Shown: positions 1 through 42,148, numbered from the stretch's first letter. The stretch: 42,148 nt of DNA from a candidate division WOR-3 bacterium (GCA_039801365.1 JBDRUN010000011.1:1-42148), one strand, 5' to 3'. The notes: generated by a model not told the origin, from the sequence alone. Numbers and translations: made by a program.

Positions 1-132
1 GCGCCGCAGGTAGACCAGGGTGTTCTCCTGTTGCCTGCGCTCGACCTTGACGAGTTGCTGGCGCTACGGGTATCATATGAAACGCGCAAGCGTCAGGCAG
101 GGGGTCACGATGTGCCTTGGCCGGCCCTTTGA
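1..132 (+). CDS. C-terminal end of an unidentified protein (partial)
   Basis: An open frame enters from the left edge and stops with TGA at 130-132, giving 43 residues. The residue mix (a leucine-rich stretch, then DLDELLALRVSYETRKRQ) looks like a normal helical protein end rather than random translation. A promoter-like sequence and a new gene start about 15-50 bp later, which fits a gene boundary here. No family can be recognised from so short a piece, and it could still be chance. Confidence 0.35.
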   Translation, partial: APQVDQGVLLLPALDLDELLALRVSYETRKRQAGGHDVPWPAL

Positions 133-146
133 GTTGGCAGGCATAT

Positions 147-175
147 TTGACACCGTCCGATGGTTAGAATATCCT
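147..175 (+). promoter_or_regulatory. Sigma70-type promoter, probably leaderless
   Basis: TTGACA (147-152), a 17-bp spacer and TATCCT (170-175) precede the ATG at 184 by 8 bp, so transcription would begin at or next to the start codon. A TAGAAT at 165-170, identical to the -10 of other promoters in this window, overlaps but is only 12 bp from TTGACA. Confidence 0.5.
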
Positions 176-183
176 TAGCAGAT

Positions 184-1305
184 ATGGCACATGCGTATAC
201 CCCTGGTTTGAAGGTCACGTCCCGGACAGTAGTAAGAAAGGAACGCCGGCTTCCACTTCCTGGCGAAACCCTGGTCGAGAAAGGGCAGCAGGTTAGGGGC
301 GACGACATTGTTGCCCGGACCGAGTTGCCCGGCGATGTCACCACGGTAAATGCCGGTGGACTTTTGGGCGTGCCACCTGAAGACCTACCTGCTCTGATGC
401 TCAAGAAACCCGGAGACAGAGTCGAGAAGGATGAGGTGATTGCCCGGTCCAAGGGACTGTTTGGCCTCTTTAAGACCGACGTCCGCTCACCGGTCAAGGG
501 CGTGGTTGAAAGTGTGTCATCGGTAACCGGCCAAGTAATCCTGCGCGAGCCACCGCAGCCGGTTCAAGTTGATGCCTACATCGAGGGTTTGGTGACTGAC
601 GTCATACCAAGAGAGGGCGTGGTCATTGAGACCGAGGCAAGCTTGGTGCAGGGGATATTCGGCGTGGGCGGCGAGGTGCGCGGTGTAATTCACGTCGTCG
701 TAGATTCGCCGGACCGACCGCTCGGTGGTGAAGACATTGGGGAGAACTGCCGCGGCAAAGTTGTCGTCGGCGGTTCGCTTATAACCTACGAAGCGATCGA
801 AAGTGCGCTACGGAACGGCGTAAAGGCGGTCGTTGCCGGTGGAGTTGAAGATGCGACCCTGCGCCACTTCTTGGGATATGACATCGGCGTGGCAATCACC
901 GGGTCGGAGAAAAAGGGGTTGACGTTGGTCGTGACCGAGGGTTTTGGTCGGATGCGGATGGCACTGCGTTCGTTTGAGCTGCTCCGGTCGCTTGAGGGGA
1001 AGATGGCATCGGTGAATGGTGCAACTCAGATTCGCGCCGGCGTAATTCGGCCCGAGGTCATCGTACCGCAGCCGGCCGGCACCGGAGCGGTGAAACAGAG
1101 CGTAGCCGAAGGCGGACTCGCGCTCGGAACACCGGTACGCATAATCCGCCAGCCCGGGTTCGGCGCTATCGGCAAGGTGGCCAAGCTGCCGGTAGAGCTT
1201 GAGACAATCGAGACTGAGGCCAAGGTAAGGGTGCTTGAGGTTGAGCTTGAAGATGGCAAGCACGTGCTTTTGCCTCGGGCGAACGTCGAAATAATAGAAA
1301 GCTAG
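184..1305 (+). CDS. Conserved-looking hypothetical protein with barrel-sandwich-like segments
   Basis: The protein has 373 residues and no recognised enzyme signature. The first 120 or so residues contain two stretches of the lipoyl/biotinyl-type sandwich pattern: a GETLVEKGQQV.GDD turn, then SPVKGVVESVS near residue 105. There is no lysine in a DKM-type modification motif, so a structural use of the fold is more likely than carrying a cofactor. The middle (about 170-290) is a glycine/valine-rich alpha/beta region (VVVGGSLITYEAI, VKAVVAGGVED). The last 30 residues have a KOW-like strand pattern ending LLPRANVEIIES. No signal peptide or membrane segment is seen, so it is probably cytoplasmic. 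ATG 184 is chosen over ATG 160 because the promoter overlaps the latter. It lies upstream of the PorQ-like gene and accA. Function unknown. Confidence 0.75.
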   Translation: MAHAYTPGLKVTSRTVVRKERRLPLPGETLVEKGQQVRGDDIVARTELPGDVTTVNAGGLLGVPPEDLPALMLKKPGDRVEKDEVIARSKGLFGLFKTDVRSPVKGVVESVSSVTGQVILREPPQPVQVDAYIEGLVTDVIPREGVVIETEASLVQGIFGVGGEVRGVIHVVVDSPDRPLGGEDIGENCRGKVVVGGSLITYEAIESALRNGVKAVVAGGVEDATLRHFLGYDIGVAITGSEKKGLTLVVTEGFGRMRMALRSFELLRSLEGKMASVNGATQIRAGVIRPEVIVPQPAGTGAVKQSVAEGGLALGTPVRIIRQPGFGAIGKVAKLPVELETIETEAKVRVLEVELEDGKHVLLPRANVEIIES

Positions 1306-1451
1306 CTGAATGGGGCTGTCCAAAGGACCGGCTCTTGTCCTGCTTAATGCAGTAAGGAGTCTGCCACGTATCGATTCCAGGAGACTCGGAAGAAAATTCT
1401 CCACTACCCTATTTGCTCTATTGAGGAGAACAAGGAACGGGTCATTCAGCA

Positions 1452-1515
1452 GTCGTTCAACGACGAACTGTCATTTTCCGGTGGCCAATCAATACCTTAG
1501 GTTCAATGACCTAAG
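1452..1515. repeat. Two short inverted repeats upstream of the PorQ-like gene
   Basis: GTCGTT-C-AACGAC (1452-1464) is a perfect 6-bp palindrome, and CTTAGGT-TCAATG-ACCTAAG (1496-1515) is a perfect 7-bp inverted repeat with a 6-nt loop. Both lie in the apparently non-coding 238 bp between the two genes. No T-run follows, so they look more like operators or an RNA structure than a terminator. Confidence 0.45.
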
Positions 1516-1543
1516 ATTCACCGGACGCTCTAAGACGGCCAGC

Positions 1544-2440
1544 GTGTTTTCGCGTTTCTGTGTGGCCCTGGTTATGCTTGCTCTCGTTGGGACGTTCGTA
1601 ACTGCTTTTGCCGGGATGTCGTCGCTCAAGATAATGCCGGGAGTGCGCGAGGCAGGGATGGGTAATGCCGGAGTCGCGTCTGCGTTCGGCCCCCAGGCGA
1701 TTGCCTGGAATCCTGCGGCTTCGGCGGCCGTATCGGGGTTCGCGGCGTGTGTTTCCTATGCGAAGTGGTTTGCAGACCTGCACCAACAGTCGGTCTACCT
1801 TACCCGTGACATCAGGCTTGGCGTGTTTGGCGTCGGCGCGACGAGCTTTACGGCTGGCAAGTTCGAGTACCGGACCGAGGTGCCGACCGAGGACCCGCTC
1901 GGCCTGTTTGTACCGGGCGAGTTCACTCTGCACCTCAATTTCTCGCGCCGGGTGAGCGGCGTGGTAGACGGCGGAATTGCGGCCCGGTATTACTACTCCA
2001 AGGTACTGGACCAGGCGGCGTCAGGGTTCGGATTTGATCTCGGAGTTCGGGCCGCTCCTTGGGACCAGCTCGTACTCGGGGCTTCGCTCGTTGATTTTGG
2101 CTGGAATCTCTCGTACTACCGCGAGCGGTTCAGGCTGCCGACAAGGGCCAGACTGGGCGTTACCTACAGGTTTGGACTTGGCGAGAATCTCGGGCTGAAT
2201 CTGACTGGCGAAGGCGTGCTGCACGTGTACACGCGGGACCTGAACGTCCATTCCGGAGTCGAGCTCGTGTGGCGCGAGGCGATTGCTCTGCGGGCTGGGT
2301 ACGAGCGACTCGAGGAGCTGGGTCGGGTGGGTTGTGGGCTCGGGTTGCGGCATGGCCTTTTCCGGCTCGACTACTCGCTTAGCGCTCTGAATGATAACCT
2401 CGGCGCAGCACACAGGATAGGTCTGAGTCTAAGCGGCTAG
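1544..2440 (+). CDS. PorV/PorQ-family outer-membrane beta-barrel protein (PorQ-like)
   Basis: A predicted 298-residue outer-membrane barrel. From GTG 1544 the protein opens with a classical signal peptide (hydrophobic core ALVMLALVGTFV, probable cleavage AFA|GMSS). It continues with the family hallmark of an MGNAGVASAFG-type segment followed by WNPAA. Later strands (GKFEYRTEVP, GFGFDLGVRA, LVLGASLVDFGWN, RLPTRARLGVTYRFG) follow the PorQ pattern, in which aromatic and glycine residues alternate in amphipathic strands. In Bacteroidetes PorQ is part of the T9SS attachment complex on the cell surface; that role is inferred here. An in-frame ATG at 1310 adds 78 residues that look untranslated and would push the signal peptide inside, so the later GTG is preferred although its ribosome site is weak. 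Confidence 0.68.
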   Translation: MFSRFCVALVMLALVGTFVTAFAGMSSLKIMPGVREAGMGNAGVASAFGPQAIAWNPAASAAVSGFAACVSYAKWFADLHQQSVYLTRDIRLGVFGVGATSFTAGKFEYRTEVPTEDPLGLFVPGEFTLHLNFSRRVSGVVDGGIAARYYYSKVLDQAASGFGFDLGVRAAPWDQLVLGASLVDFGWNLSYYRERFRLPTRARLGVTYRFGLGENLGLNLTGEGVLHVYTRDLNVHSGVELVWREAIALRAGYERLEELGRVGCGLGLRHGLFRLDYSLSALNDNLGAAHRIGLSLSG

Positions 2441-2454
2441 CGCGGGTTAGGTCT

Positions 2455-3390
2455 ATGCCTCAGGAATGGCTTGAGTTCGAACAGCCGTTAGCAGAGTTGA
2501 CTGAACGAATTGACGAGCTGGCGGCAATCGGGGCCAAGGACGAGGTCAAACGGCTCCGGGAAGAGGCAGTCAAGCTCAAGGAGAAAATCTACGCAGATCT
2601 TACGCCCTGGCAACGTGTGCTTCTAGCCCGGCATCCGCGACGTCCCTACACCCTTGATTATGTTGATCGGATAGTGACCGACTTCCTTGAATTGCACGGT
2701 GACCGAGGTTTTGCTGACGACCCGGCAATTGTGGTCGGGCTCGGTCGAATTGACGGCGTCGGGTTCGCCATTGTTGGACACCAGAAGGGCCGAGATACCA
2801 AGGAAAAGCTGGCCCGTAACTTTGCGATGCCGCATCCAGAGGGGTATCGCAAGGCGCTGCGCATGATGAAGCTGGCAGCAAGGTTCGGATTGCCGATTCT
2901 TGCCTTGGTGGACACGCCGGGTGCATATCCGGGAGTCGGAGCAGAGGAAAGGGGACAGGCTGAGGCAATCGCTAGGAACCTGCGCGAGATGGCAGTGTTG
3001 CCGGTACCGATAATTGTGGTGGTGACAGGTGAAGGCGGGTCGGGCGGGGCACTCGCGATATCAGTCGGCGACCGACTGATGATGCAGGAGAACGCAATCT
3101 ATTCTGTGATTACACCAGAGGGGTGCGCGTCTATTCTGTGGCGCGACAACTCGAAGACCGAGCAGGCGGCCGAAGTTATGCGGATTACTGCAGCCGAGAT
3201 ACTGAAGCTTGGCATCATTGACGAGGTCATACCCGAGCCTCTTGGCGGTGCGCACCAGGACTGGGACGAGGCCGCGGCACTTCTGAAAAAGGCGGTCATG
3301 CGGGCCTATCGTAGTCTGAGCCAGGAGCCGACCGACAGGTTGGTCAAGCGTCGCATCGGGCGGCTTGCGGCGATTGGCGTGTACGCGTGA
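2455..3390 (+). CDS. accA: Acetyl-CoA carboxylase carboxyltransferase subunit alpha
   Basis: AccA (311 residues, normal length) forms with AccD the carboxyltransferase that moves CO2 from carboxybiotin to acetyl-CoA, the first step of fatty-acid synthesis. Visible hallmarks are the N-terminal coiled region (residues 5-40), the RPYTLDYVDRI motif, ELHGDRGFADDPAIV, GHQKGRDTKEK with NFGMP-like NFAMPHPEGYRKA, the oxyanion stretch DTPGAYPGVGAEERGQ, and GEGGSGGALAI. No accD or biotin carrier is in the window, so the complex is encoded in pieces. It starts 14 bp after the PorQ-like gene and is followed 36 bp later by era, consistent with one transcript. The ribosome site is weak. Confidence 0.96.
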   Translation: MPQEWLEFEQPLAELTERIDELAAIGAKDEVKRLREEAVKLKEKIYADLTPWQRVLLARHPRRPYTLDYVDRIVTDFLELHGDRGFADDPAIVVGLGRIDGVGFAIVGHQKGRDTKEKLARNFAMPHPEGYRKALRMMKLAARFGLPILALVDTPGAYPGVGAEERGQAEAIARNLREMAVLPVPIIVVVTGEGGSGGALAISVGDRLMMQENAIYSVITPEGCASILWRDNSKTEQAAEVMRITAAEILKLGIIDEVIPEPLGGAHQDWDEAAALLKKAVMRAYRSLSQEPTDRLVKRRIGRLAAIGVYA

Positions 3391-3426
3391 CGCAACCGAT
3401 ATGAGCCGGCAGGACCGATCGGACCT

Positions 3427-4395
3427 GTGACCGGCACAAAGTTCAGGGCTGGTTACGTTGCACTAATCGGACTGCCCAATGTCGGCAAGTCAACGCTGTT
3501 GAACCGGTTGGTTGGGCAGTACGTATCAATCGTTGCTCCAAGACCGCAGACAACAAGACATCGGGTTCTGGGTATCCTCAACGGGGACGGATTCCAATTA
3601 CTGCTCCTTGATACCCCTGGGCTTCTGAAGCCGGCCTACAAACTCCAGGAGTTGATGGAGAAAGAAATCGAGCGGGCGTTTGAGGATGCAGACGTTGTGC
3701 TTCTGCTTCTGGACGCCACCAACCCGGAACTCGAACACGAGGTCTGGCGCAACCCACAGCTCGCACAGCTCGTTCCGGTTGCGGCTGTCGGAGACCTGAC
3801 GACTTCTGCCGAACCTGCGAATGAGTCCGGTGCGCTTCGGGGGTCGAGGCCGTCGGTCGTCGTTGCGTTTAACAAGGTAGACAAGGCCGACAAAGCTGGC
3901 CTGCTTGCGTTGGCCGCCAGACTCAAGGCGCGTGGACTTGGCAATGTGTTCATGGTATCGGCACTAAGAGGTGACGGGATAGAAGAACTGAAGCAGGCAC
4001 TGGTCGCAGCCCTACCAGAAGGGGAACCTTTCTATCCGCCGGATATGGTCTCGGAGCGACCAGAACGGTTCTTCGTCGCTGAGTTCATACGCGAGTCCAT
4101 TTTCAATCGGTATGGGGCGGAGGTGCCGTACGCTACGACCGTAGTTGTGGACGAGTTCACAGAGCGGCCGGGTCGTAAGGATTACATCAGGGCGACGATC
4201 TATGTCGAGCGCGACACTCAGAAGGCGATTGTTATCGGCCGAGACGGTGCGGCACTCAGGCAGGTTGGTTCGTCCGCTCGGCGCAGAATTGAGCAGTTCC
4301 TAGGCCGGGCGGTATACCTCGAGCTGTGGGTCAAGGTCGCCGAGGCTTGGCGCCGGAATGAGACCTTCATCCGGCGGAACATTTACCCGCGTTGA
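3427..4395 (+). CDS. era: GTPase Era
   Basis: Era is a GTP-binding protein that docks on 16S rRNA during small-subunit maturation. G1 is GLPNVGKST (residues 15-23), the switch I region carries PQTTRHR, G3 is DTPG (62-65) and G4 is NKVD near 149. The C-terminal third has the type II KH domain (YVERDTQKAIVIGRDG, then the ALRQVGSSARRRIE helix). At 322 residues it is somewhat longer than usual because about 25 residues rich in Ala/Ser/Gly sit between the HEVWRNPQ helix and the NKVD strand. The start is GTG without a strong Shine-Dalgarno. It is the last gene of the leftmost plus-strand group and converges on ffh. Confidence 0.96.
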   Translation: MTGTKFRAGYVALIGLPNVGKSTLLNRLVGQYVSIVAPRPQTTRHRVLGILNGDGFQLLLLDTPGLLKPAYKLQELMEKEIERAFEDADVVLLLLDATNPELEHEVWRNPQLAQLVPVAAVGDLTTSAEPANESGALRGSRPSVVVAFNKVDKADKAGLLALAARLKARGLGNVFMVSALRGDGIEELKQALVAALPEGEPFYPPDMVSERPERFFVAEFIRESIFNRYGAEVPYATTVVVDEFTERPGRKDYIRATIYVERDTQKAIVIGRDGAALRQVGSSARRRIEQFLGRAVYLELWVKVAEAWRRNETFIRRNIYPR

Positions 4396-4505
4396 GCCTT
4401 CGGCGCGGTACAGAATTCGTGCGCGCGAAACCAACTTTGTGACAAAGACTGCTGGAGTGCGAAACGGCGCTGCTCGATGTCTGATGTCGAAGAAAACTGG
4501 CCAGG

Positions 4506-5795
4506 CTATCTTCGGTGGCGCAGCCCCGGCATGCGGCCGGATGAAAGCCGGCGGGCGAGGAGACGGGAAGCCTCGAATTCTTTGAGCAGGCGGTTTACTT
4601 CAGCGACCGTGGTGCCGCTGCCTTCGGCAATGCGACGTCGGCGCGAGCCGTCTATTATGTCCGGATTCTGGCGTTCGGCCGGAGTCATGGACTGAATCAT
4701 TGCCTCGACTTTCACGAGTTCGCTCTCGTCCACGTTCAGGCTGCCGGCACCGGGGATCATTGCAATCAGCTTTGACATGCTACCCATTTTCCTCATGTTA
4801 CGAAGCTGATTGAGAAAATCGTCCAAGTCGAATTTGCCTTTGAGAAATTTTTCTGCAGTCTTGGCCTGATCCGGCGGTGAACTCGTGGTCTGCATTTTCT
4901 CGACCAGAGTCTTGATGTCGCCGAGCCCCAGAATGCGGGAGGCGATGCGGTCAGGGTGGAATTCTTCAAGGTCGGTGAGTTTCTCGCCCGTACCGATGAA
5001 GAGCACCGGCAGTCCTGTTGTGTGGCGGACTGAGACAACTGCCCCCCCGCGCGTATCGCCGTCAAGTTTGGTGATGCAACAGCCGGTCAAACGCAATCTC
5101 TGATGGAAGGCCTCGGCTTGATTGACCGCATCCTGGCCGGTCATGCCATCAAGTACAAGCAGGGTAACGTGCGGTCTTGCCCGATCCTGTATGGCGGAAA
5201 GTTCGGTCATCAGTTCGTCGTCGATGTGAAGTCTGCCCGCGGTGTCGAATATGACCAGGTTGTTGCCCCGGCTTTTTGCCTGGTCGAGGCCGGCCAGGCA
5301 GGTCGCGATCACGTCATTATTGACCGGGAGAAAATCGCATCCCGCTTGTTCTGATACGAGTCGTAGCTGTTCGGCAGCTGCCGGGCGTTTAGGGTCGCAG
5401 GCGACGAGCAGCGGGCGGTGACTTGCGAACCGACGGGCGAGCTTTCCAGCCAGGGTAGTCTTACCCGTGCCTTGCAGACCGACTAAGCAGATTACCGAAG
5501 GCGAAGCGGAAAGATCAAGTCTCGTGGGTCGACTGCCGAGTAGTCGTGTGAGCTCGGTGTGGAGGGTGTAATTGATGACTTCGCCGGGTTTTAGTACCCT
5601 TTCGATGTTCCTCTCCCTTAGAGCGGTTTCTACCGAGCGGATGAAGGCGCCGACGACCCGATAGTTCACGTCGGCTTCAAGTAGCACGGTGCGGACTTCG
5701 CGCAGCGCATCCGTGATTTCCTTGGAGCTGAGGCGACCGTAGCCTAGGAGTCTGCGCTGGAGCTTGGTGAAGCGGTCGCTTAGAACTTCGAACAT
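4506..5795 (-). CDS. ffh: Signal recognition particle GTPase Ffh
   Basis: Ffh (429 residues) binds signal sequences and 4.5S RNA and delivers ribosomes to FtsY at the membrane. The N domain (1-85) is followed by the G domain: GLQGTGKTT at 106-114, the CDPKRPAAAEQL box, DTAGRLHID and TKLDGDTRGG. The methionine-rich M domain begins near residue 300 (FLNQLRNMRKMGSMSKLIAM) and ends with the RNA-binding helices IDGSRRRRIAEGSGTTV. The protein stops soon after the last M-domain helix, slightly shorter than long-tailed homologues. It is the final gene of the minus-strand cluster, 36 bp after rpe, and converges with era across a 110-bp gap without an obvious terminator. Confidence 0.97.
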   Translation of the reverse strand: MFEVLSDRFTKLQRRLLGYGRLSSKEITDALREVRTVLLEADVNYRVVGAFIRSVETALRERNIERVLKPGEVINYTLHTELTRLLGSRPTRLDLSASPSVICLVGLQGTGKTTLAGKLARRFASHRPLLVACDPKRPAAAEQLRLVSEQAGCDFLPVNNDVIATCLAGLDQAKSRGNNLVIFDTAGRLHIDDELMTELSAIQDRARPHVTLLVLDGMTGQDAVNQAEAFHQRLRLTGCCITKLDGDTRGGAVVSVRHTTGLPVLFIGTGEKLTDLEEFHPDRIASRILGLGDIKTLVEKMQTTSSPPDQAKTAEKFLKGKFDLDDFLNQLRNMRKMGSMSKLIAMIPGAGSLNVDESELVKVEAMIQSMTPAERQNPDIIDGSRRRRIAEGSGTTVAEVNRLLKEFEASRLLARRLSSGRMPGLRHRR

Positions 5796-5831
5796 GGCAG
5801 AGGTGGAATCAAGAAATCGATGATCCCCGTG

Positions 5832-6479
5832 CTAGGGTGAGTAGCACTTCAACGACTGCACCACGGTTTCGTAGTCGTCTGAACGGAAGATTGCACTGCC
5901 TGCGATGAGCCAGTCTGCGCCGGCTTTTGCCACCTGCCGACAGTTTGAGGGATTCACCCCGCCATCAACCGAGATGAGGGCCTGGGATCCGGTGGCGCTG
6001 AGAAGCGACCTGAGGGTCCGGACGCGGTCGAGGGCGGTCGGGATAAATTCCTGGCCGCCCCGACCAGGGAATACGCTCATTACGAGAATGTCCTCGACTT
6101 GGTTGAGAAATGGTCTGAGTGCTTCGAGCGGAGTGTCGGGATTCAGTGAGATACTTGCTTTCTTGCCTGCCTGGTGAATTAGAGCAAGGTCCTCACTGAC
6201 GTGTGCTGAGGTCTCGATGTGAAAGCCGACCATATCCGAATACGCAAGAAACCACGGAATCATTCTTCCAGGTTCACGTACCATTAGGTGAGTGTGGACC
6301 GGGATGCGCACCGCCTGACGGACAGCAGCAGCAAGCGGAACGCCAAAACTCAGATTGGGTACGAAATGGCCGTCCATCACGTCAAGGTGAATCGCATCAG
6401 CTCCGGCTCGGACAACGGCATTTAGCTCACTGCCTAATTCCAGCAGGTTGCTGTCGAGTATTGATACCGAAAGTTTCAC
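5832..6479 (-). CDS. rpe: Ribulose-phosphate 3-epimerase
   Basis: A TIM-barrel enzyme of 215 residues that interconverts ribulose 5-phosphate and xylulose 5-phosphate in the pentose phosphate pathway. The metal-binding and catalytic signature LDVMDGHFVPNLSFG occupies residues 32-46, with H31 and D33 as expected ligands. HTHLMV (63-68) supplies another ligand, followed by MSVFPGRGGQEFI and ISVDGGVN, with the C-terminal phosphate-binding GADWLIAGSAIF. Its start overlaps the stop of the upstream PASTA gene by 4 nt (ATGA-type), indicating translational coupling. Length and all motifs are standard. Confidence 0.96.
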   Translation of the reverse strand: MKLSVSILDSNLLELGSELNAVVRAGADAIHLDVMDGHFVPNLSFGVPLAAAVRQAVRIPVHTHLMVREPGRMIPWFLAYSDMVGFHIETSAHVSEDLALIHQAGKKASISLNPDTPLEALRPFLNQVEDILVMSVFPGRGGQEFIPTALDRVRTLRSLLSATGSQALISVDGGVNPSNCRQVAKAGADWLIAGSAIFRSDDYETVVQSLKCYSP

Positions 6480-7234
6480 GGTGTCGAATCTTGGGCTGGT
6501 GCTGCGACGATGAGCCGAGCGGTGTCGCCGTCGCGGACCGGCATACCTTCTTCCGGGTACTGAACAAGGACAATGCCAGCTGGTTCCCCGCTCGGTGCAT
6601 GTCGGACCTCACCAAGTATGAGTCCTTGTGAGGCAAGGATGCCGGACGCAGTCTCAAGGTTTACACCGAGCAGGTTTGGCATCGGAAAACTGCCGACTGG
6701 TGCGGACACCGCGATGACGACCGGGGTAAGACGTTCTGCTTCGGTCCCGGCTGAAGGCCGTATGGCGACTACCCGCCCCAATGGCAGGCTCGGCGTACGC
6801 AGGGATTCGACTTCGCCGACTAACAGCCCGGCTGTACTGAGTTCCGCCTGCGCTTGGTCAAGACTCATACCAACAACATCCGGGACCGTTACTCGATCTG
6901 GCCCACGACTTACATCAAGTTGGATTGCTCGGCCGGGCTTGGAAAACCGGCCTCCAGGCGGGTACTGGGCAACGACCCGGTCTGTGGGTACTGCGGGATC
7001 TGACACGGTTCGGACTTCGCCGAGCCGGAAGCCAGATTGTGTGATTGTCTGGATTGCGGCCGCCCTGTCCATACCGACTACGTTCGGGACCATGGCCTCC
7101 TGATGATATCTGGTGACAATTGGCATCACGACATAGTTGACAAGAAGGAGGAGACCGACAGCAGTAACTGGAACGCCTACAAGAAGCCAGAGAAGTAGAG
7201 TAGGCCATCGGCGCCGCTTTCTCCGACTGCTCAT
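6476..7234 (-). CDS. Membrane-anchored protein with three PASTA domains
   Basis: The protein (252 residues) has a basic cytoplasmic tip (SRRKRRRW), one transmembrane helix at about 12-35 and an extracytoplasmic part of three consecutive PASTA repeats (about 47-112, 113-182 and 183-247). Each repeat starts with a VP(D/N)(V/L)(V/L)G motif and contains the G-----S repeat turn and a VV-Q-P type ending. PASTA domains typically bind peptidoglycan or muropeptides and occur in PknB kinases and PBP2x. Here there is no kinase or transpeptidase domain, so it is a stand-alone sensor/anchor or partner subunit. It lies between fmt (45 bp upstream) and rpe (4-nt overlap); linking PASTA protein and rpe to the deformylase/formyltransferase pair is common in gene order, not proof of function. 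Confidence 0.88.
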   Translation of the reverse strand: MSSRRKRRRWPTLLLWLLVGVPVTAVGLLLLVNYVVMPIVTRYHQEAMVPNVVGMDRAAAIQTITQSGFRLGEVRTVSDPAVPTDRVVAQYPPGGRFSKPGRAIQLDVSRGPDRVTVPDVVGMSLDQAQAELSTAGLLVGEVESLRTPSLPLGRVVAIRPSAGTEAERLTPVVIAVSAPVGSFPMPNLLGVNLETASGILASQGLILGEVRHAPSGEPAGIVLVQYPEEGMPVRDGDTARLIVAAPAQDSTP

Positions 7235-7279
7235 TGTTCAGTGCGTGGTCTGTCTAGTGCGTGCCAAGGCCATCAGGAT

Positions 7280-8227
7280 TCATTTGCACTCTACGTCCCG
7301 GCTTTCGAAACGTTCGCCTGGTACCGGGCGCAACCCGTTGCGGAAACTCGCGCCAGCCTGTGTCTTGCCGGCCTCAGGTCGTACCTCAAGCAAGGACAGA
7401 ATACCGAAACCGGTGGCAACTTCAAGTCCTGGACGATCAAGGAGAATGGTTCCGGGTTGCGCTGTCGTTGTCCCTTGTGCGAGTCCAGAACGTAGCACCA
7501 GCACTCGCCGGGAGCGAAAGAAGGTGCAAGCACATGGCTTGGGCGAGAGGGCTCGCACCAGATTGTGAAGCTCTGAAGCCGGCCTTTTCCATTGGAGGTA
7601 CCGCTCTGAGTCGGTCACTTTAGGCGCATGGGTGGCGCAGCACTGTGTCTGCGGCCGGGCCTGGGCGGTTCCTTCCAGAAGTTCGCCAATAGTCTTGGTA
7701 ACGAGCCGCGCGCCGACATTGGCCAGCCGCAGGCTGAGTTCGCCTGCGGTCTCATCAGGGCCGACCGTGACCGGTTCTTGATTCAGGATATCGCCGGCGT
7801 CGACTTCTTCTGTCATGCGGATGACAGTCACACCGGTGGTGGTGCAGCCAGCCATGAGTGCGCGTTGGATCGGTGCGGCTCCGCGATAGGCCGGTAGCAG
7901 CGAAGGGTGAAGGTTAATGAAGCCTCGGGCAGGCAGTTTGAGCAGGGCCGGGCCAAGAATGCGGCCATACGCGGTAAGGACCCCTAGATCTGGTCTGAGT
8001 TGGGACAGTTCAGCAACAAACCGTGTGTTATTTGGGTCGGGTGGTGCGAGCAGCCGTAACCCCGCGGCCTCGGCCGCACTCCAGATCGGCCCGGGTTCCA
8101 GCCTGCGTCCTCTCCCTCTTGGGCGGTTTGGTTGAGTCACCACCGCTGCCAGTTCATGCGGACCCGCGATAAGCAGCTTGAGAAGGGGAACACCGAATTC
8201 GGAAGTGCCGAAGAAGACTATCCGCAA
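7280..8227 (-). CDS. fmt: Methionyl-tRNA formyltransferase
   Basis: Fmt (315 residues) uses 10-formyl-tetrahydrofolate to formylate initiator Met-tRNA. It starts with a TTG codon (MRIVFFGTSEFGVP), has the Rossmann-type formyltransferase domain with the FINLHPSLLPAYRGAAPIQ signature holding catalytic N and H, the aspartate loop EEVDAGDIL, and a C-terminal OB-like domain from about residue 210. It lies downstream of def with a 57-bp gap, the usual def-fmt pair that adds and removes the N-formyl group. The substrate tRNA, an initiator tRNA-Met, is also encoded in this window at 38008-38081. Confidence 0.96.
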   Translation of the reverse strand: MRIVFFGTSEFGVPLLKLLIAGPHELAAVVTQPNRPRGRGRRLEPGPIWSAAEAAGLRLLAPPDPNNTRFVAELSQLRPDLGVLTAYGRILGPALLKLPARGFINLHPSLLPAYRGAAPIQRALMAGCTTTGVTVIRMTEEVDAGDILNQEPVTVGPDETAGELSLRLANVGARLVTKTIGELLEGTAQARPQTQCCATHAPKVTDSERYLQWKRPASELHNLVRALSPKPCACTFFRSRRVLVLRSGLAQGTTTAQPGTILLDRPGLEVATGFGILSLLEVRPEAGKTQAGASFRNGLRPVPGERFESRDVECK

Positions 8228-8284
8228 CGGGGCCCTATGGATGGAAAACCGCTGATGGAAGCCGAGGAACGTCGCCCCTGGTTG

Positions 8285-8839
8285 TCACCTGTGACTCTTC
8301 TCTGAAGTGCTGGCCATTGCTTCCTGGAGCTCTAGCTGTTTCAGTCGGTCAGCCAAGAGCCGGCGTCTGGTTTTACCCAGCAGGTCAACGAACAGGATGC
8401 CGTTTAGATGGTCTATTTCGTGGAGGAAGGTCCTGGCCATAAGGCCGGTTGCCTCAAGCTCGACCGGACGGCCATTCTCGTCTAGGCATCTGACGCGGAC
8501 AAGTTCTGGCCTAGACACCACGTCGTAAACACCGGGTATTGACAGGCAGCCTTCCTCGCGTTCAACTGCGCCCTCGGTTGCAATGACAGTGGGGTTGATC
8601 ACGCAATAGGGTCTAGCATCAACATCAGCTCCAGCAGGGTTGACCGCAAACACTTGGACTGGTTCGCCAATCTGATTAGCAGCAAGTCCGATACCGTCTT
8701 CCTTGACCACCGTAGCCTTGAGTATAGCCATAAGCTGGCGGACGTCATCGGTGAGTTCGGTGACCAAACCACCCTTGGTGCGCAGCACCGGGTTGCCGTA
8801 ACAGACGACACGCCGCGAACTGGCGGTTTCTTGGTCCAT
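8285..8839 (-). CDS. def: Peptide deformylase
   Basis: A metalloenzyme of 184 residues that removes the formyl group from new N-termini. All three signature motifs are intact: GIGLAANQIG (49-58), EEGCLSIPG near 95-103 with the metal-binding Cys, and HEIDH near 139-143 with two His ligands and the catalytic Glu. The C-terminus has a short Lys/Arg/Leu-rich helix. It follows yajC with a gap of 83 bp containing no recognisable RNA or promoter, and precedes fmt. Confidence 0.96.
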   Translation of the reverse strand: MDQETASSRRVVCYGNPVLRTKGGLVTELTDDVRQLMAILKATVVKEDGIGLAANQIGEPVQVFAVNPAGADVDARPYCVINPTVIATEGAVEREEGCLSIPGVYDVVSRPELVRVRCLDENGRPVELEATGLMARTFLHEIDHLNGILFVDLLGKTRRRLLADRLKQLELQEAMASTSEKSHR

Positions 8840-8922
8840 GGTATCTAGTGGACTGGGGTCAGCGGACTGGGCAAACGCTAACCTTTCTGAATGCTGGCGC
8901 CACCGGTGATCGATTCCATCGT

Positions 8923-9249
8923 CTATTGCTGAGCGCCGAGTTTGTAGGAAATCGAGCCTTTGTCCAATTCGATTTCCGTATTCTCAGCGATCTTGACCGT
9001 GAAGGTCGCGTCTTTGACGTTGGTGATGATGCCGTGAATGCCACAAGAGGTCACTACCCGGTCCCCGCGTTTTAGTGCCGAAAGCATCTCCTGGTGTTTT
9101 TTCTGCCGGCGCTGCTGAGGCAGAATCATCAGGAAGTACAGCACGACGAATATAAGAACGATGGGTAGGAATCCAAGCAGAGAGTTCACACCACCACCGG
9201 TCGGTGATGGTTTGGCGGCTGGTTCCTGGGCAAGAGCGACAGAAAACAT
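8923..9249 (-). CDS. yajC: Preprotein translocase auxiliary subunit YajC
   Basis: YajC is a small single-span membrane protein associated with SecDF. From the ATG at 9249 it has 108 residues: an Ala/Pro-rich N-terminus, one transmembrane helix (LLGFLPIVLIFVVLYFLMI, about 23-41), the family signature PQQRRQKKHQEML and the soluble strand-rich domain (LKRGDRVVTSCGIHGII). A strong Shine-Dalgarno AAGGAGG lies 5 nt upstream of this ATG and fixes the start; the open frame continues upstream to 9342 into nadD but has no such site. No secD or secF follows in this cluster. Confidence 0.95.
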   Translation of the reverse strand: MFSVALAQEPAAKPSPTGGGVNSLLGFLPIVLIFVVLYFLMILPQQRRQKKHQEMLSALKRGDRVVTSCGIHGIITNVKDATFTVKIAENTEIELDKGSISYKLGAQQ

Positions 9250-9259
9250 GCATGCCTCC

Positions 9260-9967
9260 TTAGCTAAAATAGAGTCGGTGTCTTGTAATGTAGTTGTACA
9301 CGGCCGTAGATAGGAGATAGCGGACCGATTGGCCACTCGCAAGCCGCGACCGTATCGCGGCCGCGGAAATGTCCACTCCGATACAGGAAAGAAACCGAAC
9401 TCGAAAAGGACTGTGGCCAGGGAACAACCTCGGTTTCCTGGCCCCGGGACGGCTGACTACGACGAGTCGGGCAAGTCGTGCCAGCGCAGTTGGCTCATGC
9501 CAATGGGCTATTTCTTGGTACTGGTCAAAGCCGAGAACGAGATAGAGCGAACCGATACCTGGTGTTCCAGCGAGCGCCCGAAGTGTGTCAATAGTGTATG
9601 AGGGGCCGGGCCGTTGGGCTTCGATATCAGAAACCTCAAGTCCGGGCCAGCCGCGCAGGGCCAAGCGCAGCATGGCAAGGCGGTCACGGAACGGTGCGAG
9701 TCGTTCCGTCGCTCTCCGTCGCAAACCAGGAGCTGCGCTTCTGATTTCCCGTCTTGGAGTTGGACTGGACTCAGTCGCACTTCTCGGGGTTGGCACGGAT
9801 TCCGAGCCTGCATCCTCTGGCTTGTGGGGTGGCCGGGGCGAGGGGATGAACAACACCCGGTCAAGTCCGAGCTGGGTTCGAACATCATCAGCAACAAGCA
9901 CGTGTCCGGGATGAACCGGGTTGAAACTGCCGCCGAAGACACCGGTCCTGGGATTGTAACTAGGCAT
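9260..9967 (-). CDS. nadD: Nicotinate-nucleotide adenylyltransferase
   Basis: NadD joins ATP and nicotinate mononucleotide in NAD synthesis. The nucleotidyltransferase motif GGSFNPVHPGH is at residues 12-22, the substrate loop IPSPRPPHK near 41-50, and the C-terminal ISAAAIRSRLASG plus the (V)RYLLSTAVYNYI ending are typical. The odd part is a Ser/Pro/Arg-rich insertion of roughly 35-40 residues after the HKP motif (about 51-90). Usually a short segment leads directly to FRDRLAML; here repeated SxPTPR-like elements intervene with no stop or frame change. It lies 3 nt after bamD and just upstream of yajC, inside the housekeeping cluster. Confidence 0.94.
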   Translation of the reverse strand: MPSYNPRTGVFGGSFNPVHPGHVLVADDVRTQLGLDRVLFIPSPRPPHKPEDAGSESVPTPRSATESSPTPRREIRSAAPGLRRRATERLAPFRDRLAMLRLALRGWPGLEVSDIEAQRPGPSYTIDTLRALAGTPGIGSLYLVLGFDQYQEIAHWHEPTALARLARLVVVSRPGARKPRLFPGHSPFRVRFLSCIGVDISAAAIRSRLASGQSVRYLLSTAVYNYITRHRLYFS

Positions 9968-9970
9968 AGT

Positions 9971-10711
9971 CTAGTTGAATCGTCTAAGTTCAGCGCGTGC
10001 TGCCTGTCTGATCTCCTTTGGGAAGTCACCTGCTTGGAGTGCTTCGAACTCGGCCCGTGCCCGCTCCGACTGACCTGTTTCGCGGCAACAGATGGCGAAG
10101 CGCAGCCGGTCGGGGCCGGTCCATTTCTCAATTGGCAGCCCGGTGAGGATGTATTCGTAGTAAGTGAGTGCAGACCGGAATTCCCCAGACCGGAAGTACA
10201 GCAGCGCAATGTCGAAGTCGCGGCTGGCTAGGCGACGCATGATGTCGCTGAGTGCGGCTTCTACCTGGGACCGCAGGCCGGAGTCAGGGTAGAGTGCGAG
10301 AAACTCTTCGAGAACTTCCTTGGCTTTGAAAGTCAAGGTCTGGTCACGAGGCGTAGAAGGTGCAGATAGGAAGTAGGAAAGTCCGAGTCTGTAGGTAGCC
10401 TCCTCTTGGAACCGGCCGTTGGGGAAACTCTTGAGGTAAAAGTCGAATTCAGTCTGCGCCTGCTCATACCGGTGTTTGCGAAAGTAGGTCTCGCCCAGGT
10501 AGTACTGGGCATCAGCCGCCTCCCGAGACCCAGGAAAGTTGAAGATGAGGAACGTGAGTCGTTCTTCGGCCTCGCGGAACTTCCCTGAATCCAACGCTAC
10601 CAGAGCTAGTCGAAGCCCGGTTCCCGGGTCGGGTGGCGGGGCAAGCTGCGACCGTTTCGGACAGCCGGCCACAAGAAGGACTACAAGAACGAACTGGGAT
10701 AGCCGTTTCAC
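9971..10711 (-). CDS. bamD: BamD/YfiO-like outer-membrane assembly lipoprotein
   Basis: The protein has 246 residues with a lipoprotein signal peptide (MKRLSQFVLVVLLVAG, then C17, a good lipobox). It is followed by TPR-type helical repeats characteristic of the BamD family (FREAEERLTFLIFNFPGSREAADAQ, YLGETYFRKHRYEQAQTEF, a YPDSGLRSQVEAALS helix). BamD is an inner-leaflet outer-membrane lipoprotein that works with BamA to insert barrels, so its presence supports a diderm envelope. The region after residue 150 has extra TPR units (FRSGEFRSALTYYEYIL). It could be a general tetratricopeptide lipoprotein, but size and pattern fit BamD best. Confidence 0.86.
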   Translation of the reverse strand: MKRLSQFVLVVLLVAGCPKRSQLAPPPDPGTGLRLALVALDSGKFREAEERLTFLIFNFPGSREAADAQYYLGETYFRKHRYEQAQTEFDFYLKSFPNGRFQEEATYRLGLSYFLSAPSTPRDQTLTFKAKEVLEEFLALYPDSGLRSQVEAALSDIMRRLASRDFDIALLYFRSGEFRSALTYYEYILTGLPIEKWTGPDRLRFAICCRETGQSERARAEFEALQAGDFPKEIRQAARAELRRFN

Positions 10712-10717
10712 GAAGTG

Positions 10718-11533
10718 CTACATCCGTTTCAGGATTTCGACGAGGAGTTTCGTGAGTTTAGGTTCTGCGGCCCGGGCCGCGGCCAGCACGTCAGGCAGAC
10801 TTACCGGTTTGAGTGTTTCGGCCACGGCCATGTCGGTTACGACTGAGAAACCAAGACACTTCATCCCTCCGTGCCGAGCTACGATCACTTCGGGTACGGT
10901 TGACATGCCGACCAGGTCTGCGCCGATGAGCCGCAGGAACCGGCACTCTGCCGCAGTCTCGAGGTTTGGTCCAGTCACCCAAGCATACACACCCTGCGCA
11001 AGCTGGATGCCTATGTCCAACGCGGTCTTGCGGGCGAGTTCGACAAGCATGGGGTCGTAACATGCGGCCATGTCAGGAAAGCGAGGCCCCAACTCATCAT
11101 CATTCGGTCCCCGCAGTGGGCTGTGGCCAGACAGATTAATGTGGTCGGTAATGACGACAATGTCACCGGTGCGCAGATTTGGATTCAGTCCACCGCAGGC
11201 GTTGGAGAGCACGACAGTCCTGACCCCGAGTTCCTTCATCACCCGGATCGGATGCGTGACCTGGGCCAGGTCATACCCCTCGTAGAAATGGATCCTGCCT
11301 TGCATCACGGCCACCCGTTTCTCACCCAGGGTTCCGAGCACAAGGCGGCCAGGGTGGCTTTCAACCGTCGGCCGGGCGAAGTGGGGGATGTCCTCATACG
11401 CTACCGCTACCTTGTCGCGAACTAAGTCGGCAAGTTCGGTGAGCCCGGTTCCAAGAACGATGCCGATTTCTGGCCGGTGTTCGGTTCTTGCGCGAATTGC
11501 GCTGACGCTCTCAAGGACATGTTTTCTTGTCAT
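10718..11533 (-). CDS. punA: Purine nucleoside phosphorylase (PNP family 2)
   Basis: An enzyme of 271 residues that phosphorolyses purine nucleosides to base plus (deoxy)ribose 1-phosphate. Motifs are those of the trimeric PNP type: GIVLGTGL (N-terminal phosphate loop), HFYEGYDL, the strand LSNACGGLNP, the GPNLETAAECRFLRLIGADLVGMSTVPE signature in parts, and VVTDMA. The usual VTNMA Asn near the base is Asp here (TDMA), which may shift base preference. Its start overlaps divIVA's stop by 4 nt. Second gene of the cluster driven from 12127-12154. Confidence 0.94.
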   Translation of the reverse strand: MTRKHVLESVSAIRARTEHRPEIGIVLGTGLTELADLVRDKVAVAYEDIPHFARPTVESHPGRLVLGTLGEKRVAVMQGRIHFYEGYDLAQVTHPIRVMKELGVRTVVLSNACGGLNPNLRTGDIVVITDHINLSGHSPLRGPNDDELGPRFPDMAACYDPMLVELARKTALDIGIQLAQGVYAWVTGPNLETAAECRFLRLIGADLVGMSTVPEVIVARHGGMKCLGFSVVTDMAVAETLKPVSLPDVLAAARAAEPKLTKLLVEILKRM

Positions 11534-12120
11534 CCTGGTCTACGGCGCGGCGCTTCTCGCCGGGAATCAGAGGACTCGTGTTGCAAGTTCTTGCCTTCCG
11601 TTGGCTGTGGTGCGTTGGCTACTGGCCCCGGACCTGTGACGCCACGGTCAGTTTCGGATCTATCACTGCAGATGCCCGATTCCCACGTGTCGGCCATCTG
11701 CAGGCACGCATGAGCCAGGCCGCGAATCTGGTCGAGGAGACTTAGTTGTCTGGCCTCAAGCTGCTGCAGTTTCGTGCGGAGCTGTTCGGCTTGCTGCTCT
11801 GCCCTGAGGATGATGGCTTTTGCTTGATGCTCGGCCTCGGCGAGTATGACACGACTGTGTTCTTCGGCTGACTGTCGCAGTTCGTTGTGCGCGCGCTGGG
11901 CGGTGACCAAGGTATCCTTGAGCAGAGACTCAGTGCGCTCGTAGGTATCAAGTCGCGCTGACAATTCATCCACTCTTTCGGCCAACATGGCGCGCTCCCG
12001 ACGCAGTTCTTCTACTTCGCGCGCCACGAGCTCCAGAAAACTCCTGACTTCCTTTGGTGAAAGCCCTCGTAGCTGCGTGGCGAACGTCTTGTTCTTGATG
12101 TCCATCGGTGTTATCGGCAT
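11530..12120 (-). CDS. divIVA: DivIVA domain protein
   Basis: A 196-residue coiled-coil protein. The N-terminal membrane-curvature motif reads MPITPMDIKNKTF, matching the family's (R/K)-I-T-P-x-D-I-x-x-x-x-F pattern, followed by heptad-rich helices (about 20-165) and a low-complexity tail. DivIVA proteins sit at curved or septal membranes and organise cell-envelope growth or division. The start at 12120 is well defined: the second in-frame Met lies inside the conserved motif. A consensus promoter ends 7 nt before this ATG, so the mRNA should be leaderless. First gene of the ten-gene minus-strand cluster. Confidence 0.93.
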   Translation of the reverse strand: MPITPMDIKNKTFATQLRGLSPKEVRSFLELVAREVEELRRERAMLAERVDELSARLDTYERTESLLKDTLVTAQRAHNELRQSAEEHSRVILAEAEHQAKAIILRAEQQAEQLRTKLQQLEARQLSLLDQIRGLAHACLQMADTWESGICSDRSETDRGVTGPGPVANAPQPTEGKNLQHESSDSRREAPRRRPG

Positions 12121-12126
12121 CGGGGC

Positions 12127-12154
12127 ATTCTATACCGCGTTCCCAAACTGTCAA
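12127..12154 (-). promoter_or_regulatory. Promoter of the divIVA cluster, leaderless
   Basis: On the minus strand TTGACA (12154-12149), a 16-bp spacer, TAGAAT (12132-12127). The start ATG of divIVA begins at 12120, six bases after the -10 hexamer, where a transcript would normally start. No room exists for a Shine-Dalgarno. Confidence 0.78.
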
Positions 12155-12340
12155 GGAAACGGCTGGGGTCGCAACGTATCGGTACGTCACGCACAGTGTT
12201 TGGACCGTGGAGCTGAAGTCCGGCATACGAAACCCGAGTCACCCTGGTCGGCGTTAGGTGGGACCGGACAAGGCTCGTAATGTGTTTCAGATGCAAAGTT
12301 GCTGATTCTCGACATCGGACGTCAGGTCAGCGGCTTGCGA

Positions 12341-12368
12341 TTGACTGCTCGTACCTTGCTCCTATAAT
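12341..12368 (+). promoter_or_regulatory. Promoter of nnr
   Basis: TTGACT (12341-12346), 16-bp spacer, TATAAT (12363-12368). The nnr ATG at 12382 is 13 nt beyond the -10, so the leader would be about 6-7 nt. The 260-bp divergent spacer to divIVA holds this and the opposing divIVA promoter and otherwise shows nothing recognisable. Confidence 0.72.
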
Positions 12369-12381
12369 CATTTTGTCGTCA

Positions 12382-13929
12382 ATGTACCGGCTTGTCACCG
12401 CGCGACAGATGAAGGAACTGGACCGGTATGCCGTTGAGGAACTTGGAATCCCGGGTGTAAAGCTGATGGAGAATGCGGGCCGCGGGGTTGTCGATTGGCT
12501 GGAAGCAGAGCTTGGCAGCTTACGGGGAAAGCAGGTAGCTGTCGTATGCGGTCCCGGAAACAACGGGGGGGATGGCTTTGTTGCCTGCCGATATCTTGCC
12601 GACCGCGGGGCCAGGCCGGTCTGTGTTTTGCTCGGTTCAGTACCAGGTCTCAGAGGTGATGCCCTGGTCAACGCACGCAGACTGCTTGACTTGGGCGCGA
12701 GAATCCTGGAGGTCAGCGCTGCTGACCAGCGACTTCCATTTCTTGAACAGTCTGATGTCATTATCGACGCTATCTTTGGCACCGGGCTTTCCAGACCAGC
12801 CCAGGGCTTGTTCGCGGACGCAATAACGGCGATCAACCGTGCCGGCAAGTACGTTGTGAGTATTGACGTCCCTTCGGGTATAGATGCCGAGACTGGCGAG
12901 GTCCACGAGCCAACGGTCCGGGCCAGCTTGACGGTCACGATGGGCCTGCCCAAGTATGGACTCGTGCTTTTTCCCGCCGCAGCCTGTACTGGCAAGCTCA
13001 GGGTCGCTGATATAGGCATTCCGGCCGAGGTCCTTGCCCGGGGCGGTGACACTTTTCTTGTTGACCGGGAATACGTGCGTTCGGTCATGCCGTGCCGAGC
13101 GAAGGACGGACACAAGGGTACTTTCGGTACGGTGCTGCTAGTGTGCGGGAGCCGCGGTTTCTCTGGTGCGGCCTGTCTGGCCGGTCGGGCAGCGGTACGC
13201 TCGGGTTGCGGATTGGTCAGACTTGCGTATCCTCGTTCCATCTCGGACGTGGTCGGGTCCCAGGTAGTCGAAGCGGTAAAGGTACCTTTGCCCGAAACTA
13301 GGCGCGGAACGCTTGCGGCAGAAGCCAGCTCCAGCATTGTCAGGCTGGCGGAGGAAGTCCAGGCTCTCGCCATCGGCCCGGGCCTGACAACCAGTGCCGC
13401 GACGCGCGATGCGGTATTGCGTGTCCTACGCGATGTCACCTGTCCTTTGGTCATCGATGCCGATGCTATCAATGTTCTTGCAGGGCAGCTAGGCATCCTC
13501 GCAAGGCTCAAGGCACCGGCTGTGCTTACGCCCCATCCGGGCGAACTGGGCCGACTCACCGGGCTTGAGGCCGGTCGGATAAACGCCCAGCGTATCAGCC
13601 TGTCCCGCAAGCTGGCCAAGGAATGGAACGTCGTTTTGGTGCTCAAGGGCGCGCCGACGGTGACGGCTACCCCGGACGGCATGGTGTATGTCAATTCCAC
13701 CGGCAACTCCGGCCTTGGCACAGGTGGAACTGGCGATGTCTTGACCGGGCTCCTTGCCGGATTGCTTGCTCAAGGTGTAAGACCAGCCGATGCCTCCGTC
13801 GCAGCCGCATTCTTGCACGGATTTGCTGCGGACCTCGCTGTGTCCGAACTCACCGAGTACTGTCTCGATGCCACCGACCTTATCAGCTGGCTGCCCCGTG
13901 CCTTTCGCGCGGTCTTGGCCCGGCAATGA
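12382..13929 (+). CDS. nnr: Bifunctional NAD(P)H-hydrate epimerase / ADP-dependent dehydratase
   Basis: Nnr (515 residues) repairs hydrated NAD(P)H. The N-terminal YjeF_N epimerase domain (about 1-215) opens with TARQMKELDRYAVEELGIPG, then ENAGRG and GPGNNGGDGFV, and contains DAIFGTGLSRP and the VPSGIDAETG loop. The C-terminal kinase-like dehydratase domain (about 225-515) shows KDGHKGTFG, TPHPGELGRLTG, LKGAPTV and the TGGTGDVLTG phosphate-binding motif. ATG 12382 is preferred over the ATG at 12280 because the earlier one lies upstream of the promoter and the intervening residues show no family similarity. Its stop overlaps the start of the propeller gene (ATGA). Confidence 0.96.
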   Translation: MYRLVTARQMKELDRYAVEELGIPGVKLMENAGRGVVDWLEAELGSLRGKQVAVVCGPGNNGGDGFVACRYLADRGARPVCVLLGSVPGLRGDALVNARRLLDLGARILEVSAADQRLPFLEQSDVIIDAIFGTGLSRPAQGLFADAITAINRAGKYVVSIDVPSGIDAETGEVHEPTVRASLTVTMGLPKYGLVLFPAAACTGKLRVADIGIPAEVLARGGDTFLVDREYVRSVMPCRAKDGHKGTFGTVLLVCGSRGFSGAACLAGRAAVRSGCGLVRLAYPRSISDVVGSQVVEAVKVPLPETRRGTLAAEASSSIVRLAEEVQALAIGPGLTTSAATRDAVLRVLRDVTCPLVIDADAINVLAGQLGILARLKAPAVLTPHPGELGRLTGLEAGRINAQRISLSRKLAKEWNVVLVLKGAPTVTATPDGMVYVNSTGNSGLGTGGTGDVLTGLLAGLLAQGVRPADASVAAAFLHGFAADLAVSELTEYCLDATDLISWLPRAFRAVLARQ

Positions 13930-15470
13930 CTATGGTGTTTGTTCTGCTCGTAGGTCTTTACAATCCGGACCTTTGGCTGCACTTTCCGGCAATGGACGAG
14001 ATTCGAAGTGTGAGTGCAGGGTCAGACCGCTTGTACATTGCTGTACCTTCGGGCGTTTACATCCTCGACCGCTCCGACTACCGGTTAATCCGTACCCTTA
14101 CCGCTGCCGACGGCGTTAAAGGCAGCGTACGGCTCTGTGCGTTCAATCCAGTGCGCGGTGACCTCTTCATTCTGGCCGGCGATAAACTATACCAGTACCT
14201 CGACACCCCGGATGAGGTTTTTGAGCTCTTTCCACCGTTCAAACACGTGAACTCGATCGGCATCAGTGTGGACGCCGCGTACTTCGATACCGAGCAAGGC
14301 TTCTTCCGCAAGGAACGGTTGCTGGACCGTTACGAGAAGACGGAAAGCCTTCCGACGAACATCGTCTGGTACGGTAGTCGCGATACATCGAAACCAGAGG
14401 ACTATGTGTTTCTTGTCCCTTACTATTTCACCGATAACCAGCTAAACAATCATCGTATGACCCTCGTCTATCGGGACCCGAAGGCACGACGTCTTTATGT
14501 CGCCGCTAAAGACTACGGCCTCATGGTTTACTCGACCAACCTGGGTTTATCAGAGCGACATATTCGCATGGGGCCAACCCAGGACCCAATCAGTCGTGTC
14601 GTATTCGTTGACGATCGACTGTGGTTCCAGGGACGCGACTGGACTGTTTCACTTGACCAGCATGGTAAGTGGAGCTATTTTCGTACTCGGCTTGGCGACC
14701 TACCGGCATTCAGGACCACTTTGCTCTTCGCTAGTCTGCTTGATCTTGCCCGCCGCGAATCACTGACTGCTTTCCTTCCTGTTCCTGAATCGCGGACTGC
14801 GTGGGTTGGAACACACCGAGCACTCTACTCGATTGGACCGAAGGGGAAACTGACAAGAGTACTGAACTTGGGACTGGCGGTAAACGGTCTCGCCCAACTC
14901 GGCGATTCTCTGCTGATTGGCACCGATGCCGGGCTATACGTCTGGTACAAGGACAGCTTGAACGAGGTTCTGGACCCGTTCGGCCGTACCGGGTTCGGCG
15001 TATACTCAATGGTCCAGACCGAACGTTGGCTGTGGATTGGAACGCTCGGCGGGCTGGTTGTTATAGAACGGGTCTGTGCGGCGCGCCGGGACTCGTTAGC
15101 TTTGCCGCCCAAAGCCTATTGCGATTCTGCTACGGACCGTGTCTCCGGGTTTGTCCCGGACTCGGGACCCTGCGAGACCGAGATTTGGCAGCAGGTCATT
15201 CCGCCTGGCTTTGACCTGTCCAGGCCAGTGCGTGGTCTTGCGGCGTACGCGAACACGGTGTTTTACGACAATGGTTCGGGCATCACCGCACTGACTCTCT
15301 CGGATATGGCCGATGCGCCTGGAATGCGAGATAGAACCTATCTGACCATTGACCGCAGCTCTGGCCTGCCACACAATGATATTACTGCAATGTACGCTGA
15401 CGAACGTTACCTCTGGATAGCTACCCCAGGTACTATCTCCCGGTTTGACTATCGTCTTGCGTTGCGCTGA
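13926..15470 (+). CDS. Secreted beta-propeller protein (two-component-regulator propeller type)
   Basis: The protein has 514 residues and a short hydrophobic N-terminus (MTMVFVLLVGLYNP) that may be a weak signal peptide. The rest is a series of strand repeats with the propeller signature in which Leu/Val-Trp-Ile/Val-Gly/Ala-Thr is followed by Gly and a strand: LYIAVPSGVYILDR, TAWVGTHRALYSI, LLIGTDAGLYVWY, LWIGTLGGLVVIE and, at the end, LPHNDITAMYADERYLWIATPGTISRFD. That fits Reg_prop-type blades. No C-terminal sorting domain, kinase or membrane domain follows. PorZ of the T9SS attachment complex is built from similar propellers, but lack of a C-terminal domain makes that assignment speculative. 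It overlaps nnr by 4 nt. Function unknown. Confidence 0.78.
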   Translation: MTMVFVLLVGLYNPDLWLHFPAMDEIRSVSAGSDRLYIAVPSGVYILDRSDYRLIRTLTAADGVKGSVRLCAFNPVRGDLFILAGDKLYQYLDTPDEVFELFPPFKHVNSIGISVDAAYFDTEQGFFRKERLLDRYEKTESLPTNIVWYGSRDTSKPEDYVFLVPYYFTDNQLNNHRMTLVYRDPKARRLYVAAKDYGLMVYSTNLGLSERHIRMGPTQDPISRVVFVDDRLWFQGRDWTVSLDQHGKWSYFRTRLGDLPAFRTTLLFASLLDLARRESLTAFLPVPESRTAWVGTHRALYSIGPKGKLTRVLNLGLAVNGLAQLGDSLLIGTDAGLYVWYKDSLNEVLDPFGRTGFGVYSMVQTERWLWIGTLGGLVVIERVCAARRDSLALPPKAYCDSATDRVSGFVPDSGPCETEIWQQVIPPGFDLSRPVRGLAAYANTVFYDNGSGITALTLSDMADAPGMRDRTYLTIDRSSGLPHNDITAMYADERYLWIATPGTISRFDYRLALR

Positions 15471-15857
15471 TTCACAGGCCGCAGATTTCAGTGCATGATA
15501 GCAGAACTGTCGGTTGCGTCCTGAGACTCAAGTCTGCGACCGGGATAGAACCACAGGGACAAACAAACATGACAGAGTAGCACTTCTCTTCTTCTTGTGT
15601 TGGTTCCGTTCCCGTCGCCTCTCGTCGGGTTCGCCAGTTTTTCGCTCGACTGAAGCCCAGCTAGGTCAAGATAGAAAGGAGGAATCACGGCAGATGGGCC
15701 AGCAGCCAGAGCACGGGGCAGGTCGCATCTGCGGTTGCCCAAATCCCGATGTAGAAGCTGAAGTCTGCGGTCGAAGGCGTTCGGCACAGCGGTTGTGATG
15801 CGATGGAATGCTTGCGCTGCTTTGGCGTGACTTTGCGTTAGCCTCCGGCAGACTGGT
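15471..15857. other. Gene-poor stretch, possibly decayed insertion-sequence DNA
   Basis: No frame here reads as a convincing protein. A minus-strand open frame (15488-16006, 172 residues) is rich in Arg, Ser and Cys and matches no family. Because it continues the transposase remnant on its downstream side, part of it may be unrecognisable remains of the same element. No tRNA or hairpin with a T-run was seen. Confidence 0.4.
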
Positions 15858-16217
15858 TCAGTACCAGAAATGACCTGGGTGGAAATTCGGCATGACGCCA
15901 GTAAAGACTCGGGGAATCTGCCGGCAGTCAGGCAGCGGTCTAGGTCGGCGCAGCCCCACATCCTGTTGAATCTTGCGGATGTCTTCCAGTGTCCGGCCAC
16001 CACCACAGAGCATCAGCACGACCGGCATGACCTACTCTTCCGGCTGGATACCGCGGTTGGAACCAGGAGCTGGCAGCCAGTTGCGGACGCACGCGACGAC
16101 ACCGGTGGTCAGTGCGGCCGCCTGGAACACGGCCAGGCCGCTCAGGCTGGTGATGGTTTCTTCAGACACGCCGAGCTTGAAAGGAAGGAATTCCTGACCG
16201 ATACTATGGTTGTCCAT
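15858..16217 (-). pseudogene. Remnant of an IS1380-like transposase
   Basis: From the ATG at 16217 (preceded by GAGAGGAG) a frame reads EFLPFKLGVSEETITSLSGL, then WLPAPGSNRGIQPEE, hits an in-frame TAG at 16032-16034, and continues in the same frame with MPVVLMLCGGGRTLEDIRKI and QQDVGLRR before similarity is lost and the frame stops at 15858. The order F-L-P-F, LPAPGSNRGY, PLVLML-GGGR-LEDLR-I, D-GLR is typical of the N-terminus of IS1380-group transposases, as I recall the family. After GLRR the next expected segment seems to continue in another frame (DSPSLYWRH). The DDE catalytic core is not recognisable. It is a decayed insertion sequence: stop codon, at least one frameshift, missing C-terminus. 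Confidence 0.72.
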
Positions 16218-16274
16218 AAGGCTGCTCCTCTCTCCACCCAATGGGTGAAAGTTGTTCATACCTGTTAGACGCAA

Positions 16275-16307
16275 AAGGCTGACAGGAAATACAAGAGGTG
16301 CAGCCTT
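16275..16307. repeat. Inverted repeat upstream of the transposase remnant
   Basis: AAGGCTG (16275-16281) and CAGCCTT (16301-16307) form a perfect 7-bp stem with a 19-nt loop; on the plus strand a T-rich stretch (CTTTGTTGT) follows. It lies about 60 bp outside the transposase start codon and could be an end structure of the element or a weak terminator. Confidence 0.35.
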
Positions 16308-16351
16308 CTTTGTTGTAGTTCTATATCGGCACTAGGGCTAGCGTGCGTTTC

Positions 16352-16380
16352 TTGACACCAAGACCTCTGTCTGTTATCTA
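16352..16380 (+). promoter_or_regulatory. Promoter of the first XRE gene
   Basis: TTGACA (16352-16357), 17-bp spacer, TATCTA (16375-16380), followed 21 bp later by the ATG at 16402. A ten-codon open frame (ATG at 16392) overlaps the start in another register. Confidence 0.68.
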
Positions 16381-16401
16381 TCTCCAAGTAGATGTTGAGC
16401 T

Positions 16402-17079
16402 ATGGGCAGAAAGCGTCACGATAAGCTTACTGGACTGCCTGCGCTTGGTGCGAAGCTAAGACAGTTGCGTGAGAAGGCCGGTCTGTCCCAGATGAGGCTT
16501 GCGGCCAAGATGGGCTTTGCGCCAACACACGGCTACAAGTACATATTCCGCCTCGAAAAAGGCCAGGTACCGAATCCAACCCTTCGCACCATTGCCGCCT
16601 ACCTTGAGGCATGTGGGGCCGGCTGGCAGGAAATTGCCGACCTATTGCCCGCATCTGCGACCCAAAAGCAGCCGATACAGCAGCCGGCCAAGCACGCAGA
16701 AGTTCATCCTGAACCACCGCCGGCCCGGCCGCGCGACACTCGACCGCAGCGTCTGCGAATCAGGACTGAGCTCCTGACCAAACGCCAAGAGCGCGCTCAG
16801 GCGTTCTGGGCCAGGTTTGAGCGGGTCGAACAACAGATCGCGGAAGTCCTGCACAAACGCGGCGTGGTGTCCAATCAGCAGCGCCACTATTTTGCATTTC
16901 TACGCTCCTGCTGTTTGACCATAGATTCCTACTCAGGGCTGAAACCTGGGCTCCTGGACCAGCAACTGGGTAAGTTGGTCCGTTCAGCTCGCGAAGCCGG
17001 GTTGGACGAGAAGATACTTCTGGCCATCAGGGACATTTGTCTTGAGTCCATGAGCCAGCCCGGAGGTTCCGGGCACTGA
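16402..17079 (+). CDS. XRE-family transcriptional regulator with a novel-looking tail domain
   Basis: A 225-residue protein with an N-terminal helix-turn-helix (about 14-72): LGAKLRQLREKAGLSQMRLA is the first two helices, with IFRLEKGQVPNPTLRTIAAYL as the recognition and following helices. A Pro/Arg-rich linker (about 85-120) leads to a helical domain (RFERVEQQIAEVLHKRG, YFAFLRSCCLTID, LDEKILLAIRDICLE) I cannot assign. The pattern R-V-E-x-x-(I/V)...L-x-(K/R)-x-G-V is shared with the second XRE protein at 20859, which has a longer version. It has its own promoter, and the stop overlaps the start of the M1-like gene (TGATG), so the regulator is co-transcribed with the genes it may control. DNA binding is firmly predicted; the target is unknown. 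Confidence 0.84.
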   Translation: MGRKRHDKLTGLPALGAKLRQLREKAGLSQMRLAAKMGFAPTHGYKYIFRLEKGQVPNPTLRTIAAYLEACGAGWQEIADLLPASATQKQPIQQPAKHAEVHPEPPPARPRDTRPQRLRIRTELLTKRQERAQAFWARFERVEQQIAEVLHKRGVVSNQQRHYFAFLRSCCLTIDSYSGLKPGLLDQQLGKLVRSAREAGLDEKILLAIRDICLESMSQPGGSGH

Positions 17080-19235
17080 TGCGCTCTAGTCCGTTGTTTG
17101 TGCTGGGGCTATTGCTCGGCTTGGTGGCCGTGTCTCTGTCAGTCGAAGATACCGGTTTGGACACGGCAAAGCCCGGACCCGAACTTGCGGCTGGTCGTGT
17201 GCTCATCGAGCTGGCAGGCCCTGCCATCCACCTGCGCCTTCTCGCCCGGCGCCAGCACTATCTTGACTGGCTCGAGCTTGCATATCAAGCAAAAGCAGTT
17301 ACTGACAGCTTTACGCGCTGGTACGGGCCTTGTGCCTTGCCGGACATCTGGATTGTTGACGTGTCTGGAACTCCAGTCAAGGACAGTTCCGCACCGGGTC
17401 TTGTTTTTCTCAACCGACGCCCGTTACCTTACGTCCGTGTCCAGGAGCGTGAACTTACCCGGCTTCTCGCTCGGCAGTGGTTCTACCCGGCAGCCGAGGA
17501 CAGTGGTACCTGGTTCGCTGTCGGGCTTGCAGCCCACGCTGCATCCCGCTATCTCGCATCAAAGTATGGGCCGACGAACCTGCTTGACCTTCCATTTAGC
17601 CTGTCTCTGCTTTCCGGACTGGGTGAAGAGTATGTCCAGCGCGTGCTCTATCATATCGCCGCTTCTAACCGGCTGCTTGTGCGGCTCGACACAGGTCCGG
17701 CTCCGACCTCACCCCTTGACAAGGAGATGTACCTGGCTCAGGCCGGGCTGGTTGTAAGCATGCTCAGACGGCAGTTTGGCCCGGATACTTTTGACCAAGC
17801 GTTGCGCTCCTACCGCGAGAAGAACGGCACTGCCGGGATCGGCCTCGACGATTTCATCCGCACGCTGTCCCTGGCCAGTCGCAGGAACGTCTTCTGGATG
17901 GTCGAACGCTGGCAGCGCGCTCCTGGCACGTGCGATTACGCGGTCGCCAAGGTCAGAACCCGGAACGACGAGGTCGAAATCAGCCTGCGCCAGCATGGCA
18001 TGATTTCAATGCCACTCGAAATCGAGGTCCGGTACAAAGACGGAACCGCAGTACGCCACCAGATTGACTCGCTCGTACCAGGTCAGCCAGTGCGGCTTCC
18101 AGTCTCCGGAAGCCTGCGTCAGGTCGTCCTCGATCCGGACTGTAAACTGCTCGAGCCAAACCGCTGGAACAACTACTGGCCCCGCAAGGTCGAAGTCAAG
18201 CCGCTGTTCGCCCTGCCGAGCTTTGATGCCTACCAAATCTTCTACGGTCCCTATGCGTGGTACGACACCTATCACGGATTCCAACTTGGGGCTTGGACGC
18301 AGGGGCGCGAGTTCGTAGTTGCCGGCCCTTTGCGCGGCCGGCATATGTGGACCCTGAGCGAAACCTACAGTACCAAGATTGACGACTGGCACACCAGCGC
18401 AAGCTACATCACTCCGCTCAGCTTCATCTCGGACCGGCTGCGCGCAAGTTTTCTCGGCGATTACTCGCTCATGGCCGCTGGCGTCCGCCTCAGCCTGCTC
18501 CAAGAACTGGGCCGGGTCTTCGGCAAGCCGAACGGCCTCGTTGACTTCGGCTATCGTTACTTCGACCTCTACGATACGACCGGCCGCGACTTCCGCGCGT
18601 GGGAACCGGCCCGCACCGGCGAGGTCAGAATCAGGGTTCTTCACTCCTGGGAGTCGGGCATCCTGTCCGGCGGTCAGTACCTCTACTTTGGCCGCGGCCT
18701 GCCCGTGTTCGGCAGCGACACAGCCTACCGGTACTGGAAGGCCAGCATCGAGCAGAACTGCGCCGTCAACCTGACCGGCCGATTCCGCATCCGACTGCGG
18801 CTGTTCTGTGGCGCAATTCCGGGCAGTATCCCGGCTCAGGACCAGTTCTATCTTTCCGGCGGACTTCAACCCAGTTCGTCCGAACCAGTAAGCTGGGGAC
18901 TGAAGGGAAAATCATCGGCTCAGGAACACTGGCACTACGATTCGGACGCAAACTGTCGGGGATTTGCCGGCGAGTACCGTCATGGCCGGTTTGCCTACGG
19001 CGTGAACGTCTATCTTGAACCGCTGCCATTCCTTGCTCCCTTCTTCGACCTGGGCAACGTTACCGACTCCCTGCACGCTGCATCATCTTTTCCGGCTCCT
19101 GTGCTCGACGCCGGGGTTCGCTTGAAACTCGGTCCGCTCTACGCTGACTTCCCATTCTGGCGCTGGTCTCGTGAAGCCGGCCATGAATTTGCTTTCCGTT
19201 GGATGCTGGGCCTGAAGCTGGGTTCCGGCACATAG
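17079..19235 (+). CDS. Degenerate M1-peptidase-like domain fused to a predicted outer-membrane beta-barrel
   Basis: A 718-residue protein with a signal peptide (LFVLGLLLGLVAVSLS, about 5-20). Residues 28-300 look like the peptidase MA clan: the stretch RLLARQWFYP (128-137) aligns with the HELAHQWFG motif of M1 aminopeptidases and TWFAVGLAAH (144-153) with LWLNEGFA. The HExxH is replaced by RLLAR and the Glu ligand by V148, so all zinc ligands and the catalytic Glu are gone. A strand-rich domain follows (about 300-375). Residues 385-718 are alternating amphipathic strands with aromatic-rich turns, glycine-flanked (GGQYLYFGRGLPVFGSDTAYRYW, RIRLRLFCGAIPG, QFYLSGGLQPSSS), as in a Bam/Omp85-type surface barrel. 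Residues near 600 resemble the barrel end of such proteins. Expected in the outer membrane. Lies between an XRE regulator and an MFS exporter. Role unknown. Confidence 0.7.
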   Translation: MRSSPLFVLGLLLGLVAVSLSVEDTGLDTAKPGPELAAGRVLIELAGPAIHLRLLARRQHYLDWLELAYQAKAVTDSFTRWYGPCALPDIWIVDVSGTPVKDSSAPGLVFLNRRPLPYVRVQERELTRLLARQWFYPAAEDSGTWFAVGLAAHAASRYLASKYGPTNLLDLPFSLSLLSGLGEEYVQRVLYHIAASNRLLVRLDTGPAPTSPLDKEMYLAQAGLVVSMLRRQFGPDTFDQALRSYREKNGTAGIGLDDFIRTLSLASRRNVFWMVERWQRAPGTCDYAVAKVRTRNDEVEISLRQHGMISMPLEIEVRYKDGTAVRHQIDSLVPGQPVRLPVSGSLRQVVLDPDCKLLEPNRWNNYWPRKVEVKPLFALPSFDAYQIFYGPYAWYDTYHGFQLGAWTQGREFVVAGPLRGRHMWTLSETYSTKIDDWHTSASYITPLSFISDRLRASFLGDYSLMAAGVRLSLLQELGRVFGKPNGLVDFGYRYFDLYDTTGRDFRAWEPARTGEVRIRVLHSWESGILSGGQYLYFGRGLPVFGSDTAYRYWKASIEQNCAVNLTGRFRIRLRLFCGAIPGSIPAQDQFYLSGGLQPSSSEPVSWGLKGKSSAQEHWHYDSDANCRGFAGEYRHGRFAYGVNVYLEPLPFLAPFFDLGNVTDSLHAASSFPAPVLDAGVRLKLGPLYADFPFWRWSREAGHEFAFRWMLGLKLGSGT

Positions 19236-19242
19236 GTACTGT

Positions 19243-20466
19243 ATGGCCTCGAGGCTTTCTCTTCCCCGTACCTTTGCCGCCCTTGCGCACCGCAACTACC
19301 GGCTCTACTGGTTTGGCAATCTCGTCTCGCTCATCGGCACCTGGATACAAAGCATCGCCACCGGCTGGCTTGTGCTCCAGCTTTCAAACTCCGCCTTCTT
19401 CGTCGGCCTGAACTCAACACTGACCTGGCTACCGGCCTGGTTCATGTCCCTGCCCGGCGGCGCCCTGGCCGATCACTTCAACAAGCGCAACCTGATGATC
19501 GTCACCCAGTCAGTCCTGGCACTGTTTGCCCTGCTACTTGCGGTTCTAACTTGGACCCGTGTCATCACCATTTACCATCTGCTCGTAATCTCCTGCTTGT
19601 CCGGGTTTGTGGTAACAATGAACGCACCCATTGTCCAGTCAATGATACCCGAACTCGTAAACGGCAAGGACGTCCTTAACGCGGTCGCACTCAACTCGAC
19701 GATGTTCAACACCGCGCGCATCATCGGCCCTTCGATTGCCGGCGTGCTCCTGACCACGGTCGGCGCCGGTGCCTGCTTCGGCATCAACTCCGCCAGCTTC
19801 CTTGCGGTCATAATCCCGCTCTTGTTCGTCCGCCTCGAGTCGCCGGCCCGGTCCCCAAACAGTGAAACAATGTGGCAGCGCATCCGTCAGGGTCTAGGTT
19901 TTGTCGCTCATCATCCCGACATCCGGGTTCTGATTATCATGGTTGCGGTGTTCAGCTCGTTTGGCATTATCTACCTTCCCCTGATGCCGGTGTTCGCCCG
20001 AGACGTGTTCTTGTCCGGGCCCAAGGGCTATGGCATCCTGATGTCCTCGGTCGGCATTGGCGCGGTGGTCGGCGGCTTGACAATCGCAACTATCAGCCGC
20101 ACCCGACACAAGGGCTGGATTCTCACCTATGGTACACTGGCCCTGGCGCTACTGATTTTCGGCTTCTCCTTCATCCGTGACATGCACCTGGCAACCGTGG
20201 TGCTCGTGCTCATCGGGTTCTGCCAGACAACTGTTGCTTCCCTGTCCAACACGCTGATTCAGACTCTGGCCCCGGACAACGTGCGCGGCCGGGTGATGAG
20301 CGTATTCACTCTGTCTTTCAACGGCATGTTTCCCTTGGGAAGTCTTGTCGGTGGAGCAGTCGCCCAGAAATTCGGCGCACCTGCCTCGACCCTTGTCGGC
20401 GGATGCGTCGTTCTTGCCAGTCTTGTCGCCGTTTCGCTGCTCCGGCCACAGATTCGCCGCCTGTAG
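19243..20466 (+). CDS. MFS transporter, EntS/macrolide-exporter-like (MFS_3)
   Basis: A 12-helix major-facilitator protein of 407 residues. The N-terminus, LPRTFAALAHRNYRLYWFGNLVSLIGTWIQ in overall pattern, is diagnostic for the MFS_3 exporter group, with GGALADHFNKRNLMI as the loop 2-3 motif and DNVRGRVMSVFTLSFNGMFPLGSL in the second half. Members export siderophores, macrolides or other small molecules; the substrate here cannot be told from sequence. It begins 7 bp after the M1-like/barrel gene, which suggests an operon with it and the XRE regulator, and possibly an efflux route through the envelope. C-terminus ends in RPQIRRL. Confidence 0.92.
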   Translation: MASRLSLPRTFAALAHRNYRLYWFGNLVSLIGTWIQSIATGWLVLQLSNSAFFVGLNSTLTWLPAWFMSLPGGALADHFNKRNLMIVTQSVLALFALLLAVLTWTRVITIYHLLVISCLSGFVVTMNAPIVQSMIPELVNGKDVLNAVALNSTMFNTARIIGPSIAGVLLTTVGAGACFGINSASFLAVIIPLLFVRLESPARSPNSETMWQRIRQGLGFVAHHPDIRVLIIMVAVFSSFGIIYLPLMPVFARDVFLSGPKGYGILMSSVGIGAVVGGLTIATISRTRHKGWILTYGTLALALLIFGFSFIRDMHLATVVLVLIGFCQTTVASLSNTLIQTLAPDNVRGRVMSVFTLSFNGMFPLGSLVGGAVAQKFGAPASTLVGGCVVLASLVAVSLLRPQIRRL

Positions 20467-20858
20467 GCTTCACTCGCCGCAGGTTGAGCCGCATCCGGCG
20501 TTCCAGTTCTAGTCGCGTCCGCCGAAGCACCAGGCGTTCCTTCTCTGGTCGTGCCCCGGACTCCATCCGCGCCTGCTCCGACGCACATACCACGAACCTT
20601 GCCTTGAGCCGCGGGTCTTGCCGTGTCGGTCGTAGCACCATGTTTCCTGCCCAGTGTCGCGGCCGAAGCTGCATCTTGCGTCGCAACCCAAATCCCAGCT
20701 CTGGCCGTACCGCGTGAGGCGTCTCGCGCTGTAGCTGTCGGAGCCACCGGGGGAGCCGGGGAGGGTTTGAGGCATGATTCCGCGCAGCGGATTGACTGCC
20801 AAAGACTTAGGGTGATTTCCGGGCTTGCGGCTCGTGTGACTGAATAGTATCATTGGAT
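20467..20858. other. Non-genic spacer with imperfect repeats and Ala/Pro/Val- or Arg/Ser-rich reading frames
   Basis: About 390 bp between the MFS and second XRE genes. All open frames on both strands are low-complexity (for example TPDA-like repeats on the minus strand) and none matches a family. The unit GGCGTTCC.....T.TGGTCG.G.CCC recurs imperfectly at about 20499-20534, 20535-20570 and 20692-20715, suggesting an eroded tandem repeat. The last bases hold a TAGTAT (20845-20850) that may be the -10 of the next gene. Confidence 0.4.
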
Positions 20859-21992
20859 GTGCGCAAGCAACCCACGGCAACTCCTGACAGCTTCGACCGA
20901 CAGAAGGAGATTGGCGCGAGGTTACGCGCGCTACGGCTTGGAGCCGGGTTGAAACAGGCCGAGCTTGCGACCTTGATGGGCAGGCAGGGCAATGGCGGGC
21001 ACGCGCTCATCAGCCGGATTGAGCTAGGCCACGTGCCGGACGTGTCGCTCCGGGTCATTGCCGACTATCTGCGTGCGTGCCGGGCGAACTTCTCCTCGAT
21101 TGCCGACATCCTGGACCAGTACGCAGCAAGGCCGACCGTGCCCGAGACCCAGGGCACCCGGGCAGTCCATAAGATGGCCGAGACCCTCCCGCCGAAGACC
21201 CGGGGCAAAGTGCTGCGCTATGACACGAAGACCAGACACGGCCGGGAAAAGCCCGAGCCGAAAGAAAAGCGGCTCGACCGGGTGCGCCGCATGGCGGCGT
21301 CCTGGCTCAGACGCCAGCGGGTCGAGGACTGCGTCCACTTCGAGCTCAACCGGATGGGCGTGCCGCCCGGCAGTGCCGAGCGGTTCTGGCTCGCGGACTT
21401 CGGCCGCCGGGTGTTCAAGGCGCTAACCGACACGCGCGGCAAGGACAGAACTGTCCGCGAGAAGCTGCTTACCGAGATTCAGCACACTGAGACAAGCAAG
21501 GCCTTGTCCGAGCCCAGCCGGCAGCAAATCCTCAAGGCAGTCTCAACTTTATTTCAATCAATGGAACAGACCGGTGCTCTGGACTGGCTCCCACCGATCG
21601 AAGAAACAGAACACCTTGCGCACCGAACCCGGGGCAGGCGAGTGAAAAACGATGCACAACTGTGTCTTGAGGACCACCGGCAGAAACAGATGCGGTTCGA
21701 ATCGGCTAGGAACAAGGCCATTGCCGAAATCCAGCGGGCGTACGTGCAGGAATCAGGGCTTTCCGAGCATGAAGCCAAGCGTATACTCGGCACGATTGTC
21801 GCGCTTGTCACCATCGGCCTTGCCGCCGGGCCTGGCACCGAAGAACGCCGCCGCCGGACTGACGAATGCGTTGAGTACTACGCGGCCAAAGGGACTGGCC
21901 CGAACCGTCTGCGCGAACTTGCCCGCTTCGTCTTCGACCGGCTCGACCCGCTGCTTCCCGACTTCCCACCTGACCGTTCGCGTCAGCCGTGA
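20859..21992 (+). CDS. Large XRE-family regulator with the same type of tail domain
   Basis: A 377-residue protein with an N-terminal helix-turn-helix (about 14-75): IGARLRALRLGAGLKQAELA, then HALISRIELGHVPDVSLRVIADYL. A basic linker follows (about 105-150). The first tail segment (RRQRVEDCVHFELNRMGV, FGRRVFKAL) resembles the tail of the XRE protein at 16402. A second helical region (about 275-377, AIAEIQRAYVQESGLSEHEAKRILG) has no counterpart there. Start GTG 20859 is preferred: TAGTAT ends 8 bp before it, implying a leaderless message, whereas the in-frame TTG 20853 lies only 2 bp from that box. The -35 is weak, so this is tentative. Stands alone; the next gene is convergent. Confidence 0.76.
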   Translation: MRKQPTATPDSFDRQKEIGARLRALRLGAGLKQAELATLMGRQGNGGHALISRIELGHVPDVSLRVIADYLRACRANFSSIADILDQYAARPTVPETQGTRAVHKMAETLPPKTRGKVLRYDTKTRHGREKPEPKEKRLDRVRRMAASWLRRQRVEDCVHFELNRMGVPPGSAERFWLADFGRRVFKALTDTRGKDRTVREKLLTEIQHTETSKALSEPSRQQILKAVSTLFQSMEQTGALDWLPPIEETEHLAHRTRGRRVKNDAQLCLEDHRQKQMRFESARNKAIAEIQRAYVQESGLSEHEAKRILGTIVALVTIGLAAGPGTEERRRRTDECVEYYAAKGTGPNRLRELARFVFDRLDPLLPDFPPDRSRQP

Positions 21993-22113
21993 AGTCCCAA
22001 TTTCATCTGACGCGGGGTTCTACAAGCGGACGTTGCCGTTCACACTGGTTGAATGCCCAAACGTTCAGACCTGTTCTCTAAGCCGCGAGCGGCCCGTTCC
22101 CTTCGGCCCCTGT

Positions 22114-25100
22114 CTAGCGCACCAGCAACGTCTTGCGGGTCAGAATACCGGAGTCGGTCGCGAGGCGAACAAGATACACCCCGGCAGCGACCGGCTTCCC
22201 GGCGTCGTTCCTGCAGTCCCAGACAAACGAGTATTGACCACGGTCCAGTCTAGTATCCGCAAGCGTCTTGACCACCCGGCCAGCTATGTCGCAGACTGCA
22301 AGTCGCACCTGCCCAGGCTTCGGCAGCACAACGCTAATGACACTCTGCCTGTGCATGGGATTCGGTCCGGCACTCAATTCCAGCCTGTCCGTCTTGCCCC
22401 CTACTCCCTGCTCTCTAATCCCGGTCTGCACCGAGTCCGTGGTGTAGCGTATCGCCCGGCCCGGCACAATCTGAGACGCGGCCTTGTGATAGCTGCCGTC
22501 AAAAAGGCACTGGATACCGATTGCCCTGGTCTGGTCCTGGAGCCCAACCGTACTCGAGGTGTATTCGTTCGCAGTCATGTACTGTACGTCGAAAGAATTG
22601 TCGCCGGTCGGCCCGGACCTGGTCGTATCATAGAAGACAAACTCAAACTTGTCCCGGACCGAGCTGTCATAGTATTTGACCGAGTCGAATTCGACCACGA
22701 ACCGGTGGTTGGCGGCATCGTGATAGTAATAGACGTATCCTTGGCTTGAGTATCCCGGGTACAGGTCATCCCAGTTACCGCAGATTGCACCCGGCGGCGC
22801 CGACGAACTTGGCAGTGTAGTATTCGTGTAGTTCGTCGTGGTATAGTTGCCCGGTACTATCCAGCCGTCGGCCGAAACCGATATCTGGGTGTACCTCTGG
22901 CCATAATACCGCAAAGGCCCGAACCCGGTCGGCAGATTCACGACCACTACCGCGTCGTTATGACTGAAGTTTATCCTTGTGCCAACCGCGCTTATTTCAA
23001 CCCACTGGTAATCAGGCCTGGATACGTACAACGTATCGCAGTCGTCGTAAGCATAGTAGCGCGAAGGAGTCCTCGGCCCGTCCGGAATCGGGTCGGTGCT
23101 GATCAGCTCGCCAACTCCAAGATGGACGAGCCGCCGAGCCGCGTAATTCGTGCCGAATACAAAGAGCGAGCAGGGAATCTGACTCTCACGGGGAATCGAT
23201 CCTTGTGCTGACACGTGGAACCGATCCGCCGAGTTGAAGACCGTCGAGTCCGGCCGAACCAGACCGTAAGTCCCCAATGAATCAAGCACCACAAGCCGGG
23301 CGTCCAACGATCGGAGTCTGGCCGAAACGTTCTCCGCACTCCCCAGCCCGATGTTCTGCAGACCAAGTGCAATATCTGCCTCTTCACCAGGGTCGAGTTT
23401 GCGGTTGTTGTTTCCACCCGGCCTTGGGTCCCAGCATCTCACGCCTGCAGGCACAAGTTGGGCAGCACCGACCGCAAGCGGCAGGGGCGAGATATAGTTC
23501 GAATCAAACGTGTCCCGGCAAACCAGTACGACCGGCAACTGGTACCGGTTGGTACATGCCTCTGATACCCGGAACCGGTACCCGCTCGGGCCGGTCCACG
23601 CCGAATCTCCGGCCTGAACCGTACCGAAGTACCGAAGCGAGTCCAGAACCATCACCAGCGTGTCGGCCGATGTTTTACGTAAAATGCCCCTGATACCACG
23701 CGCCGGACCGTCGGTCCGGTTCAGAACCCAGAGCGGCAGGTTCACAGTCTCGCCCGGATTGATAATGCCGTCGCCGTTTCCGCCCGGCGGTGCATCGTCC
23801 ACGGTATGTTTGAGATACGTCACACCACGCGGCATCTTCTTGTCATACCACGACTGGGCCGAGTCAGCCCGGACCCGAATTTCTGCTTCCGAGGTGCCGC
23901 CGACGAAAGCGAAGGCAACCTTTTGTCGCTGCCCCGGTCCAAGATTGAACGGCCCGGCCGACACAACGCACGACCAGTTCGCACTCCGGTTCGAGTTGGG
24001 CATTCTTATCGCACCCCGCAGGAAGCTGTCCTTGACCGCTTCGGTCATCATTCCGGAAGGCTGGACATACACTGCATGGTCAATTGCCGACTGATTGGCT
24101 GCGACTGTTGGCGACAGCAGCTTGACGCCCACCGAAGGGTCGGCGCTTGACGACTGCATCATGTACGTGAGCCGGCGAATCGTGTCGGACACGACCCGGT
24201 TCGAAGTCGTGTTGTTCACGTCAAAGTCGGAGAAGATGCCGCAGTAGAGGCCATTGATTGCGCTTGCCCCCTGGTTGTCGAGCACGTACTCGATGATTAC
24301 AAAGTCCCGATAACCGGAACTGGCCAGCGCGCCAGACCACTGACTCACCCTCAGTCCCTTAGGTGTAGTGTGGGCCGCATCGGTGAAGCTCGCCCGGTAT
24401 TCCTCGTCGGCGGCAAAGGGCGGCCTTACTGCGGTCAGAGTCTCGGCAATCTGCCAGTCAGTGTTGTAGGTGGTACTCGGGTTGCCATACCATCGGTCAA
24501 CGACATAGGACGGCCCGTTACCGCAGGCAAGACTTGTGAAGTACAGCGAACCATATCCCGCATCGCGTGGGTATTTCATCCCTGAACCTTCGCGGTACGG
24601 CCCGAGCGTACCAACCGAACCTACGCACGTAACTGACAAGATTACATTTCCAGTGTCATGGTCCAGCCACAGCCCCCTTGCACCCGTTGCCTCGCCGACC
24701 CGCAGTTCGAAGAACGGCTCCCAGAAACCCTCGTTGGCCGAGCACGCGGCGAGCAGCTCGGCAAGTGTTCCCAGCGGAGTTGCCGAACTAGCGCTCACGC
24801 GGAACGCATCGCCTTCAACCGTGTCACCGGCGGCAATCGTGCCGTAGGTTGCCGTCGAGTCTGTCAAGGTAAGATAGGGACTGCTCGTACGCAGTGTGGC
24901 TGTGACCGCGGTCGCCGCAGTTGCACCAAGGTTTGCAACCGAGACGAACAGGTCCACGGTCTCACCCGGGTCCAGCCGGCCGTTGCCATCAGCGATTCTG
25001 CAACCGGCGAACACAAGCGCGGGCCTGTTGGATGTTCCGCGCACTGGAATGAGCATCTCGTATGGAAAATAGTTCTGCGCACTCACCGATAGTGCCATCG

Positions 25101-26994
25101 CGCCAGTCGTAGCCGGAGCGACAAACAGGTCCACCCAGCCTTGCGAGTTGGTGGCTCCTCGCGCATATGTCTCGGCACCCTTGCGCAGGCAGACCAGCGC
25201 TCCTTTCACCGGCGCAAGCCCATTTCTCACGCCTACTCGGAACACCTGCGGGCCGACAAGAGCTGAATCAGCACAGGTGACAGCGAGATTGCGCGGTACC
25301 TGAGTGAATATCGCCAGTGTCGGGTCACCGAAAAGATTCAGTTCATACACACACCAGCGCCACACCTCCTGCCCCATTGTCAGAGTCTGGAAATGGTCTT
25401 TTGACAATGCGTTCAGGGTCCCGAACTGAGAGGCGTCAGCATTGGTCAGGTGCCGGTAGAACTGCAAATCAAGCATCTCCGAAGGCCCGAAGGCCGGCGG
25501 ATACCCGAACCCGTAGCGCGAGTTCAGACAGCATGCGACGCACCCACCGTTTGCGGCCTTGACCAGTGCCTCAGCCAGGCACTCCTGGCCATCAAACCAC
25601 CCGGACTCGCACGCAATCGAGTTTACGAAATTGAGCTTGGTGAAGCCGTTGGTCAAACTCGGTACCTCGGATGAACTCATCACCGAGAACGTTGTCGGGC
25701 TGCCGTGTGCGGCCACGTGTGCCAGTTGATACCCCTGGTTCATCGCGTTACGGTACACGCCTGACGCTGGATCTTCAAGATGCGCAAACTGCCAACTGGT
25801 CGGGAACAATTCGGCAATCATTCGATTGATGACGCGGCCGTGGAACGGTGAGAACAGCATCGTCGAGCCCAGAAGCAGCTTCCTAAGGCAGGTCGTATCC
25901 TGGTACCGCTCGAACATCGTGTCCTTGGCAAAAAACACCGCCACGTCCGAAGCATTGTCCACCGGCGTGCGGCCGACGAATATGTCGTGGAACAGGTCCA
26001 TCGAATCCGTCATCTCACCAAACAGATTGTTACGGTTTGAGTCCCACGACCCCTGCAAGTCTGCGTAGTAAAAGTCAGTCGCGATGTCGCCGGTATTGCC
26101 CTCGCACACAATTCGCGCCAGCCGGACTGGAACTACTTCCGCATCGCCACCCACAAGCAGCCACTTCAATCCGTGGTTCTTCCAGTAATCAATCACGCAG
26201 TTGCGGATCTTCTCCTGATTGTCCCGGCCCGGATAAGTCGAGTAGACGGAGTCCGTTCTGATAATGACGGTCTTGATGCCTCGCTTGGTCTTCCAGTCGG
26301 CAAAAGGCTGGAATGCACTGGCCAGGCCGCCGGTGGTAATCACCGCCATGTCGCACAGCCAGTCGTCGGTAGTTTTCGTAGCCGGTTGCCAGCGGGCAAT
26401 GTCATTCGGATTTACGACCAGCGTTCGCGCGTACTCTCCCATCAGTCTGACTTGGGACTCATCCAATGCCAAAACCTCGTGCCCCCCGGTCTCGTAACGG
26501 ACTTCGACCCGCATGCGCGTCGCCAGCTCCAGCCGCTTCTCAACCGGGAAATACCGCAACGGCGCTACCTGCACACCTGCGATACGGTATCCGGAAAGGC
26601 ACCCAGTACGGGTGAAGCCAGCCGCTGCGGCCGGATAAGGCCGACCTGCCCGATAGGCCTTATCGTCGGGCCCAACAAACTCCTGCTTTGGCTGTGACAA
26701 TACTTGCGGCCGCTGGCACGGGTGAATGTAGAACTCACCCGGCACCGGCTCCCAGACCGCATCCTTGACCTCGACCGATACCACTTCTGCATCTGGCGGT
26801 ATCGCTACGTTATATGTGGCAATGGGTAAGAGCGGCTCGCCCGGCACCGAAGTCCAGTATTCGCCGGGCAAGGCGACTACGTCGAACCCGTTGGCCTTGT
26901 CGAACACGAACTGCTCAGGCCTGAACTCAATGTCCACGCTGACCAGGCCGGCCGCAGCCAGCACCGGAATCAAGAGAAGACCGATAGTACGCAC
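22114..26994 (-). CDS. Giant secreted C25 (gingipain-like) protease with C-terminal sorting-type domain
   Basis: A 1626-residue secreted protein. It starts at GTG 26994 with AGGAGG 4 nt upstream, and has a signal peptide (VRTIGLLLIPVLAAAG). After a propeptide-like region (about 20-230) comes the caspase-fold C25 domain (about 240-530) with His430 in VAAHGSPTT and Cys462 in NSIACESGW, spaced as in gingipains. Then several Ig/CARDB-like repeats contain D/N-G-(R/K)-LDPGE-x-x-D motifs (about 620-700, 1020-1060, 1150-1200). A lectin/propeller-like segment follows (about 1320-1510, NYTTTNYTNTTLPSS). The end (about 1535-1626) is a FlgD-like Ig domain beginning LSAGPNPM and finishing VAAGVYLVRLATDSGILTRKTLLVR in overall pattern, the T9SS-type sorting signal. 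Downstream of ruvB by 31 bp. The open frame continues upstream into ruvB but the Shine-Dalgarno marks the start. Confidence 0.88.
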   Translation of the reverse strand: MRTIGLLLIPVLAAAGLVSVDIEFRPEQFVFDKANGFDVVALPGEYWTSVPGEPLLPIATYNVAIPPDAEVVSVEVKDAVWEPVPGEFYIHPCQRPQVLSQPKQEFVGPDDKAYRAGRPYPAAAAGFTRTGCLSGYRIAGVQVAPLRYFPVEKRLELATRMRVEVRYETGGHEVLALDESQVRLMGEYARTLVVNPNDIARWQPATKTTDDWLCDMAVITTGGLASAFQPFADWKTKRGIKTVIIRTDSVYSTYPGRDNQEKIRNCVIDYWKNHGLKWLLVGGDAEVVPVRLARIVCEGNTGDIATDFYYADLQGSWDSNRNNLFGEMTDSMDLFHDIFVGRTPVDNASDVAVFFAKDTMFERYQDTTCLRKLLLGSTMLFSPFHGRVINRMIAELFPTSWQFAHLEDPASGVYRNAMNQGYQLAHVAAHGSPTTFSVMSSSEVPSLTNGFTKLNFVNSIACESGWFDGQECLAEALVKAANGGCVACCLNSRYGFGYPPAFGPSEMLDLQFYRHLTNADASQFGTLNALSKDHFQTLTMGQEVWRWCVYELNLFGDPTLAIFTQVPRNLAVTCADSALVGPQVFRVGVRNGLAPVKGALVCLRKGAETYARGATNSQGWVDLFVAPATTGAMALSVSAQNYFPYEMLIPVRGTSNRPALVFAGCRIADGNGRLDPGETVDLFVSVANLGATAATAVTATLRTSSPYLTLTDSTATYGTIAAGDTVEGDAFRVSASSATPLGTLAELLAACSANEGFWEPFFELRVGEATGARGLWLDHDTGNVILSVTCVGSVGTLGPYREGSGMKYPRDAGYGSLYFTSLACGNGPSYVVDRWYGNPSTTYNTDWQIAETLTAVRPPFAADEEYRASFTDAAHTTPKGLRVSQWSGALASSGYRDFVIIEYVLDNQGASAINGLYCGIFSDFDVNNTTSNRVVSDTIRRLTYMMQSSSADPSVGVKLLSPTVAANQSAIDHAVYVQPSGMMTEAVKDSFLRGAIRMPNSNRSANWSCVVSAGPFNLGPGQRQKVAFAFVGGTSEAEIRVRADSAQSWYDKKMPRGVTYLKHTVDDAPPGGNGDGIINPGETVNLPLWVLNRTDGPARGIRGILRKTSADTLVMVLDSLRYFGTVQAGDSAWTGPSGYRFRVSEACTNRYQLPVVLVCRDTFDSNYISPLPLAVGAAQLVPAGVRCWDPRPGGNNNRKLDPGEEADIALGLQNIGLGSAENVSARLRSLDARLVVLDSLGTYGLVRPDSTVFNSADRFHVSAQGSIPRESQIPCSLFVFGTNYAARRLVHLGVGELISTDPIPDGPRTPSRYYAYDDCDTLYVSRPDYQWVEISAVGTRINFSHNDAVVVVNLPTGFGPLRYYGQRYTQISVSADGWIVPGNYTTTNYTNTTLPSSSAPPGAICGNWDDLYPGYSSQGYVYYYHDAANHRFVVEFDSVKYYDSSVRDKFEFVFYDTTRSGPTGDNSFDVQYMTANEYTSSTVGLQDQTRAIGIQCLFDGSYHKAASQIVPGRAIRYTTDSVQTGIREQGVGGKTDRLELSAGPNPMHRQSVISVVLPKPGQVRLAVCDIAGRVVKTLADTRLDRGQYSFVWDCRNDAGKPVAAGVYLVRLATDSGILTRKTLLVR

Positions 26995-27025
26995 GTTACC
27001 TCCTGTGCCGTGGTTTCCCGGCATC

Positions 27026-28057
27026 CTATTCAAGTTCAAGTTCTGACTGGAACGAAGCCGCGGGCCGGCGTCTGAAGTGTTGGTATGCAAGCTTGGTCGC
27101 CATCCGGCCGCGCGGAGTCCTCTGCAGGAACCCTTCCTGCACCAGGAAAGGTTCGTATACTTCTTCGATTGTGCCGGTGTCCTCGCCCACTGCAACCGCA
27201 AGCGACGATATACCGACCGGGCCACCGTTGAATTTGTCAATCACCGTCAGCAGAATCTTCTTATCCATCTCGTCCAGTCCGCGGGTGTCCACATCCAATT
27301 GAGCAAGGGCGAATTCGGCAATCTCTTTGTCCACTCGTTCTTTGCCGTGCACCTGAGCAAAGTCCCGCACCCGACGCAAGAGCCGATTGGCGATTCGCGG
27401 GGTGCCCCGGGCGCGCCGGCCAATTTCCATTGCACCATCATCATCAACCGGGATGCCAAGAATCCGGGCTGAACGTTCAACGATTTCCACCAGGTCCTCA
27501 GCCGGATAGTAGTCCAGCCGGAAAGACATGCCGAACCGCGAACGCAATGGTGCGGTAAGAAGACCGGACCGGGTCGTTGCGCCAACCAACGTAAACCGGA
27601 CAAGGCTCAACCTTTCTGACCGCGCACCCGGGCCTCGGTCGAGCATCACATCAATTGCGTATTCCTCCAGCGCCGGGTATAGAAACTCCTCCACTGCCTT
27701 ATTGGTCCGATGAATCTCGTCAATGAAGAATATGTCGCCTGCGGCCAGGCCGGTGAGAATTCCGGCCAAGTCCACTGGCCGTTCAAGAATCGGGCCGGAG
27801 CTGCACCTGATGCGTGTACCCATCTCCTGCGCAATAATATAGGCGAGAGTGGTCTTGCCCAATCCAGGCGGCCCGAAGAACAGAACGTGTTCTAAAGGTT
27901 CCTCCCGCATCTTCGCCGCCTCGATAAATACCCGCAGGTTTTCCTTTAGCTTCTTCTGGCCGATAAACTCCGAAAGCCGCAGCGGTCTTATCTGTTCCTC
28001 CACTGCCGCTTCGCCGTCCAGTCGTCGGCCGGTAACGAGTCGCTCTTTTGGGGCCAT
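27026..28057 (-). CDS. ruvB: Holliday junction branch migration helicase RuvB
   Basis: The AAA+ motor (343 residues) that drives branch migration with RuvA. Near residues 20-35 is the [12 protein letters not shown] start; Walker A is GPPGLGKTT, Walker B is FFIDEIHR, sensor 1 is [17 protein letters not shown] with the arginine finger, and the C-terminal winged helix ends with [17 protein letters not shown]. All standard. Third gene of ruvC-ruvA-ruvB; ruvA ends 5 nt upstream. Confidence 0.98.
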
Positions 28058-28062
28058 GCAGC

Positions 28063-28623
28063 TTATGGCTGTTCAGCAAGCGCCTGTTTGAGCACGTATT
28101 CTAGGGTCGCGCCCGGTCCGGGTTTCACCCGTTCCAGCCGCGCGCGGGCCTCACGGTTAGTCAAGCCCAAACCGACCAGAGCCTTGTGCGCGTCGGCGAA
28201 CAGCGGCTCGGCTGCTTCGGTCGGTGCCGTCTGCTCTTTCAGTTCTTCCATCAGCCGTTGCGCCTTTTTCGGCCCGATACCGGGCACAGTTCGGATGACG
28301 TCAATCTCGCCGCGGGCAATCACGCTCCTGATTTCGTCCGGTCTGAACCGCGAGAGCAGATTCAGACCCGCCTTCGGCCCGACACCCCGCACCGAGGTGA
28401 TAAGCACGAACACGTCGCGCTCTGCTTTGTCGCAAAATCCATAAAGGTCAGCCCCCTCGCGGGTGAATCGGGTAACAACAAGCAGTTCGGCGGCGTCGCC
28501 AATCTTCCCCAGTTGGCGCGAAGTCGAAAGCGGCACACCGAGCTCGAAGCCGATACCCTGGCAGTCGAGCACGACCCGCGTCGGCTCCTTCTCTGCGAGC
28601 GTACCGCGCAGCCGCGCAATCAT
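28063..28623 (-). CDS. ruvA: Holliday junction DNA-binding protein RuvA
   Basis: RuvA (186 residues) forms the tetramer that holds the four-way junction. An N-terminal OB fold ([21 protein letters not shown]) is followed by helix-hairpin-helix pairs ([18 protein letters not shown] and [18 protein letters not shown]), then a C-terminal RuvB-binding helix bundle. Its ATG overlaps the TGA of ruvC. Length is slightly below the usual 195-205 because of a short linker. Confidence 0.97.
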
Positions 28624-29126
28624 CGTCTAGTTTGTCCTGTCGGCAGTCTTGCCGAAAGGCAGTACGCCGCCGCCAGGGCATCCGCGGCATGCTCAGGAAC
28701 CCGATTATCAAGACGGAGCAGATGTTTGATCATATAGTTCAACTGTTGCTTTGAGGCCCGGCCTGAACCAGTAACCGCAAGTTTGACCGTAGCCGGCGTA
28801 ACCTCCCGGACCGGAATCTTCCGGCGACCAAGCACCGCAAGAATCACGCCCCTTGCCTCGGCCGAGAGCAACACGCTCCTTGCTCCGCCGCCCTTGAAAA
28901 ACAGGCTTTCAATTGCGCAGTGTTCCGGCTGGTTGCGCCGTAACACCCGGTCAAGCCGCGCCGCAAGCCCGGCTAGCCGTTCGGCTACGCTTTGGTGGCG
29001 GTCGGTTGCAATGACGCCGAAATCAAGCACGCAACTGTCTTCTAGCACGCCGTAGCCGGTGGCCGAAAGTCCGGGGTCAATCCCAATGATTCTTGCTGCG
29101 GCCGAACGTGTCGGACTGCCAGTCAC
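28620..29126 (-). CDS. ruvC: Holliday junction resolvase RuvC
   Basis: RuvC (168 residues from GTG 29126) is the endonuclease that resolves Holliday junctions. Catalytic acidic residues are visible in IIGIDPGLSATGYG, CAIESLFF and HAADALAAAYC. The conserved KLAVTGSGRASKQQ loop, which contacts DNA, is intact. An ATG at 29171 would give 15 extra residues with no counterpart in the family. The start has no strong Shine-Dalgarno. Yeb C lies 160 bp upstream, so a separate promoter is possible but I see none convincing. Confidence 0.95.
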   Translation of the reverse strand: MTGSPTRSAAARIIGIDPGLSATGYGVLEDSCVLDFGVIATDRHQSVAERLAGLAARLDRVLRRNQPEHCAIESLFFKGGGARSVLLSAEARGVILAVLGRRKIPVREVTPATVKLAVTGSGRASKQQLNYMIKHLLRLDNRVPEHAADALAAAYCLSARLPTGQTRR

Positions 29127-29287
29127 ATTAGGACGGCACGAACGAACCTGGAAACAAGGCCAAGGCAGCAAGTCCCAAGTGACAAAGTTCGAAATTCGGC
29201 TCGCAACTTACTAAATCCCAGTTGGTTAGCTCTTTCCACTTTGTCTACCGTGGTCGGCGCTCATCTCGGGTTCACACCCTTTTGATC

Positions 29288-30043
29288 TTACTGGGAGGCT
29301 GACACGCGTTCGAGAACCTCATCCGGAATATCGAAATTGGCATACACCTGTTGCACCTCCTCAAGGTCCTCGAGCATCTCGACAAGCTTCAACACGCGGG
29401 GTGCATCTTTCTCGCTCACCGGCACCGTGTTAGAAGCCATTTGCGTGGCCTCGGCACTCAGCCACTCGATACCGGCTTCCTTGAGCTTCGCCTTGACCGC
29501 CTCAAAGTTGGAAAGCGAAGTAATCACCGAATAACCGCTGTCATCGGTTTGGACATCGTCGGCCCCGGCCTCGAGTGCCAGTGCGAGAACCGTATCCTCA
29601 TCCGCCTTGTCCTTCGGAATGACAATCAGACCCTGGGGTTTGAACTGCCAGGCCACGCACCCGGCCGCGCCCATCGAACCGCCGTACTTCTCAAACACAT
29701 GCCTTACTTCAGCTGTGGTACGGTTCTTATTATCGGTCAGCACTCGTACCAACAAAGCCACACCTGCCGGACCATATCCCTCGTAGATTACTTCTTCGTA
29801 GGCAACCCCCGGCAATTCACCCGTCCCTTTCTTGATCGCCCGCTCGATGTTGTCTGCCGGCATGTTGATTGCTCGTGCCGCTTCAATCGCAGTCCGCAAC
29901 CTCGGATTGCCATCCGGATCGCCACCGCCCATCTTGGCCGCGGTCGTTATTTCCCGAATCAGCTTAGAAAAGGCCTTGCCCCGGGCTGCGTCGGCCTTGC
30001 TCTTCTTATGCTTAATGGTTGCCCATTTAGAATGTCCGGACAT
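29288..30043 (-). CDS. yebC: YebC/PmpR family protein (translation/transcription regulator)
   Basis: A 251-residue member of the YebC family, a three-domain cytoplasmic protein linked to regulating gene expression and to translating difficult motifs. The N-terminal MSGHSKWATIKHKKSKAD is diagnostic, followed by EITTAAKMGGGDP, the INMPADNIERAIKKGTG helix and the YEGYGPAGVALLV strand. A Shine-Dalgarno AAGGAGG lies 7 nt upstream of ATG 30043 and a consensus promoter lies at 30078-30105. YebC next to ruvC is a widespread arrangement. Confidence 0.97.
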   Translation of the reverse strand: MSGHSKWATIKHKKSKADAARGKAFSKLIREITTAAKMGGGDPDGNPRLRTAIEAARAINMPADNIERAIKKGTGELPGVAYEEVIYEGYGPAGVALLVRVLTDNKNRTTAEVRHVFEKYGGSMGAAGCVAWQFKPQGLIVIPKDKADEDTVLALALEAGADDVQTDDSGYSVITSLSNFEAVKAKLKEAGIEWLSAEATQMASNTVPVSEKDAPRVLKLVEMLEDLEEVQQVYANFDIPDEVLERVSASQ

Positions 30044-30077
30044 TACTTTCCTCCTTGGGAACTGAGGTCACGTCATT

Positions 30078-30105
30078 ATTCTAGGTGGAGCTTGGACGCT
30101 GTCAA
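30078..30105 (-). promoter_or_regulatory. Promoter of yebC
   Basis: On the minus strand TTGACA (30105-30100), 16-bp spacer, TAGAAT (30083-30078), then a leader of about 28 nt with AAGGAGG. Identical in boxes and spacing to the divIVA and tRNA-Thr promoters. Confidence 0.8.
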
Positions 30106-30174
30106 TCGGCAATCCGCGGGAACTTAAGCTCGAACCGGAAGCCCGGACGACTCTTGAACCCGAAGATTCTCCGA

Positions 30175-30203
30175 TTGACTACTCAGACTGTGGGTTCTAG
30201 ACT
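30175..30203 (+). promoter_or_regulatory. Promoter of the PorU-like gene, leaderless
   Basis: TTGACT (30175-30180), 17-bp spacer, TAGACT (30198-30203). The ATG at 30211 begins 8 bases after the last base of the -10, the normal position for transcription start, so the message would be leaderless. Confidence 0.6.
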
Positions 30204-30210
30204 AAGCTGG

Positions 30211-33200
30211 ATGGCAAGCCGGCTTGCGCTGCTGTTCTTACTGTCACTGCCCGTTTCGGCCAGTGTCGTCGTAACAAAGTCGGATTCCAGGGGTGTCGCC
30301 TTCAGGTACGAGCCGGGCGAACCGGTTCTTGATTTTGGATTCCAAGTCTCGGATTCGGGGGTACCTGGAGTCCGGCAGGTAAAGGTCACCTTTCCAGATG
30401 CGGACAACCTGGCCGGGCCGGGTGAAATTGACCTGCCCGTCAAGGTGGTGCGCGTCGGCATTCCGCAGACCGGCGGTGCAAAGCTCAGTTTCAGAACCGG
30501 ACCGGTGCACGAGTACAGAGGAATAATTGTGCCAACAGCGGTACCAGTCGGCATCGGAAATGGAGGGCGGGAAGCAGTGAGTTGGAATAGCGGTCAGAAT
30601 CCAAGTGACCAGATGCAGGTACCGGTGGTTGAGCTCAGGCCGGTTCAACAGTTGCGGGATATCAGGTTTGTCGAAGTCCGGATCATGCCGGCGGTGTATC
30701 GCCCTGACACAAAGACGCTTGCCATTCATGAGTTGATCGAGGTAGAACTGACGTTCGATTCCGCAATCAGAAACCGGGAATCGCAAACCCAGCATCCCAA
30801 GACCGACCCACTAGACCCGGTCATAGGCCAGATGCTCCTGAACGGCAAACAGGCGCTGAATTGGAAAGTCGGACATGAAACTGACCGGCGCTGTTTCTTT
30901 GACCGGGCACCATACTGGGTGAAGATAAAAGTTGACAGTACCGGGCTTTACCGCATCCTGGGCAGTGCTCTCGAAGCCGCTGGAGCAAACATCGCCACGA
31001 TTGACCCGAACACTCTGGCCCTGTTCTCTGTGGGCGAACATGACCCGGAAAAACCGTTTCCAGACACAATGTGTGAGGTTCCGATGCTAGTGACCGGCGA
31101 TGAAGACGGTCGGTTCGACCGCCAAGACAAAATCATCTTCTACGGCCTGGCCGCGCGGCACTGGACAAGCGCCGGCTCGAACTTTGTCACGAACTACTAT
31201 ACCCGGTACAACGCGTACTGGCTTTCCTGGGGCGGCCGACCTGGAAAAAGAATCATGCAAGGATTTGGACCGGATACCAGTGAAACCCGGATTCTTCGCG
31301 ACGGCCTGGAAAAAGTTCGCCGGGAACAGGATACTGACTGTCCGGCCCGGTCAGGACTGCTGTGGATATGGCGCACCCTAACCAAAGACTCCTACCGCCA
31401 GGAGACAAGACTTGACATCGAGCTCCAACTTCCCAATCCGGTTGTGATTGAGCGCATCTCAGGCCGGCTGTATTCCGAAAGCATGGCCAATTGCCTTGCC
31501 CTCTACCTCAACCATCGGCTCCTTGATACGTTCCGTTTCGACGTTGCCGGGCCGTCTGAGCCGAAGGACTTCTCGGTCCAATCCGGGCTGCCAGCCAACT
31601 TCTCAAGCAACAAACTTACGCTGGTACTAACCGGTGACGGTGCCAAGAAGGTACACTTGGACTATCTGGAAGTGGAATACCGCCGCCGGCTTTCGCTCTA
31701 CCGCGGGCAGCTACATTTCATTGTGCCGGATACAGGTACGTTCCGTTTCGAAGTCTCTGACGTCCCGGCCCGACCGCTTATTATTGACGTGACTGACCGG
31801 TATGCTCCAAGGATGAACGACGGCTTCGAACAGACAGACAACAAGGTGCGTTTCTGCTACCGGGTGTGGCGGCCGACTGAGTTCTGTATCGCGACCGAGG
31901 ACCAGCTTCTGGCACCGGCAAGCATGTCGCTCCGCCAGCCGGGCAAAATTAGGTCCGGTGCGGTACAAGCCGACTATTGGGTCATCACACCGGCTGAGTA
32001 TCTGCCCGCAGCAACGCGACTCGCCCGGTACCGCTCCGACAATGTTGCCGGGTTCCCTGGCTGCCGCACGCGGGTCGCGGTCCTTGAAGACATCTACGAC
32101 GAATACGGATTCGGCATGGAAGAACCAGGTGCTATCAAGTGGTTCCTTGCTGATAAGCGGCCGGCCTATGGACTCCTGTGCGGGGACGCAACCTATGACT
32201 ATCTGAACAACCTGAAAAGGCAGCAGAATCCAGGCGTACCGGCGTACGAATTCGGGTTCGGATTAGACCCAAGCGGAATCCAGGGGCTCCTCACCCAGGC
32301 CTACGATGCATGGTATGCCGACTTCGATGGCAACGGCAGCAGCCCGGACATGATCCTTGGCCGGGTCACCTGTCGGACTGGACAGGAACTGGCCAAGTTC
32401 GTGGACAAACTTGTTGCCTACGAGAAGGAGCCAGCTGGAATGTGGAACAAGCGGTTTCTGCTCCTGGCCGATGACGAATGGCAGGGCCGCGGAAGTCCGG
32501 ACCCGATTTCATTCGGCCACATCCGGCAGGCTGAAGGAATTTCGGTTCTACCCGGCTCGCTTATGGAGCCGGTCAAGGTGTACCTGACCGAGTACCCGTT
32601 TACGGGCATCAAGAGCAAGGCCCAAGCCAAGCTCGAACTTCTGCGTCAACTTGTACGTGGCTGCTTGGCGCTAGTATTCTTCGGCCACGGTGATGCGTTT
32701 GACCTGTGTCACGAGAGCGTGTTCAACGTCTCGGAGGTGGATAAGGTCGAGAACGGCCCAAGATTACCATTCTGCTTCTTCGGCAGTTGCAGCGTCGGCC
32801 GGTTCGAGGACACGCGCTATGAATGTATTGCCGAGGAACTTGTGCGCCGGCCAGACGGTGGCGCGATTGCAACCGTCGCTGCGACCAAGGCAACCGCCTC
32901 GGGCGTGAACGAAGTTTTCTGTCGGCACATGTTCGTGCCGCTTTTCCGAGACTCCGCGCCTGAACCGGTCATTGGTACTGCGTTCTACGCGGCGTGGCCG
33001 GTGAACCGAATCTATCACCTGTTCGGCGATCCGGCAACAAGAATCCGCCGACCTCGGCGGTCAACTCAGAACCTAACCGTCTGGCCCGACACACTGCAGC
33101 CCGGGATACATATCAGGGCAAGGACGATAGTTGAGCTACCAGAAGCAGTTTTCTCGTGGACTGCATTCGGCCCACGACGGTACAGAATCTATCGGTCAGA

Positions 33201-34104
33201 ACGGGGCGAGACCGGATACTATCTGCCCGGGCTGGAGCTCAGCCGGGGCAACGGCCAAACACGCACCGGCCAACTGGGGTTTACAGTACAGTTTCCACTT
33301 GGTGTGCCGCTCGATACTGTTTTCGTCGGCGACGGGTTCTACACGCCGGTACCAAAGACGTGCCGGGTTAGCGTCTCGCTCGGCTGTGACTCAGCCGACG
33401 TCTCGTTGCTCGCGGACACGCTCGCCTTTGGTACAGAGCCGGTGCCAAGCACCGACCGGACCGGGCCCAAGGCAACTCTGTTCTTTCAAGACAAAGTACT
33501 TGAAGACAACTGCCAGGTGCCGGCCAGATTTGTTCTCGAAGGCGTGGTTTCTGACAGCTCCGGAGTCATGACCTGCCGAATTCCCGGTTACGAACCGCTA
33601 TTCTTCGTAAACTCCCGGGAGAACGAAACTGACCTGACCGACGTCCTAGTATTTGATGATAGTTCGAGTACGACCGCCCGGTTCCGTCTGGCAGTGAAAC
33701 TGGACGGCCCTTTCGACACCCTATGGGTAATCGCGGCCGACAACGTTCTCAATCGCAGCATCACAAGCATGGTGGTAAAGCCAGTACTGACCGACCAGCG
33801 CCTCGTGCTGGATTCCACGCTTGTGTATCCCAACCCGGTCAGACGGGAAGCGTACTTCACTTTTCGGCTCAACCGGGCCGCGTCAGTACGAGTAAGAATA
33901 TTCACGCTCCAAGGCAGGATGCTGCGCGACCTCGGCGACATTACCGGTGTGTTCGGCTATAACCAGGTAATCTGGGATGGCAAGGACCGTGACGGTCAGA
34001 TGCTTCCCAACGGCGTGTACCTTGTATCGCTCAGCGCACGAACGGCCGGGCCGACTGGCGCTGATGCGGTTTCAGTCCGGGAGCGATTTCTGGTCCTACG
34101 CTAG
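30211..34104 (+). CDS. porU: PorU-like C25 protein (T9SS sortase-type)
   Basis: A 1297-residue secreted C25-clan protein. ATG 30211 begins a signal peptide (SRLALLFLLSLPVSAS). The N-terminal region (about 20-330) has the PorU/gingipain propeptide-type pattern, with VEVRIMPAVYRPDTKTLAIHE near 155-175. The C25 domain follows (about 600-960) with His826 in FFGHGDAF and Cys860 in FGSCSVGRFED; the interval of 34 is like gingipains. An Ig-like region and a FlgD-type Ig domain (about 1210-1297: VYPNPVRREAYF, GYNQVIWDGKDRDG, LPNGVYLVSL) close it. PorU cleaves C-terminal sorting domains and attaches cargo to the surface. The PorV-family gene that follows 106 bp later matches the conserved porU-porV pair. 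An upstream ATG at 30085 adds 42 unlike residues and lies before the promoter. Confidence 0.82.
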   Translation: MASRLALLFLLSLPVSASVVVTKSDSRGVAFRYEPGEPVLDFGFQVSDSGVPGVRQVKVTFPDADNLAGPGEIDLPVKVVRVGIPQTGGAKLSFRTGPVHEYRGIIVPTAVPVGIGNGGREAVSWNSGQNPSDQMQVPVVELRPVQQLRDIRFVEVRIMPAVYRPDTKTLAIHELIEVELTFDSAIRNRESQTQHPKTDPLDPVIGQMLLNGKQALNWKVGHETDRRCFFDRAPYWVKIKVDSTGLYRILGSALEAAGANIATIDPNTLALFSVGEHDPEKPFPDTMCEVPMLVTGDEDGRFDRQDKIIFYGLAARHWTSAGSNFVTNYYTRYNAYWLSWGGRPGKRIMQGFGPDTSETRILRDGLEKVRREQDTDCPARSGLLWIWRTLTKDSYRQETRLDIELQLPNPVVIERISGRLYSESMANCLALYLNHRLLDTFRFDVAGPSEPKDFSVQSGLPANFSSNKLTLVLTGDGAKKVHLDYLEVEYRRRLSLYRGQLHFIVPDTGTFRFEVSDVPARPLIIDVTDRYAPRMNDGFEQTDNKVRFCYRVWRPTEFCIATEDQLLAPASMSLRQPGKIRSGAVQADYWVITPAEYLPAATRLARYRSDNVAGFPGCRTRVAVLEDIYDEYGFGMEEPGAIKWFLADKRPAYGLLCGDATYDYLNNLKRQQNPGVPAYEFGFGLDPSGIQGLLTQAYDAWYADFDGNGSSPDMILGRVTCRTGQELAKFVDKLVAYEKEPAGMWNKRFLLLADDEWQGRGSPDPISFGHIRQAEGISVLPGSLMEPVKVYLTEYPFTGIKSKAQAKLELLRQLVRGCLALVFFGHGDAFDLCHESVFNVSEVDKVENGPRLPFCFFGSCSVGRFEDTRYECIAEELVRRPDGGAIATVAATKATASGVNEVFCRHMFVPLFRDSAPEPVIGTAFYAAWPVNRIYHLFGDPATRIRRPRRSTQNLTVWPDTLQPGIHIRARTIVELPEAVFSWTAFGPRRYRIYRSERGETGYYLPGLELSRGNGQTRTGQLGFTVQFPLGVPLDTVFVGDGFYTPVPKTCRVSVSLGCDSADVSLLADTLAFGTEPVPSTDRTGPKATLFFQDKVLEDNCQVPARFVLEGVVSDSSGVMTCRIPGYEPLFFVNSRENETDLTDVLVFDDSSSTTARFRLAVKLDGPFDTLWVIAADNVLNRSITSMVVKPVLTDQRLVLDSTLVYPNPVRREAYFTFRLNRAASVRVRIFTLQGRMLRDLGDITGVFGYNQVIWDGKDRDGQMLPNGVYLVSLSARTAGPTGADAVSVRERFLVLR

Positions 34105-34153
34105 GCGAGAAGAAACCCGATGGAACGAACTAACTGCGGACCCCTGTCTTACT

Positions 34154-34181
34154 TTGACTTCGACCCGCGGCCTCTTATAAT
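34154..34181 (+). promoter_or_regulatory. Promoter of porV
   Basis: TTGACT (34154-34159), 16-bp spacer, TATAAT (34176-34181). A Shine-Dalgarno AAGGAG at 34196-34201 precedes ATG 34211. porV therefore has its own promoter although it follows porU. Confidence 0.78.
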
Positions 34182-34210
34182 CTATTTTCGAACATAAGGA
34201 GACCTAGTCT

Positions 34211-35335
34211 ATGGTAAGAAGAGCCTCCTGGCTTGCGCTAGTTGCGGCTACAATTGCGCTGGGCGCAGGCCAGAATCCGGGCGCGGTGTTCTTGATGATA
34301 TGGCCCGCGGCCCGGCCCACTGCAATGGCTGGCGCTTTCACTTCAATTGCTGACGACGCCAGCGCGATATACTACAATCCCGGCGGACTCGCTTTCCTAG
34401 AACGAACCCACGCCACTTTGATGCATTCGAACTGGCTGCCGGGTCTGTATCAGGGAATGTACTACGAGTACGGCGCAGTCGCACATCAGTTTCAGGGAAA
34501 AGGTACTGGAGGATTCAACGTTATCTATCTGACGACCGGTGAAACCGAGGTCATCAACGAACGCGGCGAGTACCTTGGCCGTTACACTACCTTCGACGTT
34601 TCTCCTGGCGTAGCATACGGGTACCCGGTACTGCCAAATCTCGGGGTCGGTGTGGGCGCAAAGTTCATCTATTCGTTTCTTGTGCCTGACTGGGTGTGGA
34701 AAGTCATGCCGGAACTTGGAATCGAAAGGGGTGGAACCGGTCTAACCTGGGCTCTTGACGCCGGCGCGCTGTACAAGCCTTGGCGCTTCCTGAACTTCGG
34801 TCTGTCATTGGCCAACTTCGGCCCGGACATTTCTTATACCGAGACCGGCGAAGGAGACCCGCTGCCAAGGATGCTGAGGCTCGGGCTTGCGTACTACCCG
34901 GTGAACAGCCAACACTTCCGGGTCGGCGTTGTACCTGAGATAAACAAAACGCTCGTCGGCATGTTCTACGACCCGAACGGCACAAAAAGCTTCGCCCAAG
35001 AACTTGCCACCGAGTGGCGCGACACTTGGAAGTCACTGGCCCTGGAGGGAACATTCCGGGCCGAGCAACTGGCTCTGGCTGCACGGGCAGCGTACTTTGA
35101 GGACCTTGACGGAGCACGGGGCGGCATCAAGATCGAGCGCGACGGTGGTTTGACCGAACACATCAGCTTGTGGGATGCCCTGACCCGCAAGGGACTCGGC
35201 AAGTTCAAGTCAGTGGGTCTCTGCTTCGGGGGCGGCATCGAGTTCGCCCGGTTCAAGTTTGACCTTAGTGTTGACCAGATGATCTACGACTTCAACACTC
35301 AGAACTACAAGTTCTCGCTTTCCTACCAATTCTAA
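34211..35335 (+). CDS. porV: PorV/LptO family outer-membrane protein
   Basis: A 374-residue barrel with signal peptide (WLALVAATIALGAG, cleavage near GQN). The PorV family signature is clear: FLMIWPAARPTAMAGAFTSIADDASAIYYNPGG in pattern, then repeated glycine/aromatic beta strands (GGFNVIYLTTGE, VSPGVAYGYPVLPNLGVGVGAKFIY, LNFGLSLANFGPDISY, PLPRMLRLGLAYY). It ends in SLSYQF, a C-terminal Phe typical of barrels. In Bacteroidetes PorV binds secreted T9SS cargo at the outer membrane and delivers it to PorU. Adjacent to the PorU-like gene here, supporting the same role. A second family member is at 1544. Confidence 0.9.
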   Translation: MVRRASWLALVAATIALGAGQNPGAVFLMIWPAARPTAMAGAFTSIADDASAIYYNPGGLAFLERTHATLMHSNWLPGLYQGMYYEYGAVAHQFQGKGTGGFNVIYLTTGETEVINERGEYLGRYTTFDVSPGVAYGYPVLPNLGVGVGAKFIYSFLVPDWVWKVMPELGIERGGTGLTWALDAGALYKPWRFLNFGLSLANFGPDISYTETGEGDPLPRMLRLGLAYYPVNSQHFRVGVVPEINKTLVGMFYDPNGTKSFAQELATEWRDTWKSLALEGTFRAEQLALAARAAYFEDLDGARGGIKIERDGGLTEHISLWDALTRKGLGKFKSVGLCFGGGIEFARFKFDLSVDQMIYDFNTQNYKFSLSYQF

Positions 35336-35509
35336 ACAAAGTCGAAGTGCGAACGCTAAAATCCGAGCCGGAAACAGGCAGCAATTTTCTCCCTGCTCTC
35401 TGCTTACGCTTCGGCTTTCTCGTCACAACTTCCGCGGTTGACCCACATTCCGGGTGTTTCATGCCCAAACTGGTTCGTCGTTCGTTGTCCGCCGCTCGTC
35501 GTCTTATCC

Positions 35510-36820
35510 ATGCCTAACCTCGTCGTTGTCGGTGCGCAGTGGGGTGACGAGGGCAAGGGCAAGGTAGTGGACTTCCTTGCCCGAACCGCAAGCATGGTTG
35601 CCCGATTTCAGGGCGGACCCAATGCCGGGCACACAGTCTGGATCAACGGGAGGAAAGCGGTTCTACACCAGATACCATCAGGAATTCTGACTAGAGGCGT
35701 CAGATGCGTCATCGGCTGTGGCTGCGTCATTGACCCCTATGTTCTGCTGGAGGAAATCGCTGAACTCCGTAAGTTCAAACTTACGGTCGGAAGACGTCTT
35801 GCCGTTGACTTCCGGGCACACCTGATACTGCCTTATCACCGACTGCTCGACCGGCTGCGCGACGAACACTCTGGCCGGCAGCGCATCGGCACAACTGGCC
35901 GCGGCATTGGCCCGGCCTACCAAGACAAGTATGGCCGAGTCGGCATCAGGGTCCAAGACGTCATCTCTGAGGAAGTGTTCCGGGACAAGGTGAAGCGCAA
36001 TCTCGCTGCGGCTAACTTCGTACTAATGGAGCACTTCAAGGCTGACCCCTTGTCTCCCAAATCACTTTTGGAAGACTATTGGAAGGCAACCAGAATACTT
36101 GCCAAGATGATTGATGATGGCAGCACCGTGGTTGAACAGGAACTCAGCCGCGGAGGCAGGGTACTGTTTGAGGGTGCACAGGGTGTTCACCTCGACCTCG
36201 ATCTGGGTACCTACCCGTATGTGACAACTTCCTCAACCGGTGCCTGGGGTGTGGCCCCAGGTCTTGGTATAAGTCCCCTGTGGCTGGAGGAAACCATTGG
36301 TGTAGCCAAGGCATATACCACTAGGGTCGGTGAAGGACCTTTCCCCACCGAACTCGGTGCCGACGAGGCCGAGGAACTCCGAAGACTGGGAGGAGAATAT
36401 GGCGCAACGACCGGTCGGCCGCGTCGATGCGGATGGTTCGACGTTCCGGTCGTGCGGACTTCTGTCCGGCATAATCGGCTTAGCGCGCTGGTCATCACCA
36501 AGCTCGATGTGCTCGACTCACTCAAGCAGCTTCAGATATGCACTGAGTACTCGCTTCTGGGCAGAACCATTAGCGAATTCGACTCAATGCACGCTGACCG
36601 GCTTGAACCGAGGTATATCACGATGCCAGGCTGGCGACAGCCGACTAGCCAGTGCCGGAAGTTTTCGGACCTACCGTTGGCGGCAAGACGCTACTTGCGT
36701 AAGGTCGAGGAGCTGGTCGGCTGTCCGATTGCGCTGGTTTCAGTAGGCAAGGAGCGCAGCGAGATGATCCAGCTTCGGCCAAGAGTGTTGCAGTGGTTCA
36801 GGAGTCAAAGCCGGAGCTAG
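35510..36820 (+). CDS. purA: Adenylosuccinate synthetase
   Basis: PurA (436 residues) makes adenylosuccinate from IMP, Asp and GTP, the first committed step to AMP. From ATG 35510 the start is VVVGAQWGDEGKGKVVD, followed by RFQGGPNAGHTV, GTTGRGIGPAYQDK, FEGAQGVHLDLDLGTYPYVTTS, the ATTGRPRRCGWFDVP loop and a C-terminal KERSEMIQL. An ATG at 35438 adds 24 residues that are not family-like. The 174 bp upstream of the start has no convincing promoter. hypB begins 28 nt before its stop. Confidence 0.96.
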   Translation: MPNLVVVGAQWGDEGKGKVVDFLARTASMVARFQGGPNAGHTVWINGRKAVLHQIPSGILTRGVRCVIGCGCVIDPYVLLEEIAELRKFKLTVGRRLAVDFRAHLILPYHRLLDRLRDEHSGRQRIGTTGRGIGPAYQDKYGRVGIRVQDVISEEVFRDKVKRNLAAANFVLMEHFKADPLSPKSLLEDYWKATRILAKMIDDGSTVVEQELSRGGRVLFEGAQGVHLDLDLGTYPYVTTSSTGAWGVAPGLGISPLWLEETIGVAKAYTTRVGEGPFPTELGADEAEELRRLGGEYGATTGRPRRCGWFDVPVVRTSVRHNRLSALVITKLDVLDSLKQLQICTEYSLLGRTISEFDSMHADRLEPRYITMPGWRQPTSQCRKFSDLPLAARRYLRKVEELVGCPIALVSVGKERSEMIQLRPRVLQWFRSQSRS

Positions 36821-37521
36821 ACGCCGCCGTGAGACCCGAAACCACCGATCAGCCGGTGCAAGTCAACGTGATGCGTCGGGTGCTGGCGAGTAATGACGCA
36901 CTTGCCGCATCGCAACTGGCAGTCCTTGACCGATACGGCGTTCTCGGACTGAACATTATGTCCGGACCAGGCGCCGGCAAGACGAGTATCGTCGAGCGAA
37001 CAGTCGAGGCGCTGGGCTCAAAGCACCGCATCTACGTCATCGAGGGTGACATCCAAGGTAGTATTGATGCCGAGCGGGTCGGGGTCAGGGGCGTACCCGT
37101 GACCCAGATAAATACTCAAGGTGCGTGCCACCTGGACGCAATGATGATGTCTTCTGTGTTTCCAGAGATTGACTTCTCGCTGGTTGACCTCTTGCTGATT
37201 GAGAACGTTGGGAACCTTGTGTGTCCGGCTGAGTTCAACCTGCCGGCCCATTACAATGTGACTGTAATATCGACACCGGAAGGCAGTGATAAACCGGTCA
37301 AGTATCCATTGATGTTTTCGAAGTCGGACATCGTGATCGTAAACAAGACCGACTTGTTGCCATACGTTGACTTCGATGCCGAACAACTCATCCAGGCAAT
37401 ACACAGAATCAAGCCTGGCATGCCGGTTATCCAGGTCTCGGCCAAGACCGGCCAGAACATCGGACAATGGATTGAATGGGTTGAGCAGCAGCTTGCAGAC
37501 CGGAAACGGCGAAGAGCATGA
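36793..37521 (+). CDS. hypB: Hydrogenase nickel-incorporation GTPase HypB
   Basis: A 242-residue SIMIBI-type GTPase. P-loop GPGAGKTS near 58-65, EGDIQGSIDA (switch), GACHLDAMM with Cys-His and LVCPAEFNLP with Cys, the three residues forming the family's metal site at the dimer interface, and NKTDLLPY. HypB loads nickel into [NiFe]-hydrogenase with HypA. There is no His-rich N-terminal store or N-terminal CxxCGC motif, and no hydrogenase, hypA or other hyp gene is in the window, so it is a lone copy. It overlaps purA by 28 nt (GTG 36793) and is followed, with 4-nt overlap, by a small lipoprotein gene. A later start (GTG 36829) is possible. Confidence 0.9.
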   Translation: MVQESKPELDAAVRPETTDQPVQVNVMRRVLASNDALAASQLAVLDRYGVLGLNIMSGPGAGKTSIVERTVEALGSKHRIYVIEGDIQGSIDAERVGVRGVPVTQINTQGACHLDAMMMSSVFPEIDFSLVDLLLIENVGNLVCPAEFNLPAHYNVTVISTPEGSDKPVKYPLMFSKSDIVIVNKTDLLPYVDFDAEQLIQAIHRIKPGMPVIQVSAKTGQNIGQWIEWVEQQLADRKRRRA

Positions 37522-37883
37522 AGGCAATTCTGGTTCGCCTGACTGAAGCCGCATTACTCGCGGCTCTGGCGGGTATTCCAGGCTGCACCCGGGTTCAGCC
37601 GTTCGAGTTTGTCACTTTCGAACTTGCCAATGGTAGTCTCGGTCAGGCGTATGCGGACACGATAAGAACCGCGGGAGCGCACGGAACGGTCACGATGAAG
37701 GTGATGTGTGGACAACTGCCACCCGGCATCGGACTGCGAGTTTCACACCACGACGGCGTGCTCTACGGACAGCCTACCCGGGCCGGAGACTTCAGTTTCA
37801 CGGTTGAGGCCCGTGATTCGTGCCCGGACCAGAACCCGGACATTATCACTCAGGGCTTCGCCATCACTGTAGACAGTTTGTAG
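37518..37883 (+). CDS. Small predicted lipoprotein with one putative Ig (He_PIG-like) domain
   Basis: A 121-residue protein with a hydrophobic N-terminus (LVRLTEAALLAALAGIPG) ending in Cys (C23 by count, lipobox IPGC, not ideal). The remainder is a single Ig/cadherin-like fold: the pattern G-x-LPPGI-L-x-x-x-x-G-x-L-x-G-x-PT-x-x-G-x-F-x-F-T-V-x-A-x-D seen as QLPPGIGLRVSHHDGVLYG, QPTRAGDFSFTVEARDS, is that of He_PIG domains common in extracellular bacterial proteins. Start overlaps the stop of hypB (ATGA). Function unknown. Confidence 0.72.
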   Translation: MKAILVRLTEAALLAALAGIPGCTRVQPFEFVTFELANGSLGQAYADTIRTAGAHGTVTMKVMCGQLPPGIGLRVSHHDGVLYGQPTRAGDFSFTVEARDSCPDQNPDIITQGFAITVDSL

Positions 37884-38007
37884 ACGTAGACCGCGCTTAG
37901 TCGGCAATAGCCGGTACTGATTGAGTCGGCACCAGCTACCGGAGGGACGGGCACCGAGACACCGGACTGCGGAGTTCTCCGACAGGTTGTGTATCGGTTG
38001 ATGAGAA

Positions 38008-38081
38008 TAGCGGGGGCTGGATTCGAACCAGCGACCTTGAGGTTATGAGCCTCACGAGCTTCCAGACTGCTCCACCCCGCA
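38008..38081 (-). tRNA. Initiator tRNA-Met (anticodon CAT)
   Basis: Minus-strand 74-nt cloverleaf without an encoded CCA end. The D arm GAGC...GCTC, anticodon loop CTCATAA, T arm GCTGG-TTCGAAT-CCAGC and the GCGGGG/CCCCGC acceptor are seen. Position 1 (U) and 72 (U) do not pair, a hallmark of initiators, which usually carry C1-A72. The anticodon stem is TGAGG/CCTCA, so the usual triplet of GC pairs is only GG with an A-U above. Confidence 0.9.
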
Positions 38082-38093
38082 ATCCGCCCAAGA

Positions 38094-38121
38094 ATTCAAC
38101 CCTGAGCAAAGTGCCTGTGAA
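38094..38121 (-). promoter_or_regulatory. Promoter of initiator tRNA-Met
   Basis: Minus strand TTCACA (38121-38116), 16-bp spacer, TTGAAT (38099-38094), about 13 nt from the tRNA 5' end. Matches spacing of the other promoters but with weaker boxes. Confidence 0.5.
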
Positions 38122-38133
38122 AAGGTACCAGGC

Positions 38134-38161
38134 TTGACATTCAGGGTGCACAACGTAGATT
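38134..38161 (+). promoter_or_regulatory. Promoter-like sequence overlapping the next gene's start
   Basis: TTGACA (38134-38139), 16-bp spacer, TAGATT (38156-38161). It overlaps the TTG codon at 38160, so if used the true start must be further downstream, for instance GTG 38178. Confidence 0.6.
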
Positions 38162-39491
38162 GGTCATCATCAAGTCTGTGCTCGCCGGACTTTGCCTTGT
38201 AACCGCATTTGCTCTTGGACAGGCGGTTGAGGTACCGAAGAGTTTTGACTCCGGTGGCCTGCTGTATCGGCTCAGCCCGGACGCGTGGGCCCAGACCGGC
38301 ATTTTCCCTGAACTTGCTGGCTTCAACTATCTGGAACTGTGGCAGACTGAGGATGGCGTCGTGCTGGAAGTTTACCGGCCGGACCGAACAAGGGTGCGTC
38401 GCCGCATATCGCAGGAAGAGCTTGTGCTGATCCGACAGCAGGTCGACGCCCATCTGCGGCAGCAGCCGAAGCGGCTGAACCAGGAGGGCCGAGGCAGTTT
38501 TCTTCTGCAGCAGATACCACTGGCACTTGGATGGTACGGTCCGGCCACGACCGCGCTGCTGATTCCGAAGGCCGACCTCCAGTATCAGGCAGCACTGTCT
38601 TTGGTCGTTTCTTCAGCGGCTTTCTTCGCTCCGCTACTTGCGATGCGCAACATGAAGATGACCCAGGCCCAGGCGCATCTCTGTGTGGCAAACGGCTATC
38701 GGGGCGTGCTTGCCGGGTATCTGGTAGGCCACATGTTCCACATCAGCGAATACCGTGCTTACTCGGCGATAATGATGGTCGCAAGCATTGGCGGTCAGGT
38801 CGCCGGGTACCGGCTTGCGGACAAGCTAAGCCTGGGCCAGGCCACGCTCGTGACTGCCTATACCGACCTCGGTCTTCTGGATGGTGCGCTGCTCGGCGCG
38901 GCAATTCGCGACTGGACCGATGACCCGAAGCGGTACAACATATCGCTTTCGGCCTGGAGTCTTGCCGGTCTTGCTGGAGGCAGCGTGGCCGGTAATATAA
39001 TCGCGCCGAAGTGGGACTGTACCGAAGGCCAAGTCACGGCACTGCGTACTGGTACCATTGTCGGCGCCGCAGTTCCGCTAGCGCTGTACGCCACTCTTGC
39101 CGAAGACTTCAGCCCCCCAGCTTTTCTGCTCGGCATCGGGGGCAGCATCGGCGGAACATTGTGGGCCCAGAGTTCGATTCGACTTCACCAGCTCAGTAAC
39201 GGCAACGGGCTAATTGTGACCGGCATGACCCTCGGCGGCGCCCTGTTTGGTGCCGGACTGGGCGTGTTGACGAATCAGTCGAAAGTAGTCTCAGTCGCGG
39301 GCTCGATTGGTGCGATTGGAGGTCTTGCCGGCGGCTTGGCCTTGGCGAAAAGCCTGCAAGCCGGACAGAGTAGTCAGAGTCGGCTCGAACCGCGCCTGGA
39401 GTTCAACTGTGCCGGAATCATCTGCGGTGTTGCACACTATGCCGTGAACCAGCGGTTCGGCGTGCCGGACCTAGTCACGGTTCGGTTCTAG
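38160..39491 (+). CDS. Unknown exported protein, signal peptide plus glycine-zipper membrane segments
   Basis: A protein of up to 443 residues, no known family. It has an N-terminal hydrophobic segment (VLAGLCLVTAFALG, residues 7-20) followed by a soluble 100-residue part (PKSFDSGGLLYRLSPDAW), then many hydrophobic helices rich in small residues: SLVVSSAAFFAPLLA, GYRGVLAGYLVGHM, AIMMVASIGGQVAGY, WSLAGLAGGSVAGNI, FLLGIGGSIGGTLW, GMTLGGALFGAGLGVL, VAGSIGAIGGLAGGLALA. Repeated GxxxG packing is typical of glycine-zipper membrane proteins and pore formers. The C-terminus is strand-like and ends in VTVRF with a C-terminal Phe. Start uncertain: TTG 38160 overlaps a promoter -10; GTG 38178 is an alternative. 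Isolated gene with its own promoter after a divergent tRNA. Confidence 0.72.
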   Translation: MVIIKSVLAGLCLVTAFALGQAVEVPKSFDSGGLLYRLSPDAWAQTGIFPELAGFNYLELWQTEDGVVLEVYRPDRTRVRRRISQEELVLIRQQVDAHLRQQPKRLNQEGRGSFLLQQIPLALGWYGPATTALLIPKADLQYQAALSLVVSSAAFFAPLLAMRNMKMTQAQAHLCVANGYRGVLAGYLVGHMFHISEYRAYSAIMMVASIGGQVAGYRLADKLSLGQATLVTAYTDLGLLDGALLGAAIRDWTDDPKRYNISLSAWSLAGLAGGSVAGNIIAPKWDCTEGQVTALRTGTIVGAAVPLALYATLAEDFSPPAFLLGIGGSIGGTLWAQSSIRLHQLSNGNGLIVTGMTLGGALFGAGLGVLTNQSKVVSVAGSIGAIGGLAGGLALAKSLQAGQSSQSRLEPRLEFNCAGIICGVAHYAVNQRFGVPDLVTVRF

Positions 39492-39533
39492 TTCCCTCAA
39501 CCGGGCAAGACCGCAGTCGGATTCCGCTCCGGA

Positions 39534-41825
39534 CTACGTCTTGGCCCAGCGCTCAAGTTCCTTCTGGGTCTTCTCCAGAACCTTGGCCTGTTCCCTGATC
39601 ATTTTCTCAAGGAATTCTTTGCGTCGGCTGAGCTCCTGATGAGCGTGGACCCGCTTAGTAATGTCCATTGCCACTGTCAGTGTACCGGCATGTCCGCTTG
39701 TGCCGCTATCGAAAGAAGCGGGTAGCGCCGCAAGCGGACCCTTGACCACTCGATACCACGCGGCTTTGGAACTCAGGGCATGCGGTAGAACCAGTTCCAG
39801 TTCAACTGCCTTGCCTTCCTGCATTGCCCGGCGGTCATGTGATGTCAAAAGGTCAGCAACCGGAGGTTTGAGAATCTCCTGATCGGTCTTGCCAAGAATC
39901 GCCCATTCGGCACCAAGCCCGAGCATCCGCAGGGCTTCAGGGTTCGCCATCGTGTAACGCAGTTCATGGTCCTTGGTCGCGATGGCAAGCCCGGGCATGT
40001 CGAGCAGGGCCTTGAGCCGGGCGTCAGCCAAAAGCCAGGCTTGCTCGGTCTTCTTGAACTGAGTGGTGTTACGAATCCGCAGCAACGCGCCTTGGCCAAG
40101 AGGATAGGCAGTAACAGAAAACCAGCCTACCTGCCGCTCTCGCCCATCTGAATAGAATGCTTCATGCCGAACCGCTGTTTTATTAGCCATTGCCTTAGTG
40201 ACCGCGGCCAGAAATCCTGCACTGGCAAATGCGGGATAGACTTCGACAATCGGCCGGCCAAGCGCCTCTTGAGCGGTGATGCGCGTTTCCTTCTCGGCTG
40301 CATTGTTCCAGGCGGTCACAACCATGTTCTGGTCAAGAACGACTATGCCATCTACCTGACTGCTCGTCAGCGCCCTAAGGTCGGCCTGTCGGGCGGCAAG
40401 TTCCTGTTCAGTCTTCCTAAACCGGGTCGTATTCCGAACACGCACCAAGAGCCCGGCGTCCCACGGATAAGTGGTAATCTCATACCAGCCCGCGTACTGC
40501 TCCCGGGCATCGCTGCAAAAAGCCTCGTGCCTGAGCGAGACGTTATGGGCCAAAGATTCCTTGAGCACGGCGATGAAACCGGCTTGCTCAAAACCTGGGT
40601 AGACCTCGGAAATCAAGCGGCCGACCGTATCCCCGGCTGGCATACCGGTCTCCTTTTCCGTGGCCGGAGACCAGCGCACAACCTTCAATTCCGAGTCAAG
40701 CTGGACTAGACCGTCATGGATTCCAGCGAGAAGCCGCTCCAGTGCTGCTGTTTTCTGTCGAAGTGCCTCCTCGACCGCGACAAGGTGCGTGATGTCAATG
40801 GCGATGGCGTGGAAACACCTTTTGCCTGCAATCCTTGAGACCGAGCCCTGCACCTCAACCCAGTGGACTGCGCCGGTCTTCTTGTTCTGCACGCGGAACC
40901 GGTACTGCTCAGGATAGGTCCCGGACCGGCGGATACCGGCCTCGGTGTCACGGACGAGTTCCTGGTCATCAGGATGAACTTGAGCAAGGAAGGTAGAAGG
41001 GTCAGCCTGAATTGTATCGGCCGACACTCCCCAGATTCTCTCGACCGAGGGACTGATTTCTGTCACCCGGCCATCTTCAGTCAGCTCAAACGCGACATAG
41101 CTCTGCTGTCCGGCGAGGAATGCCCGGTGCCTTTCCTCGGCCTCACGCAGCGCCTGCTCAGCCTTACGTCGGCGGAACTCCACCTCGCGGACATCGGCTG
41201 CTGCTTCGGTGGGCTGGGAACCAACATGAACCGGGGACAGTTCGCTTGCATCCCGTACTCGGGTCGCCTCCTTCAGGCTTTCCTCAAGTTTCACAAGTTC
41301 AGTCAAGTCCTCGTAGGTTACGACAATTCTCGTCACCGTGTTCTCGGCGTCGAACAACGGAAACACCGTGGCGCGGAAGCACACTTTCCTGCCCGGCATA
41401 CCGGGAATTCCGATTTCAGTGGGGTCGTACCAGGTCGGCGGCGTTTCCACTCTAGCACCGGCAAGCACGCGCTTGAGCTGGGGCTCCAGGAGTCCGGCCC
41501 GCTTCAGACCACGTTCCTCGAAAAGGGAGATACCAGGAGGTGGTACCTTGCCCAGCAGCCGCTCCGCCGCCTTGTTGCTGCGCAACAGCTGGCCACCGAC
41601 GTCATAGAGCTCAATCCCGACTGGACTTGAATCAATGAAGCTGTCGAATACCGCTGCCGCCCGCTTCTCGGCCCGGAGTCTCTCGGCCTCCTCGAATGCC
41701 GCCTGTTGTTCCCATTCGCGGCGGACATCGCGGCCAAGCATCAGGACACTGCTCCCGGCCAGTAGCGACCAAATAGACCAGTGGTGCAAACAGGGGCAGT
41801 GCGATGCCGGCAACACATCCGACAC
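39534..41825 (-). CDS. Multi-PAS sensor protein without an output domain; N-terminus probably frameshifted
   Basis: Up to 763 residues. After a short N-terminal segment the sequence has five PAS domains (about 60-160, 228-345, 360-475, 488-605, 610-735), each ending in a linker (FRKTEQELAAR-type). The second has a PAS_3-like HxxxVEVQGSV core. PAS3 and PAS4 are near-duplicates (IVEVYPAFASAGFLAAV against ISEVYPGFEQAGFIAVL), a recent tandem copy. The C-terminal helix (SRRKEFLEKMIREQAKVLEK) ends without a kinase, cyclase or DNA-binding domain, so it must signal through a partner. The stretch before residue 25 is not protein-like, and the frame with a membrane segment (LVVSVGCVAGIALPLF) lies in another register at about 41765-41835. 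No visible promoter. Confidence 0.78.
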   Translation of the reverse strand: MSDVLPASHCPCLHHWSIWSLLAGSSVLMLGRDVRREWEQQAAFEEAERLRAEKRAAAVFDSFIDSSPVGIELYDVGGQLLRSNKAAERLLGKVPPPGISLFEERGLKRAGLLEPQLKRVLAGARVETPPTWYDPTEIGIPGMPGRKVCFRATVFPLFDAENTVTRIVVTYEDLTELVKLEESLKEATRVRDASELSPVHVGSQPTEAAADVREVEFRRRKAEQALREAEERHRAFLAGQQSYVAFELTEDGRVTEISPSVERIWGVSADTIQADPSTFLAQVHPDDQELVRDTEAGIRRSGTYPEQYRFRVQNKKTGAVHWVEVQGSVSRIAGKRCFHAIAIDITHLVAVEEALRQKTAALERLLAGIHDGLVQLDSELKVVRWSPATEKETGMPAGDTVGRLISEVYPGFEQAGFIAVLKESLAHNVSLRHEAFCSDAREQYAGWYEITTYPWDAGLLVRVRNTTRFRKTEQELAARQADLRALTSSQVDGIVVLDQNMVVTAWNNAAEKETRITAQEALGRPIVEVYPAFASAGFLAAVTKAMANKTAVRHEAFYSDGRERQVGWFSVTAYPLGQGALLRIRNTTQFKKTEQAWLLADARLKALLDMPGLAIATKDHELRYTMANPEALRMLGLGAEWAILGKTDQEILKPPVADLLTSHDRRAMQEGKAVELELVLPHALSSKAAWYRVVKGPLAALPASFDSGTSGHAGTLTVAMDITKRVHAHQELSRRKEFLEKMIREQAKVLEKTQKELERWAKT

Positions 41826-41925
41826 TCACTACCAATGGCAGAAGGCTGGTGCGGGGTCTTCTTGTTCGATTTCATCCAGCGGTTTCGTGATTTCCCGGTC
41901 TGTCCCGCATCCGTTCTTGGCATAG

Positions 41926-41998
41926 AGCCGGCGGTCGGAATCGAACCGACGACCTGCGGTTTACGAAACCGCTGCTCTGCCAACTGAGCCACGCCGGC
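41926..41998 (-). tRNA. tRNA-Thr (anticodon CGT)
   Basis: Minus-strand 73-nt cloverleaf. Acceptor GCCGGCG/CGCCGGC is perfectly paired, the anticodon stem GCGGT/ACCGC encloses loop TTCGTAA (anticodon CGT, codon ACG), and the T arm is GTCGG-TTCGATT-CCGAC. CCA is not encoded; the discriminator base is T. Preceded by a consensus promoter at 42007-42034. Confidence 0.95.
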
Positions 41999-42006
41999 GC
42001 CAGCCG

Positions 42007-42034
42007 ATTCTAACTCTGTGCACGTTGGTGTCAA
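42007..42034 (-). promoter_or_regulatory. Promoter of tRNA-Thr
   Basis: Minus strand TTGACA (42034-42029), 16-bp spacer, TAGAAT (42012-42007). The tRNA 5' end at 41998 follows nine bases after the -10, giving almost no 5' leader. Confidence 0.78.
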
Positions 42035-42077
42035 GAAACCTGGACAGCCCCCGCATGAACGTTGTGGCAGAGCCTGG

Positions 42078-42146
42078 CTAGCCGGATTTGGCCCGACTGA
42101 CTCGCTCAAGCAGAACCGGACCAACCCGGTCAATCGCCCATCCGAA
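42078..42146 (-). CDS. Possible C-terminal end of an unidentified protein (partial)
   Basis: A minus-strand frame enters from the right edge and ends with TAG at 42078-42080, giving 22 residues (AIDRVGPVLLERVSRAKSG) of plausible helical character, followed by the tRNA-Thr promoter. Too short to identify; could be chance. Confidence 0.25.
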   Translation of the reverse strand, partial: FGWAIDRVGPVLLERVSRAKSG

Positions 42147-42148
42147 CA

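Follow-up and report, generated by a model that had tools for sequence, protein, structure and literature searches.

A gene for a C25-family peptidase directly followed by one for an outer-membrane barrel, in a bacterium placed outside Bacteroidetes, raises the question of whether a type IX secretion system (T9SS) is encoded there, which of its parts are present and what could power it. The pair lies in a stretch of 42,148 nucleotides (hereafter the window), which is contig C11 of a 2.5 Mb genome that is 95.6% complete. An earlier note on this DNA had read the two genes as porU and porV, the first encoding a 1297-residue C25 protein with intact His826 and Cys860 and a FlgD-type C terminus, and had proposed a T9SS in a phylum other than Bacteroidetes. 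Considering the evidence given below, we regard it as probable that the window carries the porU-porV pair of an outer-membrane export system of the T9SS type, which is conserved throughout candidate division WOR-3 (NCBI phylum name, Caldifarciminota) and has no recognisable PorKLMN chain.

The porU-porV pair of the window

The features of the window are collected in Table 1. For porU, the ATG at 30211 is a better start than an in-frame GTG at 30085, from which a longer ORF is possible, because a plain signal-peptide-like N terminus (MASRLALLFLLSLPVSAS) follows the ATG. The domains assigned by Pfam, including a FlgD_ig match at residues 1215-1279 (28.8 bits), agree with the architecture proposed previously, and the His/Cys dyad is invariant across the PorU clade. 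With the sorting-domain model TIGR04183, the C terminus reaches 20.8 bits (cut-off 23) and that of a sister PorU (L086) 26.7 bits. The NCBIfam PorU model NF033707 matches the window protein over its full length (381.8 bits, E 6e-114), 38 bits short of the curated equivalog cut-off of 420 bits; since this is a database threshold and no biological feature, missing it lowers certainty only. The same cut-off is exceeded by PorU orthologues in 31 of 60 genomes of the phylum, and the same-family orthologue L086 scores 430.4 bits.

Table 1. Features of the window, with positions counted from its first nucleotide.
Feature	Position	Strand	Details
PorU-clade C25 protein, putative T9SS sortase	30211..34104	+	1297 aa, N-terminal signal peptide; assigned by profiles, tree, PDB search and fold
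Propeptide_C25-like N-terminal region	30370..30777	+	residues 54-189; Pfam Propeptide_C25, 35.9 bits
Peptidase_C25 catalytic domain	31975..33042	+	residues 589-944; Pfam, 198 bits
Catalytic His826 codon	32686..32688	+	invariant in 36/36 PorU-clade sequences
Catalytic Cys860 codon	32788..32790	+	invariant in 36/36 PorU-clade sequences
C-terminal sorting-type Ig domain, FlgD_ig / Por_Secre_tail-like	33823..34101	+	motif YPNP...WDG.D..G..NGVY
PorV-family outer-membrane barrel	34211..35335	+	374 aa; 106 bp downstream of porU
Second PorV-family barrel, away from porU	1310..2440	+	NF033709, 142.2 bits
Second C25 protein, gingipain-like branch	22114..27240	-	1708 aa; TIGR04183, 26.1 bits (cut-off 23)

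The genome holds 19 C25 matches, so it matters whether this protein is a PorU or an ordinary gingipain-like peptidase. In a maximum-likelihood tree it groups with 36 other PorU-like sequences with a support of 100 (sisters L089 and L086), and the gingipain-like C25 proteins of the genome, including the second C25 protein of the window, form a separate group; because some branches of the tree are long, only this main split was used. A sequence search against the PDB returned Porphyromonas gingivalis PorU as the best match (6za2, E 2e-17, residues 224-953), with gingipains at only 1e-4, and an AlphaFold2 model of residues 98-1297 (pLDDT 84) also found 6za2 first and over its full length (E 1.4e-52), with gingipains at 1e-18. 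By tree, PDB sequence search, fold and invariant His826/Cys860, the window protein is of the PorU type and not a generic secreted C25 peptidase. By analogy with Bacteroidota, it would cleave sorting domains and attach cargo, and the second C25 protein of the window, judging from its C-terminal type A sorting domain, is probably T9SS cargo.

The barrel encoded next to porU matches the PorV family (NF033709, 151.6 bits, cut-off 90; Pfam PorV, 28.5, cut-off 27) and scores higher as PorV (81.3 bits) than as PorQ (55.3 bits), far below the cut-off of 250 of the narrow PorV equivalog NF033710; in other families, the PorU-linked barrels consistently score higher as PorV than as PorQ too. Its model (pLDDT 71) has PorV chains of the T9SS translocon as the best fold matches (8gl6_F and 6h3i_F, E 2e-16), followed by FadL-type proteins (2e-10). 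Scores below the cut-offs, for PorU and for PorV, are expected of divergent homologues and are also compatible with a changed function. The order of the two genes, which lie on the same strand, was seen again at five of 20 other PorU loci inspected across the phylum. The porU-porV pair suggested in the earlier note is therefore real, as the full-length NF033707 match, the tree, the folds and the recurring order indicate, and the concern that the C25 domain might group with unrelated secreted peptidases is answered by the tree. A chance neighbourhood of an unrelated, secreted gingipain-like peptidase and a FadL-like transporter, which could draw on the 19 C25 matches of the genome and on the FadL relatedness of the PorV family, is extremely improbable and was largely ruled out by the PDB sequence search, the tree, both fold matches and the recurring adjacency. 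The pair is no product of chance.

Around the pair, the window carries divergent yebC and ruvAB upstream and purA downstream. The second PorV-family gene sits between a 381-aa ORF and a gene for an acetyl-CoA carboxylase subunit, and a 443-aa ORF (38160-39491, + strand) has no Pfam match. The same genome encodes a second PorU paralogue (L088, contig C2, 15.7-18.9 kb, 355.5 bits), and a chromate-transporter gene was observed near this paralogue in four genomes of the same order. In several families (L073, L078, L079, L081, L085, L089), porU is preceded by genes for a peptidase-MA/TolB-propeller/Omp85 fusion of about 950 aa and a putative lipoprotein of about 420 aa, which are possibly part of the secretion system.

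Distribution across Caldifarciminota

The closest named relatives of the window PorU belong to two MAGs of candidate division WOR-3 (57-61% identity), in line with the suspicion that the host lies outside Bacteroidetes. PorU-like proteins were found in all 60 genomes sampled from the phylum, and contamination of one MAG is therefore excluded as an explanation. The SprA/Sov translocon was detected in 58 of the 60 genomes, above the cut-off in 53 of them, and in 49 of the 49 good genomes. The SprA of the genome studied here is a fragment at the end of contig C72 (439.6 bits, cut-off 200); a full-length relative reaches 497.8 bits and matches the SprA structures of the PDB (E 3e-37). A small ComEA-like helix-hairpin-helix protein is encoded directly downstream of SprA, or near it, in six genomes (L052, L053, L055, L056, L059, L065). 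Moreover, the PorV family was present in 30 of 30 genomes, with 4 to 22 copies each (ten in this genome, two of them in the window), and so were type A sorting domains (TIGR04183), with 15 to at least 134 per genome and at least 134 in this one, counts that may include non-cargo Ig tails because the sorting-domain and FlgD_ig models overlap.

Sequence data show that SprA, PorU, PorV and many sorting domains are present, and the predicted folds of PorU and PorV bear this out for these two. The proposal of a T9SS in another phylum held for the translocon, PorU, PorV and CTD cargo, which occur phylum-wide, with Sov/SprA recovered from the genome itself; it did not hold for PorK, PorL, PorM and PorN, which by profile were above the cut-off neither in this genome nor in any of the 60 sampled from the phylum. 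As far as the sequences indicate, the WOR-3 set is a T9SS-type translocon, sortase, carrier and cargo without a recognisable PorKLMN chain rather than a standard T9SS. Measured against a strict list of components, the system falls short of a complete canonical T9SS; judged by its translocon, its carrier, its sortase-like protein and the cargo signal, it should function as one.

Export, cleavage and surface attachment in WOR-3, as well as any role of TonB, we infer from known systems. Cargo exported by Sec and bearing a C-terminal Ig-like sorting domain would enter the SprA barrel, where a docked PorV-family carrier would capture the sorting domain and depart with the cargo. PorU, presumably anchored to the cell surface by a sorting domain of its own, would then remove the sorting domains of the cargo with its C25 His/Cys dyad.

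Ton operons, large transporters and PorV-family barrels

ExbB/MotA-type proteins occur in 60 of the 60 genomes, and a conserved ExbB-ExbD-ExbD-TonB operon surrounds the ExbB genes. Downstream of this Ton operon, many families encode a large TonB-dependent transporter of the CarboxypepD_reg type, a protein with a C-terminal sorting domain and a PorV-family barrel; the Ton operon of family f14 has no PorV gene beside it. One locus of the genome studied here (L110, contig C8) encodes ExbB, ExbD, ExbD, TonB, a CTD protein, an unknown protein, the transporter, another CTD protein and a PorV-family barrel, and so contains the whole Oar-type set (ExbB, two ExbD, TonB and a CarboxypepD_reg transporter). 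A PorV gene was found within 12 kb of ExbB in 15 of 30 genomes against an expectation of 4.0 (p 3e-7 on the assumption that genomes are independent), and, among the matches listed (at most the best 150 by E-value in either list), a PorV gene lay within 8 kb of 17 of the 21 TonB-dependent transporters of at least 820 aa, versus one of the 58 shorter ones (p 1.3e-12). The transporter, the CTD protein and PorV form a one-strand module in nine further loci, including L167 on contig C12 of this genome, and five further loci show the order transporter, PorV, another gene and CTD protein. The CTD-ended proteins of these modules (L167 on contig C12, L110 on contig C8, L150-L164) belong to no known family. 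Most of the linked barrels look more like PorQ/PorV2 than like PorV; in families f7 and f8, it is the PorV-like barrel that lies with ExbBD.

It is quite possible that these sets are SusCD-like nutrient importers, each with a surface lid exported by the T9SS and tethered by its own PorV-family barrel. The CarboxypepD_reg-Plug-barrel transporters resemble RagA/SusC, the module is repeated with differing CTD partners, and type B substrates have dedicated carriers that stay bound to the cargo, as SprF does in tethering SprB (PMC12635249). However, ordinary short transporters show no PorV linkage, and an uptake function is silent on the energy of secretion and would leave the T9SS without a known energy source.

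The energy step and the relation to known secretion systems

In Bacteroidota, PorK, PorL, PorM and PorN make up an energy chain, driven by the PMF, that expels loaded PorV from SprA (PMC10994853). GldL, GldM (two models), GldN and GldK were above the cut-off in none of the 60 genomes, near-complete ones in 4 to 7 contigs among them, in a profile search run without a T9SS-positive Bacteroidota control. PorL, PorM and PorN are short and fast-evolving, so that their absence by profile may reflect divergence, and the lack of such a control among the genomes searched leaves room for GldKLMN genes diverged beyond recognition. Nonetheless, a divergent PorKLMN chain lying below profile detection appears rather doubtful. 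Short, fast-evolving membrane proteins could escape in this manner, and weak sub-threshold matches to GldL and GldM_1st do exist, but they are equally frequent in control genomes, archaea included, and were dropped as motor candidates on both grounds. Against such a chain are also the soluble protein GldN, with no real match in 60 genomes, and the GldK-like matches, which proved to be generic FGE-sulfatase domains with a patchy distribution, also found in the controls Bacillus and Methanosarcina. Besides, no gldKLMN-like cluster was found beside SprA or PorU, and only housekeeping genes (dxs, prenyl synthase, folD, comEA-like, PBP2 and purL) were recognised when the genes around SprA were inspected for a hidden motor. 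TPR proteins of 800-956 aa encoded between the TonB operon and the PorV-family gene (L134, L137, L138, L142; families f2, f3, f11 and f24) were considered as PorW/SprE and rejected, with 126 bits (cut-off 250) versus 286 bits to YbgF, a resemblance at the TPR level only.

Because no GldLM/PorLM motor and no PorKN ring are detectable, the energy step in WOR-3 cannot use recognisable versions of them. This step would be the ejection of the loaded carrier, and TonB-ExbBD is the leading candidate drive. In Myxococcus xanthus, the protease PopC is secreted via the transporter Oar with exbB1, exbD1, exbD2 and tonB1, a process reconstituted in Escherichia coli (PMC6434023); GldLM, reported only from Bacteroidetes, falls into the same class of 5:2 motors as ExbBD (PMC9389320); and in Fibrobacter an ExbB/ExbD/ExbD/TonB operon rises along with CTD-bearing cellulases (PMC6851124). 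Taken together, these three precedents suggest that TonB-ExbBD may replace GldLM.

A variant in which the ExbB-ExbD-ExbD-TonB motor, acting via Oar-like transporters encoded with CTD proteins and PorV carriers, replaces the force of GldLM and PorKN would agree with those precedents, with the ubiquity of ExbB and its conserved operon, with the proximity of PorV and ExbB genes, with the PorV linkage of the long transporters among the matches listed, with both module orders and with the PorV-like barrels of f7 and f8. It is nevertheless unlikely on present evidence, considering that it rests on gene linkage and that contact of TonB with SprA or PorV is hypothetical, that TonB-ExbBD usually powers uptake, that most of the linked barrels are not PorV-like, that the Ton operon of f14 lacks a PorV neighbour, and that one Ton operon may serve transporters only. 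No obvious TonB-box-like motif was seen by eye in the variable N termini of SprA, and a Ton drive and uptake cannot be separated by linkage alone. We offer it only as a speculative and decidedly improbable possibility that the energy chain of the Caldifarciminota T9SS is TonB-ExbBD via Oar-like transporters and not GldLM/PorKN, in which case the translocon-carrier-sortase set would be separable from the Bacteroidota gliding motor, and perhaps older.

The T9SS has been called Bacteroidetes-specific in a review (PMC7463736) and was found in Bacteroidetes only by TXSScan (PMC4793230); a 2024 paper considered it possible in other FCB phyla, with the genes absent elsewhere (PMC11285876), and SprA has been termed FCB-specific (PMC12611786). 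Our literature search, made by the name WOR-3 rather than Caldifarciminota, found no paper joining this division and type IX secretion. A further whole phylum that has SprA, PorU and PorV along with dozens of CTD proteins, and no detectable GldLM/KN, makes it testable which T9SS parts are ancestral and whether another motor can drive the translocon, and the transporter-CTD-PorV module provides a concrete gene set for such tests.

Among known proteins, P. gingivalis PorU (6za2; NF033707) shares with the window protein the whole-length fold, the domain order, the C25 dyad, the C-terminal sorting-type domain and a PorV partner, whereas the identity is about 16% in a structural alignment, the NCBIfam score falls 38 bits below the cut-off, the phylum differs and the sortase role is putative. 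The window barrel, which adjoins porU, has the barrel fold and subfamily profile of Flavobacterium johnsoniae PorV (6h3i/8gl6; NF033709/NF033710) but stays under the narrow equivalog cut-off, in a phylum whose genomes each hold 4 to 22 members of the family. Oar secretion in M. xanthus has ExbB, two ExbD, TonB and a CarboxypepD_reg transporter in common with WOR-3; SprA, PorV and CTDs are not known to take part in it, whereas in WOR-3 the genes of the set are linked to those for PorV and CTD proteins. The T9SS of Fibrobacter succinogenes likewise has CTDs outside Bacteroidota, and its ExbB-ExbD-ExbD-TonB genes are co-expressed with CTD enzymes, in a phylum different from WOR-3. With the Bacteroidota T9SS (SprA/Sov, PorKLMN, PorUVQZ), the WOR-3 system shares SprA, PorU, the PorV family and type A sorting domains; it differs in that PorK, PorL, PorM and PorN are undetected and in that its PorV family is expanded and tied to TonB-dependent transporters.
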